DNA from: Chthoniobacteraceae bacterium
GTDB lineage: Bacteria > Verrucomicrobiota > Verrucomicrobiia > Chthoniobacterales > Chthoniobacteraceae
Assembly (NCBI GenBank): GCA_028293625.1
Contig: JAQGOL010000024.1
Location: forward strand, 1 to 64,000
Reading direction: 5' to 3'
Length of the DNA stretch: 64,000 nucleotides
The position numbers were made by a program, and so were the translations under genes. This document shows, one piece after another, positions 1-64,000 of this stretch. The notes under the pieces are model-generated. The model was not told the origin of the DNA. It made no database searches and was given only the letters and a program-made list of their open reading frames with translations. How positions within the stretch are numbered: the stretch's first letter is position 1; each line of letters starts with the position of its first letter.

Positions 1-1
1 A

Positions 2-484
2 GCGGGGATTGTAAAAAATCCGGCCGACTACCGTTGGTGCGGCTACGCGGAGGCGATGGCCGGGAACGGGCGCGCGCGGCTTGGGCTTCGGACGGCTGTG
101 GAGGCACTGGTGAGGGAAAGCGGGGTACCGCTTGAGAGCACGATGGAACAATACCGGTGCTACCTCTATTTTGCCGGAGAGGAACTAGAGGAAGAGGTCA
201 CGGCCGACGGGCTTGAAGCGGCGCGCAAAGGGTTCAGCGCGGAGGAGGTTCAGGCGATACTTCAAAGTGGCGGAAGAATCCCGCTATCGGAGGCCATCCG
301 ACACAGGGTGCGTTATTTTTGCGATGGTCAGGTGTTTGGGAGCCGGGCTTTTGTGAATGAATTCTTTGCCACGCACCGCGAACGCTTCGGAAGGAAGCGA
401 ACAAGCGGAGCGCGACCGCTGCGCGGGATTGACGCAGGAGATCTCTGGACGATCCGCGATCTGCGGTTGCAGGTGATAAGCTAA
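2..484 (+). CDS. REP-associated tyrosine transposase (RAYT), 3' part only
   Basis: The open frame runs in from before the window and ends at 484, giving 160 residues. It aligns end to end with residues 184-343 of the complete transposase at 35601-36632; both begin with AGIVK and share the YRWCGYA block and the C-terminal RYFCDG, FGxxRxSGARPL and DLR blocks. The catalytic HUH and tyrosine part lies outside the window. RAYTs are single-copy relatives of IS200 transposases that act on REP palindromes. No REP-like sequence was seen just after the stop, unlike the second copy. Whether this copy is intact cannot be judged from the window. Confidence 0.85.
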   Translation, partial: AGIVKNPADYRWCGYAEAMAGNGRARLGLRTAVEALVRESGVPLESTMEQYRCYLYFAGEELEEEVTADGLEAARKGFSAEEVQAILQSGGRIPLSEAIRHRVRYFCDGQVFGSRAFVNEFFATHRERFGRKRTSGARPLRGIDAGDLWTIRDLRLQVIS

Positions 485-1254
485 AGAGCCGGGAGCGCTA
501 AGTGCTGGATTTTGCGCGCAGCGCCCTGAATGGAAGGATCCGGATCGCGTCCCTTGCTCCGGGAGCATAAGCGGTTCGCACAACATCGAAGCTTTCCGTG
601 CTGGACAGTTCGGAAAGCCGGCTCCACTTCCTTGCACATCCTCTCAATCAATGCGCGGTCGTTTCTCGTACTCAGTGCTCAGCTCCCTTCAGTGCTCCTT
701 GCTTTTAGTAAATCTCACGGTTCATCTATCCGAAATCGCGTTCAACTACGTGAAGGGCCTCGATGTATGCCTCGTTTGCCATCAATGAGGCGACTGAATT
801 TATCAATCCGACAAATGCCTTGGAATAGATGGGTGCGAAACGTCCAATTGTTTCAACCGCAGTCGAGGATGTGGTGTGCAATTTTCCGACGTCGCGCGCG
901 TGGCTGGCAATAAGGGAGATTTCATTTAAGCGTGCGAAGAAGCGGTGCGGCGTCCTGATTGCCTGCAGATCGGCCGGGGTCGCGCACTTGCCTCTCGTAA
1001 CTCCTGGGAGGCCATCGTCACTCAGCTTGAAAGGCGCATAGGGCTTGAAGCAAGGTGGCAGTTGGAGAGATTCCTTGCACAAGCAGGCGCGGCGCCTTTG
1101 GCCATTTGGCAATGATTTACCGCACTTGCGCGCAGACGGGTGGAAAGCAGATTAGGCAGAGCGGTTTCCTGCAACGCATTACCTTCAGATCAGCTTGCTG
1201 GGAACCAACTTCGCACTTGGAGCCGAATAGTTAGTCAACCCTATCTCCACCCTT
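485..1254. other. 770-base stretch without a confident gene
   Basis: I see no convincing gene here. A minus-strand frame at 726-1112 could encode a helical 128-residue protein but shows no known motif and no clear ribosome binding site, and a plus-strand frame overlaps it. The stretch follows a transposase gene and may be eroded DNA. Confidence 0.5.
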
Positions 1255-1791
1255 ATGGATTCCATCAATAAGAATCAACCAGAAGACAACCACGAGGATC
1301 TCATCGAGAAGGAAGCAATCGAAAAGATCAAGGAGATCGTCGATAAAACCCAGACCTGCTTTTTCTGCACGGCCATTGCCATGCGCGAATCGAGCGCGGC
1401 GCGGCCCATGAGCGTTCAGGAAGTCGATGAGCAGGGGAACCTCTGGTTTTTAAGCGCCAACGACAGCCATAAAAACCAGGAACTGGCCGCCAATGCTGCT
1501 GTAAAACTTTACTTCCAAGGCTCCGAACATTCCGGGTTCCTTCAGCTTGAAGGCAACGCGACGATCAGCCGGGATCAGACGCGGATTAAAGAATTGTGGA
1601 AACCGATTTTGAAGACCTGGTTTACTGAAGGCGTCGACGATCCTCGCATCACGGCAATCAAGTTCACGCCCTCTGAAGGCTATTATTGGGATACCAAACA
1701 CGGGGCAGCCGTAGCGGGGATCAAAATGTTGATCGGCGCGGTTATTGGAAAGACGCTCGATGATTCCATCGAGGGCAAAATCGTGATCTGA
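1255..1791 (+). CDS. general stress protein 26-like, pyridoxamine-phosphate-oxidase fold
   Basis: A 178-residue protein with the split-barrel flavin-binding fold of the general stress protein 26 family. Visible family features are the ARPM motif near residues 49-52 followed by a strand ending in LWFLS, then the DSHKNQEL segment where these proteins contact the flavin phosphate, and a late EGYYWD block. Members bind FMN or FAD; the physiological reaction is usually unknown, so a stress-related flavin protein is as far as the call goes. The N-terminal 25 residues are acidic and helical. It stands alone, with about 120 bases to the next gene. The ATG at 1255 is the only sensible start. Confidence 0.85.
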   Translation: MDSINKNQPEDNHEDLIEKEAIEKIKEIVDKTQTCFFCTAIAMRESSAARPMSVQEVDEQGNLWFLSANDSHKNQELAANAAVKLYFQGSEHSGFLQLEGNATISRDQTRIKELWKPILKTWFTEGVDDPRITAIKFTPSEGYYWDTKHGAAVAGIKMLIGAVIGKTLDDSIEGKIVI

Positions 1792-1922
1792 AGGCGCTGC
1801 CACGGCGAGTTCTGTTGGTCTCTTAAAACGGCGAGACGGCTTCAGATTCGCGCTCTCTCAGAACCACGTTTATTCTATCCGGCGACTAGTGGAATGCCCG
1901 CCAGAGCGCATTGACCATTCCC

Positions 1923-3527
1923 ATGCCAAGAATTTCCACCGTGTTGCCGATGGAGAAGCAGCCAGCTGGTTCAGATGAGCAGACGCATGCCATCGCGTTT
2001 CATCGGTACCCGGAATCGTTTGCCGCGGCTCGGAAGCGAAACCGTCAATTGCTTTTTATTGCCGGCCCAACCAATTCCGGCAAAACGTACGCCGCGTTCC
2101 GGGAATTGATGGGAGCCACCCATGGCATTTACCTGGCTCCTTTGCGCCTCATGGCGGCCGAGTTCTGGGACCGGTTAAAAAGTGAAGGAATTTCCTGCTC
2201 CCTGGTGACTGGCGAAGAACGCATCATTGATCCGCAGGCACGGTATATTTCTTCAACCATTGAAATGCTGGCGCCTGAGGCGGATCACGACGTAGCCGTC
2301 ATTGATGAAGTGCAAATGATTGCAGACAAAGACCGTGGCTGGGCATGGACACAGGCGATTGTTGGGGTCAATGCACGGCGTGTAATTCTCGTCGGCTCGG
2401 CTGATTCCGAGCCGGTGGTGCGGGCACTGGCGGAGCGGCTGGGGGAATCTTTGGAAATAGTGCGCACCGAAAGACTCACACCCCTGGAGGTTGCCTCCCA
2501 CCCTTATCACCCAAAGCAGCGGCTGGAAGCGGGCACAGCCGTCATTTCATTTTCCCGGCGCGATGTCCTTCATTGGAAACAAACCCTCGGCGGCGCGGAT
2601 TGCGCGGCAATCTACGGGGCGCTTTCCCCTGAAGTGCGCAGAAATGAATCCCGCCGGTTTGCCTCCGGAGAAGCACGGGCGGTCTCAGCCACCGATGCAA
2701 TCGGCATGGGACTTAATCTGCCGGTTAAAACCATCGTTTTTACCACGCTTGAAAAATGGGACGGCACCGAGGAGATAACCTTGAGCGACTCGGCAATCCG
2801 GCAGATCGCGGGTCGTGCGGGTCGCTACGGGATGCATGAAAGCGGCGTTGTCACCGCAATGGACTGGGATGATTTAAAGAAAATCCAGCACGCCCTGCAT
2901 ATGCCACCCAAATCATTGCCGGTGGTTGCGCCCATCGCTCCGCACCTGGCGATGCTTCGGGTGCTCTCCGCTCAGAGCGGGCGCCGCGATCTGGTGTCGC
3001 TCCTGGAGGAGTTTGCGGCTTTGCCCGAGGAAGAAGGCCTGTTTCGCAAGGCGGACGTTTCAGCGATGCGCGAGCTGGCGTCGATGATTGCGGAGATCCG
3101 GCTTCCCCTGGAATCGCAGTTTACCCTTTGCGTCTGTCCGATTGATATCAAGGAGAAGCGGCACGTGCGCCAGTGGTTGCACTGGGTCGATTCCGTGGCT
3201 GAACGCATTCCTTCCCCGCTGCCTCATTGCCGATTTTATTCGCCTGAAGGCGCCACCTCTTCCTCTGAAAAGCTTTATTATGCCGAAGCCCAGGTGCGTC
3301 TCCTGGCTGCCTATCGATGGATGCATCACCGCCTGCCCTTGCTTTTCCCGGACGCGGACGAAGCAGCTGCGGTTTCACATGAGACCAATGCGTTTATTTC
3401 CAATTCACTCCGGCTGCGGGTGGGCAAAAATTGCGGAACTTGTGGCAAACCACTCCGCTCCAACAGCCGGGGTGCACAATGCGGCCGCTGTTACCGGCTG
3501 CAGTTCGCTGAGGAAGAAGACGAGTAG
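1923..3527 (+). CDS. SUV3-like superfamily 2 RNA helicase with C-terminal zinc ribbon
   Basis: A 534-residue helicase resembling the mitochondrial degradosome helicase SUV3. Motif I reads GPTNSGKT (about residues 48-55), motif II is IDEVQM, and motif VI is QIAGRAGRYG; the following region fits the SUV3 C-terminal part. The family unwinds RNA with ATP and normally partners an exoribonuclease. None is nearby. The last 40 residues carry CGTCG and CGRC pairs, a probable zinc ribbon. ATG 1923 is preferred; an in-frame TTG at 1911 would add four residues. Helicase identity is firm. The RNA role is carried over from the family. Confidence 0.85.
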   Translation: MPRISTVLPMEKQPAGSDEQTHAIAFHRYPESFAAARKRNRQLLFIAGPTNSGKTYAAFRELMGATHGIYLAPLRLMAAEFWDRLKSEGISCSLVTGEERIIDPQARYISSTIEMLAPEADHDVAVIDEVQMIADKDRGWAWTQAIVGVNARRVILVGSADSEPVVRALAERLGESLEIVRTERLTPLEVASHPYHPKQRLEAGTAVISFSRRDVLHWKQTLGGADCAAIYGALSPEVRRNESRRFASGEARAVSATDAIGMGLNLPVKTIVFTTLEKWDGTEEITLSDSAIRQIAGRAGRYGMHESGVVTAMDWDDLKKIQHALHMPPKSLPVVAPIAPHLAMLRVLSAQSGRRDLVSLLEEFAALPEEEGLFRKADVSAMRELASMIAEIRLPLESQFTLCVCPIDIKEKRHVRQWLHWVDSVAERIPSPLPHCRFYSPEGATSSSEKLYYAEAQVRLLAAYRWMHHRLPLLFPDADEAAAVSHETNAFISNSLRLRVGKNCGTCGKPLRSNSRGAQCGRCYRLQFAEEEDE

Positions 3528-3651
3528 TCTTAAGTCGGGTAAATCCGGCTCCGGCCGTGCGATGAGGCAAACAACATCGAGGCGTATGTCGCCTGCGAAT
3601 CGGTAAAAAAGCTGCCTGCATGAAAGTGCAACAGCATTCCAAAATACGGCG

Positions 3652-4545
3652 CTACCCTTTTAGCTGACTAAATAAAGTTCCGGCATTTTTAATGGCGTAC
3701 TCATCGCGGTCGTTATTGAAATAGGCCCAGGTTCGCGTTGCTCCACTTGTTCGAATTCTATCGGCCCATACAGCCATTTCATCGGATGTATAGTTATGCC
3801 TGTACCACTGCTTTATTCCGTGGAAGCGAACGTAAATTTCGTCCGCGGTCTTTACAAGTTCGTCCGGAAGCCGCGGTCCGCTGCAGGAGCAGAAAATCGT
3901 GCCGGAATCGCGGAAAGCCGTAAAGACCGTCTCATTCCACCAGCTGCGGTGCCGGAACTCCACGACGTTTCGCCGGGTCGGATCGAGTTGGGAAAGGATC
4001 CGGTCCAGGCGGGCGCGGGTGTAATGGAAGCTCGGTGGTAACTGAAAGAGAAAGCAGCCCATATGCGAGCCAAGCAGGTCGGCAATATGGCAGAAGTCGC
4101 GCACCAATGTCTTTGTGCCGGTAAAACGTTTGACGTGCGTAATAAGTTCCGAGGCTTTAATGGTGTAGACAAAGTCCCGCTCGCCCAGTTGGCGGACCCA
4201 TGTGCGGACTGTGGCCACCGTTGGCCAGGAGTAGAACGGCGCATTCAATTCCACTGTCTTGAAGTGGTCAGCATAGTGAGCAAACCATTCGCCTGTCGGC
4301 ATGCCCGCCGGATAAAAGCCACCACGCCAGTGCCAGTAAAACCACCCTGAACAGCCAACATTTATCGTAGGCAGGGAAGAATGCGCTTCCTGAAGTATTA
4401 AAGGGTTGTCGTGCCAGGCAATTCGGGCGGTATGCATCTTTTGCGCTCTCCCGACGTTTTCTTCTCGTTGCCTGGCGCGCCTCGCTTCCCGTTTTGCGCG
4501 GCGCTCCTCTTTGGTAAGCAACGGTTTGATTTGAGGCGCGGCCAT
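3652..4545 (-). CDS. DUF72 (YecE-like) family protein
   Basis: A 297-residue protein of the DUF72 family, which has a TIM-barrel fold and no agreed biochemical role. Family landmarks in order are GCSGW around residue 65, a VELNAPFY segment, VKRFTG, FQLPPSF, VVEFRH with SWW, and YVRFHG followed by an AYFNND block. The first 40 residues are very basic (many Arg/Lys, few hydrophobics) and look like an added tail, or the true start may lie at a later Met such as residue 37. The gene is convergent with the helicase gene and has about 125 bases between the stops. Confidence 0.85.
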   Translation of the reverse strand: MAAPQIKPLLTKEERRAKREARRARQREENVGRAQKMHTARIAWHDNPLILQEAHSSLPTINVGCSGWFYWHWRGGFYPAGMPTGEWFAHYADHFKTVELNAPFYSWPTVATVRTWVRQLGERDFVYTIKASELITHVKRFTGTKTLVRDFCHIADLLGSHMGCFLFQLPPSFHYTRARLDRILSQLDPTRRNVVEFRHRSWWNETVFTAFRDSGTIFCSCSGPRLPDELVKTADEIYVRFHGIKQWYRHNYTSDEMAVWADRIRTSGATRTWAYFNNDRDEYAIKNAGTLFSQLKG

Positions 4546-5119
4546 TTTAGCTTTTTTTAGGCAACTTAATTAGCCGCATTGTTTTCCATGGCTCCGAGAA
4601 CGCGGCGTCGAGGCACTTGTGCTGGCCTCTCTTCGGAACCGATGAATTTAAGATGCTCCATAAAAGCTCCAATTTGCTGCTTTAAGTTGTTCTCTTAACT
4701 ATTCGCAGCTCGGCAAGGGGTGGGCTCCCAGCGGATCGGTGCCGGGCCATTAAATCAGCAAGTGTCCAAAAGCCCATAAGTAGGCATTCTTCCACTTCAC
4801 AAAGCCGTTGCCAGAAACCCGGAATCGCAATCACCGTGTGCGCAAAGCCCGCCAGAGCAGGCCGCCAAACGACGTTCCGGTTTTCCCAATGAACTTGGAA
4901 GCGCCTGGTCATTCAGTGGAGCCCGTTCTGAAGACTGCGATCTGCAGCCGAATCCCAATGAACTATTTCTATCCATTCATTTGCGGAAAAGAATAGATAT
5001 GGCCCGCTGTTAGATGGTTTTCAGGTGCGGCTCCCCGAAGAAGTCGAGGTATACTCTATTGGCACGATACCGGCTAGGGGATTCCTGCAATCCGCCGATG
5101 AATTGGCGGGTTTCATCGT
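4546..5119. other. 574-base gap without a confident gene
   Basis: No supported gene. A minus-strand frame of 76 codons at 4682-4912 has no family resemblance. Just before the next start codon a small inverted repeat (CCGCC at 5092-5096, GGCGG at 5105-5109) could fold over the upstream leader. The stretch may hold diverging promoters for the DUF72 and von Willebrand genes. Confidence 0.5.
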
Positions 5120-6160
5120 ATGCTTAGCGCCTCAACTTCCCCACGTCCCCCAGCCACGTTTAGTTCTTCTCGCACTAATAACGTGATAGCTTTTATCGCC
5201 ACCACACGATTTATCACGATCTCACTGCTAATCCATTTCGTGCTTATCATTGCGAGCGGAAGCTTTGTGCTTTTCAAGGCCGATACCAGTCGCACGGATT
5301 TCATCACGGGTGGCGACGGATTTATACTAACGGCTGAGAATGCTCCTCAGATGCCAAAGGAGGATTTGATCGCGCCCGACGTTAAGCCCGAGGCTGTATC
5401 GACGCCGCCTTCTGTAGCACCGGCCATAGGTGCGATTACGTCAACAATGACGCAGACCGCTTTTACGATGGCGAGCCCCGCGTTGGGCGGCGCCGGCATA
5501 GAAGGCGTCGCGAAGTTGAATGCGCCAACCGCCGGCACAATCGGGCTTGGGACTCTCGGCAGCAGAGCCGGTGGCTCGGCGATGCGAATGTTCGGGGTCC
5601 AAAGTAAAGCAAACTCCATAGTCGTATGCCTTGATGTTTCCAGCAGCATGATAACCGGCGAGAAAAGTCTTCAGACCTACGAGGTTCTGGAGAAAGAAGT
5701 AATCAAGGTGATTCGTGATTTGAGCACCCTGGCTCGCTTTGGTGTAGTTGTCTTTTCGAAAGACGCTCAGACTTATCGTGATGTGCTGGTGCGTGCGACC
5801 AACGAGGAGAAAGACAAGGCTGTTAACTTCATCAAAAAGTTCGCGCCTATGCAGGCGCGCAATCCGAAAGCCTCCGTCGAGGAGCAGGAGTTTCATCACG
5901 GAACACGGGCAGATCGCGGACTTGAAATCGCCTTTACCATGCAGCCCGATGTGATTTTTTTTGTCTCAGATGGCGAGCCAACGGGCACTCTTCCCGCGCA
6001 AATTTTGGAGCAGGTCAAAGTCACGCAGCAGCAACTCCCGCGGCCTGCCATTATTAACGCCATCGCTTTCCTTGCGGATGGTGGCCAGAAATTTATGAAG
6101 GATCTGGCAAGCCAAAATCTTGGCGGCTTTCGAGAAATTAAGCCAAAGGACGTAAAGTGA
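5120..6160 (+). CDS. membrane-anchored von Willebrand factor A domain protein
   Basis: A 346-residue protein with one membrane segment (about residues 30-52) followed by a low-complexity Pro/Ala/Gly stretch and a vWA domain. The metal-site motif DVSSS lies at residues 172-176 and the later SDGEPTG loop supplies further metal ligands. The topology places the vWA domain outside the cytoplasm. Proteins of this layout bind partners through a metal ion; the partner is not evident, since no MoxR ATPase or secretion gene is adjacent. Start ATG 5120 is the first in frame. Confidence 0.8.
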   Translation: MLSASTSPRPPATFSSSRTNNVIAFIATTRFITISLLIHFVLIIASGSFVLFKADTSRTDFITGGDGFILTAENAPQMPKEDLIAPDVKPEAVSTPPSVAPAIGAITSTMTQTAFTMASPALGGAGIEGVAKLNAPTAGTIGLGTLGSRAGGSAMRMFGVQSKANSIVVCLDVSSSMITGEKSLQTYEVLEKEVIKVIRDLSTLARFGVVVFSKDAQTYRDVLVRATNEEKDKAVNFIKKFAPMQARNPKASVEEQEFHHGTRADRGLEIAFTMQPDVIFFVSDGEPTGTLPAQILEQVKVTQQQLPRPAIINAIAFLADGGQKFMKDLASQNLGGFREIKPKDVK

Positions 6161-6759
6161 TTCTTTCCCTTTACTCCATTTAGCCTCGTTAAGGAATCAA
6201 TGCGGTCGAGAGCTCTTAAGTAGCTCCCGGCAGGTCGGAACTTATTGCCATCGCGCCGTTAGCCGAGCATCGCATGGAATCCGCGCAGATCGGCGAAGTG
6301 CTTCGGATTAGTCAGGGCTTACGAAAGCGCCTTTGTAGGTGCCAATCGTCGATGGGAGAGTTATCTCCTGGCTCCGAGGATTTGCTGATTCGGAAAGTAA
6401 TGGCCCAGGCAGCTGATGCACATCTGTCCAGCGCCAGTGAAGTCTCTGCCCTTGCTTGATGAATAAGACATTGGTCTTAAGCACGGATTCCGGCTAAGCA
6501 ATCATCCATATGCCAGAGCAAAGCACAGTCAGGGAGCGGGCGGAGTATGGCTTGGAGACGGTTCCCGCCGACCGAATGATTTCCGTTCTGGTGAGGAATT
6601 TGTTTTGGTCTATCAGACGCTGGCCGAGTTCGTGCAGTTTTTCCATCAACCCACCCGAGGATGTTCGCTTTGATCATTCTCTGTTGCTCAACTACTTTGC
6701 GGAGACCAACAAGCGCGGAGGTGCCCAATAAGATCTCTTGACCGACCCGCAGGCAAGCT
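6161..6759. other. 600-base gap, probably eroded DNA
   Basis: Short frames on both strands (for example 6274-6459, 6510-6731 plus and 6477-6728 minus) have no recognisable protein features. I see no RNA gene or repeat. Confidence 0.5.
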
Positions 6760-7332
6760 GTGCCAACGAGCGGCCTGTGTCGGTTAGTGCCGCTGTCTGG
6801 CTTACTCCTCGCGTTTTATGGACAAATACTGATGCAAGTTGTTTTTTCATTTCTGGCCGCACTGGTCGTGCTCAACTTCGCTTTGCGGGGTAACGACTCA
6901 TTTAGCTTGCTGGCCATCAGCGGCATCGCCTGGGCTGTGGCTTTTGTTTTTATCGCTATTTCGTTTCGCTTTCAGCCAGGTTCCATTCGCTCAAATCGCA
7001 TGTGGGCCATGATCGGAGCCGCGTATCTTTTAACGCTTTCCATAGTCGTCACCCGCTGGCCGGTCCGCCTTGGACCGGTTATTTACCGTTCTCAGTTTCA
7101 GGCGCTTGCCGACCGAGTTGCCTCAGGTGAACATTTCTCTACGCCGCGGTACATCGGGCCGTTTATTTTCGAGCGCGGCCAGGTTGAGCGCGGGTTCGTT
7201 TGCCTATGGACTGACTTGGATCGAGCCGGACGCTCTGGCTTCATCCGAGGGTCGACCGAGCATGCCCTCCCATTCAACGCCTGGTCTGCCATCTCAGCCG
7301 GTTCAGAATGGCGCTTTCTTGTGGAAGACTGA
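6760..7332 (+). CDS. hypothetical membrane protein
   Basis: A possible 190-residue protein starting at GTG 6760, or 166 residues from ATG 6832, which is more plausible because it begins directly with a hydrophobic segment. Three hydrophobic stretches (about residues 1-20, 27-46 and 62-78 of the shorter form) are followed by a soluble tail of roughly 85 residues. The tail shows no motif I recognise. The tail is less protein-like than the membrane part, so this may be a gene with a decayed 3' end. Confidence 0.4.
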   Translation: MPTSGLCRLVPLSGLLLAFYGQILMQVVFSFLAALVVLNFALRGNDSFSLLAISGIAWAVAFVFIAISFRFQPGSIRSNRMWAMIGAAYLLTLSIVVTRWPVRLGPVIYRSQFQALADRVASGEHFSTPRYIGPFIFERGQVERGFVCLWTDLDRAGRSGFIRGSTEHALPFNAWSAISAGSEWRFLVED

Positions 7333-7665
7333 TTTCAACGCAGCTGCGGTAACGCCATTACCGTGAGCTTCTCCGCGAAGTGCCTGCTCAGGCCGGCGTC
7401 GCGTTTCCGAATCTGGGCCACCGTTATCAAGTCGGATCAATCCGTTGTAGATGGCGCCGCCGGAGTCGCCGCTGTTGCCAAGCAGGAGTACGACATTCAT
7501 TGCTCGAGTGGCATGCTTGCCAACCTGGGCGCGTTTTCCGCAAGTCCTCCTTGGAAATCAGAACAAAAGCGGGCGTCACCCAATAAAACATGCAACGCGT
7601 AACTTACCGATGATCTTGACTTCCTTCGCTTGGGGTTCGGCAGGCATCGATTGTTATCCTCGGCC
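7333..7665. other. 330-base gap with a trypsin-like motif on the minus strand
   Basis: No intact gene. The minus strand at about 7430-7480 reads GDSGGAIYNG, the active-site serine signature of chymotrypsin-like proteases, in a 65-codon frame (7303-7500). No His or Asp region is visible upstream in that frame, so it is either a relic or chance. Confidence 0.3.
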
Positions 7666-7986
7666 ATGAGAGCGCCCGATTTCGAACAGAGGGTCACACG
7701 TGGCTTGGCGCATTGGGTGATTTCAGTAAATCACGACCCTGTAACGCAAAAGCTTGCCGTTGAATTAACACATGCCCCGGGCGGTTCGAAAACTCAGCGC
7801 GTTCTTGAATTTGCTGACGTTTCCTTGCTTAAAAATACCTGGATTGCTCGTGAGGAAGATTGTCAGGAGGGGTTAATTGGTGCGCATGAGGAAGTGATCA
7901 GTTCCGGTATTCGATATGCGTTCGTAACTGATCAACGGGAAATTACTTTTGAGATTAGAACGCAATTACGAATTTATGAGATGTAA
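7666..7986 (+). CDS. hypothetical protein, 106 residues
   Basis: A small soluble protein of mixed strands and helices with no signal peptide or membrane segment. The start ATG 7666 (MRAPDFEQ) is chosen over a GTG-region start 36 bases upstream because the extra residues look non-coding. The body reads like a genuine protein (regular alternation of hydrophobic and charged residues), but no family is recognised. It lies about 100 bases before the YcxB-like gene on the same strand and could share its transcript. Confidence 0.45.
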   Translation: MRAPDFEQRVTRGLAHWVISVNHDPVTQKLAVELTHAPGGSKTQRVLEFADVSLLKNTWIAREEDCQEGLIGAHEEVISSGIRYAFVTDQREITFEIRTQLRIYEM

Positions 7987-8084
7987 CGAGATGGCGGTTG
8001 CCGCTGCATTGCCGTCGGCTTAATACTTTGCGCCGAGATCGCAGGCACTGACCTGGAAAATTTGGTGACCGTTGATTTCCTACT

Positions 8085-8627
8085 ATGATGACCGTCAAAT
8101 TCACCCTTGAGCCGGCAGACATAAAAGCATTCTCCGCGCATAATCGCAGGCATAGTCCTCAGCACAAGCGGATGCGATACATCATGTTTTTTGTATTTGC
8201 TGCGTTAAGCCTGCATTATGGTCTGACTAGTTATCATGAACCGCTGCGGCAGGTCGTCGGCTTCTCTGTCGCCTTTGCCGTGTATCTTGTTGTAGCGTGG
8301 CTGAGCGGGCATCTCCTGCGGACAGTTGCCTTTTGGCGGTCATTTACATCGCAACAGCAACCGGGCCTTTTTTGCGAGCACTCCATCACGCTGGCAGACG
8401 ATGCCGTCGTTGAGGTTACTTCCGTTAATGAAGGCCGGAATCTTTGGTCTGGCATTCATAGCGTCATCAACGCATCCAAATACATCTACATTTTCGTCGC
8501 CGCCAACTCGGCGCACTTGATTCCGAAGCGGGCGTTTTCAAGCCCTGAGATGGCGGACGCATTTTTCCAACGAGCCAGTCAGTTGCATTCCAATGCCCGA
8601 AAAGGCGAACAAGCGTGCCGAGTCTGA
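8085..8627 (+). CDS. YcxB-like membrane protein
   Basis: A 180-residue protein with two adjacent membrane segments (about residues 31-46 and 55-75) and a C-terminal cytoplasmic domain of the YcxB-like type. The typical pattern is present: a strand with ITLADDAVVEV, then a Trp-containing SGIHSVI segment, a YIYIFVAANSAHLIPKRAF segment, and a final helix. The family is widespread in bacteria and has no known function. Two consecutive ATG codons (8085, 8088) can serve as start. Confidence 0.7.
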   Translation: MMTVKFTLEPADIKAFSAHNRRHSPQHKRMRYIMFFVFAALSLHYGLTSYHEPLRQVVGFSVAFAVYLVVAWLSGHLLRTVAFWRSFTSQQQPGLFCEHSITLADDAVVEVTSVNEGRNLWSGIHSVINASKYIYIFVAANSAHLIPKRAFSSPEMADAFFQRASQLHSNARKGEQACRV

Positions 8628-8911
8628 ATGGCAGTCGTTCGAGAATTCAGAATATTTCTCTGTTTTGAGTGCGGCGCGATGGAATTTTTCGACGGCGACA
8701 AAAGCATTGGAAGCACGGGTATCGGTAGCTCGCCTGGGGATCTTGATTCCATATTACTCCAGGCGGGTGTCCCTTTGGTCGATCGCTAACGCACTCTGGC
8801 TGAACGTCGTTGAACAATCCGGGCTTGGGGCAGAGCTTCTGACGCGGAGAAAGCTCCAAAAATAGTCCTTTCCCTTTGGTTGCGATCTGGCAGAGTTGCT
8901 CAACTTCAACC

Positions 8912-8982
8912 GCGGGTGTAGCTCAATGGTAGAGCGGTAGCCTTCCAAGCTACTTACGAGGGTTCGATTCCCTTCACCCGCT
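8912..8982 (+). tRNA. tRNA-Gly (anticodon TCC)
   Basis: A 71-base cloverleaf. The acceptor stem GCGGGTG pairs with CACCCGC (8975-8981), with T as discriminator. The D arm contains AGCTCAATGGTAGAGC, and the anticodon stem GTAGC/GCTAC encloses CTTCCAA with anticodon TCC. The T arm has the GGTTCGATTCC core. CCA is not encoded. It reads GGA (and by wobble GGG) glycine codons. No integrase or attachment duplicate is visible beside it. Confidence 0.95.
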
Positions 8983-9139
8983 CTCTTTTCGGGTTTGCCG
9001 GGCGGTTGCGAAGTTTGTTGAGTCTTAGAAACGTTGATCAGCGTATTCCGAATGAGACGTCCGTCCTATTATTCGGATATTTATCCACTCGCTTAAACCA
9101 TAATGAATGGGTTATGGGTAAGTGAAAGGTCCCCCCTCT

Positions 9140-9892
9140 ATGATTTCGCTCTCCCCGTCTTCTCGTTCCCAAGGCGCCGGTGCCAGTTTTCGAGCTGGCT
9201 TTACGCTCATTGAGCTTCTCACCGTAATCGCGATTATCGCGATCCTGATGGGGCTGCTCTTTCCCGTGCTTAATCTTGTCAAGGAGGCTGCTCGAAAAGC
9301 CCAGGCCCGAAACGACATTGCCGGACTCATCGGCGCGTTGAAGCAGTATTACACCGAGTACGGGAATTATCCGCCTTTAACGGATCCCTCCGCCGCGTCG
9401 AGTTCAGCCGCCGGTGCAGTCGTGCCGGATCAGTTTGTTGGCGACCTGACTCAGGCGAAAACCAAGGTCGAAAACAGCATGCTTATGAATACCCTTCGAT
9501 CAATCGATGCGTTGCCCAATGAGAAGTTTGTCCGCAACCCCAAACGCATTGTCTTTCTCGACGTTAAAGCGGTTAGCAATCCGGAAGCGCCCAAGGGCGG
9601 AATTCTTGAAAAAGTAAAGGCGGGTGGCGGCACAGCCAAGCCTGGACTGCCGGTTTCCAACGGCTGCTTTCTTGATCCTTGGGGCCGGCAATATTTTGTC
9701 ATGATTGATACAAATCATGACGACCTCCTCGATGTGGGCCAGCTTTACGGTGATTTCGTCGATTCAGATCGGCCGCATACTTCCGTGGGAGTCTTCGCTA
9801 TGGGCGCCGATAACGTGATCGGTACCGAGAAAAATCCGGATGTTTACCGCAACAAAGGCATTGTGTCCGATGACATCATTTCCTGGCAATAG
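9140..9892 (+). CDS. type II secretion/type IV pilin-like protein (prepilin)
   Basis: A 250-residue protein with the prepilin N-terminal motif: a short basic leader ending in RAG, then FTLIELL with Glu at position 5 of the mature form and a hydrophobic helix through LFPVLNLV. The following helix (KEAARKAQARNDIAGLIGA) and the YYTEYGNYPP block are typical of pseudopilins, and a DPWGRQY segment near residue 180 is the usual calcium-site region of GspG-like proteins. A prepilin peptidase would cleave before the Phe. No secretion ATPase or peptidase gene lies nearby. ATG 9140 is preferred over GTG 9122. Confidence 0.85.
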   Translation: MISLSPSSRSQGAGASFRAGFTLIELLTVIAIIAILMGLLFPVLNLVKEAARKAQARNDIAGLIGALKQYYTEYGNYPPLTDPSAASSSAAGAVVPDQFVGDLTQAKTKVENSMLMNTLRSIDALPNEKFVRNPKRIVFLDVKAVSNPEAPKGGILEKVKAGGGTAKPGLPVSNGCFLDPWGRQYFVMIDTNHDDLLDVGQLYGDFVDSDRPHTSVGVFAMGADNVIGTEKNPDVYRNKGIVSDDIISWQ

Positions 9893-9990
9893 TCTATTGC
9901 GTCAATCAGCCCAATAGCTGCTGCCGGTGTAGTTTGATGGCGCGGGTATCGGCCATTATAGCGCATCAGTCAGAAGTGGGAGTTTATATC

Positions 9991-10506
9991 ATGCAGGCAC
10001 CGAATCGGAGCAACAGTCAAAAGCATGATATGTCATGGGCAATGCTGCTGAGTTTTGCTGCCGTGATAGTCGGAGCCCTTTGTCTGCTTCACTATAACGT
10101 GTTGTATACCGAGGGCGAGGTAATGCAGGGGTTATTCACGTTGCTGGTTGGTCTTGTCGCCGGTTTTGTCCTGATTGGTTTCCATCAGCGCTTGATGGCA
10201 GCATGGTGCATCATACTGCTTGGAGGCTCTCTTTTGATATGGCAGGCATATCAATCGCGCAAATGGACGATCATTCATGAAGACGTTGTTGCCATCGTGC
10301 AATTCGCAGAGGAGACCAAGGCGAAGAGTGGGCAATATCCGACAAACCTCGATCGCTATTCATTCAAGAACGCGGCGGTCCGGTCCCATATTTACAGGAT
10401 TGAGCCCGAGGAACCAGATGGATTCCGGCTCACGTACTTTATGAACGATCCGGGGACAAGCTACTGGTATTCGTCCAGGACCGGATTTGGATATTATCCT
10501 GACTGA
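9991..10506 (+). CDS. hypothetical inner-membrane protein with pseudopilin-like tail
   Basis: A 171-residue protein with three predicted membrane helices in the first 85 residues and an outward or cytoplasmic tail of about 85 residues. The tail has FAEETKAKSGQYPTNL followed by YWYSSRTGFGYYPD, the kind of segment found after the helix of pseudopilins, but there is no prepilin leader. ATG 9991 has a GGGAG sequence about 8 bases upstream and is preferred over TTG 9934. It follows the pseudopilin gene by 100 bases on the same strand; a shared role is inference. Confidence 0.55.
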   Translation: MQAPNRSNSQKHDMSWAMLLSFAAVIVGALCLLHYNVLYTEGEVMQGLFTLLVGLVAGFVLIGFHQRLMAAWCIILLGGSLLIWQAYQSRKWTIIHEDVVAIVQFAEETKAKSGQYPTNLDRYSFKNAAVRSHIYRIEPEEPDGFRLTYFMNDPGTSYWYSSRTGFGYYPD

Positions 10507-10528
10507 GCCAAACCCCGCAGAACCGCGG

Positions 10529-11239
10529 CTACCTCCGACGGCGCATCCCGAGCAGTCCCAATCCCGCGACCAGCAAGGTGGCCGCAGCTGGTTCCGGCAC
10601 GACTGTGAGATCGGCTGCAAAAGTGCGATCATAGCCGCGATCCTGGATCGAGGTATTGTTAAAGGAACGAGCGGCCGAGGTGCTGTTAAAAGCCACGCCG
10701 CCTGCATAGGAGTTTGGGTCCACGGCTGCGTCGAATCCATAGTAGCCTGCGCTGGAAAAGACGTCGACGGCGTAAAGCTTGGAAGGCTGCAGGGTGAGCA
10801 GATCGGCTCCGGAAAACGTCCATGTCAGCCACTCATCGCCCGCCAGCGTTGCCGGACTTGGGATGCCAGTCACCGTCAGGATTGGCGCGAGCGCTCCTCC
10901 GGTGACCGAACTCACCCGGATTCCCCAGGTTGTGCCGGCTGCAAACCCGCCAACATTGCTGCTTCCGGTCGCGGCGCCTTTGAATGAGAAGGCGCCCAAG
11001 GTAAAGTTTCCGGTGGCAGGCGTTGTGAAAGTCTGTCCGGGGCCTCCGGAATTATCTGAGAACGCCTGGCTATTGAACGTGCCACCTGGAATGGTGGCGT
11101 CGATGCCAAAATTATACTGATCTTCCAATCCCACGACAGGGGTAGTCGTGGTTGGGCTTAAGAGCACTGTTGCATGTGCGGAACTGACCATCAACAGGGC
11201 ACAAATTCCCGAAGACGAGAAACAAGGGGGGTATTTCAC
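10529..11239 (-). CDS. PEP-CTERM sorted secreted protein
   Basis: A protein of about 237 residues ending in the full PEP-CTERM signal: VPEPA, a hydrophobic stretch of about 15 residues, and MRRRR at the end. PEP-CTERM tails are recognised and processed by exosortase; a candidate enzyme is encoded at 62208-63752. The body is rich in Thr, Ser, Gly and Ala and predicted to be beta-structured, which fits an exported or surface protein. The start is uncertain. The frame stays open to 11359, inside the neighbouring phosphoesterase gene, but GTG 11239 yields a plausible signal peptide ending SSAHA. The passenger domain is not identified. Confidence 0.75.
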   Translation of the reverse strand: MKYPPCFSSSGICALLMVSSAHATVLLSPTTTTPVVGLEDQYNFGIDATIPGGTFNSQAFSDNSGGPGQTFTTPATGNFTLGAFSFKGAATGSSNVGGFAAGTTWGIRVSSVTGGALAPILTVTGIPSPATLAGDEWLTWTFSGADLLTLQPSKLYAVDVFSSAGYYGFDAAVDPNSYAGGVAFNSTSAARSFNNTSIQDRGYDRTFAADLTVVPEPAAATLLVAGLGLLGMRRRR

Positions 11240-11337
11240 AAAAAGATCTAAGAGCGGTTCGTTCGCGCATGTCAATCGCAGAAGTCCGGTTGACAGCCGG
11301 GACCTCCTGTGGAAACGGCGCCGCCGCGCCGTGCATT

Positions 11338-11775
11338 TTAAACCCTGACCAGGCTCCAATTTAAAGGCTGGTTTTCTTCCAACTCCAGCCAGGCGAAACT
11401 GGCGGGCGCGCCGCGGTTGGGGCGTGTGATGCAGCCGGGATTCAAATAGCGCGTCCCGCCGATTGTTTCATCGCGGGGCACATGGGTATGCCCATGAAAT
11501 AACAGGGCGCAACCCGCCGGCGCTTTCCTTGGTGGAATGTGGATCAGCTGGATCTGAAAGCCTTCCAATTCAAAGTCGAGAGTAAGCGGCCATTCTTCGT
11601 TACTATCACAATTGCCGCGCACCACCCGAAGCGGTGGTCCGAGCTTTTTAAGCGATTCGAGGATAGCCGGCTCGCAGACATCGCCCAAATGCCAGATTTC
11701 GTCCGCGCCACTGATTGCATCCCGGACCCGATCGGACACACGGTTGTGCGTATCGGCAATAACTGCGATCCGCAT
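11338..11775 (-). CDS. YfcE/MJ0936-type metallophosphoesterase
   Basis: A 145-residue calcineurin-like phosphoesterase of the small YfcE/MJ0936 type. Metal ligands are visible in order: DTH at residues 8-10, GDV, GNCD, a later HIPP segment (histidine replacing the usual glycyl-His), HGHTH, and the terminal NPGCITRPR-like block. The family hydrolyses phosphodiesters with two metal ions; natural substrates are mostly unknown. The start MRIAVIADTH at 11775 fits the family; the longer frame upstream overlaps the preceding gene. It lies 11 bases after the redoxin-like gene in the pyrH-frr run. Confidence 0.88.
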   Translation of the reverse strand: MRIAVIADTHNRVSDRVRDAISGADEIWHLGDVCEPAILESLKKLGPPLRVVRGNCDSNEEWPLTLDFELEGFQIQLIHIPPRKAPAGCALLFHGHTHVPRDETIGGTRYLNPGCITRPNRGAPASFAWLELEENQPLNWSLVRV

Positions 11776-11786
11776 GAAAGAGTTGG

Positions 11787-12263
11787 CTATTTGCGGGCGG
11801 CAGCCTGGATGGTAAAGGAGTTCTGAATCACGTCGCGGACGCGTTCGCCCGTGCAAACCTTGTCGGTTCGATAATCGATATTGCCGTCTTGGCCAATGAT
11901 GACGAGATGAAAAGGCTCTTGAATGCCGTAAGCTGCAGTAATGGCCGGCTGGCTGTTGGCGATCAGAAATGGGATGTTTGAGCGGACGGTGCCGTCGGGA
12001 TTTTTAATCGCAGCGATGAAAACCACCTGTTTGCTGGCAAACTGCTCGTAAATCTCTTCCAGATAGCGGAGCTGCTTTTTAAATGCCTTGTTTGAAGACG
12101 AATCCGTCACGAGCAATACAACCGCCTGCCCACGCAGGCTCTTCAGAGAGGCGTTCTTCTTGACCGTGGCCGGAAAGGTGAAATCCGCCGCGGGCCGTAC
12201 GACTTCTGAATAAGCGCTCAGGCTTAGACCAAGAACCACCGTCAATGAAAGGACCTTAAGCAT
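11787..12263 (-). CDS. secreted thioredoxin-fold (redoxin-like) protein without CXXC
   Basis: A 158-residue protein with a signal peptide (MLKVLSLTVVLGLSLSA, cleavage near residue 20) and a body that follows the redoxin pattern: a strand with VVLLVTDSS, a helix with FKKQLRYLEEIYEQF, VVFIAAI, a SQPAITAAYGI segment and FHLVIIGQDGNI. The position normally holding the CXXC pair has DSSSNK instead, so a thiol redox role is unlikely; it may be structural or bind a partner. It starts 3 bases after the frr stop and so is probably co-translated with frr. Function unknown. Confidence 0.6.
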   Translation of the reverse strand: MLKVLSLTVVLGLSLSAYSEVVRPAADFTFPATVKKNASLKSLRGQAVVLLVTDSSSNKAFKKQLRYLEEIYEQFASKQVVFIAAIKNPDGTVRSNIPFLIANSQPAITAAYGIQEPFHLVIIGQDGNIDYRTDKVCTGERVRDVIQNSFTIQAAARK

Positions 12264-12266
12264 GGG

Positions 12267-12827
12267 TCAGACTTTCATGATGTCCGCTTCCTTGAGGGCG
12301 AATGCATCGTCGATCTTTTTAACAAAACCATCGGTCACTTTCTGGATTTCCTTTTCGTAACTTCCAAGGTCGTCCTCGGTGATTTTGCCTTCTTTTTCGG
12401 CTTTTTTCAGGCTGTCGATCCCATCGCGGCGCGCGGAGCGAATGCGGACTCGCGATTCCTCGCTCATCTGCTTGATGGTTTTTACCAGATCCTTGCGGCG
12501 TTCTTCGGAAAGCTGCGGCACGGGCATGCGGATCAGTTTTCCATCCACGGACGGATTGATGCCGACCTTGGATTCCTTGATCGCTTTTTCGATCGCCTTA
12601 ACGGTGGCCGCGTCGAAAGGCTGGATCACCAGGAGGCGCGGTTCGGGCGTGGTGATCAGGGCAAGCTGCTTGAGTTTCATGACAGCCCCATAAGCTTCTA
12701 CGTCGATATTCTCGACAAGGGCAGGGGAGGCTTTTCCGGTGCGCACGGCGGCGAACTCGTGAGTCATGTAGTCGAAGCCCTTTTCCATGGTCGCTTCGGT
12801 CTCCAAAATAATTTCGTCTGGGTCCAT
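12267..12827 (-). CDS. frr: ribosome recycling factor
   Basis: A 186-residue protein matching ribosome recycling factor over its usual length of about 185. Visible hallmarks are the N-terminal MEKGFDYMTHEFAAVRTGKAS region, YGAVMKLKQLA, the INPSVDGKLIRMPVPQL-type block, the RRDLVK-like RRKDLVKTIKQ helix, and RVRIRSARRDG. With EF-G it splits post-termination ribosomes. It lies downstream of pyrH on the same strand with a 73-base gap, the classical pyrH-frr order. Confidence 0.97.
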   Translation of the reverse strand: MDPDEIILETEATMEKGFDYMTHEFAAVRTGKASPALVENIDVEAYGAVMKLKQLALITTPEPRLLVIQPFDAATVKAIEKAIKESKVGINPSVDGKLIRMPVPQLSEERRKDLVKTIKQMSEESRVRIRSARRDGIDSLKKAEKEGKITEDDLGSYEKEIQKVTDGFVKKIDDAFALKEADIMKV

Positions 12828-12900
12828 AATGAAAATAATTCGGGAGTTAACGGTGAAGTGTCTCCCTTTTAGCCGGCAATTCGCTGCGGTGCGTTTCGAT

Positions 12901-13659
12901 TTATTGGTCGGAAACCAGCGTGCCCACGGTGCGTCCCAGCACGACGTTTTTGATATTGTCGTCGGTCATGAGATCAAAAACCACGATGGGAATTTTGTTA
13001 TCCATGCAGACGGTGAACGCGGTGGAATCCATCACCGAAAGCCGTTTTGCAAGCGCCTCGCTGTAGGTGATCTTGTCGTATTTGGTGGCGGTGGGATCTT
13101 TAAAAGGGTCGGCCGTGTAGATGCCGTCGACTTTGGTGGCCTTGAGAATCACCTCGGCCCCGATCTCACTGGCGCGCAACGCCGCCGCCGTGTCGGTGGA
13201 AAAAAACGGGTTGCCCGTGCCGGCCACAAAGATCACGACCCGTTTGAGTTCCAAATGACGCATCGCGCGGCGGCGGATGAACGGTTCCGCCACGCTTTGG
13301 ATTGGGATGGCGGTCTGGAGCCGGGTGGCAAGGCCGAGGACTTCAAGCTGGCTTTGCAAAGCGAGTCCGTTGATCACCGTCGCCAGCATTCCCATGTAAT
13401 CGGCCGTGGTGCGTTCCATTCCGCGGTGACTCGCTGAGAGGCCGCGCCAGATATTGCCGCCGCCAATAACCACCGCCACCTCCACTCCGAGCTCGTGGAC
13501 TTCTTTGATCTGCACCGCGATTCGGTTGACGATCTGCGGAGAAATGTTGTCTCCGCTGCCCGGTTCCCGCAGCGCTTCGCCGCTCACTTTGAGGACAATT
13601 CTTTTGTATTTGGCCTGAGGAATTTCCGGGGACGTAACGGTTTCAGTGGCTTTCGGCAT
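12901..13659 (-). CDS. pyrH: UMP kinase
   Basis: A 252-residue amino-acid-kinase-family enzyme that phosphorylates UMP to UDP in pyrimidine nucleotide synthesis. Motifs include the start of the fold [22 protein letters not shown], the [17 protein letters not shown] stretch, [20 protein letters not shown], and the [10 protein letters not shown] loop followed by VMDSTAF. The N-terminal 16 residues ([16 protein letters not shown]) are an extra polar tail. It heads the minus-strand run pyrH-frr-redoxin-phosphoesterase. The genes rpsB and tsf, which often precede pyrH, are not present here. Confidence 0.97.
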
Positions 13660-13722
13660 CGCGCGCCGAGTGAATACGAAAGCTGTCTCGCATGGGAAGG
13701 GGAAAAAGGAGACGTGAGATTC

Positions 13723-14349
13723 TTAGTCGCCGGTTCGTTCCATGAAGCTGCCCGCGAAATCGATCACGCACATCGCCCCGTACCGGGTGTGGGGGCCGCA
13801 AGCCACTCCGGCGACCCCGTATCGGGAATTGAAAATAGCGAGCCGATGCGCCCGATCTTTGATCCCGTCGTCGACAATGAGCGCCATGACGATGCCGCGC
13901 GCGTCCTTGACCCCGTACTGGATGTTTTCCCCGGCGGCTTCCCGCCACTGGCCAAAGTGCCGGACGCGCGACGCAAAATTGCCATGGCCGAATCCTCCGC
14001 TCATTCCCTGGGACGCGACATGAGAAGCGGCACATTCGCGAAGTCCCGAAGAAGGAACAAGGACGGGACAAGGCTTGGTTTCCTGAAGGAAACGGACGGC
14101 TTCTTCCACGACGCGATGTCCTTCCTTGCCATTAAAGCCGGCGAGCCGCTCAGAAAGCAGCGCGGCATAAGTGCCAGGCGCCGACCGGGCGAGGTTCACC
14201 TCAGCCAGGACCTGGGCAGGAAGGTTGTCAGCAGTGGCAAGCCGTGGTGCGATGAAGAGAGCGAAAAGAAGGGGGAGCAGGTTCACTTTAAAATCAAATA
14301 GCAGACCCGATGCCTTGCATGGGAAAGACGCGCGTTTTTGGATTGGCAT
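13723..14349 (-). CDS. secreted CAP (SCP/PR1-like) domain protein
   Basis: A protein of about 208 residues with a hydrophobic signal segment (NLLPLLFALFIAPRLATA) and a CAP domain. Family features are LAEVNLARSAPGTYAALL at the start, SHVASQGMSGG with the conserved His, GENIQYG with the conserved Glu, RAHRLAIFNSRYGVAGVAC, and CVIDFAG at the end. Bacterial CAP proteins act outside the cytoplasm; their activities are largely unknown. The start is unsettled: ATG 14370, ATG 14349 and GTG 14286 are all in frame. It lies 63 bases upstream of pyrH and may share its transcript. Confidence 0.8.
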   Translation of the reverse strand: MPIQKRASFPCKASGLLFDFKVNLLPLLFALFIAPRLATADNLPAQVLAEVNLARSAPGTYAALLSERLAGFNGKEGHRVVEEAVRFLQETKPCPVLVPSSGLRECAASHVASQGMSGGFGHGNFASRVRHFGQWREAAGENIQYGVKDARGIVMALIVDDGIKDRAHRLAIFNSRYGVAGVACGPHTRYGAMCVIDFAGSFMERTGD

Positions 14350-14379
14350 CGTCCAGTCCGGTTCAGGCACTTTGCGTCG

Positions 14380-14694
14380 ATGGCGAAAGAAGTCCTGCTT
14401 GTCCTCAGCACATTTGGAAATGCCGATGAAGCGCGCCGGGTGGCGCGGTTGCTTGTTGAGGAACGCCTTGCAGCCTGCGTAAACGTAATCCCGGCAATTG
14501 AATCGATCTACCGCTGGGAGGAAAAGGTGGAGACTGCTACCGAGGTGCTGGTTTTAATCAAGACGACAAGCGACCGTTATCCCGCGCTGGAGGCCCGGAT
14601 CAAAGCGCTTCATTCTTACGAACTTCCTGAAGTGCTGGCGTTTCGAGCTCATGACGGTCTGCCCGGTTACTTGCGCTGGGTGGAAGCGTGCTGA
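14380..14694 (+). CDS. cutA: CutA divalent-ion tolerance family protein
   Basis: A 104-residue CutA1 protein. The pattern is clear: VLSTFGNADEARRVARLLVEERLAACVN, IYRWEEKVETATEVLVLIKT, then HSYELPEVLAF. CutA forms stable trimers resembling PII proteins; a role in copper tolerance was proposed from E. coli mutants but is not settled. ATG 14380 is chosen because it begins the family's first strand; the longer frame from 14338 overlaps the divergent CAP gene. The start of the SIR2-like/TIR gene follows 123 bases after the stop. Confidence 0.93.
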   Translation: MAKEVLLVLSTFGNADEARRVARLLVEERLAACVNVIPAIESIYRWEEKVETATEVLVLIKTTSDRYPALEARIKALHSYELPEVLAFRAHDGLPGYLRWVEAC

Positions 14695-14817
14695 GGATGA
14701 TAGAGTGACCCTGCGGCAGTTAATTTGTTATTTTCCGTAATCCCCGTGGAAAAGCGCTCAGGCTTCTCCGCTTGCGAACGCCCGGTTGAAGACGATCTTA
14801 CATCCCTGGAGGATGTG

Positions 14818-16203
14818 ATGGAATTGAGCGTGGATCCGGTTACGAGCGATAGGGTTCTTTGGAGCAAGCTTCTTTACCTGATCGCGCGCGGGCAGGTGAT
14901 CCCGATTATCGGCCGTGATTTGCTGCGCGTGACGATCGAAGGATCGCAACAACTCCTCCACGAATATCTTGCGACCGCGCTGGGAAAACAGCTTGGCGTC
15001 CCGTTGCCGGAAGGCGCAAATCTCGATCAGGTGGTGGTGGCGTACCTGGCGCTTAGCCGGCAACATCGGCGCGCTGACATCTACCCGGTCGTGACGGAAA
15101 TTCTCGGGCAACTTTGCGATTCTTCGAAAGGGATCCCGACGCCCGAGCCGTTGCTCAAGCTCGCTGCCATCCGTCCATTGCGGCTCTTTGTCACTACCAC
15201 GGCCGATTCCTTCCTGGCGCGTGCGCTTGGCGTCTCCCGGGACCATGTGCTGGCCTATGCGCCCAATTCCGAGATCACCGACATTCCCAGTGACTACAGC
15301 CGCTCGCAGGATCCGTACATTTTTCACCTTTTCGGAAGAATCTCAGCCATTCCCGACAGTGCGCTTTTGGAGGAGGAGACGCTCGAGTTCCTCTGGAGTC
15401 TCCATGAAGAATCGCTGACGAGGCGCCTTGGAAATCTTTTCGACGAACTACGCACCCGGACGCTCCTGCTTATTGGCAATGGCCAGCCGGATTGGTTGGC
15501 GCGTTTTTTTGTACGTCTCGCGCGGCGCGGCCGGCTTTCAAGCGGCGATGAAGCACCCCACGAATTTTTCGCCGATGAAGAGGTTGCGGCGGACATTCAT
15601 CTTCGCGATTTTCTCCAGAACTTCAGCTACCAGACCAGCATATTCAGCGCGCGCCACCCGATTGAGTTTGTCGACCAGCTCGCGCAAAGATGGGAGGATT
15701 ATCCTGATAAACCTCTCCCAATTCGGGGAGCCCCCGCGATTCCGGCCTCAGCGCCTCCCGCCATCTTTTTAAGCTATGCGAGGCAGGACGGAGCGGCTGT
15801 TGAACGTCTCGCGCATCAACTCGACGCGGCGGGTCTCGATACCTGGTATGATCGGGCACGCTTGAGTTCGGGCGATCCGTGGTGGCCGGTGATTGACCGA
15901 AACATCGCCACATGTGTGATATTCGTCCCGGTTATTTCGGTCCATACGAATGCGCGGGATGAAGGGGTTTTCCTGCGTGAATGGAATCGTGCCATTGAAC
16001 GCTTCAATGACATGAACAAATTGACAGCCCGATTCATCCATCCCGTCATCATCGACGACAGTTTGGCGGACAACGTGACTTTCGGCAGTTTTCGAGCCTT
16101 TCAATTCACCCGTGCCCCTGATGGGAAAGCTGCGCCGGAGTTTATTGATTACCTTATCAAGCTCGTGCGTGAGCGCCGCGCCCGTCGGCTTGTGCAGCTA
16201 TGA
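14818..16203 (+). CDS. SIR2-like/TIR fusion protein, probable NAD-degrading effector
   Basis: A 461-residue two-domain protein. Residues 1 to about 300 follow the SIR2-like layout: GQVIPIIGRDLL near 25-37, RLFVTTTADSFL near 122, YIFHLFGRIS near 167 and LLLIGNGQPD. Canonical SIR2-like proteins have GAG, TTNYD and HG at these places; here the Asn and the His are replaced, so catalysis by this domain is doubtful. Residues about 314-450 form a TIR domain: FLSYARQDG, GLDTWYDRARLSSGD, CVIFVPVIS and FLREW, with the Glu of FLREW the likely NADase catalytic residue. ATG 14818 has GGAGG five bases upstream, so it is preferred over TTG 14725. The stop overlaps the next start (ATGA), indicating coupled translation with the STAND gene. 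A conflict/defence role is inferred from the domains. Confidence 0.82.
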   Translation: MELSVDPVTSDRVLWSKLLYLIARGQVIPIIGRDLLRVTIEGSQQLLHEYLATALGKQLGVPLPEGANLDQVVVAYLALSRQHRRADIYPVVTEILGQLCDSSKGIPTPEPLLKLAAIRPLRLFVTTTADSFLARALGVSRDHVLAYAPNSEITDIPSDYSRSQDPYIFHLFGRISAIPDSALLEEETLEFLWSLHEESLTRRLGNLFDELRTRTLLLIGNGQPDWLARFFVRLARRGRLSSGDEAPHEFFADEEVAADIHLRDFLQNFSYQTSIFSARHPIEFVDQLAQRWEDYPDKPLPIRGAPAIPASAPPAIFLSYARQDGAAVERLAHQLDAAGLDTWYDRARLSSGDPWWPVIDRNIATCVIFVPVISVHTNARDEGVFLREWNRAIERFNDMNKLTARFIHPVIIDDSLADNVTFGSFRAFQFTRAPDGKAAPEFIDYLIKLVRERRARRLVQL

Positions 16204-18851
16204 GTAACTCTTTGGCCCCGCAAGTCGACGCTCAACACCCGTGGATTGGGCTTGCTTCATTCACTGAGGCGGAATGGAAGTTTTTTGCCGGGCGCTCCGA
16301 GGAATGTGAGGAGTTGTTGCACTTGGTGCAGCGGGACACACTCACGCTCTTGTATGGGGTCTCGGGACTGGGTAAAACATCGCTTCTTAATGCCGGGCTT
16401 TTCCCGCAGCTGCGTCAACACGCCTTTCTTCCGGTGCCACTTCGGATCGACTTCGGAACGGACGCCGATTCGCTTTCCGACCAGATCCAGATCGCGATCC
16501 GCAAAGCGGCAAGCGCCGCCGGGGTCGAAATGCCGGAAGCTCGATCGCAGGAGACTCTCTGGGAGTACTTTCATCGCCTGGGAAACGACTTCTGGAGCCC
16601 GCGTAACAAGCCCGTTACTCCCGTGCTTGTTTTTGATCAATTCGAGGAGCTTTTCACCATCGGCAGCGAAGCTTTGGGAGGTGTCAGTTGTCTCGAAAGC
16701 TGGGTGGCAGAGCTGGCTGATCTCATCGAAAACCGCGCCCCACCTGAGCTGCGATCCGAGCCGGCCCGCGCGGCCGATTTCCGTTTTGAGGCGGTGCGCC
16801 TGAGGATCCTCTTTTCGCTACGCGAGGATTACCTTCCCGAACTTGATCGCCTGCGTTCCTGTTTTCGCGCCCTTGGCCAAAACCGGCTGCGCCTCCTGCC
16901 AATGAGCAAACGGCAGGCGCGTGGCGTCATAGAACTTGGGGCCGAGCTTTTTGAATCCACTGCCAAAGAACGCGTTCTTACATTTCTGGCTGGGGCGGGA
17001 GATGCCGAGGAGGAGGAAGAGGCGACGATTGCTCCAGCATTGCTAAGTCTTGTTTTACAGGATCTTAATAAACGCCGGCTTGCCCGCGATCCCGAGGCAA
17101 AGATCACGGCTGATCTTCTCGATTTGGGGCAGACGCAAACCCTCAAGGACTTTTATGACCGTAGCCTGGAGCAGCTGCCGGCTGATATCCGCGTGTTTAT
17201 TGAAGACCGTCTTCTTACTACAAGCGGCTATCGGAATACCTGTGCTCTCGACGATGCACTGGCATGTCCGGGAGTGAGCCTGGCGGTTCTTAATCAACTT
17301 GTTGACTGCCGGCTGCTTGCTTTCGAAGACCGCCGTCACCAGCGAAGCATTGAGCTGACTCACGACATTCTTGTAGCGGTGATCAAGGCGAGCCGCGACA
17401 GCCGGCACGAGTGCGAAGCCCGGGAACGTACGCAGGCCATGGAGCAGGTCGCCACTCAGGCGCGATTGAGGAGGAGTCGCCGCAATTTTGTCATTTGTGC
17501 GGTGGCTGGGATGGGGGCTGTGGTGGTTGCGGCCTTCACTGCCGTAAGTCAGCACAGGGTGACCGTTGAGCGGCAAGCGGCAGAAAACCTTGTCCAATTC
17601 ATAAACCAAAATCTTTACGGTAAACTCGAAGCGATCGGCCGGCGGGACCTTCTACATGAGGTGATAAAAGAGATCCGCAAGCATTACGAAAACCTGGCGG
17701 TGAAAAGCTCTGCGGGAAACGTGCTCCACGTGCTTCGCATGCTTCACTCCACAATCAATTTGGAGGGCGACATCCTTGAGTCGCAAGGGGATCTCCAAAA
17801 GGCGCTGGGCTGCTATAACGACGGCCTCGCGGTGGCGCAAAGTGAGGAACAGCAAATCGGAGGGAAGTGGTCCTCAAAGGAAGACCTTGCGAAAAGTAAG
17901 ATGAAAATCGGGAAGGTTTATTTTGAGCAGGGCGCGCTCGACATAGCCGAGAAGGTCTATCTGGAGGCTGTCGACCTCGGCGAAGCATCGGCCCGGAGTC
18001 AGGCCGACGCCAATTCCGAGAGTTGGCTGGTGCTTGGAGAATGTTACGAGGCGTTAGGCAGGATCTCGCGTGAAAACAAACAACTTGATACGTCTTTGAC
18101 GCGGCTCGATCGCAGCCTTGCTGCGCTCGGAACGGCGAAGCCCAGCCCGCGACAGCAACATCTATTGGTCCGATCTCGTATCTCTCTGAATTATACTTAC
18201 CGGCAACAATTTAAGAAAACAGACGATCCGGCGGCGATAGATAAAGCCATTGCCGAATGCAAATTGGCTGTGGAAAGCTGCAAAGCCCAGGAGGCGACAT
18301 TCCTGGGTAACTCTGATTTACAATGCGATCTGGCTGAAAGTTACGACGCATTGGGGGATGCTTTGTTGAGCCGAGACAAAATGGATCTTCCGGAAATACG
18401 CAAGGTTTACGAGCAAGGCTTGAAGATTTCACAACAGCTTGTTAAGCGAGATCGCACTAATCTGTTCTGGCAACGAATGCTCTCGTATATGTGCTTCGAC
18501 ATGGGGGAGTTAAGCGGGCTCGAAGGTAAGCGGGATGAAGCAATGCAGTATTACCAGGATTGCCTCGATATCCGTGTGCAGGTTGTTCAGCAGGCGGGGC
18601 AGCTTGCCTCTTCTCAACAGGAATTGGCCACCGTCTGTTTGGAGGTGGCTAAGAAACAGAAAAGTTCTGATCGTGATCCGAAGCCTTTCCTTCGCCAGGG
18701 ATTGGCCGCCATTGCCACCCTGGAGCGAAATAACCCGCTCATTCCAAGCCAGGAAAACTTGAAATCCAGGCTGAGCAAGGCACTCAGGGAAGCCGAAAGC
18801 TCCGAGGTCCCGGCAGCGCCACCAATCACCCTTCCTGCGCCGACATTGTAA
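16200..18851 (+). CDS. nSTAND NTPase with one membrane segment and TPR tail
   Basis: An 883-residue signal-transducing NTPase. An N-terminal segment (HPWIGLASF, FFAGRSEE) typical of nSTAND1 proteins leads to Walker A GVSGLGKT (residues 53-60) and Walker B VLVFDQFEE (142-150). A helical and winged-helix part follows and ends near ELTHDILVAVI (about residue 390). A basic RLRRSRRNF stretch then precedes one membrane segment (about 428-447). The remaining 430 residues are helical repeats with the TPR spacing (LGECYEALGRI, LAESYDALGDAL, MSYMCFDMGEL-like). STAND proteins oligomerise on ligand sensing and activate effectors; the coupled upstream SIR2-like/TIR protein is the obvious effector. The basic flank predicts NTPase inside and TPRs outside the cytoplasm, which is unusual for such sensors. 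Its stop lies 4 bases from that of the convergent aminopeptidase gene. Confidence 0.83.
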   Translation: MSNSLAPQVDAQHPWIGLASFTEAEWKFFAGRSEECEELLHLVQRDTLTLLYGVSGLGKTSLLNAGLFPQLRQHAFLPVPLRIDFGTDADSLSDQIQIAIRKAASAAGVEMPEARSQETLWEYFHRLGNDFWSPRNKPVTPVLVFDQFEELFTIGSEALGGVSCLESWVAELADLIENRAPPELRSEPARAADFRFEAVRLRILFSLREDYLPELDRLRSCFRALGQNRLRLLPMSKRQARGVIELGAELFESTAKERVLTFLAGAGDAEEEEEATIAPALLSLVLQDLNKRRLARDPEAKITADLLDLGQTQTLKDFYDRSLEQLPADIRVFIEDRLLTTSGYRNTCALDDALACPGVSLAVLNQLVDCRLLAFEDRRHQRSIELTHDILVAVIKASRDSRHECEARERTQAMEQVATQARLRRSRRNFVICAVAGMGAVVVAAFTAVSQHRVTVERQAAENLVQFINQNLYGKLEAIGRRDLLHEVIKEIRKHYENLAVKSSAGNVLHVLRMLHSTINLEGDILESQGDLQKALGCYNDGLAVAQSEEQQIGGKWSSKEDLAKSKMKIGKVYFEQGALDIAEKVYLEAVDLGEASARSQADANSESWLVLGECYEALGRISRENKQLDTSLTRLDRSLAALGTAKPSPRQQHLLVRSRISLNYTYRQQFKKTDDPAAIDKAIAECKLAVESCKAQEATFLGNSDLQCDLAESYDALGDALLSRDKMDLPEIRKVYEQGLKISQQLVKRDRTNLFWQRMLSYMCFDMGELSGLEGKRDEAMQYYQDCLDIRVQVVQQAGQLASSQQELATVCLEVAKKQKSSDRDPKPFLRQGLAAIATLERNNPLIPSQENLKSRLSKALREAESSEVPAAPPITLPAPTL

Positions 18852-18855
18852 TCTG

Positions 18856-19965
18856 TTACTTGAGCCGCTCCGGATTGAGCGCCTGGAGTGCTTTAGGTAA
18901 AAAGATGCCATTTTCACGGATCAGTTTGCCGTCGAAATGGATTGTCCCTCCGCCGTAATCCTCCCGCTGAATGTTTACCATGTCCCAGTGAACCTGGGAG
19001 CGGTTGCCGTTGTCGGCTTGTTCATAAGCCTGGCCGGGCGTGAAATGAAATGAGCCGCTGATCTTCTCGTCAAAAAGGATGTCGCGCATCGGATGGAGCA
19101 CGTAAGGATTAAAGGCAATCGCGAACTCGCCAATGAACCGCGCACCGGCGTCGCTGTTGAGGATTTCGTTTAATTTGGCGGTGTTGTTGCCGGTTGCGTC
19201 GACCACTTTGCCGTCTTTGAACTCAAGCCGGATATTGTCGAAGGCCGTGCCTTGGTAAATGGTCCCGGCATTGTAGGTCACAACGCCTTGGACGGAGTTC
19301 CTGACGGGAGCCGTGAAGACCTCGCCATCGGGAATATTGTGGGTGCCGCCGCAGGTGATCGCGGGGATGTTCTTAATGGAGAAGGTCAAATCGGTGCCGG
19401 GTCCCTTGAGTTCGACGCGGTCGGTTTTTTCCATGGCGTCTTTAAGTGCCTTCATCCCCGGGATCATTTTGGAATAATCGAGGGTGCAGACATCAAAATA
19501 GAAATTCTCAAACTGCTCGGTGCTCATGCCCGCTTGCTGGGCCATCGAGGAACTTGGCCAGCGCAGGACACACCAGCGGGTCTTTTTCACGCGCCAGTCC
19601 AAGACCGGTTTGAGCTTTTTACCGACCAGCTTCATTTTTTCAGCCGGCACATCGGACATCTCGGTGATGTTGTGACCACCCCGCACAGCGATATAAGCCT
19701 CCACCTTTTTCATCTGCGCGAGTTGAAGGGCGTTGGTGATATCGAGCTGCTCTTCCTGCGCGCCCAGCGCCATCTCACGGCTGATGCGCGCATGATGGGT
19801 TTGCACCAGGGGCACCGCCCCCGCGTCGCGCGCCGCCCGGATGAGCGCGATAGTCATTTCATCGGGAATTTCAAAGGCATCGATGAGCACTTTCTCGTCT
19901 TTCTGAAGCCGGGTGGAATGGGAAACAAGGAGCCGGGCGAGCTTGTCGTAGCGGGGATCATGCAT
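18856..19965 (-). CDS. M29-family aminopeptidase
   Basis: A 369-residue metallopeptidase of family M29 (thermophilic aminopeptidase T/AmpS type), which removes N-terminal residues from peptides using two metal ions. Family landmarks are the N-terminal [23 protein letters not shown], the [10 protein letters not shown] region, the [13 protein letters not shown] block, [11 protein letters not shown] containing a metal-binding Glu, GEFAIAFNP, and QVHWDMV with a His ligand near the end. ATG 19965 (MHDPRYDKL) fits the family; the longer frame to 20028 reads into the divergent hisC promoter. The cytoplasmic role is general peptide turnover. Confidence 0.9.
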
Positions 19966-20068
19966 GATGGCGCCTACCGTAGCACGACGGTGCAACAGTG
20001 GGAAGAGAGGCCGCCTTGCACTCCGCACTTCCCTTTCGGCTTGGGCCGACGCTACCGTTCGCGCCCTT
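19966..20068. promoter_or_regulatory. divergent intergenic region between M29 peptidase and hisC
   Basis: The 103 bases between the two divergent start codons must hold the promoters for both genes if the chosen starts are right. I could not pick out clear -10 and -35 boxes. Confidence 0.35.
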
Positions 20069-21166
20069 ATGTCGATTTGGAATCTAGCCCATCCTTGGTT
20101 GCGTGAACTTGTCTCCTACGAGCCGGGCAAACCGATCGAGGACGTCGCCCGGGAGCTTGGACTCCAGCCTCACGAGATCATCAAGCTTGCCTCCAACGAA
20201 AACCCGCTTGGCCCTTCCCCCAAGGCGTTGGCGGCCATGCGCGAAGCGCTCGATCAGGCGCACTTTTATCCCGATGGCGGCGGTTATTACCTGCGCGAGG
20301 CGATCGCTGAAAAACTTTCGCTCCAGCGCGAAAACATCATCCTGGGATGCGGCTCCAATGAAATCATCGAGTTCATCGGACACGCCTTTCTGGGGCCGGG
20401 CGATGAGATCGTCACGGCGTGTCATTCCTTTTTGGTTTATAAACTGATGGCGGCGCTCTTTGGAGCGACAACGATCGAGGTGCCTGACCCCAATTATGCG
20501 CACGACCTCAAGGCGATGCTGGAAGCGATCACGCCGCGGACCCGGGAGGTTTTCATTACCAACCCGAACAACCCGACCGGCACGCTGATCAGCCAGGAGG
20601 AGATCGACTGGTTCATGGCGCGGGTGCCCGAGCACGTGGTGGTTGTTTTTGATGAAGCGTATTACGAGTTTCTCGAAAATCCGCCTGACACCCTTAAATA
20701 TGTGCGCGAAGGCCGCCGGGTGGTGGTGCTTCGGACCTTTTCCAAGATCCAAGGCCTGGCCAATATGCGGATCGGATACGGGGTGGCCAGCGCGGAGCTG
20801 ATCACCATTTTGCAAAAGACCCGGCAGCCTTTTAATGTGAACGGGATTGCGCAGGCTGGCGCTTTGGCTGGTTTAAAAGACGAGGAACACCAACTTAAGA
20901 CCCGCCAGATTACCATCGAAGGACGCAACTGGATGCAAGGTGAGTTCGCCGCGATGGGCCTGGAGTTCGTGCCAAGCTTTGCCAATTTTATTTTGGTGAA
21001 AGTCGGCAATGGAAAAGCGGTTTTCGGCGCGCTGATGAAAAAAGGAGTGATCGTGCGGGATATGAATGCGTACGGGCTTCCTGAATGGATCCGGGTTTCG
21101 ATCGGCACCACGGCTCAGAACGAACGTTTTATGGCTGAATTGCGGGAGTTGCGCAAAAACTCATAA
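20069..21166 (+). CDS. hisC: histidinol-phosphate aminotransferase
   Basis: A 365-residue PLP-dependent class I/II aminotransferase matching HisC, which converts imidazole-acetol phosphate to histidinol phosphate with glutamate. Visible features: [13 protein letters not shown] near residue 38, the [15 protein letters not shown] cofactor region, [23 protein letters not shown], and [16 protein letters not shown] with the PLP lysine. The start [14 protein letters not shown] at 20069 matches HisC starts. No other his gene is nearby, so it is an isolated biosynthetic gene. Aromatic or other amino-acid specificity cannot be excluded from sequence alone. Confidence 0.93.
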
Positions 21167-21327
21167 GCCTTTGCCACGCGCTTTCGGAAAGCAGTACAGA
21201 GACTGGCCCGATTCTGGCTCAAATGCCGGCCGCGCAAATCGCCGTATTGGCGTTCCGCACTCCTGTTCGATCTTCGAATGCAGCTGCATTGGAATCGAAA
21301 ACCCACACTATCCCAAATAAAGCAACT

Positions 21328-22401
21328 ATGCGAAAAGAAGAACGCGTCGGAATTCCCTCGGGAAATTTACTTAATAAAGGACGCGATCGGCGTTGGACAA
21401 CTCTTTCATCCCTGGCCGCTGTGGCGGGACTCCTTTGTCTTTCGCTGCCTGCCATTGCCTCTCCTATTCTCGATTCCGCTTACAAGGCATCCGCCGCGTT
21501 TGGATTTGAAACCAGCGGAACTCCCGATGCGGGTTATTGTTACGATTGGGGTTACCAGGCGCTTGTGCCGGGAATGAATTATTCCGGCGGCGGCCACGGA
21601 TTCCTTTCCCAATCCAATCTCAGTCATACGCAATCATTTAGCGAAGCAGCCAACGGAGGGAATGTGTCGGGTGCCACATCGGCCGCCCTGGTGGAATCGA
21701 ACACGCTCCAGCCCATCCAGGGAACGCTCACCGCTCAGGGCGCTGCTTTTCTCGATTCACCCAATTCAGCTAGCGTAACGACCAATGGATTGACGTTAAC
21801 CATTTCCGGAAGGACCGATATTCGCACCGGGTCATTTGCCTGGAGCCCGGACATTTCCTCCACCAACACGGCGCCACTCTCGTTTACTTCCAATCTGGGC
21901 GCCATTGACTTTGAGGTGGTCGACTTTGCTGTAATCGGAAATCTCTCTTCGATCGGCACGCTTCTGGAGATTGATGACATCCTTTTTGGCATTGGCACTT
22001 ACTCCTGGCATGACGGCACATTTTCCCTCGATGCGAAGGATTTTGAGCTCACGATCGACATCGGCAACGACTTCGTTCACGACAGCGCCCAGTACGGGTC
22101 GCTCGTTTTCCGAGTCGAAGACGGCTTGGTCACTGAATCGACTGGGACGGGCATTTTCGCCACCACGATCCTGTTTCCTGAGATTGGCGAATCAGGCACT
22201 TTTTCGATGCCTGTCGCGCCATTTACGCTCGATTATGATCTCGGCGATTCCCTGGCCACGCACGACACGGATATCTACTTTGATCTCTCCGTGAGCGGAG
22301 CCACCGCCACCACGAACTTTGTTCCCGAGCCTGCCACCCTCGGATTTGCCCTCGCCCTGATCGGAGGCTGTCTTGGAAGCCGCTTTCGCAGGCGCGCCTA
22401 A
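21328..22401 (+). CDS. PEP-CTERM sorted secreted protein
   Basis: A 357-residue exported protein. After a basic N-terminus (residues 1-24) a hydrophobic core and ALPAIAS-like cleavage site form a signal peptide. The body is Ser/Thr/Gly-rich and beta-structured, and the end has VPEPATLGFALALIGGC and FRRRA, the PEP-CTERM sorting tail. Only three Cys are present, so disulphides are not important. The passenger is not recognised. ATG 21328 is preferred because upstream in-frame residues do not fit a signal peptide. It lies 161 bases after hisC and about 40 bases before mnmE. Confidence 0.8.
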   Translation: MRKEERVGIPSGNLLNKGRDRRWTTLSSLAAVAGLLCLSLPAIASPILDSAYKASAAFGFETSGTPDAGYCYDWGYQALVPGMNYSGGGHGFLSQSNLSHTQSFSEAANGGNVSGATSAALVESNTLQPIQGTLTAQGAAFLDSPNSASVTTNGLTLTISGRTDIRTGSFAWSPDISSTNTAPLSFTSNLGAIDFEVVDFAVIGNLSSIGTLLEIDDILFGIGTYSWHDGTFSLDAKDFELTIDIGNDFVHDSAQYGSLVFRVEDGLVTESTGTGIFATTILFPEIGESGTFSMPVAPFTLDYDLGDSLATHDTDIYFDLSVSGATATTNFVPEPATLGFALALIGGCLGSRFRRRA

Positions 22402-22443
22402 ATTTGAATCCAGGCAGCCGCGCTGCCGTGAGATAATCGGTTC

Positions 22444-23775
22444 ATGAACGATACCATTGCCGCCATTTCCACGGCGTTTGGCGAAGGCGCCATCGCCATT
22501 ATCCGGCTCAGCGGGCCGGGCGCGGTGGTCATTGCCGACGCCGTATTCCAAGCCAGGAAAAAACCGTCCGAGCTTCCAAACCGAGTCCAGCAGTTCGGAG
22601 CGATCTTTTCCTCGGAAAGGAAGCTGGATGACGTGCTCCTAAGCGTGCATCGCGCGCCGCACAGTTATACCGGCGAGGATGTGGTGGAAATCAATTGCCA
22701 CGGCGGCGTCCTGGTCACCCGCCGCATCCTCGAGCTCCTGCTCTCCAAAGGGGCGCGCTCAGCCGAACCGGGCGAATTTACCCAGCGCGCTTACCTGGGC
22801 GGCAAAATGGATCTTACCCAGGCCGAGGCGGTCATGGATCTCATTTCCGCCCAAACCGACCTGGCGTTGCGCGCCGCCACCGAGCAATTGGAAGGCCGCC
22901 TGGGAGACCGGATTCGGGCATTAAAAGAAGCGGTGTTGGAAGTGCTTGCTCATGTGGAGGCGCACATTGACTTTCCCGATGAAGATATCGATCCGGAAAC
23001 CGGCGCGGCGTTGTTGGAAAAACTCGATGCACTTTCAGCGGAAACCGAGGCATTGCTCGCCACCGCCACGCAGGGAAAAATCCTTCGCGAAGGCGTGCGC
23101 ACGGTGATTTACGGGGCGCCGAATGTCGGCAAATCGTCGCTGCTTAACCGGCTCCTCGGATATGAGCGGGCAATCGTTAGCGCCCGCCCCGGCACGACGC
23201 GCGATGTCATTGAAGAAGTCATCAATTTGCAGGGCATCCCATTGCGCTTGGTCGACACGGCGGGCATCCGCGAATCGCTCGATGAAGTGGAATGCGAGGG
23301 AATGGAGCGGACCCGGCGTCAACTTGACCGGGCCGATCTGGTGCTGCATGTCGTTGACGCCAGCACGGCGGCGCCATCAGCCGTCCTGCCCGAGGATCCG
23401 CGGATGCTGACGGTGTTGAATAAAGCCGATCTCGGCGAACACGAGAGCTGGGGTGTAATCGAGGGGGTCCGTATTTCATGCCTGGACGAGCGCGGCCTTG
23501 AGCAACTCGACAAGGCGATCGTCAACCGGATCACCGGAGGCAAAGGGGCCGGCCGTGATTGGTCGGTGGCGATCAACGCCCGGCATAAGGCGTGTTTGGA
23601 AATCACCCTTCATTTTACCGATGCCGCCCGGGAGGCAATGCGCGCCGGGCTTTCTCCCGAGTTTGTAGCTGAAGAACTCCGCAGCGCATTGGAAGCGGTC
23701 GGCAACGTGGTCGGCCGCGCCGATGCCGAGGATGTTCTCGGGCACATCTTCGCCACTTTCTGCATCGGAAAATAG
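22444..23775 (+). CDS. mnmE: tRNA modification GTPase MnmE
   Basis: A 443-residue protein with all MnmE parts: the N-terminal tetrahydrofolate-binding domain ([19 protein letters not shown]), the [14 protein letters not shown] helix, a G domain with GAPNVGKS (P loop), the GTTRDV switch, DTAGIRES and NKAD, and the C-terminal CIGK whose Cys is catalytic. With MnmG it builds the aminomethyl-type modification on wobble uridine of certain tRNAs. Start ATG 22444 gives the standard N-terminus. No mnmG or rnpA is adjacent. Confidence 0.96.
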
Positions 23776-24482
23776 ACGGGTGATATTGGATGTCGGTTGC
23801 GTTTCCGCTGCCGGACAGGAGTGGTGCGCCGGCCGGCGGCAATCACGGATCTGTTGCCGGCAAGACATCCGCGCGTCGGAGAATTAATAAGCCTCACACT
23901 CCACAGGTGATATGCGCCTTGACAGTTTAAGCGCGAGGCTGGTCCGAAGTTCAGGTTTGAGTTTTAACCTGCTATCTGAACGGTGTGACGCCTAGCGGCT
24001 TAGCCGTCTTCATACATCTTTGATGTAGCAAACTGATACAGATTTTGATTCGGGTGCGCAGCGGCATGAAACGTATTACTTTTAATAGCATATGATATGT
24101 GACTAATGTGCAATAGATGATTGCATCCAGAGTATTGTGTATTGTATGAAAATCTTTTTGAAAAGACTTGTGCGATAAACTGGTTTCGACGAACAAGCAT
24201 TTATGCACCCCGTCAAAACGATTGATTTAGCCTGTCATCTACCGGCAGCTAATTCCGAAGCATGCATCGCGCAAGCCTTGCATTTTCCGCTTCACCGGGG
24301 AGCCTCGAAGATCGGCGCGAGGCAATAAGGCAACTGGTTGGATGGGCGGTTGGAAAAGCCCCTTTATAGGATAAAAACATCCCATGCCTTGTCGTGTGGC
24401 AACGCATTGCGAGTGCTCGCATCGATGACGCTGCCTCACATGGCTCGAACTTTTCTCCCATTTAGTTAACAACCCATTTTTT
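23776..24482. other. 700-base intergenic stretch with an AT-rich middle
   Basis: No convincing gene. The part from about 23990 to 24240 is clearly more AT-rich than its surroundings and precedes the large secreted-protein operon, so it may carry its promoter or mark the left edge of the accessory block. Minus-strand frames here (24000-24208, 24239-24625) lack protein features. Confidence 0.5.
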
Positions 24483-27400
24483 ATGAAAACTGTAACTCGG
24501 CAAAAGGTGGCCGCTACTCGCCTGGGGTGGTTGCTTGTCAGTATTGGAATGTACATGCTGGCACATGCCTCGGCATGCAAGGCGCAACTTCTAGAGGATG
24601 TTGTTTGGCAGGCAGCGGGAAGCACGTTGCCCGATTATCCCGGTTCAGGAGCAGGCAGTCAGCTTTCCAAGACCTATGGAACGGCCGCCTGGAACGCGGA
24701 TGCGGTGAGCAACAATCGGGTAGAAGGAGACGGCTTTGTCCAGTTTAAGGTCGACAGCCTCAGCTACCGGGTGGCGGTTGGGTTATCCAATGCAAACACA
24801 AATCAAAGTTACACGTCGATCGATCACGCTATCGTTTTCAACGTAACCAGCACATTCGCATACTCAAGCGGTGCTTTTGTCATTCGCGATGGTGGATCCA
24901 ATTCGTTGGTATTTGGAGCCGGTTCGTTCACCACCAGCGACGTTTTTAAAATCGAGCGCGTCGGTTGCCTTACCAAATACTGGAAGGGCACGACTTTGCT
25001 TTATACTTCTACCAACTCCGCGGCTTACCGGAGCGTGGGCAGCCTGATGGTCGATACATCGTTTATGGAGGTTGGGGGATCCATCTCTGCATGCAAAATG
25101 CAGTCTGTTCCCGAGGAAGACGTTATCTGGGATGAAGTTGTAGGTGTGATCCCGAAGTATACGGCTGGCACGGCGGTTCCGGATCAGGGTTCCCGGCTGG
25201 ACCATTCCACGGCCGCGACGACGTGGGAAGGCGCCGTGAGCTCGAAGACGATTTCCGGGGACGGGTATGTGAAGTTCAGCTTCGGCGTGACAGGAAAGAT
25301 CATGGCCGCGGGACTTGCCGTCGTGAACCCGGATCAGGGTAGCACCAATATTCCCTACCGAATTGAGGCCACGGGGTCCGCCGGGAACTTTAATGTCATG
25401 GAAGGGGCAACGCTACGCGCAACCGGCACCTTTGTCGCGGGTGACATGTTTACGGTCACCAGGGTTGGCTCGACCGTTACTTACACCCAGAATGGTAATT
25501 TTCTTTACGCCAATAGTGCAGCGACCACAGTCCCGCTCGTAGTTGATACTGCCTTTTATTCCGCTTCGGGCTATATCACCAACTGCCGTTTTGGAGGTGT
25601 GGCAAAGGTGGAACGCGTGACATGGAATACGGCGTCCAACGTGTCGGCCACCTACCTGAATCAGGCGGCCCGTTCCAAACTTGCCAAAACAGCGTTCACC
25701 ACCGCTTGGGATAGTGGCGCCACGAGCGTCAAAGGAATTATCCGTGGCGGTTTTGTGCGGTTTCAGTTTGCGCAGACGACAAAAAATGTCGCGGTGGGCC
25801 TGAGCGACGTGGATGGCGGGGTAACCAACACCAGCATCAAACTCGCATTGCAGGCTTCCTCCGCCGGAATGGTGCAGGTCATGGAATCGGGAGTTGCCCT
25901 CGGAAGTGCCGTTTCTTACACCACGAGTGACGTATTTACTGTGCAGCGTGCCGGCAACCGGGTGATTTATTTAAAAAACGGCACGCCCATTCAATCCCAC
26001 TCGTTGATAAACGGACAGGCTGCGCTGGCCTCGGCTCCTTTGATCGTGGACAGCTCCTTCTATGAAAACGGCGGCGCAATCGTGAACTGCGAGGCATCGG
26101 GTTTTCCGGCTGACATTTATTGGCGCGATTTAAACCAGACCGACGTCACCTATGACTCCATCACCAGCTTTTCAGTCACGCCAGGAATGATTGGAACAGG
26201 AAGCCGTTTAAATAAGACATCCACGACCACCGGATATAATGCGGATGCGATAAGCCGAAGCACTTTTAGCGGGGATGGATTTTTTCAGTTTCGAATCCAG
26301 CAGACTAATAAAGTTCTTTGGATGGGCCTGGCCAATCGCAATGACGGCCCTAGTGCTGGCACGGCGTACTTGACTTACTCATTCTACTTCGACACGCCCG
26401 GCCATTATTATGCCCGCTTTTTCGGAACCAACCTTGCTGAGGGAACTTATGGTGCCAATGACGTATTCCGGATTGAACGGAACAATCAATTGCCCAAATT
26501 CTTCCGAAACGGGGTGCTCGTTGCCACCGACACGAATCCATGCAACTACCGGTTTTTTGCTGACACCTTATTCTACACGGCCGGCGCTGCCAGTGCCGTC
26601 TCTGATGCGGTAACCTATACGGCTTCGGCGGATTCCGATGGCGACGGTATAAATGACGCGTGGGAATACCAATATTTTGGTTCCCTTGCCCAGGATGCGA
26701 TCGATAACAACGGCGCCGCCGCTAACTACGATGGCGACGCGTATACCAACCTCGAAGAATCGCAGCTGGGGCTCAATCCAACTGATTATTACAATGGAGC
26801 TCCCGCCTACCTGGAGAAGGTAAACGGCGATGCCCAGACTTCCCCGGTCAATCTCTGGACCGCGCTGCCACTCGGAGTGAAGGTCTGGAGCAATCCGCTC
26901 CCGCCCCCGGGGGGCTCGCTGCCCATGGCCGCCGCTCCGGTGACTTTTTCCGTTACTCCGGTTGGAGGCAAGTTTTCGCTTACGGCTTCAGGCGCCGGAT
27001 CTGATACATTATCGTTACATACCGATCTAAGCACGGGGCTCGGCCAGGTTTACTTTCTGCAGCCGGCGCCGGGCGTCGTTAGCACGATCACTGCCACTGC
27101 AAAGCCGGATCCCGCCCCGCCGGGCGGCCTTAGTGCGGCGGCTGCTGGCAGCGTGACTTTTACCCACCAGGCTGATCTTCTTCTCGCACTGTGGAAGTTT
27201 GACGAAGGGGCGGGAATCACGGTGAACGATTCCTCTTCCTCGTCGCCCCTCAATAGTGGAACGCTTTCGGGCAGCGTGATAAAGCAATCAAGTTTCAAAG
27301 GAAACGGCACGCTTTCCGACGGAGCCCTCAAATTTGACGGCGCGAACGGCTACGTGAATGTCCCCAGCCAGTCGTCGCAGACTTTGGGCGCGACGGTGAG

Positions 27401-28937
27401 CATATCGGCATGGCTGCAACTCGATGTGAACATGGCGATGGGAGCCGATACCGATATCTATCCCATCCTTAGTAAGGGTGATACAAGCGGTCCCGCGTTT
27501 GTCTTTGCCGTCAAAGGCGGGGCAGGCGGCAAAGGCTTGTCGTTTCGTATTCTGAACGCCGGATCGACGGTTGCCGAACTGGTGCCCGGGAGCGATCAGC
27601 GTTCATTACTGGGCGATAACCACCCGCATCTGGTTGCCTTTACTCGTGATGCAAGCAACCAGGGCCGGATTTACATTGACGGCGCGTTGGTAGCCGGTCC
27701 GTTGTCCATGGCGGGAACTTTGAATCCGACCACTGCCCAGCCGATATGGATAGGAAAAGATTTAAGTGGCCGCTACTTTAAAGGGTTGCTTGAAAATGTT
27801 GCTTTGTATGGCAACCCGCTCTCGGCTTCTGAAATGCAATATAGTATCGATGTCGATTTGGACGGTTTGCCTGATTGGTGGGAGACTAAATACTTCAGCA
27901 ATTTCACAAGCCAGAATGGCGGCGGCAACTTCGATGCCGATGCCTATACAAACCTTCAGGAATACCAGCTCGGGTTCGACCCCAAGGACGCCTCAAATCT
28001 TCTCGCGGCGTGGAGATTTGACGAAGGCGTGGGCACGGCTGCCAACGATTCCTCATCATCATACCCTCCGAATGCCGGGCTTCTGCTTACAGGCGCGACA
28101 AAGCAGGCAAGTTTTAAAGGCGCCGGCACACTGGCCGACGGCGCTGTGAAATTTGATGGCGTAAGCGGTTACATCAATGTGCCGCATCAACCTACTCAGA
28201 CTCTCGGTACTACCTTTTCGGTAACAGCCTGGGTGCAGCTGGATGCGGGAACCCCGCTTGCGGCCGATACGGATCTTTACCCGATTTTGAGCAAGGGCGA
28301 CGCGAGCGGAGCAGCCTTCAGCTTTGTTATCAAAGGTGGAACCGGCAAAGGTTTGTCCTTTCGCATCTTCAACCTGGGGTCGCTTGTCGCGGAACTGGTT
28401 CCAACGAATGACCAGAGTATACTCCTGCGTGATAACCACCCGCATTTCGTTGGATTTACCCGTGATTCATCTAACCAGGGGCGCCTTTACATCGACGGAG
28501 TCTTGGTATTGCAGCCGGTGACGATCTCCGCGAGTGTGGCTACTACGCAGCCGCTCTGGATTGGAAAAGATCCAAACGGCAAATTTTTCAAGGGCGTGTT
28601 AGATGATGTTTGCCTTTACGCGGGTGCACTCGCAAACACGGACGTAAAATTAAAATCGGATGCTGATTCCGATGAACTGCCTGACTGGTGGGAAGTGAAG
28701 TATTTTGGAACAGCGGCGGTAAATAATGGTGATGGTGATAATGATGCTGGCGGAGTCGACGGACTAACCAACAAACAAGAATATAAGCTGGGCACCAACC
28801 CGACACTTCGCGACACCGACAACGACGGCTACAACGATGGCCTTGAAGTCACAATTGGATTTAACCCGCTCAAAGCGGCGCTTCCCGATCCGAGCGGCCT
28901 TTACATCAACCTCAATCTCTTTACTCCCCTCGAGTAG
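24483..28937 (+). CDS. giant secreted protein: four novel repeats plus two LamG domains
   Basis: A 1484-residue exported protein with a signal peptide over about 35 residues. Four tandem domains of roughly 170 residues follow (start of each at about 24594, 25113, 25608 and 26112). Each shares an entry DV-W, a central GDGFVQF-like strand, an AVGLS-like strand, a SDVFxIxR motif, a GTTLLYT-like strand and an ending with VDTSFY-like residues. Then comes a calcium-type DSDGDGINDAWEYQYFG segment, a linker, and two LamG-like concanavalin folds (about 27180-27840 and 28000-28640). Each LamG is followed by an Asp-rich PDWWE(V/T)KYF segment with TNxQEYxLG. It sits 17 bases upstream of the Rhs gene and is probably cotranscribed with it. 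Binding to surface sugars is an inference from LamG. Confidence 0.85.
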   Translation: MKTVTRQKVAATRLGWLLVSIGMYMLAHASACKAQLLEDVVWQAAGSTLPDYPGSGAGSQLSKTYGTAAWNADAVSNNRVEGDGFVQFKVDSLSYRVAVGLSNANTNQSYTSIDHAIVFNVTSTFAYSSGAFVIRDGGSNSLVFGAGSFTTSDVFKIERVGCLTKYWKGTTLLYTSTNSAAYRSVGSLMVDTSFMEVGGSISACKMQSVPEEDVIWDEVVGVIPKYTAGTAVPDQGSRLDHSTAATTWEGAVSSKTISGDGYVKFSFGVTGKIMAAGLAVVNPDQGSTNIPYRIEATGSAGNFNVMEGATLRATGTFVAGDMFTVTRVGSTVTYTQNGNFLYANSAATTVPLVVDTAFYSASGYITNCRFGGVAKVERVTWNTASNVSATYLNQAARSKLAKTAFTTAWDSGATSVKGIIRGGFVRFQFAQTTKNVAVGLSDVDGGVTNTSIKLALQASSAGMVQVMESGVALGSAVSYTTSDVFTVQRAGNRVIYLKNGTPIQSHSLINGQAALASAPLIVDSSFYENGGAIVNCEASGFPADIYWRDLNQTDVTYDSITSFSVTPGMIGTGSRLNKTSTTTGYNADAISRSTFSGDGFFQFRIQQTNKVLWMGLANRNDGPSAGTAYLTYSFYFDTPGHYYARFFGTNLAEGTYGANDVFRIERNNQLPKFFRNGVLVATDTNPCNYRFFADTLFYTAGAASAVSDAVTYTASADSDGDGINDAWEYQYFGSLAQDAIDNNGAAANYDGDAYTNLEESQLGLNPTDYYNGAPAYLEKVNGDAQTSPVNLWTALPLGVKVWSNPLPPPGGSLPMAAAPVTFSVTPVGGKFSLTASGAGSDTLSLHTDLSTGLGQVYFLQPAPGVVSTITATAKPDPAPPGGLSAAAAGSVTFTHQADLLLALWKFDEGAGITVNDSSSSSPLNSGTLSGSVIKQSSFKGNGTLSDGALKFDGANGYVNVPSQSSQTLGATVSISAWLQLDVNMAMGADTDIYPILSKGDTSGPAFVFAVKGGAGGKGLSFRILNAGSTVAELVPGSDQRSLLGDNHPHLVAFTRDASNQGRIYIDGALVAGPLSMAGTLNPTTAQPIWIGKDLSGRYFKGLLENVALYGNPLSASEMQYSIDVDLDGLPDWWETKYFSNFTSQNGGGNFDADAYTNLQEYQLGFDPKDASNLLAAWRFDEGVGTAANDSSSSYPPNAGLLLTGATKQASFKGAGTLADGAVKFDGVSGYINVPHQPTQTLGTTFSVTAWVQLDAGTPLAADTDLYPILSKGDASGAAFSFVIKGGTGKGLSFRIFNLGSLVAELVPTNDQSILLRDNHPHFVGFTRDSSNQGRLYIDGVLVLQPVTISASVATTQPLWIGKDPNGKFFKGVLDDVCLYAGALANTDVKLKSDADSDELPDWWEVKYFGTAAVNNGDGDNDAGGVDGLTNKQEYKLGTNPTLRDTDNDGYNDGLEVTIGFNPLKAALPDPSGLYINLNLFTPLE

Positions 28938-28954
28938 TTTTTCTTACCTTTTGC

Positions 28955-31900
28955 ATGAAGTCTCCATTACCACCCCGCTCCTTGAGCCGAGCCGCGAAAT
29001 TTTTCACGCTGCTGCTTGCTATCCAGCTTTTCTTTATACCGCTTTCGACTGTCGTCGGCGGTTGCTGCGACGGAGGGAACACGGGTCAGGCGAGCAAAAA
29101 AATCAAATATAGTTATGGCTGGTCTGTAATCTATGGAGTCACAGCTTACCACGTCAAAATCACCAAGACCTTTCCTTATCCCGATGAAGATGGGACAAAT
29201 CCAAAGGTCGAAATTACCGAAAGTAACTGGACATCAGCTACACCGACTTCCGGGGACAGCAAGGACATTGATGATGAGATTGACGCGGGCACGGACGTAA
29301 AGGTTGAACTGAGTATTTCTGAAACATCCGCAGGAAATGGTTGCAATGTATGGATCGAATCGGCCTGCTATGGACGTAGCGACGGTGTCGGTATCCTTTC
29401 CGCGACGGTAAATAAAACCATTGGAAATAAGGAAGATCTTCATCTGCCTGCCGGCGCCGCCACGACAAAGTGCGGGAGCGTGCGGTTCGCGCTTGGAACA
29501 GGAGATGGCTTTGGTGCGATTTGGGTGGAGCAGAAAAAGCTCGTGATGGGCTCCTACAGCAGCGCGGTGTTGAGATATGATGCCGATAATAAGGGCGAAG
29601 TCATTCGCATTGGAGTGCCGCCAGACAGGTCGATTAAACAGGTGCGCACTCCGGATTGCCTTGCACATGTGGCAGAGGTGACCGGTGGATATGAGGTACG
29701 CTTTTTTGAACCCTCAAAGATTGGCCCCAAGGTCAACAACCTTTATACGGTAACCGGAGGGACGGGCGAAGCCAATAGCTTTGTAACTTGGCGAATCCTC
29801 AATACAGGGACATCAACTTTGCCTAAGCTGACTCTCACTGAGTATCGTCCGGCGACCCAAACAAGTACCGATACAACCTGGGAGCAGACCCAGCAGTTGG
29901 TTGAGGGGAAGGTAGTCAATGATTCTTGGGTGATGAAGGTCAACAACTCGCGCGTGGATCGCAAGACGGTCGATTACGATCCCAATCCCAGCGATTATGT
30001 CGCGACCATCAAAAATTACCAAATCCGCAATGGCGTCGAGGTGCTGGTGCGTGAGTCCAAGGAGACCTATTCGGGAGACAAACTTGTCAGCATTCTCGAT
30101 GGCCCGGCGGTAGGGGGAGTCATCACAACTTATGGCTATGACCTCGAAGGCAACCGGATATGGATGAAACGCAGTTCCGATGGTTATTGGGAGAAATATG
30201 GCAAAGCCGTGAAAACCGTTGGCGATTCGGTTCTTTCCGATTATGTGGTGCGCCCGATCGGCGATCTTGATTTTGCAAGCGGCAACGAGACCACGGGTGC
30301 GGTGCAGTGGACGCGCAGAGGCAACAGTGGCAATGATGTCGTTTCAAAATATAATAACGTCATTATAGGCGAGACCTTCACCATGCGCACTCAGACTACC
30401 GATTCCCTGACCTCCCAGCCAGTATCGGTAATGTACCAATGGCGCCACTTGGAGGAAGGCGATTCCGGAATCTACTCGGAGACGCAAACCTATTCCGATA
30501 ACGCGATTTCGGCTCTGGCCGGCAAACCAGTGCTGGAAAGAACTGAAGAGGGTAGGAAGCGGGAGTATATCTATGAGGCCGGAACGCTCGATTCCGGACT
30601 GGTCTTTTATCTCGATCCAAACGGTTTGGATCTCAGGCAGACCATGACCGAGAGCGACACGGAAAGCTCGGCCCCGATTGTAGGACGCTCTGTGCGCACG
30701 GTCATCATTACCAATGCCGCAAGTCAGGTTCGGATTAGGGAGAATTATCTATACACGGCTGCTAACACATTTTCGCTCCTCAGCCGCGAGGCGAGCACTT
30801 ACGACGGTTTTGGCAACCTAATCCGGGTTAGTATTCCGATACCAACCATCGTTGATGGCAGGATTCTTTCCGAAGCCGGCTTTGATGCCAATGGACGTCG
30901 CACCTGGGAGATTGATGAGACCGGCGTACGCACTGAATACGGCAGTTTCGACTCGGCTGGCCGGCCTTTAACCGTCGTGCGCAGAGGGTTTGCGGGAGCG
31001 GGAGCGAGTGCGCCGGCGCAATTGGACCGGACAACAACTTTGGACTACGACGTCCTGGGAAACAAACTTTCCGAATCAGTTAGCGACGGAACCACGACGA
31101 TCACCAGCTCCTGGAGTTACGATACGGCTGGACGTATTGCCTCGGAAACAGTCGGCGGGATTACGACCAGCTACACTTACAGCACGGATCTTGTCACCAA
31201 AGGAGCGATCGTGACCCAAAGCCGGTCCGGCGGATGGAGTCAGATCAGCAAGTCGTATTTCGATGGTCAGATCAAGAGTATTGGCGGGACTGCCGCCGTA
31301 GCGCGTGCCTATACCTACGGGCTGCAGGATGCGGCGGAACCTGCTTACACGCATCTTCTCTGGACACGGGAGGAGCAGGGGAATCCAACGATTGGTTATT
31401 CAACATGGAGTAAAACCATCCGGGATTGGATTGGAAATGTAAGGCTCGAAGAACAGCAGGCGCCCAGTCAGGCGAATACGATCCGCCGCGAGCACGTTTA
31501 TAATTCCAAAGGAGCGCTTGCCGAGGAGTGGCTGAACGGCAGCAGGGTCCATTCGATTGAAGAAAATGTGTTACTCAACAATCGCACGGAAACGCGCTGG
31601 CTTTCACCGAGCGCGTCCGTTGTCTCTACCCAAACAGTTTCAGTGGAGCAAAATGGGGGATGGTGGCGGGTGACAACAACCCCCGAAGGCGTGTTAAAAG
31701 AGCAGTTAAGCGGCTTTTCGAATATCGCGGGCTTGGGATGGCTGACCGGGCGCCGTCTCTTCATTAATCTGGCGAACGAGACGTCCGATTCAATGACCTA
31801 TATTGACCGGGCATCAAAGCTGGTCCGGCAGCGACAAAGCAGGGTTGGGATCACGGGAATTGACGAATCCCTTAGCCGCAACGGATTGGAGGAGTCCCGC

Positions 31901-34678
31901 ACCACACCCAGTATCAGCGTGCCTATGGTAATGACCTATGACGGCTTCGGGCGGCTTGCTCAGGTTAACGACCCGCGAACCGCCCTTGTGACGTCGATGA
32001 CATACAACGCGACTTTCCCAAGCCAGGTCGCTACGCAAACCTTGAGCGTTCCGACAGGCAGCGGCGATTCCGCAGCGGGCCAGAACCGGAGTATCCTCCA
32101 AACCTATTATACTCAGACGGACGTGACCACCGGAGCGTTAATCGGACAGCTGGCGACCCGCTCCGAGAACGGCGTTACCACCAATTATACCTATACCCTA
32201 CACGGTAAAGTGGCTCATGCCTGGGGTGGAACCTATCCACTCCAATACAAATACGATGAGCTCGACCGGTGCATGGAACTGCACACGTATCGCACTGCCC
32301 CGCCAAATCTCACCGCTGGCACATGGCCAGATGGCGATAAAACTGTTTGGTCCTACTATATTGCAACGAACGCACTTAGCAGCAAATACGATGCGGCAAG
32401 CCTTGGTACCAGTTATATGTATGATACCATGGGCAGGCTCGCCACCCGTTACGCTGGGCAAGGTGTCACGAACTACGATTTCGACTGGTTGGGACAGTTG
32501 CGCGGGACCACTTACGGCGGCAATGCCACCCCATCGGTTACCTTCAGCGCTCCGGATTCCCGGGGACGTTACACACAGTTGCTTGATGCGGCCGGTTCAC
32601 ACACGCTGGCGTACGATGCGCATGGGGTCCTAAGCGGCGATTCCATCACTTTGGGCATCCTGGATGGCGTAACTGTTTCGGCTGAGTTCGGTATTTCGGG
32701 GCGTCCTCAAAGCCAAGCGCTCACTGTCGGAGGCTCGGCTGCGGTCAGCCAGTCGTATGGATATGACCCTGCAAACGGCCGCCTGATCACAGCCAGTGAT
32801 TCCGGGCAAACGGTGTCGGTTGGCTACACTTATGTATCCAACAGCAATCTGGTGAGCGGCTCCTCCACGTCACTCAGTGGTGTTTCCAAGATGGGCGACA
32901 CCCGCGCTTTCGATAACCTCAACCGGTTGCGTAATATCACCGCGACTTATACCGGCATTGGGACCGTTGAAGCGCATACCTATGATTACAACAGCCAAGG
33001 GCAGCGCCAGCGCGACATACGCACCGACGGAAACAAGTGGGTTTACGGTTATAATAGCCGGAATGAGGTCTCAAGTGGCCAGCGCCAGCTAAGCGATGGC
33101 ACTCTGGTGATCGGGGAGAATTTCGGATATGCGTACGACGCGATCGGGAATCGAACCACGGCGACGGTCAACAGCCGTGTGAGCAGCTATATTGCTGGTA
33201 ATCTTAACCAATATTCCAGTCGCAGCGTTCCAAACCAGTTCGATGTCACAGGCGATGCCGATGCAAGCGTGCCGGTCTACGTAAACCTGATTCTGGCGGC
33301 GCGCCAGGGTGCGCGTTTCTGGGCGCAGGTGGGCGTAAACAACGCCAACTATGTTCCGGCTTGGTCGGCCGTCAATGTGCTTGGATTCAAAGCCGGCGGC
33401 GGCGGCACGAGCAACGATTACGCGCGCTCCGTGCCGGGCGCGGGTCCCAATCACGTCTTTACGCCTCCTAATCCCGAATTTTTCACATACGATCTGGACG
33501 GCAACTTGACGCAGGATGGGCGCTGGACATATACGTGGGATCTTGAGAACCGGCTGATCCGGATGGAAACCGTCTCCTGGGCTACCAATGTCGGGGTGCC
33601 TTACCAGAAGCTTGAGTTTTCTTATGACGCCCGTGGGCGTCGGATTGAGAAGCGGATCTATTTGGATACATCCACGGTGAGCAAACGCTACCGGTATGCG
33701 TATAATCTTGGCTGGTCGCTTCTTGCTGTGCTCGACGCACCGCTGAATGGCCAGTCCGGCGGCAACACCGTGAAACAGACTTTTCTTTGGGGTCAGGATC
33801 TGAGCGGTACGCTGGAAGGAGCAGGCGGTGTTGGCGGATTGCTGGCGATGAAGGATTTTGCCGGTGCCGCCGTTTATCGGTATGTGTATGATGGAAATGG
33901 TAACGTGATGAAACTCGTTAACCTCGCTACCGGAGCGGTCGGTGCTGAATATCAATATGGCCCTTTCGGAGAGCCACTGCGTGCTACCGGCACGGTAGCG
34001 GGTGAAAATCCGTTCCGGTTTTCGACTAAGTATCAGGATGGTGAGACAGGATTGCTTTATTACGGCTATCGGTATTATAAGGTAACCGATGGAAGATGGA
34101 TTAATCGAGATCTAGCAGGTGAAAAAGCTAGTAGGAACATTTATTCATTTATTGAAAATGACTCGATCAACTGTTTTGATTTTTTGGGACTAGTTTCGGG
34201 GTCATACGAAATTCCTATTGTGGTTTATGCGCAGCCAAAAAGAACGCAGCTAGGAAACTTTGATGCCAAGAGGGTCTTGACTCATAAGTGTGAACGGGAG
34301 GGGAGTTTCTTATGGTCAGGAGGATACTTTCGTTTGACTTTTAGTTGGAACGCAGACCCGGTCATTACGATACTTCCGCGTGATAACCGGAGATGGGGAG
34401 TTTATGGATTTCCTTTTGGTGCTCCATTGGATCCCATTGTAAATAGCCAATGGGAAGATGTTTCTCCCGATCAACGTGTGCAGTTAATACTTGAGCACGA
34501 ATTCCGTCATAACGACGATGCCGAAATCGCCTACAATAATATCAAAAAAACACTTACTAAATTGGAGGGGCCTTATTGTGAAAGCAGAGAATGTGAGCGA
34601 ATTGGAAGTAACGCAGTCAAAAATGGATTGCGTTCTTTTGACGCTGCTCTGGACGCGAGTCAAGCAGCTAGGAATTAG
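28955..34678 (+). CDS. Rhs/YD-repeat protein with HEXXH toxin-like tip
   Basis: A 1907-residue protein beginning with a hydrophobic export segment (residues about 17-35, followed by GGCC, possibly a lipobox). Dozens of YD-type repeats build the Rhs shell. The shell ends with the classic core FSTKYQDGETGLLYYGYRYY, GRWINRDL and NIYSF, closing at FDFLGL near residue 1746. The last 160 residues are a separate tip domain containing HEFRH (residues 1848-1852) followed by DDAE, a zinc-metallopeptidase-like site. Base composition drops sharply in the tip, as seen in exchanged polymorphic toxin tips. A small lipoprotein gene follows by 14 bases and could confer immunity. Delivery route is unclear: no type VI secretion genes are in the window. 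Confidence 0.9.
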   Translation: MKSPLPPRSLSRAAKFFTLLLAIQLFFIPLSTVVGGCCDGGNTGQASKKIKYSYGWSVIYGVTAYHVKITKTFPYPDEDGTNPKVEITESNWTSATPTSGDSKDIDDEIDAGTDVKVELSISETSAGNGCNVWIESACYGRSDGVGILSATVNKTIGNKEDLHLPAGAATTKCGSVRFALGTGDGFGAIWVEQKKLVMGSYSSAVLRYDADNKGEVIRIGVPPDRSIKQVRTPDCLAHVAEVTGGYEVRFFEPSKIGPKVNNLYTVTGGTGEANSFVTWRILNTGTSTLPKLTLTEYRPATQTSTDTTWEQTQQLVEGKVVNDSWVMKVNNSRVDRKTVDYDPNPSDYVATIKNYQIRNGVEVLVRESKETYSGDKLVSILDGPAVGGVITTYGYDLEGNRIWMKRSSDGYWEKYGKAVKTVGDSVLSDYVVRPIGDLDFASGNETTGAVQWTRRGNSGNDVVSKYNNVIIGETFTMRTQTTDSLTSQPVSVMYQWRHLEEGDSGIYSETQTYSDNAISALAGKPVLERTEEGRKREYIYEAGTLDSGLVFYLDPNGLDLRQTMTESDTESSAPIVGRSVRTVIITNAASQVRIRENYLYTAANTFSLLSREASTYDGFGNLIRVSIPIPTIVDGRILSEAGFDANGRRTWEIDETGVRTEYGSFDSAGRPLTVVRRGFAGAGASAPAQLDRTTTLDYDVLGNKLSESVSDGTTTITSSWSYDTAGRIASETVGGITTSYTYSTDLVTKGAIVTQSRSGGWSQISKSYFDGQIKSIGGTAAVARAYTYGLQDAAEPAYTHLLWTREEQGNPTIGYSTWSKTIRDWIGNVRLEEQQAPSQANTIRREHVYNSKGALAEEWLNGSRVHSIEENVLLNNRTETRWLSPSASVVSTQTVSVEQNGGWWRVTTTPEGVLKEQLSGFSNIAGLGWLTGRRLFINLANETSDSMTYIDRASKLVRQRQSRVGITGIDESLSRNGLEESRTTPSISVPMVMTYDGFGRLAQVNDPRTALVTSMTYNATFPSQVATQTLSVPTGSGDSAAGQNRSILQTYYTQTDVTTGALIGQLATRSENGVTTNYTYTLHGKVAHAWGGTYPLQYKYDELDRCMELHTYRTAPPNLTAGTWPDGDKTVWSYYIATNALSSKYDAASLGTSYMYDTMGRLATRYAGQGVTNYDFDWLGQLRGTTYGGNATPSVTFSAPDSRGRYTQLLDAAGSHTLAYDAHGVLSGDSITLGILDGVTVSAEFGISGRPQSQALTVGGSAAVSQSYGYDPANGRLITASDSGQTVSVGYTYVSNSNLVSGSSTSLSGVSKMGDTRAFDNLNRLRNITATYTGIGTVEAHTYDYNSQGQRQRDIRTDGNKWVYGYNSRNEVSSGQRQLSDGTLVIGENFGYAYDAIGNRTTATVNSRVSSYIAGNLNQYSSRSVPNQFDVTGDADASVPVYVNLILAARQGARFWAQVGVNNANYVPAWSAVNVLGFKAGGGGTSNDYARSVPGAGPNHVFTPPNPEFFTYDLDGNLTQDGRWTYTWDLENRLIRMETVSWATNVGVPYQKLEFSYDARGRRIEKRIYLDTSTVSKRYRYAYNLGWSLLAVLDAPLNGQSGGNTVKQTFLWGQDLSGTLEGAGGVGGLLAMKDFAGAAVYRYVYDGNGNVMKLVNLATGAVGAEYQYGPFGEPLRATGTVAGENPFRFSTKYQDGETGLLYYGYRYYKVTDGRWINRDLAGEKASRNIYSFIENDSINCFDFLGLVSGSYEIPIVVYAQPKRTQLGNFDAKRVLTHKCEREGSFLWSGGYFRLTFSWNADPVITILPRDNRRWGVYGFPFGAPLDPIVNSQWEDVSPDQRVQLILEHEFRHNDDAEIAYNNIKKTLTKLEGPYCESRECERIGSNAVKNGLRSFDAALDASQAARN

Positions 34679-34692
34679 CCTAAAATTTCTTT

Positions 34693-35259
34693 ATGATATT
34701 CAGATACTTCAAATTTTGTATATACATTGTATTTTTTTTCATTGTGTTCGTGATTTCATTGGCTTCGTGTGGGCGTAATCCTCAAAATACAGTAGTAGTC
34801 AATACATGGGTCGATAACGTCGTTTTGAAATGGAGCGTGGACAAATCTGGATTAGCGATGGCATTGATGCCTATGAAATCTTTCTATAGAGGGGATGAAC
34901 CGATCGAACTATTGATTGCTTTACAAAATCGATCCGGTAAATCCATAGACTTTATAGCCCCAGCAGAAATCACAGGAGAGTTTGGGTTATTTGTACTTCA
35001 CGCTGACGCACCCGATGGATCGACCTGCTTTGATTCATCAGTTCATCATCCCGGCACGGGTGCATTAACAGCTGATCAATTGGCTATAGGCGAAACCCGA
35101 CTGTTCAGGTTTTCGTTAACTTCTCCACTTTGGCATACTGAAGTCCTAGGTGATTACAAGTTATCGCTTATTTACAATGATCAGGGCATAGTCGATCAAA
35201 GGGCAAAAGTTTATATAAACACTCCTAGCATGACAGTCCGGCGGGAAGAAAAAAAGTAG
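34693..35259 (+). CDS. putative lipoprotein, possible immunity protein to the Rhs tip
   Basis: A 188-residue protein with a very hydrophobic N-terminus ending in LASC, a good lipobox (Cys about residue 26), so the mature form should be membrane-anchored outside the cytoplasm. The remainder is beta-rich with FYRGDEPIELLIALQNRSGK and LGDYKLSLIYN, resembling an immunoglobulin-like or beta-sandwich fold. I recognise no family. The gene starts 14 bases after the Rhs stop, is AT-rich like the Rhs tip and unlike the genes further out, and occupies the place where immunity genes normally sit. Immunity is inferred from position and composition only. Confidence 0.6.
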   Translation: MIFRYFKFCIYIVFFFIVFVISLASCGRNPQNTVVVNTWVDNVVLKWSVDKSGLAMALMPMKSFYRGDEPIELLIALQNRSGKSIDFIAPAEITGEFGLFVLHADAPDGSTCFDSSVHHPGTGALTADQLAIGETRLFRFSLTSPLWHTEVLGDYKLSLIYNDQGIVDQRAKVYINTPSMTVRREEKK

Positions 35260-35302
35260 TGTAAGCCACTGGCTGGGGACCCCCAAGGACATGGCTGAAG
35301 CG

Positions 35303-35352
35303 ACCACAGGGACAGGCACTTTCTCAGAAAGAGGCATTGACCTACCGTCGAA
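35303..35352. repeat. REP-like element, copy 1
   Basis: A 50-base sequence around the core ACAGGGACAGGCAC followed by the symmetric CTTTCTCAGAAAG and ending CTACCGTCGAA. Two more copies begin at about 35360 and 35531. RAYTs are accompanied by such repeats, and the transposase gene lies just downstream. Confidence 0.7.
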
Positions 35353-35359
35353 AAAAGGG

Positions 35360-35527
35360 ACTACAGGGACAGACACTTTCTCAGGAAAGACGCATTGACC
35401 TACCGTCGAAGCCGGTAAACGGTTTTCAGCATGCGATACGGGAGGAGTCGGGCGGCGGCGGACGCGGAGGTAGCTTATTACCACTGCTTTTCGAGAGTGG
35501 TCGATAAGCGCTTCGCTTTCAGAGTGA
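35360..35527 (+). repeat. tandem duplication unit A (REP-like element plus transposase 5' end)
   Basis: This unit of about 168 bases is repeated as 35530-35694 with an offset of 170 bases, one indel and only scattered mismatches. It contains the second REP-like copy and the first codons of a transposase gene. Confidence 0.85.
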
Positions 35528-35568
35528 GGGACCACAGGGACAGGCACTTTCTCAGAAAGAGGCCTTGA
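35431..35568 (+). pseudogene. truncated 5' end of a RAYT gene
   Basis: ATG 35431 opens a frame identical in kind to the start of the complete transposase (MRYGRSRAAADAEVAYYHC versus MRYGRIRAAADAEVAYYHC). After about 30 residues the homology ends, where unit B begins, and the frame runs into the third REP-like copy, closing at 35568. It is a broken duplicate created by the tandem repeat, not a working gene. Confidence 0.85.
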
Positions 35569-35694
35569 TCTACCGTCGAAGCCAGTAAACGGTTTTTGGC
35601 ATGCGATACGGGAGGATTCGGGCGGCGGCGGACGCGGAGGTGGCTTATTACCACTGCTTTTCGAGGGTGGTCGATAAGCGCTTCGTTTTCGGAG
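35530..35694 (+). repeat. tandem duplication unit B (REP-like copy 3 plus start of the intact RAYT)
   Basis: The second unit of the duplication. Its REP-like element occupies about 35531-35580 and its coding part is the real 5' end of the transposase gene starting at 35601. Comparison with unit A gives the order REP-like element, about 20 bases, ATG. Confidence 0.85.
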
Positions 35695-36632
35695 ATCTGG
35701 AAAAGGAACGCTTCGTCAAGTTCATGCGCGCCTATGAGGAATTTTGCGGCGTGCGGATCGTGACCTTTTGCGTGATGAGTAATCATTTCCATCTGTTAGT
35801 GGAGGTGCCGCACCGGCCCGCGCCGGAGCTTCTGCCAACCGATGAAGAGCTTGTTCGGTTGGTCAAAGTTGCCGACTGCAGTTATGGCAGCGTCCAGCTG
35901 GCCCTGGATCTAAAGGAACTGCGCGAAGCGGGCTCGGGAGCCGAGGAGCTTCGGGAACGTTTCTTTAGCCGGATGTGGGATGTGAGTGCGTTTCTTCAGA
36001 TCTTAAAGCAATGTTTTACCCAATGGTTCAATGGGGTTCATGATCGGGAAGGCACACTCTGGGAAAGCCGCTTTAAGAGCATGCTGGTGGAAGGAGCAGG
36101 GGAGGCGCTCGCTACGATGGCCGCCTATATTGATCTGAATCCGATCCGTGCCGGAATAGTAAAGGATCCAAAGGAGTATCGCTGGTGTGGTTATGCGCAA
36201 GCTGTGCAGGGCCGCAAGCGTGCACGGGAAGGATTGCGGATCGCCATCGAGGCGCGTTTTGGCGAGGAGATTCCCATGTGGAAAGTGATGGCCTTTTACC
36301 GGAAGTATCTTTTTGAAGAAGGCGTGGAGCGGTTGGCCGGGGAGGATGGCACGCCGGCGCGCCGTGGTTTTAGCGAAGCGGCGGTGGAAGAAGTGCTCAA
36401 AGCGGGAGGCAAGCTTGGACTTTACGACGCGTTGCGATGCCGGATGCGCTATTTCTGTGACGGGATGGTCTTGGGCAGCAAATCGTTTGTGGAGGAATTC
36501 TTTCGATTGAACCGTGGGCGATTTGGTGCGCGGCGTGAGAGCGGGGCTCGGCCCTTGAAGCGGCTTGATATGCCTGGTCTTTATACGGTCCGCGATTTGC
36601 GGAGCGGCGTGATCACGCCATCCAAAGCCTGA
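35601..36632 (+). CDS. REP-associated tyrosine transposase (RAYT), complete
   Basis: A 343-residue Y1-type enzyme of the HUH superfamily. The HUH motif is NHFHLL (His 62 and 64) and the likely nucleophilic tyrosine is Tyr176 in AAYIDLNPIR. After the catalytic core an extension of about 150 residues contains RYFCDGMVLGS, FGARRESGARPL and DLRSG, as in the partial copy at the window start. RAYTs nick and join single-stranded DNA at REP palindromes and are usually kept as single-copy chromosomal genes. REP-like elements lie directly upstream and an inverted one about 310 bases downstream. ATG 35601 is confirmed by comparison with the broken duplicate. Confidence 0.93.
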   Translation: MRYGRIRAAADAEVAYYHCFSRVVDKRFVFGDLEKERFVKFMRAYEEFCGVRIVTFCVMSNHFHLLVEVPHRPAPELLPTDEELVRLVKVADCSYGSVQLALDLKELREAGSGAEELRERFFSRMWDVSAFLQILKQCFTQWFNGVHDREGTLWESRFKSMLVEGAGEALATMAAYIDLNPIRAGIVKDPKEYRWCGYAQAVQGRKRAREGLRIAIEARFGEEIPMWKVMAFYRKYLFEEGVERLAGEDGTPARRGFSEAAVEEVLKAGGKLGLYDALRCRMRYFCDGMVLGSKSFVEEFFRLNRGRFGARRESGARPLKRLDMPGLYTVRDLRSGVITPSKA

Positions 36633-37129
36633 TTCCGCGAGACGGCGGCTGGGCTTTTCCCGGTATGGGGTTGATTTCGTGACCTGCAAGCGGAATCAGC
36701 TTGTTACGTTTTCTTGGTGCACAAGTTTCCCCAGATGACCGCCTTTATTTTAGATGCGGTGTTTTTCTTAAGTTACCCTGCGTTGTGAGTGGGCGTATTC
36801 GCAGGCCATTGCGGGGCTCCCTCAAGGAAAGAGTTACTGCACGACCATGGCAACTCTGCCAAGGCTGAAGAGCTTTATTAGCGCCATCCCGGCCTGGTTA
36901 CGCAATCAAATGCTCCTTCCCAGCAGGGCGCGTCATTGCAATAAAGTCTCTGTCCCTGTGATCCTCTTTGAAAAAACCTATTGGGGCAGATTGGTGGTTT
37001 GAAATGCAGAAGCGGTTAAAACGTGATTTTTTGCTGAAGTGGAGAACACCGTTATTACTAAATCCAGAAAGTAGCTTTGATTAAACGAGTGTATGCTCGG
37101 CCAGGAGTTTCCCGGTTTTATTAGCCGTT
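36633..37129. other. 500-base gap with one inverted REP-like element
   Basis: No gene is supported. Apart from the REP-like sequence near 36942-36965 I see only short frames. The stretch separates the transposase from two minus-strand genes of unknown function. Confidence 0.5.
36942..36965 (-). repeat. REP-like element in inverted orientation
   Basis: The reverse complement reads ATCACAGGGACAGAGACTTT, close to the ACCACAGGGACAGGCACTTT core of the three upstream copies. It therefore lies in opposite orientation on the other side of the transposase gene, an arrangement expected for a RAYT flanked by paired REPs. Confidence 0.6.
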
Positions 37130-38797
37130 TCATTTCCTAAAGTGCCAGGCCTTGCTGCCGTCGAACGGAAGGAGGAAGAAGTCAGCCAGCGTGACCTCAC
37201 TGGAGGCGAGCCACAGCGGGACACGATTCAATTTGAGGGTGGCAGAATTGGTCTCCAAGTCCCCGGCCATGATCCATTTGAGCCCGGGAATGACCACCGA
37301 AGAATGTTCGGCCTGCAAAACGCCTTCGTGCAGCCGCGCTCGGGCGAACCGAATCATTTCGGCCTGCTCAAGCAGCATCAGCGTGCAATTGATACGCTGA
37401 TTGGAGCGACTCAGATTCATGGCGTAGCTATAATCCGCGCTCTCTGCGGAGAAGGCTTTTTCGATCCTCTCCACACCCAAATCCCCCTGGCTGTAATCGT
37501 GGTGACTTCCAAGGATGCTGACCTGCTCGGCGTAAAGATAAGATGCTTGAGCGATTTTGCGGTCGTAGAAGTGCGTGAGTTGGTCGAACGCATTGATCCG
37601 AAATCGATTCTCCGTTTGTCCTGCGGAGAATTGATCGGCCGTCATCGTGCCTATCCCATAAGCCTCTACTTGGGTAGTCTTGATGAGCTGGGATCTGAAA
37701 GTTTCGACTTTCGCCGCCAGTGCGTCCCACGCTTTTCTATCCTCGGGCAGACGGGCGACGATTCTGGCAAACCCGGCTTCAACCGTGCAGTTGATCATCA
37801 ACGAGACGAAAAGTGGCTGCTTCCTCATATTCTGATTCATCAGCAAAACCGCCGCGCTTCCGGCCGCCGCGCCTTCAAGGTCATTTCTGGAGAGGCGTTG
37901 CTGACAGTCCGCCGTAGCAAGCTGGTAAAAGAAGCGGAGGGTTAAGAAATTGGGAACTCTCAGATTAACCCAATCGGTGGCATTGACGCCCCAGGCCGGT
38001 TCCGGATTTTGGAGCGTCTTTTGATAGAAGTCCGTCAGTTCTTTTTGGTGGGCGTCCGTGTAGAACAAAGGCTTCGGTGACCCGGCGACTTCGTCGGTCG
38101 TCGTGAGGCACGAGTAATGTTGCTCAGCGCGCAACGGTTCGCGTTCGGCGCGTGGTCTCTCATTAGCATAGAGACTGCAGAGCCAATATTGTTCCCCCTT
38201 ATACAGGCTGGTAATCCCAAAAGGTTTGAGATTTTCCATAAGATCCTTGAAGGCTTGATTCTCTTTGGTGTCAGTGACTTGGCGCTTAAATTCCTCCATC
38301 GGATGGCCAATCTCCATCCACTTTGCCTTCGCTTTTTGCTGAAGCAAATGAGCTTGAATACCGGTGACTCCGAAGGTGAGTAGAATCGTGGTGGCAAAAG
38401 GGATGACAGATGCGGCGATATTTTTTAGCTCGCCGATGATTTGAATTTTCGAATTCTTCAGTTGGTAGCCGATGGTGGCGGCAACGATAGCCGGCAGGAG
38501 AATCCCCAAGGCTACGTAAGCGAGACAGGAACGGTCCAATTTCGTGAAGCATTGAGCGAGCGCGTAGAGGGTGAAAGGCACCACGGGCAGCCAAACCAGA
38601 ACGCGGATCCATTTCGGCGTCCGCTCGTGTCTCAATCCGAGGCGAGTGAAAAGCAGAAGAAGAGTGACGCTGAGGCCTATCATGATGAACCCGACGAGAT
38701 CAGTACCGGGATCTATATTGTGTAAGGTAAGGATTGTGGGGACGAGCAGCATCCAGGTGAACAGCACGCAGATGAGGGGGGATATATATTTCGACAT
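37130..38797 (-). CDS. membrane protein of unknown function
   Basis: A 555-residue protein starting at ATG 38797 (MSKYISPLI). About five hydrophobic helices fill residues 1-160; the last is followed by a charged coiled stretch (LLQQKAKAKWMEIGH) and a soluble domain of almost 400 residues with no motif I can name. The soluble part contains a helical region with many Gln and Arg (QKTLQNPEPAW, RLSRNDLEGAAAG) and ends in LLPFDGSKAWHFRK. Related multi-helix proteins with large tails occur as unknowns in environmental bacteria. The frame stays open upstream to 38959, but that part lacks coding character. Confidence 0.7.
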   Translation of the reverse strand: MSKYISPLICVLFTWMLLVPTILTLHNIDPGTDLVGFIMIGLSVTLLLLFTRLGLRHERTPKWIRVLVWLPVVPFTLYALAQCFTKLDRSCLAYVALGILLPAIVAATIGYQLKNSKIQIIGELKNIAASVIPFATTILLTFGVTGIQAHLLQQKAKAKWMEIGHPMEEFKRQVTDTKENQAFKDLMENLKPFGITSLYKGEQYWLCSLYANERPRAEREPLRAEQHYSCLTTTDEVAGSPKPLFYTDAHQKELTDFYQKTLQNPEPAWGVNATDWVNLRVPNFLTLRFFYQLATADCQQRLSRNDLEGAAAGSAAVLLMNQNMRKQPLFVSLMINCTVEAGFARIVARLPEDRKAWDALAAKVETFRSQLIKTTQVEAYGIGTMTADQFSAGQTENRFRINAFDQLTHFYDRKIAQASYLYAEQVSILGSHHDYSQGDLGVERIEKAFSAESADYSYAMNLSRSNQRINCTLMLLEQAEMIRFARARLHEGVLQAEHSSVVIPGLKWIMAGDLETNSATLKLNRVPLWLASSEVTLADFFLLPFDGSKAWHFRK

Positions 38798-39229
38798 GAT
38801 GAATGGGGGGCTGCTGCTCAAGCGTTTTACGCAAGGTCCAAGCATGTTTCCTGCCGATAAGACTGCTGATTGCTCCTCAGACCAACGGGCGGATTTTACG
38901 GCGAACGCTCGAGACACTGGAGGCGCGGGCGAGATTCGTGGGGCAGGCCGGCGCGACATCTCCGCTTAAGCGTGTTCGAGTCCGAGCATTATCGCCTCGA
39001 AGCCGGATTGGATGGCGAGGAGGTTTTTTCCGAGGCGCGATTTGTCGGATCGATTCCTTACACCGGCAACGATCACGATCTGCAAAACCTTCGCGACCCC
39101 GTCGCCCTTTCCTTGCCCAGTGCCCCGAGCGGGACGGCTTGGCGTCAGAATGAAAGTCGAAGCCGATAGATCAGTTCGGCTGCGGTCAGGCAGAGATGGT
39201 ATCAGTGGTCGGAGCCGAAGTGGCCCCGT
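38798..39229. other. 430-base gap with a possible gene remnant
   Basis: No intact gene. On the plus strand, within a frame at 38870-39169, the part from about 38965 reads as a protein-like acidic segment (ESEHYRLEAGLDGEEV, then VGSIPYTGNDHDLQNLRDPVAL). It lacks a sensible start, so it may be the tail of a decayed gene. Confidence 0.4.
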
Positions 39230-39943
39230 TCATTCTTTGAGGAACTTACGAAGTTGATCCAAATCTGCCTTCGTCATGCGGATGTGGGTCGTCATCGTAC
39301 CCCTCTTTTTCGTTTCCGAGTAATGATACACCACACGGCAGATGTATTTCCCAACGTCTTCCTGGGGCATCTTTGCCTCGGCGATCTTGAGCCATCGTTC
39401 TCGCTCGGTCGGTTTATCATTCAGCGTCTCCGCATACTCTCTGGCCTGCTGGCTGGTTTGATTACAAATCGCTTGGTATTCCTCGGGTGTGACTGTGCAT
39501 AACAAGAGCGATTGAGCCAACTCCCGAACATTTCTTGGCCCATAACTGGGAGCTTTTTCCTTGTTTTCCTGGTTGAGCAAAAACCCTCTAACCGGATGTT
39601 CAACGATCCAAAAAGCACATCCCGCAGTTGGAGCACAGCCGTCCTGAAAAGCAGAATCATTGTGAACCTTCACAATAATGGGTCCTGGGTACTCTGCCAA
39701 CAGCCCGTATTTCTTCATTAACTCGTCAGTGGAATCGACGAGCGTCATGCCAAGCCAATTTAGTCCCTGGGCACCCTGAATTTCATCAATCCTGGTGTCG
39801 ACTTCCTTGAGGTGTTGTTCGAGGGCCGCTTTTTCCACCTTGAGCTTGGCTAAAAGATCGGCTTCGTCGGCCCTTGAGAGAGAAGATGTCGAGAGCAGGA
39901 TAGCCATCGCGGCGGTGATTCGTAATGTTATGTTATCGGTCAT
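39230..39943 (-). CDS. secreted protein of unknown function
   Basis: A 237-residue protein with a signal peptide (residues 1-25, ending SLSRA), a short coiled-coil (LLAKLKVEKAALEQHLKEVDTRI) and a globular part. Residues about 60-120 (LNWLGMTLVDSTDELMKKYGL, GPIIVKVHNDSAF, GCAFWIVEHPVRG) have the strand pattern of a PDZ-like domain, which is only a suggestion. Four Cys could form disulphides. It is 432 bases upstream of the membrane protein gene on the same strand; a functional link is unproven. Confidence 0.6.
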   Translation of the reverse strand: MTDNITLRITAAMAILLSTSSLSRADEADLLAKLKVEKAALEQHLKEVDTRIDEIQGAQGLNWLGMTLVDSTDELMKKYGLLAEYPGPIIVKVHNDSAFQDGCAPTAGCAFWIVEHPVRGFLLNQENKEKAPSYGPRNVRELAQSLLLCTVTPEEYQAICNQTSQQAREYAETLNDKPTERERWLKIAEAKMPQEDVGKYICRVVYHYSETKKRGTMTTHIRMTKADLDQLRKFLKE

Positions 39944-40270
39944 CGGAGTTCGTGTGTGGCCTATCCAGGAAATTTCGTCATGAGGGCAAAAAAGCAGCGA
40001 AGTCTCCGCAGTAAAATGCGATGGTTGAAGGTGTTACAATCAAACCAATAAAGAGTTCGATAATGCCAGATTGTAATCATCCGGAACGCTCTTTCCAAGC
40101 TTTGACCGATGCAAAATTGAGGCCAATTTTAGAGCCCACTCCGTTTGCCGGGCGCCTTTAAGCGTGCGCGGGAGGTTCCCGGCATCCTGGTAGTCGTTCC
40201 AAGCCGGGCTGATAAGGTTCCAACGATGTCTGATGACAAAAAATCAACAGCTGCTTTCAAATATGAGAGG

Positions 40271-40290
40271 GCCGTGTAGCGATAAACAAC
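40271..40290 (+). repeat. short direct repeat, copy 1
   Basis: GCCGTGTAGCGATAAACAAC, matched with one mismatch at 40397-40416, 126 bases downstream. The surroundings are also alike (A-rich, with AAAAAATCAA nearby). No hairpin is evident. Its nature is unknown. Confidence 0.6.
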
Positions 40291-40396
40291 ACGCGATGGC
40301 AGAAAATGAAGGCGGCATGGCAAATCAACGTTGCTGTGCGGCAAAAAAGGAGGAGCCAGGGTGAAAAAATGGAAGGCGTGAATGAAAAAATCAAAT

Positions 40397-40416
40397 GCCG
40401 TGTAGCGAAAAACAAC
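40397..40416 (+). repeat. short direct repeat, copy 2
   Basis: GCCGTGTAGCGAAAAACAAC, differing from the first copy by one base. In the reverse frame both give the peptide pattern RYTA, which explains a misleading frame there. Confidence 0.6.
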
Positions 40417-40664
40417 GTCGGTTCTCAAAAAAGCGATGCATCGGAGACGGCCAGCGCTTCCTGAAATCCGTTTTAAACTAATGCGTTGGCTGTTCGCGGA
40501 TGATAGGAGTGTCCACTCCCCCCGTCCGTGACATTTTTCCTCCCATCCCTTTTGGTTCCTGTGCGTTCGCCCTTTCCCTTTCGAGGTAAGGCTGGCCGTG
40601 CCGGGTATTCACTATTCCGGCAGGCTGTAACCGGGTTTTTTCCTTCTTCTAAATAGGAAGCCGG

Positions 40665-42341
40665 ATGAAGTTGCGTTTACTGATTTATCCGCTGCTGGCC
40701 TGCGCGCTTGGAGGATGCACGGCCAATTTTTTCCGCCGGTCGGCGGACCGTGAGACGGGCAGGATCATTGGGCAGAAGGGGAGCAAGGTGGAGAACATGG
40801 ACCCGAAGTTTTCCATCGCGAGCAATGGCCCGGTGTCGCTGGCGGGACTTCCTTTAAATAAGAAGGTGGAAGCGTCGCTGGGCGAGGACGCGCCGAATGA
40901 AGCGGGGCTGCCGGTCATCTCTCTGGAGACAGCACTCGGCATGGCGATCAAGCACAGCCGGATTTATCAGAACAACAAGGAGCAGGTCTATCTCTCCGCG
41001 CTTTCCCTCACGCTTTCACGGCATCAGTTCACGCCGCTTTTTTCCATCGGCGGCGCCGGCCGTTACAATGTCAGGACAGTGCCGGGTGAAGGGCCAAGCC
41101 TTAGCGATAACCTAGTGGAGAACCGCCAGTATGGCGGCAATGGCGAGGCGAGCGCGGACTGGCTGATCCGTGGGGTGGGCAAGATTTCGGCGGCGTTTAC
41201 CACCGACGCGCTCCGGTTCATCGGAGGCGACGCGCGCCTGGCGACTTCCTCCCAGCTCGGAGCCACTTTTACACGGCCCCTTTTGCGTGATTCGGGTTTT
41301 AAAAGTGACACGGAAAGCCTGCTGCAAGCCGAGCGCGAGGTCCTCTACGAGGTGCGCAGCTTTGTGAAGTTCCGAAAAGATTTCAGTGTCCAGCTGGCGA
41401 GCGCCTATTACGGGGTGCTGGGCAATCGGGACGCGATTCGCAACAGCTATCTGAGTTTGCAGAGTTCCAGGAAAGCGATCGAACGGGGCCGGGCATTGGC
41501 CAAGGAAGGGCGCGTGACGCAAGCGGACCTTGGGCGTCTTGAGCAGCAGGCGCTCTCCTCCGAATCGGCGTGGATCAGCGCGGTGCGCACTTACAAACGC
41601 GCGCTTGATGATTTTAAGATCCAGCTCGGCATCCCGGTGCCGACCCGGCTGATGCTTGATGATCACGATCTTGATCAATTGAAAATCGAGCCGCCGGACA
41701 TCAGTCCCGATGACGCCTTGAAAATTGCGCTTGCGGCCCGGCTCGATTTCCAAAATGTCCGCGATCAACGGGCCGATGCGGTGAGGAAAGTCAAACTGGC
41801 CAAAGATCGTTTCAAACCGCAGCTCGACATCGTGGGCGGGATCGGGGCGGACAGCGCGATTCAGAGCCAGGGATTCGCCACGCCTGACGCGGCCCGTTAC
41901 AAATGGAACGGCGGGGTCAATGTGGATCTGCCGTTTTTACGAAAGGCTGAGCGCAACAGTTATCGAGCGGCGCTGATCAGTCTTGACCGGGCCGGACGCG
42001 CCGAGGAACAGCGCCGGGACGAGATTGAGCTTCAGGTGCGCGACAGTTTTCGCACGCTCGAACAGGCGCGGCGCAGTTACGAGCTGAGCGAAGGCGGCGT
42101 GAAGCTGGCTGAACGCCGGGTGGAAGAGCAGGAACTGCTGGCCCAGCTCGGCCGTGCCAAGGCACAGGACCAGGTCGACGCGCAAAACGATCTGGTGTCG
42201 TCCAAAAACCAGCGCACCCAGGCGCTCGTAGCTCATACCATCGCCCGGCTCCAGTTCTGGGTGAACATGGGGATTCTTTACATCAAGGATAACGGCCAAT
42301 GGAGGGAAACCAAACATGCAAAGCCCAACCTACCTAGTTAA
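40665..42341 (+). CDS. TolC-like outer-membrane efflux lipoprotein
   Basis: A 558-residue outer-membrane factor. The N-terminus has a lipoprotein signal (MKLRLLIYPLLACALGGC, Cys18). Two long alpha-helical coiled halves follow the TolC duplication, with helix-start patterns such as LETALGMAIKHSRIYQNNKEQVYLS and DDALKIALAARLDFQNVRDQRADAVRKVKLA. It would form a trimeric channel across the outer membrane for the MacAB-type pump encoded next. AGGAAG lies just before ATG 40665. Its end overlaps the adaptor start by 26 bases, so the two are translated together. Confidence 0.88.
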   Translation: MKLRLLIYPLLACALGGCTANFFRRSADRETGRIIGQKGSKVENMDPKFSIASNGPVSLAGLPLNKKVEASLGEDAPNEAGLPVISLETALGMAIKHSRIYQNNKEQVYLSALSLTLSRHQFTPLFSIGGAGRYNVRTVPGEGPSLSDNLVENRQYGGNGEASADWLIRGVGKISAAFTTDALRFIGGDARLATSSQLGATFTRPLLRDSGFKSDTESLLQAEREVLYEVRSFVKFRKDFSVQLASAYYGVLGNRDAIRNSYLSLQSSRKAIERGRALAKEGRVTQADLGRLEQQALSSESAWISAVRTYKRALDDFKIQLGIPVPTRLMLDDHDLDQLKIEPPDISPDDALKIALAARLDFQNVRDQRADAVRKVKLAKDRFKPQLDIVGGIGADSAIQSQGFATPDAARYKWNGGVNVDLPFLRKAERNSYRAALISLDRAGRAEEQRRDEIELQVRDSFRTLEQARRSYELSEGGVKLAERRVEEQELLAQLGRAKAQDQVDAQNDLVSSKNQRTQALVAHTIARLQFWVNMGILYIKDNGQWRETKHAKPNLPS

Positions 42342-44262
42342 CGCTTATAAAAAGCTCAGCCGGCGGCAACGGATCGGCGGCGGGATCGCGGCCGCGGCGC
42401 TGCTTTTCTGGCTGGTGCGCGGCGGCAGCGATGCAGCCAGCAACGGTTCGACATTCACGGCGCGCTGCGGGCCGCTCGATATCACGGTTTTGGAAGGAGG
42501 GAGCGTCCAGGCGCTTGAGTCGCAGGAAGTCAAATGCGAAGTGCGCGCCAATAACGGGACGAAGATTCTGAAGATTGTCGAGGAAGGCAGCCAGGTGACC
42601 CCGGAGGATATTGCCGCCAACAAAGTGCTCGTGGAGCTGGATTCTTCTGAACTCCAAAAACAGATCGTTCAGCAGGACAGCGTTTACGAGTCGGCACGCG
42701 CCGGCCTGGTCGATGCGCAGGAAAATTACGGAATCCAGATCAATCAAAACCTGAGTGACATCAAAGCGGCCGAACAGAAGGGGCGCTTCATGCGGATGGA
42801 TTTTGACAAGTTTCTCGGCGCCACAGTCACGCAGGAGATCATTGACGGTCTTGGAATGGAAAAGGAGATGGCTGCCGCAAAGAGCCAGGCCACCGATCAA
42901 ACCAACGCGGTGCTTGCTTCGGTGGACATGAGTCCTCCCAAAAAAGAGCCCGCCGCAGCGGCTCCGGGTGCGCCCGGTGTGGAAGTAAAACCCGATACGG
43001 TGCCGGCCGCGGCGGCGCCCACGGATAAACCGGCGGAGCTTGCAGTGAGCATCACGACCGCTCCGCCTGTGCCAGGTGCGACCGCTCCGACCGCGCAGGT
43101 TGCCGTGGACCCGGCCCCCCTAGCCCCCCCAGAACCGCCGGTGGTATTTGATTTCAGCAAATACGCCAACATGGACTTGCTGGGGGACGGTGAAGCCAAA
43201 CAGAAGCTGCGCAAGTTTCAGGATGAACTGTTGGTGGCGCAAAAAGAGCTCGGGCAGGCCAAGGCGAATCTGGAAGGAACCAACCGGCTTTTTGAGAAAG
43301 GGTTCGTGACGAAAACCGACCTGAGCCGGGATGAAATCGCGCATGAAAACAGCCGTCTGAAAGTGCAAACGGCCCAGACCGCGAGCAACCTTTTCCTTCA
43401 ATACGACTTCCGCAAATCAGCCGAGGAAGCGCTTTCCAAATACGTCGAGGCGATCCGCGACATTGTTAAAGCACGAAGCCTGGCGATTGCGAAACTGGCG
43501 CAATCCGAGGCGAAACTGCGCTCGGCCCAGAGCCAGTACAATATCCAGAGCCGGCTGCGGACGGATCTCTACGATCAGCTTGAGAAGTGTGTGATCGTAG
43601 CAAAAAAGCCGGGGCTCGTGGTCTATGGCGGTGCCCGGGAAGACGGTTTTATGATGTATGGCCAGGAGCAGATCCGGGAAGGGGCCACGGTGCGCGAACG
43701 CCAGTCGATCATCACGATTCCCGACATGACCACGATGTCGGTGCGGGTGAAGATCCACGAGAGTTACATCAAGAAAATCAAGAAGGGTCAGAAAGCCAAG
43801 GTCACCGTTGACGCTTTTGCGGACAAGCGACTGGAGGGCGAAGTGACCAAGGTCGGTGTCATTCCCGATTCGCAGAACCGTTATCTCAGTCCCGATTTGA
43901 AGGTTTACCTCACCACGCTGACGATCAAAGGAACCCAGGATTGGCTCAAGCCCGGGATGAGCGCCAAAGTGGAGATTATCGCCAACCAGCTTTCAAACGT
44001 GGTTTATGTGCCGGTCCAGGCGATCTCGCCTTTTGATGGCAAACAAGTCTGTTACGTGGCCCGGCGCGGCGGTCCTGAACGGCGCGAGGTGACAATTGGC
44101 GAGTTCAATGACGAGTTCATTGAGATCAAAGCCGGACTGAAAGAGGGCGAACGGGTCTTGCTTCGAGCCGCTCCCGCCTCCACCCCGGGCGAGGAAAGCG
44201 ACAAAAAACCCGAGCCCGAGAAACCGGCGGCGGCGGCGCCTGCCGTGGCTGCCTCGGCGTAG
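42316..44262 (+). CDS. HlyD/MacA-type periplasmic adaptor with long Pro/Ala insert
   Basis: A 648-residue membrane-fusion protein joining inner-membrane pump and outer-membrane channel. One membrane helix (about 22-36) anchors it. The first lipoyl half (VLEGGSVQALESQEVKCEV) is followed by coiled coil, then an Ala/Pro-rich stretch of about 80 residues (about 210-280), more coiled coil, and the beta-barrel part with VKIHESYIKKIKKGQKAKVTVDAF and LKPGMSAKVEI. The C-terminus is another Pro/Glu/Ala tail. MacA proteins are usually near 370 residues, so this one is much enlarged. Eight bases separate it from the ATPase gene. Confidence 0.85.
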   Translation: MQSPTYLVNAYKKLSRRQRIGGGIAAAALLFWLVRGGSDAASNGSTFTARCGPLDITVLEGGSVQALESQEVKCEVRANNGTKILKIVEEGSQVTPEDIAANKVLVELDSSELQKQIVQQDSVYESARAGLVDAQENYGIQINQNLSDIKAAEQKGRFMRMDFDKFLGATVTQEIIDGLGMEKEMAAAKSQATDQTNAVLASVDMSPPKKEPAAAAPGAPGVEVKPDTVPAAAAPTDKPAELAVSITTAPPVPGATAPTAQVAVDPAPLAPPEPPVVFDFSKYANMDLLGDGEAKQKLRKFQDELLVAQKELGQAKANLEGTNRLFEKGFVTKTDLSRDEIAHENSRLKVQTAQTASNLFLQYDFRKSAEEALSKYVEAIRDIVKARSLAIAKLAQSEAKLRSAQSQYNIQSRLRTDLYDQLEKCVIVAKKPGLVVYGGAREDGFMMYGQEQIREGATVRERQSIITIPDMTTMSVRVKIHESYIKKIKKGQKAKVTVDAFADKRLEGEVTKVGVIPDSQNRYLSPDLKVYLTTLTIKGTQDWLKPGMSAKVEIIANQLSNVVYVPVQAISPFDGKQVCYVARRGGPERREVTIGEFNDEFIEIKAGLKEGERVLLRAAPASTPGEESDKKPEPEKPAAAAPAVAASA

Positions 44263-44270
44263 GAATCGCG

Positions 44271-44957
44271 ATGAGCAACGCCATTCTTGAATGCTGCGAC
44301 GTGCGCAAGACCTATCAGATGGGACCTGTCACCGTGAACGCGTTGCGCGGGGTCAGTTTCGCCATTCACGAAGGCGATTTTGTAAGCATCATGGGGCCTT
44401 CGGGCTGCGGAAAATCGACTTTGCTTAACCTGCTCGGATGCCTGGACCGGCCGAGTACGGGGCGTTATCTGCTCGGAGGCGACGATGTGTCGCAGCTCGA
44501 AGATGACGCGCTTTCGGCCATTCGTGGGACCCGGCTGGGGTTCATCTTTCAATCTTACAACCTGATCCAGCAGCTCAGCGTCGTGGAGAACATTGAGGTG
44601 CCGCTCTACTATCAGGGGCGTCCTGAGGCCGAAAGCCGGGAACGGGCGATTGAGCTGGCTACGCGCGTGGGGCTGGCACAGCGGCTCGATCACCGGCCTT
44701 TTGAGCTTTCCGGTGGCCAGCAGCAACGCGTCGCGATCGCCCGAGCCCTGGTCAATGATCCGCTCGTCATTCTGGCCGATGAACCGACGGGCAACCTCGA
44801 TTCGTCGTCGGGCGAGGAAATCCTGAAGCTTTTTACCGATCTCAACCGGCTGGGCAAAACGCTGATCATGGTCACGCACGATCCTGATACGGCGCAGATC
44901 TGTTCCCGGGGAATCCGGTTGCGGGATGGCGTGGTGGAATCCGATTCGCGGCGCTGA
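44271..44957 (+). CDS. MacB/LolD-type ABC transporter ATPase
   Basis: A 228-residue ATP-binding subunit with GPSGCGKST (Walker A), a Q-loop in FIFQSYNLIQQ, the signature LSGGQQQRVAIARALV, Walker B VILADEPTGNLDS and the switch histidine in VTHDPD. The sequence follows the MacB/LolD group, in which ATPase and permease are separate chains. It powers the transporter whose permease gene starts three bases downstream. Start ATG 44271 follows the adaptor stop closely. Confidence 0.94.
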   Translation: MSNAILECCDVRKTYQMGPVTVNALRGVSFAIHEGDFVSIMGPSGCGKSTLLNLLGCLDRPSTGRYLLGGDDVSQLEDDALSAIRGTRLGFIFQSYNLIQQLSVVENIEVPLYYQGRPEAESRERAIELATRVGLAQRLDHRPFELSGGQQQRVAIARALVNDPLVILADEPTGNLDSSSGEEILKLFTDLNRLGKTLIMVTHDPDTAQICSRGIRLRDGVVESDSRR

Positions 44958-44960
44958 TCC

Positions 44961-46313
44961 ATGGCTGCCACTTTACAGAGCGCCGGTTCGCAGGGGAAAA
45001 AGGGCGGGGTGATCGCTTTTTTCCGATCAATCGATCTGGTCCGTCTTTCGCGGGCGATGCGGCTCGGGGTTAAAAGTCTATGGATGCACCGGCTCCGCTC
45101 GCTGCTGACCGTGATGGGGATCGTATTCGGGGTTTGTTCGGTGATCGCCATGCTGGCGATCGGCGAAGGCGCAAGTTTTGAAGCGCAGGAACAGATCAGC
45201 CGGCTCGGCAGTCAGAATATTATCCTGCGCAGCCTCAAGCCGCCGGATCAACAGAAGGTCTCCGATCAGGGGAGCCAGAGTTTTGTGCTTCAGTATGGGC
45301 TGACCTATCTGGACATTGAACGGATCAGGGAAACGATCCCGGGCGTCTCGATCATCGTGCCGAACCGGCTCATGCGCGATTACGTCTGGAATATCAGCCG
45401 GCGCGTGGATTGCGAGATTACGGGCACTGTGCCGTGGTATCCTTCGATGCGAAATCATCGGGTCCAATCGGGACGTTTTTTTACTCAAAACGACCTCGAT
45501 GAACGCACTGATGTCTGTGTGCTGGGCGCGGAAATGCTTCCCGGACTTTTCCCGCTCGACTCGCCCATCGGGCGAGATGTGCGAGTTGGCGGCGCTTATT
45601 ACCGGGTGATCGGCGTGATGGAAGCACGCGCCAAACCGGCCAGGACCGAGGAAGGCGATTCAAACAAGAGCGCCGCGTACCAGATGTTTATTCCGTTAAC
45701 AACGGCAACAACGCGTTACGGAGAAACGCTGATCAAACAGCGCAGCGGCAGCTTTGAAGCGGAACGCGTGCAATTGCATGAAATCACGATCCGCGTTGCC
45801 AACCGCGAGGAGGTGATCGTGGTGGCTGAAGCAATCAAAGACCTGATGCTGCATCATCATAAAAAGAAGGATTATGAAATGACGGTGCCGCTGGAGCTTT
45901 TAAAACAAGCCGAGCGCACCAAACAGATTTTCAATGTGGTTCTCGGCTCGATCGCGGCGATTTCGCTATTGGTGGGCGGCATTGGGATCATGAACATCAT
46001 GCTTGCGACCGTGACCGAACGGACCCGGGAGATCGGCATCCGGCGCGCCCTCGGAGCTAGGCAGCGGGATATCGCGATGCAGTTTTTGGTGGAAGCCGTT
46101 CTGCTCTCAGGCACCGGCGGCATCCTGGGAGTGATGCTCGGGATCGCCATTCCTTTTTTTGTCAGCCATTTCGCCGGGATGAAAACGATCATCACATTCT
46201 GGTCGCCGCCGATGGCGTTTGGGATTTCGGCAATCGTCGGCAGCGTGTTTGGTCTTTACCCGGCGTTGCGGGCATCGCGCATGGATCCGGTGGAAGCGTT
46301 GCGGCACGAGTAA
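44961..46313 (+). CDS. MacB-type ABC transporter permease
   Basis: A 450-residue FtsX-family permease. The first helix ([23 protein letters not shown], about 50-72) is followed by a large periplasmic MacB domain of about 250 residues, then three helices including [37 protein letters not shown], the diagnostic FtsX segment. It completes a TolC-MacA-MacB-like tripartite exporter whose substrate cannot be read from sequence (macrolides, peptides, siderophores or lipoproteins are all known). It sits between its ATPase gene and the SDR gene. Confidence 0.93.
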
Positions 46314-46324
46314 CAAGAAGCGTT

Positions 46325-47113
46325 ATGAAATCGCCTGTGAAAGCGGTTGCTTTAATTACCGGATCCTCCCGCGGGATCGGACGCGGCGTGGCGGTGGAAT
46401 TGGCCGGGAGCGGACGGTTCGATGTGGTGATCAATTATGCGGGAAACGAGGTGGCGGCGCGGGAGGCAAAAGAACTGGCGCTGGAGGCGGCGGGAGAGGG
46501 CGGGGGACGCGTTGAACTCCTGCAGGGAGACGTGTCCAAGGATCGCGCGCGGATGATTGCGTTTGTTTCGGAGAAATTCGGGCGGCTCGATCTGCTGATC
46601 AATAACGCAGGGGTGGCGCCGGCTGTGCGGGCCGATCTTCTTGAAGCGACCGAGGAGAGTTTTGACCGGCTCATCGCGATCAATTTAAAAGGGCCTTACT
46701 TTCTCAGCCAATTGGCGGCAAAGCTGATGATTAATTCGCCGGCGATTGAGGGGATTCCCAAAGCGATCGTGAATATCTCAAGCATCTCGGCGTATGCGGT
46801 TTCGGTAAACCGCGGCGATTATTGCATCACCAAGGCCGGGATCGCGATGATGACCAAACTTTACGCGGTGCGCCTGGCGGAGTTCGGGATCGGCGTTTTT
46901 GAAATTCGACCAGGGGTGATCGAGACCGATATGACCGGACCGGTTAAAGAAAAATACGATGCGCTCTTTGAAAGCGGGCTGGCGCCCATCAACCGCTGGG
47001 GCCAGACGGCTGATGTGGCCAAATGTGTGAGCGCCATCGCGTTTGGCCATTTCCCATATTCCACCGGCCAAGTGTTCCAGGTCGATGGCGGGTTCCATCT
47101 GAGATCAATCTGA
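46325..47113 (+). CDS. short-chain dehydrogenase/reductase
   Basis: A 262-residue SDR. The cofactor motif GSSRGIGRG lies at residues 14-22, NNAGVAP at about 92, catalytic Ser in ISSIS and the YCITK (YxxxK) motif at about residue 166. The C-terminal VDGGFHLR is typical. Such proteins are commonly named 3-ketoacyl-ACP reductase, but the neighbours (GH88-like hydrolase, cupin, MocA oxidoreductase, GH1 glycosidase) point to sugar or uronate oxidoreduction. It starts 11 bases after the permease and may be cotranscribed. Confidence 0.9.
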
Positions 47114-47139
47114 GGGAGACCCGGCCTTCTTTCCCCGTC

Positions 47140-48519
47140 ATGATACGCATCAATCAAGAACTCCAACCCGCGGATTTACAAAGCGCCATCCAGCGCCTCT
47201 GGGAAGTCTCTGCCGGAAAAATCCGCTTGATCGATCAGGATGAGCAGCCTGGCGCGGCGACTCCTGTTTTTACCATTCAAGGCAAATACACGGCGCGCGG
47301 CTGGACGGAATGGACGCAAGGTTTTGTGTACGGGTCTGCGATCCTGCAGTTTGACGCGACGGGCGATGAGACGTTTTTAACGCTGGGCCGGGACCGGACC
47401 ATTCAAAAGATGGCGCATCATTTGACCCATACCGGGGTGCACGATCACGGGTTTAATAACGTGAGCACTTACGGCAACCTGCGGCGGCTCATGGGCGAAG
47501 GACGCATTGGTTTTGATCAACGGGAACGCGATTTTTATGAGCTGGCTTTAAAATGCTCGGGTGCGGTTCAGGCCGCGCGCTGGACCACGGTGGCTAACGG
47601 GGAAGGATTCATTTATTCCTTTAACGGGCCGCATTCGCTTTTTGCCGACACCATCCGTTCGCTGCGGTCGCTGGCGGTTGCTCATCAGCTTGGGCATCTG
47701 CTCATGGGCGAGCGCGACAGGAAGATTTCGTTGCTTCAACGCATCGTCGAGCATGCGCGCACGACGGCGGAATGGGCGGTTTATTACGGCTCGGCCCGGG
47801 ACGCTTATGACATTCGCGGCCGGGTGGCGCACGAGAGCGTTTTTAACACGAATGACGGCTCGTATCGCTGCCCGAATTCGCAGCAAGGTTACTCGCCGTT
47901 CAGCACGTGGACGCGCGGGCTGGCGTGGATTATGTGCGGCTATGCGGAGCAGCTGGAATGGTTCGCCACTGTGGGGGATGAGGAGCTGGAAAAATTGGGC
48001 GGCCGTGCTGCGATTGAATCGCTGCTGCTTGGGACCGCCAGGGCCGTCTGCGATTTTTATATCGAGAACACGCCGGTGGATGGCATCCCGTATTGGGACA
48101 CTGGCGCTCCCGGTTTGGCGCGCCTTGACGGTTACCTGGAACGCGAAGCCGATCCTTTTAACGCGCATGAACCGGTTGACAGTTCCGCAGCGGCGATCGC
48201 AGCGCAGGGTTTATTGCGCCTCGGCAATTATCTGAAAAACCGCGGAGATGACGGTGCCGCCAGCCGTTACTGGCAGGCGGGGCTGACCGTGGCGCGGACC
48301 CTTTTTTCTGAGCGTTACTTAAGCAGCGATCCTGGTCATCAAGGATTGCTGCTCCATTCCATCTATCATCGGCCTAATGGCTGGGACCATGTTCCGCCCG
48401 GGGCGCAAGTGCCGTGCGGCGAGTCGAGCATGTGGGGCGATTATCATGGCCGCGAACTCGCGCTCTATCTTCAGCGCGTCATTGAGGGCGGTCCGTATCT
48501 GACTTTTTTCGCATGTTGA
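47140..48519 (+). CDS. GH88/GH105-like unsaturated glucuronyl hydrolase
   Basis: A 459-residue protein with the alpha-six barrel of unsaturated uronyl hydrolases. Visible features are HDHGFNNV, RWTT, GPHSLFADTIRSLRSL, the HESVFNTNDGSYRCPNSQQGYSPFSTWTRGLAWIMCGYAEQ-type block, and YWDTGAPG. Family enzymes hydrate the double bond of unsaturated glucuronyl or rhamnogalacturonyl oligosaccharides made by lyases. No signal peptide is visible, so it should act in the cytoplasm. ATG 47140 is preferred; the frame is open upstream within the SDR gene. It overlaps the cupin gene by seven bases. Confidence 0.85.
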   Translation: MIRINQELQPADLQSAIQRLWEVSAGKIRLIDQDEQPGAATPVFTIQGKYTARGWTEWTQGFVYGSAILQFDATGDETFLTLGRDRTIQKMAHHLTHTGVHDHGFNNVSTYGNLRRLMGEGRIGFDQRERDFYELALKCSGAVQAARWTTVANGEGFIYSFNGPHSLFADTIRSLRSLAVAHQLGHLLMGERDRKISLLQRIVEHARTTAEWAVYYGSARDAYDIRGRVAHESVFNTNDGSYRCPNSQQGYSPFSTWTRGLAWIMCGYAEQLEWFATVGDEELEKLGGRAAIESLLLGTARAVCDFYIENTPVDGIPYWDTGAPGLARLDGYLEREADPFNAHEPVDSSAAAIAAQGLLRLGNYLKNRGDDGAASRYWQAGLTVARTLFSERYLSSDPGHQGLLLHSIYHRPNGWDHVPPGAQVPCGESSMWGDYHGRELALYLQRVIEGGPYLTFFAC

Positions 48520-48971
48520 TTTCCGATCTCTCTCAAATCCCAGGGCGGCGTTATCCGGCGCGCCGCCACACTCAGAACCTGGCGGGCGGCGCGGCTCCCA
48601 TCCAAACAAAGAATTTTTCGATGGGAAACGTGACGCTCGATCCGCTTGGGGGACAGGTTCCCTGGCATAACCAGGAGCAGGAAGAGGTCTATTTTATCGT
48701 CGAAGGCATCGGTGAAATGTGTCTGGGAGAAGAACGGCGGATCGTGAGCGACGGGCAGATGGTTTATATTCCGCCGGGCGTTTTTCATCAGCTCACCAAT
48801 GTCGGCGAGGCGCCGTTGCGGATGATTTATTGTTACGGACCGGCGGGCGACGTGGCCCATTGGCGGCAGGAACTCAATGGAACTTTGCCCCGGGCCGGGA
48901 TCGATGCGCCGCCTCTTCCGGCCGGTGCCGCCCCGCAATGGATCGATGCGCCCGAGCCGGAGCCGGATTAA
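48513..48971 (+). CDS. single-domain cupin protein
   Basis: A 152-residue cupin. The two cupin motifs are seen as VPWHNQEQEEVYFIVEGIGEMCLG, where the usual second His is replaced by Gln, and GVFHQLTNVGEAPLRMI. The metal site is therefore likely present but altered. Small cupins in sugar clusters may be isomerases or regulators of uronate metabolism; the activity is not determined. The gene overlaps the upstream hydrolase by seven bases. Confidence 0.85.
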   Translation: MLISDLSQIPGRRYPARRHTQNLAGGAAPIQTKNFSMGNVTLDPLGGQVPWHNQEQEEVYFIVEGIGEMCLGEERRIVSDGQMVYIPPGVFHQLTNVGEAPLRMIYCYGPAGDVAHWRQELNGTLPRAGIDAPPLPAGAAPQWIDAPEPEPD

Positions 48972-49021
48972 GAGCCGAGATTGCCCTTTTATTTTATGGC
49001 CCGCACTTTCAGGTTCCTCCC

Positions 49022-49261
49022 ATGACTGAAGCACAACAGCAAACCATCGACCGCGTATTCGAACTTCTAAGCGAGCACTTCGACCACGCGGTAGTTGCCG
49101 TGGGCGCTTACGACGAGGATAAGCAATATACAACGGCCGCCTCCTTTACCGGCGGTGTGGCCGCGGCACTGGGGCTCTGCAAGCTCTATGAGGCAAAGTG
49201 GACCAATGAACATCTCTGGGGGGCTGACGAAGAAGATGAAGAAGACGATGAGCAGCGGTGA
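49022..49261 (+). CDS. small acidic protein, 79 residues
   Basis: A short soluble protein starting at ATG 49022 (MTEAQQQTI). It is helical with a strand pair (AVVAVGAYDEDKQYTTAASFTGGVAAALGLCKLYEAKW) and ends with a run of Asp/Glu (ADEEDEEDDEQR). It lies between the cupin and MocA genes on the same strand. I recognise no family. The residue distribution suggests a real gene rather than a chance frame. Confidence 0.6.
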   Translation: MTEAQQQTIDRVFELLSEHFDHAVVAVGAYDEDKQYTTAASFTGGVAAALGLCKLYEAKWTNEHLWGADEEDEEDDEQR

Positions 49262-49334
49262 TCTGTTTTCCTGAAGTGCTTCGCCCGCCTCTGTTTTTGC
49301 CGTTCCCGAAAACGGCCCCTTCCCTTCATTTCTC

Positions 49335-50483
49335 ATGAACATCCACCCTGTCGGCATAATTCTGAACGGCGTGACCGGCCGCATGGGCACGAATCAGCAC
49401 TTTATCCGTTCGATTCTCGCGATCATGGAACAAGGGGGCGTGAAGATCAGTGAGGGGGAGACGATCATGCCGGACCCGATCCTGGTGGGACGCAATGAAG
49501 CGAGGCTCTGCGAACTGGCGTCGATGGGAAGCAATGTGCGTTATACCACCGATCTCGACGCCGCCCTGGCTGACCGGCGCAACCTCATCTATTTCGACGC
49601 CCAAACCACCGGCCGCCGCGCCGATGCGGTCAAAAAAGCGATCGCGGCCGGCAAACATGTCTATTGCGAGAAACCGATCGCGGTCAGCACGGAGTCGGCT
49701 TATGAGCTTTATCAGATCGCCACGCAGGCAGGCGTTAAGCATGGCGTCGTGCAGGATAAACTCTGGCTGCCCGGCTTGGTTAAACTCAAAACGCTGATCG
49801 ATTCCGGATTTTTCGGCGAGATCCTCAGCGTGCGCGGCGAGTTCGGATATTGGGTATTTGAAGGCGACGTCATCACGCCGCAAAGGCCTTCCTGGAATTA
49901 TCGCAAGGAAGACGACGGCGGGATCATTGTCGATATGCTCTGCCACTGGCGTTACGTGCTCGACAACCTTTTTGGCGAGGTCAAATCGGTAAGCTGCCTG
50001 GGCGCGACCCACATCAGGCAGCGCTGGGACGAGCAGGGCAAACCGTATCAATGCACGGCCGATGATTCTGCTTACGCGACGTTTGAACTGGAGAGCGGTG
50101 TCATCGCGCAATTCAACTCCTCATGGGCGGTGCGGGTGCACCGGGACGATCTGCTCACGCTTCAGGTCGACGGGACAAAAGGAAGTGCCACGGCTGGATT
50201 GCGCGACTGCGTAATCCAACACGCGAGCGCCACCCCGCGCTGCACTTGGAACCCGGATTTGCCGAGTCCGGTCAATTTTGAAGCGGGCTGGAGCCAGGTG
50301 CCGGCATATCAGCTCTTCGACAACGCTTTTAAGATCCAATGGGAACTCTTCCTCCGGCACGTGGTTCTCAATGAACCATTTCCGTGGGGACTGCTTGAAG
50401 GCGCAAAGGGTGTCCAACTTGCTGAGAAAGGGATTGAGAGCTGGCAGCGCCGCGCCTGGGTCGATGTGCCGGCGTTGGGCTGA
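49335..50483 (+). CDS. Gfo/Idh/MocA-family oxidoreductase
   Basis: A 382-residue NAD(P)-dependent sugar oxidoreductase. The N-terminal Rossmann part has [12 protein letters not shown], a divergent dinucleotide motif, then [33 protein letters not shown] with the EKP motif that carries the catalytic lysine. The C-terminal alpha/beta domain has [15 protein letters not shown], with the conserved His. Substrates in the family are sugars, uronates or inositols. Context points to sugar acids. The next gene starts about 98 bases downstream. Confidence 0.9.
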
Positions 50484-50581
50484 GAAAAATCGCCGTTTTG
50501 TGCTCCTGCGCTCATCCTCAAGTGACAGAGCTCCCGGCGCGTGCCATTTTCCCGGAACCCCATCCGCCTGCCTCTTCTCCC

Positions 50582-52114
50582 ATGTCATCACCGGACTTTC
50601 TCTGGGGCGTCGCCACTTCAGCTTATCAGGCGGAGGGAGGTTACAACGGCGCCGGGGAGCCTCAAACCAATTGGGCGCGCGCGGAGGTTCTTAATGAGGT
50701 GGCGGTCACGGGTCTGGCCGCGGATTTCTGGAATCAGTATGAGGAAGACTTTGCCCGATGCCGGGAAATGGGCCTTGGGGCGTTTCGGATGGGAATTGAA
50801 TGGAGCCGTGTGCAGCCTGTTTTTGAGGTCGCGGAGTGGAAGAGAGCGGCTGCTTTAAACGGGGCGGAAATGCAGGCGCCGCCATTTGATTATGCGGCAC
50901 TCGACCATTATGTGGCGATGTTCGAGGCGTGCCGCGCGCACGGACTTGAGCCGGTCGTGACGCTTCATCATTTTGTGCATCCGGCCTGGCTTGGAACCGA
51001 TCCCTGGCTGGAGGAAACGACGCCGGATCATTTTGCGCGATATGTCCGGGAAACGCTTGGCTATATCAACGCGCGTCTGGAGCGTCCGCTGCATTGGTTT
51101 ATCACCATCAACGAGCCAAACATGCTCGTGCTCAACACGTATCTGGGGCGCCAATTTCCGGGGGCGGCCCCGGGCGGATTTCGTACGATGACCAAGGCGT
51201 ACAATCAACTGCTGCGAGCCCATGTGCGCGCATATAATGGCATCCACGATCTTTATGCGGAACGCGAATGGCCTCTGCCGAAGGTTTCCACCAACAACTA
51301 TTGCAGCGATCTTTATTGGTCGGACAAGCTGCTGCTCGATCTGCTTGCGGTCCGGGATCGGGGGATCAGGCGGGAGCGCGTCGGCGATTATATTTGCGAA
51401 AAGGCTCGCGAGTTTGAGCGGGCTTTTAACGCTGCCCGCATTCCTTTACATCGCGACCCGGCATATTATGTAGGTGCGGCGGTCAAGCGGCTAAGCAATT
51501 GGATCGGCCATCGCACGTTTGATCCGGCCGATTTCGCCCCGCTCCTGGACGAGATTTATTCGTCTCCGCGCGCCGGTTTTTTGGATTACATCGGACTCGA
51601 CTATTACGATCCGTTTGCCGCGCATGCCTTTCGCTGGCCGGTATTCTGGGATCACGTATTCCACAATCGTTCGTTGCGAAGCTGGATGCTGGCGGCAATT
51701 AGCAGCAAATGGTGGGACTGGCGCGTCCTTCCACGCGGGCTCCACTTTTTTTGCAAATACTACGCGCACGATTTCGCGCGCCCGATTTTGATTGCTGAGA
51801 ATGGAATGGCGCTCCGGCGTCTGCCGGGCCAGCCGCACCGGCATCGGCGTGATTCGATGACTCGCAGCCAGTTTTTGCGGCTGCATGTGCATGAAGTCGT
51901 TAAGATTTTACAAGATCACGTGCCGCTGGCCGGTTACCTGCACTGGTCACTTTTTGACAATTACGAATGGGGCACTTACGCGCCGCGATTTGGCCTTTTT
52001 TCCATTGATTTTCAGCAGGGAACCGAGCGGCTTGAGGAAGATCAATTCGGAGATCGGCCAAGCGAGGCTTACGCGAGGCTTATCCGCGAGGCGCGCGAGA
52101 AATTGGCGCTGTGA
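50582..52114 (+). CDS. GH1-family beta-glycosidase
   Basis: A 510-residue family 1 glycoside hydrolase. Signposts are FLWGVATSAYQAEGG at the start, FRMGIEWSRVQP, HHFVHPAWLG, the acid/base glutamate in TINEPN, FDPADF, IGLDYY, the nucleophile glutamate in IAENGM, and GYLHWSLFDNYEWG near the end. It hydrolyses beta-linked glucosides, galactosides or similar; specificity cannot be read here. No signal peptide. ATG 50582 starts the family's first strand; the frame upstream to 50498 is non-family sequence. Confidence 0.93.
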   Translation: MSSPDFLWGVATSAYQAEGGYNGAGEPQTNWARAEVLNEVAVTGLAADFWNQYEEDFARCREMGLGAFRMGIEWSRVQPVFEVAEWKRAAALNGAEMQAPPFDYAALDHYVAMFEACRAHGLEPVVTLHHFVHPAWLGTDPWLEETTPDHFARYVRETLGYINARLERPLHWFITINEPNMLVLNTYLGRQFPGAAPGGFRTMTKAYNQLLRAHVRAYNGIHDLYAEREWPLPKVSTNNYCSDLYWSDKLLLDLLAVRDRGIRRERVGDYICEKAREFERAFNAARIPLHRDPAYYVGAAVKRLSNWIGHRTFDPADFAPLLDEIYSSPRAGFLDYIGLDYYDPFAAHAFRWPVFWDHVFHNRSLRSWMLAAISSKWWDWRVLPRGLHFFCKYYAHDFARPILIAENGMALRRLPGQPHRHRRDSMTRSQFLRLHVHEVVKILQDHVPLAGYLHWSLFDNYEWGTYAPRFGLFSIDFQQGTERLEEDQFGDRPSEAYARLIREAREKLAL

Positions 52115-52305
52115 GAGCCGTCCCGGATGAGAATTGTCTGAATAATGGGATCGCTTATTCGTCTTGTGTGACGGAGCGAAAATCGTGAATCCAAGCACTG
52201 TAATCAGCCTTTAACTGACCGGCTGTCAGCCACTTCGGCATCCGTCCGGTTCTTTGACCTCGATTTAGCTGTAGGCATTGATTATCCCGTAAACACTTCT
52301 CATTT

Positions 52306-52701
52306 ATGAAACTACCTCTCCCGATGATTTCCGCCGCGCTCATTGCGGCCATGACGCTGAGTTCGTGCGAGACACCTGGCCAGAGCGCCCTGGCCGGCGC
52401 CGCCACTGGCGCAGCGGTCGGCGGATTGCTTCACGGGCGTGGTAGTGATGCGCTGGCAGGAGCCGCCATTGGCGCGGGAGCCGGCTACCTGCTCGGTAAA
52501 GTCGCGCAGGTCAGCCGGGAGGAGCGTGGCTACGACGGATACAGCGAGGGATATTCCCGTTATCCTTTTGGCCAGCCAACCCGGCGTTATGGTTTTGTCG
52601 AAAGCCCGTATCGGCCGTATCACATCATCGATGTGCGCGGAATTCCAAGCGGCGCAAAAGTGGTGGATCCCTCTTCAGACCGGATTTTCATTAATCCTTA
52701 A
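52306..52701 (+). CDS. glycine-zipper outer-membrane lipoprotein
   Basis: A 131-residue protein with a lipoprotein signal (LSSC, Cys22) and two glycine-zipper segments (GAATGAAVGGLLHG and GAAIGAGAGYLLG). The C-terminal half has Tyr/Arg/Pro-rich sequence ending VDPSSDRIFINP. Glycine-zipper lipoproteins of the SmpA/YMGG type sit in the outer membrane and have loosely defined structural roles. A strong terminator follows 44 bases after the stop. Confidence 0.8.
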   Translation: MKLPLPMISAALIAAMTLSSCETPGQSALAGAATGAAVGGLLHGRGSDALAGAAIGAGAGYLLGKVAQVSREERGYDGYSEGYSRYPFGQPTRRYGFVESPYRPYHIIDVRGIPSGAKVVDPSSDRIFINP

Positions 52702-52745
52702 AGTAAAGACGGTTGCCCTCTCAATTGAGCGGCGCTTTTGAAAAG

Positions 52746-52779
52746 CGCCCGGGAAAAGTTTTTCCCGGGCGTTTTTTTT
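52746..52779 (+). terminator. intrinsic terminator after the lipoprotein gene
   Basis: A perfect 12-pair stem (CGCCCGGGAAAA with TTTTCCCGGGCG) with a two-base GT gap, which in practice opens to a larger loop, followed by eight T residues. Confidence 0.92.
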
Positions 52780-53013
52780 CGCCCTTCTGCCTGCACCCGA
52801 AATGAGGAAGCGGCGCGTGTTGGTTGGTATGAGATTGTTTCGCATCCGGGGTGCAATTATCGATGCGCCGCTTTTTCACAAAGGCTCCAAAGAGCCTTTT
52901 TGAGGGTAAAAAGCACTTCGGTTCAGCAATTTCTCGAAAGAGTCGGCCGCGGCATGCGCGTTGCTTTCTCGATTAATATGACGTCGCTCAGCAGTCTTGT
53001 TCCGGAGGAAGAA

Positions 53014-53385
53014 ATGCATATGGATGACAATGCCAGTGCCGTTGCTCCCAAGTTGCATTGTTATTCGCTTACCATTTTCACCCAAAAATGGCGTGAGGTG
53101 CGTGATTTTTACGTTGAGATCCTTAATGCGCGTGTAACCAGCGAGCGTGAAGATCGTTACTCGGAAATGGATCTTGGCGGTTTGCCGCTCACGATCCGTA
53201 ATGCCGAGCATGGCGAGCTGGTTACCTATGTGCATCTTTACGTCTCGGCCAAAAACTGCGAGACCGTGCTGAAGACGCTGCGCAGTCGCGGGATCATCGT
53301 CACGACGGTGGGGCCCTATACCAATTTTCGCGACCCGGAAGGCCGCGTCATCAAGCTCTCAGAACAGAAGATGGTGATCGTCTAG
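53014..53385 (+). CDS. VOC/glyoxalase-like protein
   Basis: A 123-residue protein of the vicinal-oxygen-chelate fold: LTIFTQKWREVRDFYVEILNARV, then YSEMDLGGLPLTI, VHLYVSAKNCETVLKTLRSRGI and FRDPEGRVIKL. It binds a metal in the family's usual way or acts as a binding protein; the substrate is unknown. The start ATG 53014 is decided by GGAGG five bases upstream; a second ATG at 53020 is possible. It follows the terminator by about 230 bases and is convergent with fdhD. Confidence 0.8.
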   Translation: MHMDDNASAVAPKLHCYSLTIFTQKWREVRDFYVEILNARVTSEREDRYSEMDLGGLPLTIRNAEHGELVTYVHLYVSAKNCETVLKTLRSRGIIVTTVGPYTNFRDPEGRVIKLSEQKMVIV

Positions 53386-53409
53386 AAAGGCGCGGCAGCA
53401 AGGGGGGAA

Positions 53410-54231
53410 TTAGAAAGCTGCACCGCTTATTCTCTCCGCGCCCGTATAGACGTTCATCGAGTCGGCACGTAGAAAACCGATTAGCGTCTGGCCTGTCTTT
53501 TGCGCAAGCGCGACGGCAAGGCTGCTCGGTGCGCCGATTGCCGCAATCGCTGCGATCCTCGCCGTGTACGCTTTTTGGATCATTTCAAAAGAAGAACGGC
53601 CGCTGAGAAGCAGAATATAATCAGTGAGCGGCAATCGATTTTCCAGGAGCGCCGAGCCGATGAGTTTGTCCAACGCATTGTGGCGGCCGACATCCTCGCG
53701 CAGGGCAGACAATGCGCCGTCGGCCGAAAAAAGAGCGCACGCGTGAAGACCTCCAGTGCGCTTGAACCCTTCCTGTGAAGCCGCCAGCCGGGCAGGTAAC
53801 TGCCGCACCATTTCAATATCGATCTTTAATTTTGAGACGAGCGGTTTGCGCCGCCGGACCACGGCCTTGATGGAACTTTGGCTGCACATCCCGCAGCTTG
53901 AAGAGGTAAAAACGTGACGGCTCAGTTTGGAGAGATCGAATGCACCGGGATGCCGCAGCGCCACATCAATCACATTACCTTTGCTCAATTTGCCGGCCGG
54001 CACGCATGCAGTGATGTCGAAGATATCCCTGGCCGTCCGGATGATTTCTTCACTGAATAAAAACCCGGCAGCCAGTTCGCGATCATGCCCCGGAGTGCGC
54101 ATGATGACGGCGACGCTTTTTCCTTCCACGCGAATCTCAAGCGGTTCCTCGCCTGCAACTTCATCCTTGCACGACTCGGGAGGTTTGCCGGCTGCAAAGC
54201 GGATAATTTGGACGGAATCGGATGCTGGCAT
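53410..54231 (-). CDS. fdhD: formate dehydrogenase accessory sulfurtransferase FdhD
   Basis: A 273-residue FdhD protein, which delivers sulfur from a cysteine desulfurase to the molybdenum cofactor of formate dehydrogenases. The two essential Cys are in SSCGMC near residue 123. Further family blocks are VIMRTPGHDRELAAGFLFSE, GLHACALF, REDVGRHNALDKLIG and LLSGRSSFEMIQKAY. No formate dehydrogenase or molybdopterin gene is in the window, so its client must lie elsewhere. Confidence 0.95.
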   Translation of the reverse strand: MPASDSVQIIRFAAGKPPESCKDEVAGEEPLEIRVEGKSVAVIMRTPGHDRELAAGFLFSEEIIRTARDIFDITACVPAGKLSKGNVIDVALRHPGAFDLSKLSRHVFTSSSCGMCSQSSIKAVVRRRKPLVSKLKIDIEMVRQLPARLAASQEGFKRTGGLHACALFSADGALSALREDVGRHNALDKLIGSALLENRLPLTDYILLLSGRSSFEMIQKAYTARIAAIAAIGAPSSLAVALAQKTGQTLIGFLRADSMNVYTGAERISGAAF

Positions 54232-54301
54232 CGCGGTGCTGTGTTGCCGGGTTGAAACAGGAAAGGTGAATTGATTCTTTAGTTAGAATGGCGGGGAATC
54301 T

Positions 54302-56989
54302 TCAGGTTTGGGAGAGTAAAGCCGCATCATCTTTCCTGTTCCTGTTAAGACAAAGCGCCGCGTAACTGTTTGCCATCGCTTCAAGTGAAAACTGCGCACT
54401 GACGCGCAACCGCGCGGCGAGGCCATATTGTTCGCGCGCATGCTGATCGTGAGCCAGTTCCACGATCGCTTGGGCCAGTGCCTGGTTGTCGCGCCGGGGA
54501 GTCAGCCGGCCTGTCACCCGGTCGATGACCTGTTCACTTGCCCCGCCCACGGCGGTCGCGATCACCGGCAATCCTGCGGCCATCGCTTCAAGCGAGGCAT
54601 TGGGGCAGCCGGCGGGTTCAGAGACCATGACAAATAAATCGAGTTCATTCAAAAACCCGTCCGTTCCGGGAAGCTCACCGCGCCAGACTATCGGCAGGTT
54701 GAGTCCAATGTCCTTGAGATGGCGTGCATAGTCAGCCGCTCCCGATTCAATCCTACCGGCTATATGCAGTTCGTAAGGCGGCAGTTGTTCATTCGCAATG
54801 AAGAAAGCGGCAAGAAGATCTTCAAGCCGTTTGTCTGGTGAGATCCGCGCGGCAGTGCCAAAAATGAGTTTGCCGATGCGCGGCTTTTTTTGGCCTGCAT
54901 GCAAATCAACGCCGTTGCGAATGATTGTGCAAGGAGCTCCAAGCTGTGCCTCGGCGAGCGGTTTTTCAGCGGCGAACTTGACAACCACGCCTGTCAGCCG
55001 GGCTCCGTATCCGGCCGTGGTACGATAAGGAAGTTCCGGCCGCGGCTGCTCAAAATAGTGCGCCAGCGAGCGAAAGTACATTTCCCCGGGACTGACATCA
55101 AAGAGGCGGACTCCTTCAAGCGTGTCGGCAAGGAGCACCTTGCAGCTGGCGATCAGATTCCAAAAAAGCACGGCTTCCGGCGGGTCAAATACAGCTTCGG
55201 AGAGAATTCGGGTAACCGCCTTGGAAGGATTCAGCCTGGTTGGCGCACCGACATGAACAACAGGAATCCCGGCTGCCTCAAGCTGACGGCTGCCCTGGGT
55301 TGGCGCGGTTTCCTCAATGGTAAAAGCTTTTACCTTAATTCCCATGTGATGAAGGCGGGTAAGCAGACGCCGGGCGCTGCTTTGGGCGCCGCCCATGGAG
55401 AAGTTGTTTGTGATAATCCAAATGCCCTCTGGATTCCTGCGCTGCCGAAAGGCGAGCGTCATCCAATAAAGCTGGGCAATACGGAGTGCCATCTTCTCTT
55501 TTTGAAACGCTTTGGGCAATCTGCAGACGCGTTCTGCTTTGGGCAGACGTAAAAGCGCGTCGGCAAATTCGTCGGCGGATGCGGAGAGAGGCAGCCTCTG
55601 GCAATAAGCGGCATCGTTTGATAACTCAGCAGCGATTTCGCCCGCGCCTCCCGTGTCGGTAATGACGATAGGCAACCCGGCGGCGAGCGCCTCCAGTTGA
55701 GCAAGACTAAGGCCCTCAAAGTCGCTTGTTGAAAGATACGCATCGCTTGCACCAAGCAATGCGCCGATCCGGTCGGAGCCGCCAACTTGCACGATGGAAC
55801 TTTCCATTCCCCACTCTGCAATTGCCTTGTCGAGGGCGGTCGTCGCCTCTTGTCCATCAGCGCTGGTCGGGGCGCTTTCTCCCGCGAGAATACAGCGAGC
55901 CGTTGGAAGCCTTGCCTGCAGCTTTGCAATGATCTCCGGAATCCGATTAAGTTGTTTTTGTTTGCGCGGGTTAGCGACCGAGATGACAACAAAGTCGGTT
56001 TCCTTCCAACCTTGTTTGAGCCGCCATTGCCGGCTTTCCTCGAGCCGGCCGGAGACCGGTTTGTATGGTCCCGCATTAATTCCATTCCAAGCCGTGCGGC
56101 AGGGAGTGCCCGACTCTGTTTCTTCTACTTCCCTGGCGACAGTTTGGGAGCAGGCAATTAAAAGATCCGCCTTTTTCTCGGAATTACCAAAGCCGGCCGG
56201 CCATGCCTTGGGCATGTTATGCACGCTAACAACCAGTGGAATCCCGTGAGAGTGAAGCGCTTTGCTTTCAGCTCCCGATATAAGGTGGCCGTGAATCATG
56301 TCGGCGTGCAGGTGTCTCGCAAGCTTCGCCACCGCCGCCGCCCGTGCCTGAGGGTCGCGGGCTGCCGTGCTTAAATCGTAAAAGCCTTCCGGGGGCGGAT
56401 ACGCTTTCCTTGTCGAAGGCGCAAGCGCGGCGATCCATGCACGGTGTCCGTTTTGGTTGAGTTCATCCGCAAGATCGAGGGCGATTTTTTCCGCGCCGCC
56501 GATTTGAATCGTGGTGACAACCTGCAGAATTCGTAGCGCGCTATCATGGCAGCTGGCAAGTTCCGGGAGGCGGACGGAGCGGACCTGCTTGCTTGCAAAA
56601 AGCGAATGCAAGGATTCGGTCCAGGGTGCGCTTTCAAGAAGCTTGCCTAACAGCTGGGCCGCACGCGGCTCAAGATAGAGCGAGCGCGGAGTAGTATCCA
56701 CACTGACAGCCTGTTTCCGTGGCGGCTGAGAGGCCCTCGATCCGCCGCAGGCAACAAGGGGCAACCCGGTACTACTTCTCGGGATTGTTCGCGGGACTTT
56801 ATCTTGAAGCCAGCTTCCGCATTGAAGCAATAACAATGGCTCGTTGGCATCGAGCAGAGCTATTGCCAGGTTTTTTGCGCCAATAATAACGGTTGCGTCA
56901 GGGGTGATTCCCTGGGCCACAAGAGAGCGGGTTGAACGTTCAGCAAGAAGGGCGTCCAGGGTTTCAACCGAGAAGACGAAACCGCGCAT
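54302..56989 (-). CDS. tandem GT4-type glycosyltransferase (two catalytic modules)
   Basis: An 895-residue protein with two GT-B glycosyltransferase modules in one chain. After an N-terminal part of about 150 residues of unknown nature, module one (about 152-515) has LQVVTTIQIGGAEKIALDL, a DMIHGH region, VISVANPRKQKQLNRIPEII and a GLSLAQLEALAAGLPIVITDTGGAGEI nucleotide-sugar site. Module two (about 525-880) has IITNNFSMGGAQSSARRLL, GTAARISPDKRLEDLL and PNASLEAMAAGLPVIATAVGG. Double GT4 enzymes may add two sugars or polymerise; here they probably build an exopolysaccharide. It heads the envelope region, transcribed away from fdhD-side genes. Confidence 0.85.
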   Translation of the reverse strand: MRGFVFSVETLDALLAERSTRSLVAQGITPDATVIIGAKNLAIALLDANEPLLLLQCGSWLQDKVPRTIPRSSTGLPLVACGGSRASQPPRKQAVSVDTTPRSLYLEPRAAQLLGKLLESAPWTESLHSLFASKQVRSVRLPELASCHDSALRILQVVTTIQIGGAEKIALDLADELNQNGHRAWIAALAPSTRKAYPPPEGFYDLSTAARDPQARAAAVAKLARHLHADMIHGHLISGAESKALHSHGIPLVVSVHNMPKAWPAGFGNSEKKADLLIACSQTVAREVEETESGTPCRTAWNGINAGPYKPVSGRLEESRQWRLKQGWKETDFVVISVANPRKQKQLNRIPEIIAKLQARLPTARCILAGESAPTSADGQEATTALDKAIAEWGMESSIVQVGGSDRIGALLGASDAYLSTSDFEGLSLAQLEALAAGLPIVITDTGGAGEIAAELSNDAAYCQRLPLSASADEFADALLRLPKAERVCRLPKAFQKEKMALRIAQLYWMTLAFRQRRNPEGIWIITNNFSMGGAQSSARRLLTRLHHMGIKVKAFTIEETAPTQGSRQLEAAGIPVVHVGAPTRLNPSKAVTRILSEAVFDPPEAVLFWNLIASCKVLLADTLEGVRLFDVSPGEMYFRSLAHYFEQPRPELPYRTTAGYGARLTGVVVKFAAEKPLAEAQLGAPCTIIRNGVDLHAGQKKPRIGKLIFGTAARISPDKRLEDLLAAFFIANEQLPPYELHIAGRIESGAADYARHLKDIGLNLPIVWRGELPGTDGFLNELDLFVMVSEPAGCPNASLEAMAAGLPVIATAVGGASEQVIDRVTGRLTPRRDNQALAQAIVELAHDQHAREQYGLAARLRVSAQFSLEAMANSYAALCLNRNRKDDAALLSQT

Positions 56990-57013
56990 TGGATAGCTGC
57001 CGGCGGTGGATTG

Positions 57014-57541
57014 TTACTCGATCGAAACCACTTTAGGCCGTTGAAGGCGGAATGCTTCATCGGCCGCCTCGAAGATACGGGTCAGCTGTTCTTTGTTCTC
57101 GAGGCGGAACTCGACCGTCCGCGCATGCGTGCTCGTCGGATAGCTTTTCACCACTTTTTTCCAAGCGTCCTGGCCCGAGCGTTCGCCTGCTTCAAGAAGA
57201 AGCTGGTGCGCCTTATCGAGGGCTGCCGCACCGATTCCCAAAGGAGCATTTGGCACGTTTGGTTCGATGTAATAAAAACGGGCAAGGAGCGAGCCGTCGG
57301 TATCAATGTTCACTTCCGTCACGCGCGCAACGCCGTCGACGAGATACTCGTGGCTGCTTACGCTAACCATTGAAGCGGTGGCAACCGCGTAGGTGCCGCC
57401 GGGAAGTTTAGCCCGGAAAATGGGGCGGGTCGCCACATTCGGGCTTACCGCGGGGGGAGTGGCGGCAGGCGTGGCCGGTGCCTGTGCGTTGATGACGGGC
57501 GCAGCCGCGAGTAATAGAAGGAAAACAAGACGGTGAATCAT
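57014..57541 (-). CDS. secreted protein of unknown function
   Basis: A 175-residue exported protein. The signal peptide is MIHRLVFLLLLAAAPVINA. An Ala/Thr/Pro-rich linker (about residues 20-40) leads to a domain with KLPGGTYAVATASMVSVSSHEYLVDGVARVTEVNIDTDGSLLARFYYIE, a beta pattern, and a C-terminal helical part (AHQLLLEAGERSGQDAWKKVVKSYPTSTHARTVEFRL). No known motif. It sits between the GT4 gene and a membrane glycosyltransferase gene on the same strand. Confidence 0.65.
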   Translation of the reverse strand: MIHRLVFLLLLAAAPVINAQAPATPAATPPAVSPNVATRPIFRAKLPGGTYAVATASMVSVSSHEYLVDGVARVTEVNIDTDGSLLARFYYIEPNVPNAPLGIGAAALDKAHQLLLEAGERSGQDAWKKVVKSYPTSTHARTVEFRLENKEQLTRIFEAADEAFRLQRPKVVSIE

Positions 57542-57743
57542 GATGTTCAGCTAATCGGAGATTGTGCGCGGATGCGAGAAAGGAGATTAGGGTATGCGGC
57601 CAATTGGATCTATTGTCCGGAAGAAGGCCGCCCTGAAAGCGCGCGCTTAATTTTTCTGTGCGCGGGGGGATTAAGATTAAGAGGGGAGGTGTTTCGGATG
57701 TTTTGGCGCGCCATATATTGAATCTGCGCGACACATGGCCAGC

Positions 57744-59609
57744 CTACGGGGCGTCGAGAGTGGATTGTAACTCAATGAACTCCCGCTGCGCGGGGTTTAG
57801 TTGCAAAGCTTTTGTCAACTCCTTGCGCGCGCCGTCTTTATCGCCGCGTTCCAATCGCGAGCGGGCAACCAGGAAATGGATCTTGGCATTATCGGGTTCA
57901 GTTTGCAGCGCGGCCATGAAAAAGCGTTCCGCCAGTTCCCACCGTTTTTCCTCAAAAGCGAGGACGCCAAGATTGTTCAGCACGCGCTCGTGATTTGGCG
58001 AGAGTTCAAGAGCATGCCGATAAAAGCGTTTGGCGGTATCGCGATCCTGCCGGGCCAGAAAGACGTTGCCCAAGGCAAAAGGGATGTCGGCGTTGAACGG
58101 GGAATAACTCTGGGCAATGCGCAAGTTCCGTTCAGCCCGATCAAGGTCGCCGGATTCAGTGGTGCGAATTCCTGTGGTATAATAATCAAGGGCCCAAAGT
58201 GTGGCATCGGCGCGCTGGATGGAAACAAACGCGGCGGCAGCCATCGCCGCCAACGCCATCGCTACGGCGCCGGTCCATTGCCGGCGGGCGAGCCGTGTCC
58301 AGAGCGTGGCCATCCACCACGCGCCAAAAAGCAGAAGTCCCGGCACGGCGGCAAGGCGGTAACGTTCGGTAATAAACACGGGCATCAACGCGAGCATGTG
58401 CAAAACGACGGCTGCGGCGATCCATCGGGGAGGAGCCGCGCGCCAGCATGCAAAAGCCATCCCCGCCAAACCGAGCGCGGCGACAAAACCAAACCGGAGG
58501 CCGGGCCACGTGATTCCCTGTTCACGCATGGTTTGGATGCTGGTGATGTCGTCGTATTGAAAAGCATTCCAAAAGTTGAGGAACTTCGCGCCCATCAGCC
58601 GCAGCCAGTCAGCGCGATTTTCATGGATATAAGCGTGCGCTTTCTCCGACCAATAGCGTGAGATCTCAAACCGTTTGAGCGGGTGGCCTGCCGCGGCTTC
58701 CGCTTGGGAAACTGAGTCTTTGAGAAGCCCTTCTTGGGAGGAGCGCAAACCGGGAGGCATTCTCGGGTACCCATTGGCAATCGGGTTGTTGCCAATCCAG
58801 AAATTGATTCCGCCATGGGCCGAGAGCATGACCGGCTCGTGAGCCACAAGGTGGTTGTGAAGAGACGCGGGAGACGATCCGGCAAAAACCGCGGCGGTAA
58901 ACAAGGCGGCGGCGGCGGCAATGCGCGGCAGCCTTCTTTTTAATGGCAAACCGGCTGCCACCGAGCGTGCAATCGCGAAGAGCACCAGCGGGGCGAGCAT
59001 GAGGATGGTGGCCACCATCATGGAAAAAATGCCCATGAAGAGGCCCATCAGAATCCAGGGATGGGCCATGGACGATTCCCGCGTCTTTAAAAGCCACCAG
59101 ACAGATCCCCAATAAGCCAGCAACACCCAGACTGTCGGCATCAGGATGACTGAGAAAGTCTGTGCCGGCAAAAAGAAGATCCAGCCGAGTGCTGCAAGCC
59201 AGCCAATGAGACGCGGGTCGGCTCCGGAAAAATGGGGGGCGCTCTCCTCGCCGGCCGGACTTGATCTAAACGCAGCGAGAGCAAGTTTGTAGAGAAGTCC
59301 GGCAATGAGCGCAAAGAGAACGGCCTGGACTGCGCCCACCGTGAATGGATCAAATCCAAGAGGTTTATAAAAAGCAGCCAATAAGTAGGCGTATCCCGGA
59401 AGTCCATAAAACGCTTTTCCGTCAGTCCATTGACCTTTGGCGATACGCAGAGCCCAATCGCTGTAAAACTGCATGTCGTTGCCGTGCGGAATGAATTGAT
59501 CAGAATGGGAGAAACGCACCAGCACGGCCCCCTGAACAATCAATGCAATGAGAACGATCAGTATCGCATTCGAGAGACGTCTCGCATTTTTGACATCAGA
59601 TTTAGGCAT
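57744..59609 (-). CDS. membrane glycosyltransferase (GT39-like) with C-terminal TPRs
   Basis: A 621-residue integral membrane protein. It has a cytoplasmic start, one helix, and an early outward acidic loop (HGNDMQFYSDWALRIAKG), the type seen in lipid-linked-sugar-dependent transferases. About ten further helices run to residue 440, followed by three to four TPR units (residues about 480-600: AERNLRIAQSYSPFNADIPFALGNVFL, FYRHALELSPNHERVLNNLGVLAFEEKRW, FFMAALQTEPDNAKIHFLVARSRLERGDK). The enzyme family moves sugars from polyprenyl carriers to proteins or lipids outside the membrane. Exact substrate unknown. ATG 59609 is the first in frame. Confidence 0.75.
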   Translation of the reverse strand: MPKSDVKNARRLSNAILIVLIALIVQGAVLVRFSHSDQFIPHGNDMQFYSDWALRIAKGQWTDGKAFYGLPGYAYLLAAFYKPLGFDPFTVGAVQAVLFALIAGLLYKLALAAFRSSPAGEESAPHFSGADPRLIGWLAALGWIFFLPAQTFSVILMPTVWVLLAYWGSVWWLLKTRESSMAHPWILMGLFMGIFSMMVATILMLAPLVLFAIARSVAAGLPLKRRLPRIAAAAALFTAAVFAGSSPASLHNHLVAHEPVMLSAHGGINFWIGNNPIANGYPRMPPGLRSSQEGLLKDSVSQAEAAAGHPLKRFEISRYWSEKAHAYIHENRADWLRLMGAKFLNFWNAFQYDDITSIQTMREQGITWPGLRFGFVAALGLAGMAFACWRAAPPRWIAAAVVLHMLALMPVFITERYRLAAVPGLLLFGAWWMATLWTRLARRQWTGAVAMALAAMAAAAFVSIQRADATLWALDYYTTGIRTTESGDLDRAERNLRIAQSYSPFNADIPFALGNVFLARQDRDTAKRFYRHALELSPNHERVLNNLGVLAFEEKRWELAERFFMAALQTEPDNAKIHFLVARSRLERGDKDGARKELTKALQLNPAQREFIELQSTLDAP

Positions 59610-59755
59610 AAATGGGAGAAATTGAGCGGAATTGCGGGAGGTTAACCAGAGAATAGGTCAATGCTCGGCACTTGGCATCGACGTTGCTTTTAGAGAACTT
59701 GTTCTGCGGAGCTAAGCTTCGCGAAGCCCAATAACCAAACAGAAATCATATATAT
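59610..59755. promoter_or_regulatory. divergent region with a 12-base palindrome
   Basis: The 146 bases separate the divergent membrane glycosyltransferase and pseudopilin genes. They contain the perfect palindrome GCTTCGCGAAGC at 59716-59727, a possible operator or leader element. No good ribosome-binding sequence precedes the pseudopilin ATG, which follows an AT repeat. Confidence 0.4.
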
Positions 59756-60163
59756 ATGTTGCAGAAACTAAACAAAAAACGCGCGGGCTTTACCCTCGTG
59801 GAAATCATGATCGTGGTGGCCATCATCGCCCTTCTGGCGGCGATCGCGGTGCCTAACTTCCTGCGTTCGCGCAAACGCTCGCAAGCTACCCGTATCCTTG
59901 AAGATCTTCGCATGATCGACGCTGCCGTTGATCAGTATGCCATCGAAGCCAACCTTGCAGCGAACACCGTCGTGCCTTTTGATAAAGTGAAGCTTTACCT
60001 CAAAACCGGCACTCCTCTCTACACCACCGGCAAAAGCGTTTTGGGTGATAGCTATGGCACTTCATTCACCGTTGATGGTGTTATCAGCACCCCGACGAAC
60101 ACGAAAACTGCCTTGAGCGACGTTGCTCCTGATGAGTTCTGGTCGCCTTACCTTCTTAAGTAA
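59756..60163 (+). CDS. type II secretion/type IV pilin-like protein
   Basis: A 135-residue prepilin-like protein. The leader is MLQKLNKKRAG, cut before FTLVEIMIVVAIIALLAAIAVPNFL, with Glu at position 5. The next helix (RSRKRSQATRILEDLRMIDAAVDQYAIE) and the compact C-terminal part match small major-pilin-like proteins. No pilus or secretion genes are adjacent, but the region is devoted to glycan and surface proteins. A terminator follows the gene at once, so it forms its own transcript, and its short length and lack of a clear ribosome site deserve note. Confidence 0.85.
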   Translation: MLQKLNKKRAGFTLVEIMIVVAIIALLAAIAVPNFLRSRKRSQATRILEDLRMIDAAVDQYAIEANLAANTVVPFDKVKLYLKTGTPLYTTGKSVLGDSYGTSFTVDGVISTPTNTKTALSDVAPDEFWSPYLLK

Positions 60164-60188
60164 GCAGCCCCTGCTATAGCTCTTTATT

Positions 60189-60224
60189 AAGCCGTCCCGT
60201 TTTATTACGGGACGGCTTTTTATT
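60189..60224 (+). terminator. intrinsic terminator after the pseudopilin gene
   Basis: A perfect 12-pair stem AAGCCGTCCCGT/ACGGGACGGCTT with a TTTATT loop and a T-rich tail (TTTATTTG). Confidence 0.93.
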
Positions 60225-60279
60225 TGTCCGGAACTAACCTCGGACCTCGCTTTTCCGGAACGCCGCTCTTACCTGACAC

Positions 60280-62151
60280 TCACAGGCCGATTGTGTTCAC
60301 GATGAAAGTCTTGTAAAAGGGCGGCGGCGCACTATTCCAGGAAGCATTGATGTTGTCGTAGAAGAGCAGGGAACATCTGTAATCTTTTGCCGCAAAACCG
60401 GGCGGAAGGCTCACGGTCCAACTTTCGTATGCGATGCCGCTGTTGCTCGCAGGCGCGCATGGCCCTTTGATAATTGAAAAGAGCGTGTGACCATTGGAAA
60501 CCACCAGCATGCACCAGAGTAAATTGGCGGGCCTTTCCTTAAGCGCCCACTCAAATCTGAATGCATACCCTTCCGGCATCGGGTCCATCTTAAAGCCCGT
60601 TAAATCAGTATCCGCGCTGAGGTGGATGTCGCGCGCATCGAGAATGGAAGGTTCTGCGGCCGACCCTTGCTGATAAAGAGTCAGGCTGTTTGTCGAGTAC
60701 TCCTTCCAGGTCGTGCGTGCGAGAAAGTCGTGAAGCAGTGTATCGCTGGAAGAGACGATGCGGCCATCGGCAGTCCGCATGACCGGATGATAATATCCGG
60801 AACGCGAATCGAAAGTAGTCGGATCTGCGTAATCAACGAGAGCCACATCGGTCGGAGGCCCCGCATGATACTCGGCGCGACTCAGTGTTTTTAGTCCTTT
60901 TAGAACATGATGGAGCGAGTGCAGTTCTTGTCGCGTTGCGAGGTGCGAAAGATAAGGCATTGAAGCGGTTACACTCGCTTGCGGTGGGATCCGGGCGAGG
61001 ATCTTCGTTTTCCAATCGCGTTCCCATCGCTTGGTTTGCGCGGTTTGCACCTCATTGATCAAATCTTCAGCCGGACCGATGCATAACTGGCTGATTGCGG
61101 ATGCCACGACAACCAGCAGTGCTCCTGAATTTTTAAAGCGTGAGTTCTTTAGAACTTCCACCGCCGCAATCCAGAAAAGCGGGATCATGGGAGCTGCATA
61201 ATGAAATCTTACCGACCACTCCGAAGCCCGCCATGAAAGCAGATGCTGAAGAAGCAGCGGCAGCGCGATCAGAAGCCAGCGGGCTCTGAAAAGGGGAAGT
61301 CCGAGCATCGGGAGAAGCAAGGCCCAGAGCAGGTTCCCGCCGGCGAGCGCATTTCCCAATGCTCCAATTGCGCGCCCCGGTTGAGTAAAGAAACCGCCCA
61401 GAATTTCGGGGCCTGACTTGCCCAGATGAGAGTAGAGTTCCAGGTAGTCGACGTTGCCGGCATTCAGTGCGGGCCCAAGATATTTTCCGTACGCGAAGAA
61501 ACAGGTTGCTGCCGCCAGGGCTGGCAGTGCGTTCCAATATAACTGAAAAGCGGCAGTTGCTTTACTTCGCCATTCAATAAAAGCGTGAACTGCGCAGAAG
61601 CTGATTAATAACAAGGCAAGGTTCTCCTTGCAGGCAAGCACCATTAAAAACCAAAGCCAAAAGCGTCCCCGGTTTTTAGCCAGCCGCGCTTCAATCAGCA
61701 ACAAAAGCAGGGGAGCGGCAAACGCCTCGGGATGAAATTCATGAAGAGCGACAAACCCGGTGGCGGGAGCAATCACGGTTGCAATCGCCAAAAGCGCGGA
61801 GGCAACCGCGGAAAACCCGAGGCGTTGGGCGATACGCCATCCGGTTAAGGGGAGGGTGGCCAATGCAATGGACTGGAGGGCCACCAACACCATGGGATGG
61901 GGCCAGACCGCAAAAAGCGGAGTGGCTAAAAAAACAATCGGTTCGAAGTGATTGCCAAGAAGCGGGACATTAAGAAGGGAAACATGCCATTGGCCATGGA
62001 GAGCCAGCCAGAGGGCTTGCACATAAAATGCGAGGTCAAATGTCTCGTATTGAAATGTCCACCAACGCCACCACGACGCGGTGAACGTGATGAGGGCAAA
62101 GGATGCCGCGCTAAATAGTGTGACGCACCGGGCTGTGCGGATTAAGCGCAT
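60280..62151 (-). CDS. DUF2079 integral membrane protein
   Basis: A 623-residue membrane protein of the DUF2079 family, which resembles lipid-carrier glycosyltransferases. The diagnostic N-terminal loop is FDLAFYVQALWLALHGQWHVS with LGNHFEPIVFLATPLFAVWP, and HEFHPEAFAAPLLLLLI follows. About ten helices run to residue 370. A soluble C-terminal domain of some 250 residues follows, ending SWNSAPPPFYKTFIVNTIGL. It is convergent with the pseudopilin gene across the terminator and lies next to exosortase, in keeping with surface-glycan building. Confidence 0.85.
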   Translation of the reverse strand: MRLIRTARCVTLFSAASFALITFTASWWRWWTFQYETFDLAFYVQALWLALHGQWHVSLLNVPLLGNHFEPIVFLATPLFAVWPHPMVLVALQSIALATLPLTGWRIAQRLGFSAVASALLAIATVIAPATGFVALHEFHPEAFAAPLLLLLIEARLAKNRGRFWLWFLMVLACKENLALLLISFCAVHAFIEWRSKATAAFQLYWNALPALAAATCFFAYGKYLGPALNAGNVDYLELYSHLGKSGPEILGGFFTQPGRAIGALGNALAGGNLLWALLLPMLGLPLFRARWLLIALPLLLQHLLSWRASEWSVRFHYAAPMIPLFWIAAVEVLKNSRFKNSGALLVVVASAISQLCIGPAEDLINEVQTAQTKRWERDWKTKILARIPPQASVTASMPYLSHLATRQELHSLHHVLKGLKTLSRAEYHAGPPTDVALVDYADPTTFDSRSGYYHPVMRTADGRIVSSSDTLLHDFLARTTWKEYSTNSLTLYQQGSAAEPSILDARDIHLSADTDLTGFKMDPMPEGYAFRFEWALKERPANLLWCMLVVSNGHTLFSIIKGPCAPASNSGIAYESWTVSLPPGFAAKDYRCSLLFYDNINASWNSAPPPFYKTFIVNTIGL

Positions 62152-62207
62152 TTCCCGAGGCTAGAAGCGTTGTCAAGAGAAGCGCTGCAAGACGTATGCA
62201 TCCGATG

Positions 62208-63752
62208 TCAACGGCCCGGTGCCGCTTGCAAAAGAGCCGGAACCCGATTTTGGATCTCTTCCCGGGCCTGGTCGAATGTTTGCGGGCCCGCTACCACGAT
62301 TTGGAAAATTTGCTCCCCCGGATTGCGACGGCCGAGCCACGCGTTTTGCAGCCGCTCGCTGACCAAAGGTTCGAGTCTCCCTGGTTGTGCCCGATCCTGC
62401 ACCCGCGAGACGAAAACGTACAGCGTTCCACCATCGTGGCTGAATTCCGCGCATTGAAACAGCATCTCTGTTTTGTCGATCCTTACAGTGAACGGATTCT
62501 TTTTCGCGACCAATTTTAGTCCGACCTCAGGCAGGAAAAGCTCGGGTCTGAAAGTGCCGGCAAACCGTGCGGCGAAGCGGCTCGGCTCCCATTGGAAATA
62601 GAAGAGCTGCCAGGGAGCATGGTTTTTTTCCTTAAAAACCGCGGAAAATCCTTCGTTAAATCGCAGCAGTGAATGGGATTCATCGGAGGTTTTATAGCGT
62701 TTGAACGCGGCACCGTCCTCCGGCCAGACCGGATGCCATGCTTCGGCAAGATGCGATTTGCGCTCCTCGATTTGGAACCAGACGGCGGTCGCGATTTCCA
62801 CGCTCAGCAACCAGAGTCCCGCGGCAATCAGGAACGCGAGCCGGATGGGAACAAAGGGCGATGCGGGCCCGGCCGGCCTGGCTGGCCGGATGTTTTGAAG
62901 GCGTTCACCGGAAAACCAGAGGATGGCAAAGGAGACGCCGAAAATAAGCAGGCCAGCCGAATCGTGCCATCGTGCGACCGACTCGGGTCCATTGATGGCA
63001 GCCTTCCAAGTCAGAAAAAGGGCGCGAATGAAGTTGAGCATAAGAGCCACGGCGACTCCGCCACCCAGCAGTGCGATACGGCGGCGTGTTGTCAGCCGGT
63101 AGAATTCTCCGATGAAAACCGAGGCCATCAGGGTACCCGAGAGAGAGCGGATGCCGCTGCAAGCGTCTTCCACCCTGACATCGCCGGTTGGCAAATGAAT
63201 AAGGTTGCCGGCTTGAAAAGCGCTGATGCCCGCGATGTTAAGCACCGCGGTTGTGCCGTGCGCCACGGCCGAGGAGAGTATTTGAATGACCGACTGTTCG
63301 ATTGCAAGCGGCCATGGGATTGCCAGGAAGATCAGCAGCAAAGGGATGAGAAAGTGTCTCGCAAAACGAAAGCCGCCAACAAAGCCGATTGATAGAAAAG
63401 TAAATCCGACCACGATGCCGGCGTGCATCCAGTTGAGAATGCGCCATTCGGGGTTGGCTTCCTGCACGACCCGAATTGGCAGCAGCAAAAATAACAGCGC
63501 CGAGGCAGCAGCGAGAATGGAGCCGCACTGAGCGGGCTGTGAGAGAGCCGGTCGGTCACGCCAACGCAGCATCACAAGGAAAACCACAAAGGCGGGCACA
63601 AAATCGCCAAAGCCATATTGCGGGTTGATGGCCCAGTCGGTGTGCAGGTTTAAAACGAGCCTTCCCCACACCGCGCCGATCACGAGCGCAGAGAGCATTA
63701 TAAAGCCGCGCCCAGTGATTCGCGGCCGGATTGAGAAACTGGGAGGGTTCAT
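62208..63752 (-). CDS. exosortase with C-terminal EpsI-like domain
   Basis: A membrane peptidase of the exosortase family, about 514 residues from ATG 63752. The catalytic Cys lies in DACSGIRS (Cys198 from that start), the conserved Arg in NFIRA, and the His in HDSAG, all in the membrane-spanning core. A soluble C-terminal domain of about 200 residues (from LAEAWHPVW onward, with WQLFYFQWEPSR) resembles the EpsI-like part found in some exosortases. The enzyme cleaves PEP-CTERM tails; two such proteins occur at 10529 and 21328. The start is uncertain: the frame stays open to 63983 without better upstream starts. Confidence 0.88.
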   Translation of the reverse strand: MNPPSFSIRPRITGRGFIMLSALVIGAVWGRLVLNLHTDWAINPQYGFGDFVPAFVVFLVMLRWRDRPALSQPAQCGSILAAASALLFLLLPIRVVQEANPEWRILNWMHAGIVVGFTFLSIGFVGGFRFARHFLIPLLLIFLAIPWPLAIEQSVIQILSSAVAHGTTAVLNIAGISAFQAGNLIHLPTGDVRVEDACSGIRSLSGTLMASVFIGEFYRLTTRRRIALLGGGVAVALMLNFIRALFLTWKAAINGPESVARWHDSAGLLIFGVSFAILWFSGERLQNIRPARPAGPASPFVPIRLAFLIAAGLWLLSVEIATAVWFQIEERKSHLAEAWHPVWPEDGAAFKRYKTSDESHSLLRFNEGFSAVFKEKNHAPWQLFYFQWEPSRFAARFAGTFRPELFLPEVGLKLVAKKNPFTVRIDKTEMLFQCAEFSHDGGTLYVFVSRVQDRAQPGRLEPLVSERLQNAWLGRRNPGEQIFQIVVAGPQTFDQAREEIQNRVPALLQAAPGR

Positions 63753-64000
63753 GTCGAAAGAAAAAGGGGACGGCTCCGGTGTGGAGCGCGAGTCAAATAT
63801 GCGGGGTTGCCGATTTTTCATCTGAACGTCACCCAATCGCCTTGCGGGAAAATTGCCGTTCGAGGTGTCAAAGAGACAGCTTCCACGATAGAGCAGGGGG
63901 ATGAACCGGTTCCTCCCTCCTGCGTTTGATCTCCAGGCATTTGCGCGCCAAACCGTCCTGGCACTCGGGTTCGCTGTCGACATGCCACCGGAGGCTGCGG

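Follow-up and report, generated by a model that had tools for sequence, protein, structure and literature searches.

Zincin-type tips on Rhs proteins and immunity proteins stationed in the cell envelope are both already known. The VgrG2b/PA0261 and Tpe1/Tpi1 pairs combine a metallopeptidase domain that acts in the periplasm with a periplasmic, inner-membrane or lipoprotein partner that neutralises it (PMC6899460). Among Rhs proteins, the Tox-MPTase1-5 and PVC-metallopeptidase tips carry an HExxH motif and are predicted toxins of the zincin type; the table of the same survey lists no immunity protein for Tox-MPTase1-5, and toxin-processing metallopeptidases are known from PVC-type systems (PMC3482391). 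A further family, DUF922 (PF06037), is a predicted zincin or secreted zinc protease whose best structural match is thermolysin (PMC3650047), and the literature that was searched gave no link between DUF922 and Rhs proteins.

The window, by which we mean the whole 64,000-nucleotide stretch of DNA that was analysed, contains an Rhs gene followed by a gene for a small lipoprotein (Table 1). The encoded Rhs protein runs from a hydrophobic N-terminal stretch, which judged by eye resembles an export signal, through RHS/YD repeats and the Rhs core to a C-terminal tip, and this succession of repeats, core and variable tip is the layout of Rhs polymorphic toxins. The TIGR03696 core match stops exactly at residue 1746, the last residue of FDFLGL (residues 1741-1746), and the aspartates of the RD..G / FDFLG pair are present in the core; in other Rhs proteins, aspartyl autocleavage has been described (PMC8636562). 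The initial annotation had described an HEFRH motif behind FDFLGL, where it indeed lies, followed by DDAE, which is present at residues 1854-1857 and is separated from the motif by one Asn rather than following it immediately. The start of the tip, placed at 34192, had to be corrected by one base, the in-frame tip occupying 34193-34675. The explanation that we consider probable is that the tip is a zincin-like envelope peptidase toxin and the lipoprotein its immunity protein, the two forming a cassette that is exchanged as one unit at the 3' end of the gene for an exported Rhs protein.

Table 1 Coordinates of the Rhs gene, its tip and the adjacent lipoprotein gene in the window
Feature	Position	Strand	Basis
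Rhs gene, 1907 aa	28955..34678	+	ORF; RHS_repeat PF05593, TIGR03696/TIGR01643 matches
Rhs-associated core, residues 1668-1746, ends FDFLGL	33956..34192	+	TIGR03696, 6.5e-17
Tip, 161 aa, founding member of the five-member DUF922-like family	34193..34675	+	homologues, alignment
Invariant Cys, tip residue 33 = protein residue 1779	34289..34291	+	alignment
HEFRH, residues 1848-1852, candidate zinc site	34496..34510	+	alignment, positions
Invariant Cys, tip residue 134 = protein residue 1880	34592..34594	+	alignment
Asp, tip residue 153 = protein residue 1899, tentative third ligand	34649..34651	+	position relative to homologues
Gene for the presumed immunity lipoprotein, 188 aa	34693..35259	+	ORF, lipobox
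Lipoprotein signal peptide and lipobox (...SLAS-Cys26)	34693..34770	+	PS51257-type pattern

On its own, the window tip has no match in Pfam (to E 10) or NCBIfam, and PDB sequence searches with the tip and with the tip profile brought nothing credible. Whole genomes of the phylum were searched with the window tip and then with growing profiles, which yielded the tips designated L003, L019 and L022; a scan of contigs recovered L003 under the name L028 (a Kiritimatiellae MAG) and L022 under the name L030, and contributed L029 as a further tip, L029 and L030 both being Verrucomicrobia MAGs. The resulting family has five members, namely the window, L003/L028, L019, L022/L030 and L029. All four related tips come from Verrucomicrobiota, and each is placed behind an Rhs core. 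In the alignment their identity to the window tip is only 17-24%, and eleven residues are invariant in all five (in window-tip numbering C33, F50, W68, D80, V83, W87, R95, H102, E103, H106 and C134). Conservation of the HExxH motif among homologues, which the initial annotation had named as a point on which its proposal could fail, thus extends to every homologue that the remote homology search returned. Across the 213 genomes of the order to which the window's bacterium belongs, the tip occurs in the window's genome only, and plasmids contained no match to either the window tip or the L003 tip. Several candidates were discarded along the way: L004, L006, L010 and L014 were weak single-sequence matches in unrelated genes or off frame, and L023 is surrounded by unrelated genes with no Rhs gene there.

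A motif as short as HEFRH might arise by chance in an unrelated domain, with the lipoprotein gene merely adjacent, and that the window tip alone finds no database match agrees with this idea. HExxH appears in only 0.3% of shuffled window tips, however, and it is kept in diverged homologues, so the motif is not a chance occurrence; with both motif and neighbour recurring in four diverged homologues, coincidence is a barely credible account of the locus.

The closest described family to the tips is DUF922. The L003 tip is the best-scoring member against PF06037 (17.6 bits, E 0.0043; gathering cut-off 27 bits), and a profile of all five tips aligned with canonical DUF922 over the W..HExxH..C region (hhalign E 9.1e-5, 59% probability). 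Canonical DUF922 likewise contains two invariant cysteines flanking the motif, at places that match those of the tips, and HMMER cross-searches between tips and DUF922 agree, but weakly. The window tip by itself has no DUF922 match in Pfam, and its direct comparison with DUF922 is weak and does not separate from shuffles. Furthermore, the C-terminal D..T.HG signature that is invariant in the DUF922 alignment is absent from all five tips. Because neither the gathering score nor the T.HG signature is reached, the family is best described as remotely related to DUF922, and DUF922-like is a better name for it than DUF922. The tips also resemble Tox-MPTase1-5 and PVC-metallopeptidase tips in being HExxH domains at the end of Rhs proteins, and differ from them in that neither the window tip nor other members match any of these families in Pfam up to E 10.

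DUF922 itself is found in the phylum at the end of Rhs proteins, at two loci above the cut-off (L032 and L033) and at one below it (L034). At each of these three loci the DUF922 tip directly precedes a protein with a signal-peptide-like start. A DUF922 profile search of four genomes found nothing.

The proposal that the tip is a zinc peptidase stands in part. In its favour are the HExxH motif in five of five tips and the remote likeness to DUF922; the third zinc ligand, in turn, is tentative and is least clear in the window copy. Specifically, the residue at Cys-1 reads E/E/Q/D/E across the five tips, so that the usual third ligand varies, and the position Cys+19 is acidic (E or D) in four of the five, the window tip having Leu there and Asp one position later. 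The AlphaFold model of the tip is too poor to use (pLDDT 44); in it, HExxH falls within a predicted long helix, with a second helix next. The unclear third ligand, together with the absence of any relative among solved structures, is also compatible with a zincin-fold envelope toxin that is not a peptidase, one that would cleave a different kind of bond (such as one in peptidoglycan) or whose catalysis was lost in the window copy, with the lipoprotein still providing immunity. A PDB profile search with the tips gave no metallopeptidase among the matches listed. Since HExxH is invariant and the nearest family, DUF922, is a predicted protease, we regard a non-peptidase toxin as unlikely and prefer a zincin-like peptidase.

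The second half of the proposed pair is the gene that starts 14 nt after the Rhs stop codon. As the initial annotation had stated, it encodes a lipobox protein (LASC, with Cys26 identified by a PS51257-type pattern). In all five members of the family, the Rhs gene is immediately followed on its own strand, at -4 to +14 nt from its stop codon, by a gene for a lipobox protein, the start of the L022/L030 partner being taken at an internal ATG. For comparison, the genes behind twelve other Rhs genes were inspected, comprising nine further Rhs genes (two from the window's own genome and seven from the phylum), two DUF922-type tips and a second cassette at L030. Only one of these twelve, the L030 second cassette, is followed by a lipobox protein (L049 was judged by eye); the difference from five of five corresponds to a Fisher p of about 0.001 in a sample that is small and was not blindly drawn, and several of the comparison partners also look exported or membrane-bound.

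Base composition sets the pair apart from its surroundings, and the initial annotation was right that the lipoprotein gene shares the low G+C content of the tip. The G+C fraction falls from 0.539 in the core to 0.447 in the tip and 0.410 in the lipoprotein gene, and rises to 0.562 in the DNA beyond, so that the tip (44.7%) and lipoprotein gene (41.0%) form one block beside a 53.9% core. Low G+C already marks the final ~140 nt of the core (0.343), which places the beginning of the block slightly before the tip. A single low-GC block over both genes fits a cassette that was acquired together.

This arrangement also bears on whether the HExxH domain is a toxin at all. It could instead be a peptidase for processing or release of the Rhs protein, of which the toxin-processing metallopeptidases of PVC-type systems would be a precedent (PMC3482391), or a non-toxic surface domain, given that some Rhs proteins of the same genome end in non-toxin domains. 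The tip, however, sits at the extreme C-terminus behind the core, is variable and exchanged between Rhs cores, and comes in every member with a partner gene of its own, all of which argues for a toxin and makes a processing or surface role very unlikely.

At L028 and L029, toxin and partner have diverged together: the toxins are 50% identical and their lipoproteins are homologous at 40% identity. Viral contigs contained no relative of this pair. Across the whole family, the lipoproteins make up several sequence groups that appear unrelated. For the window and L019 partners, no relation emerged either to the L003 partner or between the two, and the L022 partner, which was compared with the L028/L029 family, showed none to that family. 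Membership of the L019 and L022 lipoproteins in the L003/L029 lipoprotein family was tested and is unsupported.

The window lipoprotein has no useful match in Pfam or NCBIfam (Pfam to E 10). Its mature part shows the sequence pattern of an Ig-like beta-sandwich, and a search of 288 genomes with the lipoprotein returned weak Ig-domain matches only, among them L037 and L039, which are exported proteins at unrelated loci. A profile of these two and the window lipoprotein matched arrestins and the Bacillus subtilis proteinase inhibitor IPI in the PDB at E values of at least 0.1, which suggests a type of fold and no more. The likeness to IPI / BsuPI (PF12690, PMC3901451) consists of the Ig-like pattern and a weak hit of the profile on 3isy (E 0.45), and it is offset by the lack of a Pfam match of the lipoprotein up to E 10 and by the better score of arrestin. 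The AlphaFold model of the lipoprotein is unusable (pLDDT 32).

The window lipoprotein might be an unrelated exported protein, such as a surface or delivery factor, next to a genuine peptidase toxin. Such a role would agree with its lack of relation to the L003/L029 and L019 partners and with the exported Ig-like-domain proteins at unrelated loci of the phylum. Against it stand the 14-nt gap, the common low G+C content, the lipobox neighbours in five of five members and the fact that the genome holds no second copy of the lipoprotein. Nor did any confident relative of the lipoprotein turn up away from the tip in the 288 genomes searched, an occurrence that had been named beforehand as evidence against pairing. 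We therefore find a lipoprotein without immunity function quite improbable, slightly more so than a toxin that is no peptidase, and retain the reading of the lipoprotein as immunity protein. The combined proposal of an envelope-acting zinc-peptidase toxin with lipoprotein immunity is plausible and has gained support from motif, lipobox partner and DUF922 likeness, the third ligand and the identity of the partner being its weaker points.

Compared with VgrG2b-PA0261 and Tpe1-Tpi1, the locus shares a C-terminal HExxH domain on a modular protein, a small gene directly downstream and an envelope-directed partner, which is a lipoprotein in Enterobacteriaceae and, by lipobox prediction, in all five cases here; the carrier differs, VgrG2b sitting on a T6SS spike and the window protein being an Rhs protein. 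From such parallels and from the sequences we infer a course of events that covers export, delivery, zinc binding, peptidase activity, target, toxicity, place of action and immunity. Specifically, the Rhs protein would be exported, and the tip may be released from the Rhs shell after the core by aspartyl autocleavage as in other Rhs proteins. The released zincin-like tip would then most likely cut a protein in a competitor's periplasm or outer envelope, the lipobox of the partner and the paired cysteines both pointing to an envelope target. The producer, in turn, would be guarded by the lipoprotein, which would be anchored in the producer's envelope and probably act by direct binding.

The tip family, its link to DUF922 and the apparently unrelated set of lipoproteins are undescribed in the sources searched, and the family and its partners appear to be new. 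If the proposed function is right, it gives DUF922-like HExxH domains, so far labelled only as predicted proteases, a function that can be tested, and it would extend envelope-targeting peptidase toxins from the T6SS spikes of Proteobacteria to the Rhs proteins of Verrucomicrobiota. A bolder and distinctly tentative idea, which we hold to be possible rather than probable, is that unrelated lipoproteins, the window one Ig-like, were repeatedly recruited as immunity proteins for new envelope-acting Rhs peptidase toxins of Verrucomicrobiota, and that the window lipoprotein is an undescribed type of metallopeptidase inhibitor. Unrelated lipoprotein partners on a single toxin family would give a clear-cut example of one immunity protein replacing another.

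Further Rhs genes and the flanking DNA provided additional observations. At L030, the second Rhs cassette comes after the first, at positions 3987-6400; its tip looks hydrolase-like by eye, and a small lipobox protein follows. In the window's own genome, another Rhs protein (G000:C35, L049) ends in a LysM-looking domain without a toxin-like tip, and one genome of the phylum (G006) has 46 Rhs core matches, many of them clustered. Directly 3' of the lipoprotein gene, positions 35299-35694 of the window carry repeats (140 nt at 92%, plus units of 33-54 nt) that duplicate the start of the open reading frame at 35601-36632, whose product looks by eye like a REP-associated (Y1-type) transposase.
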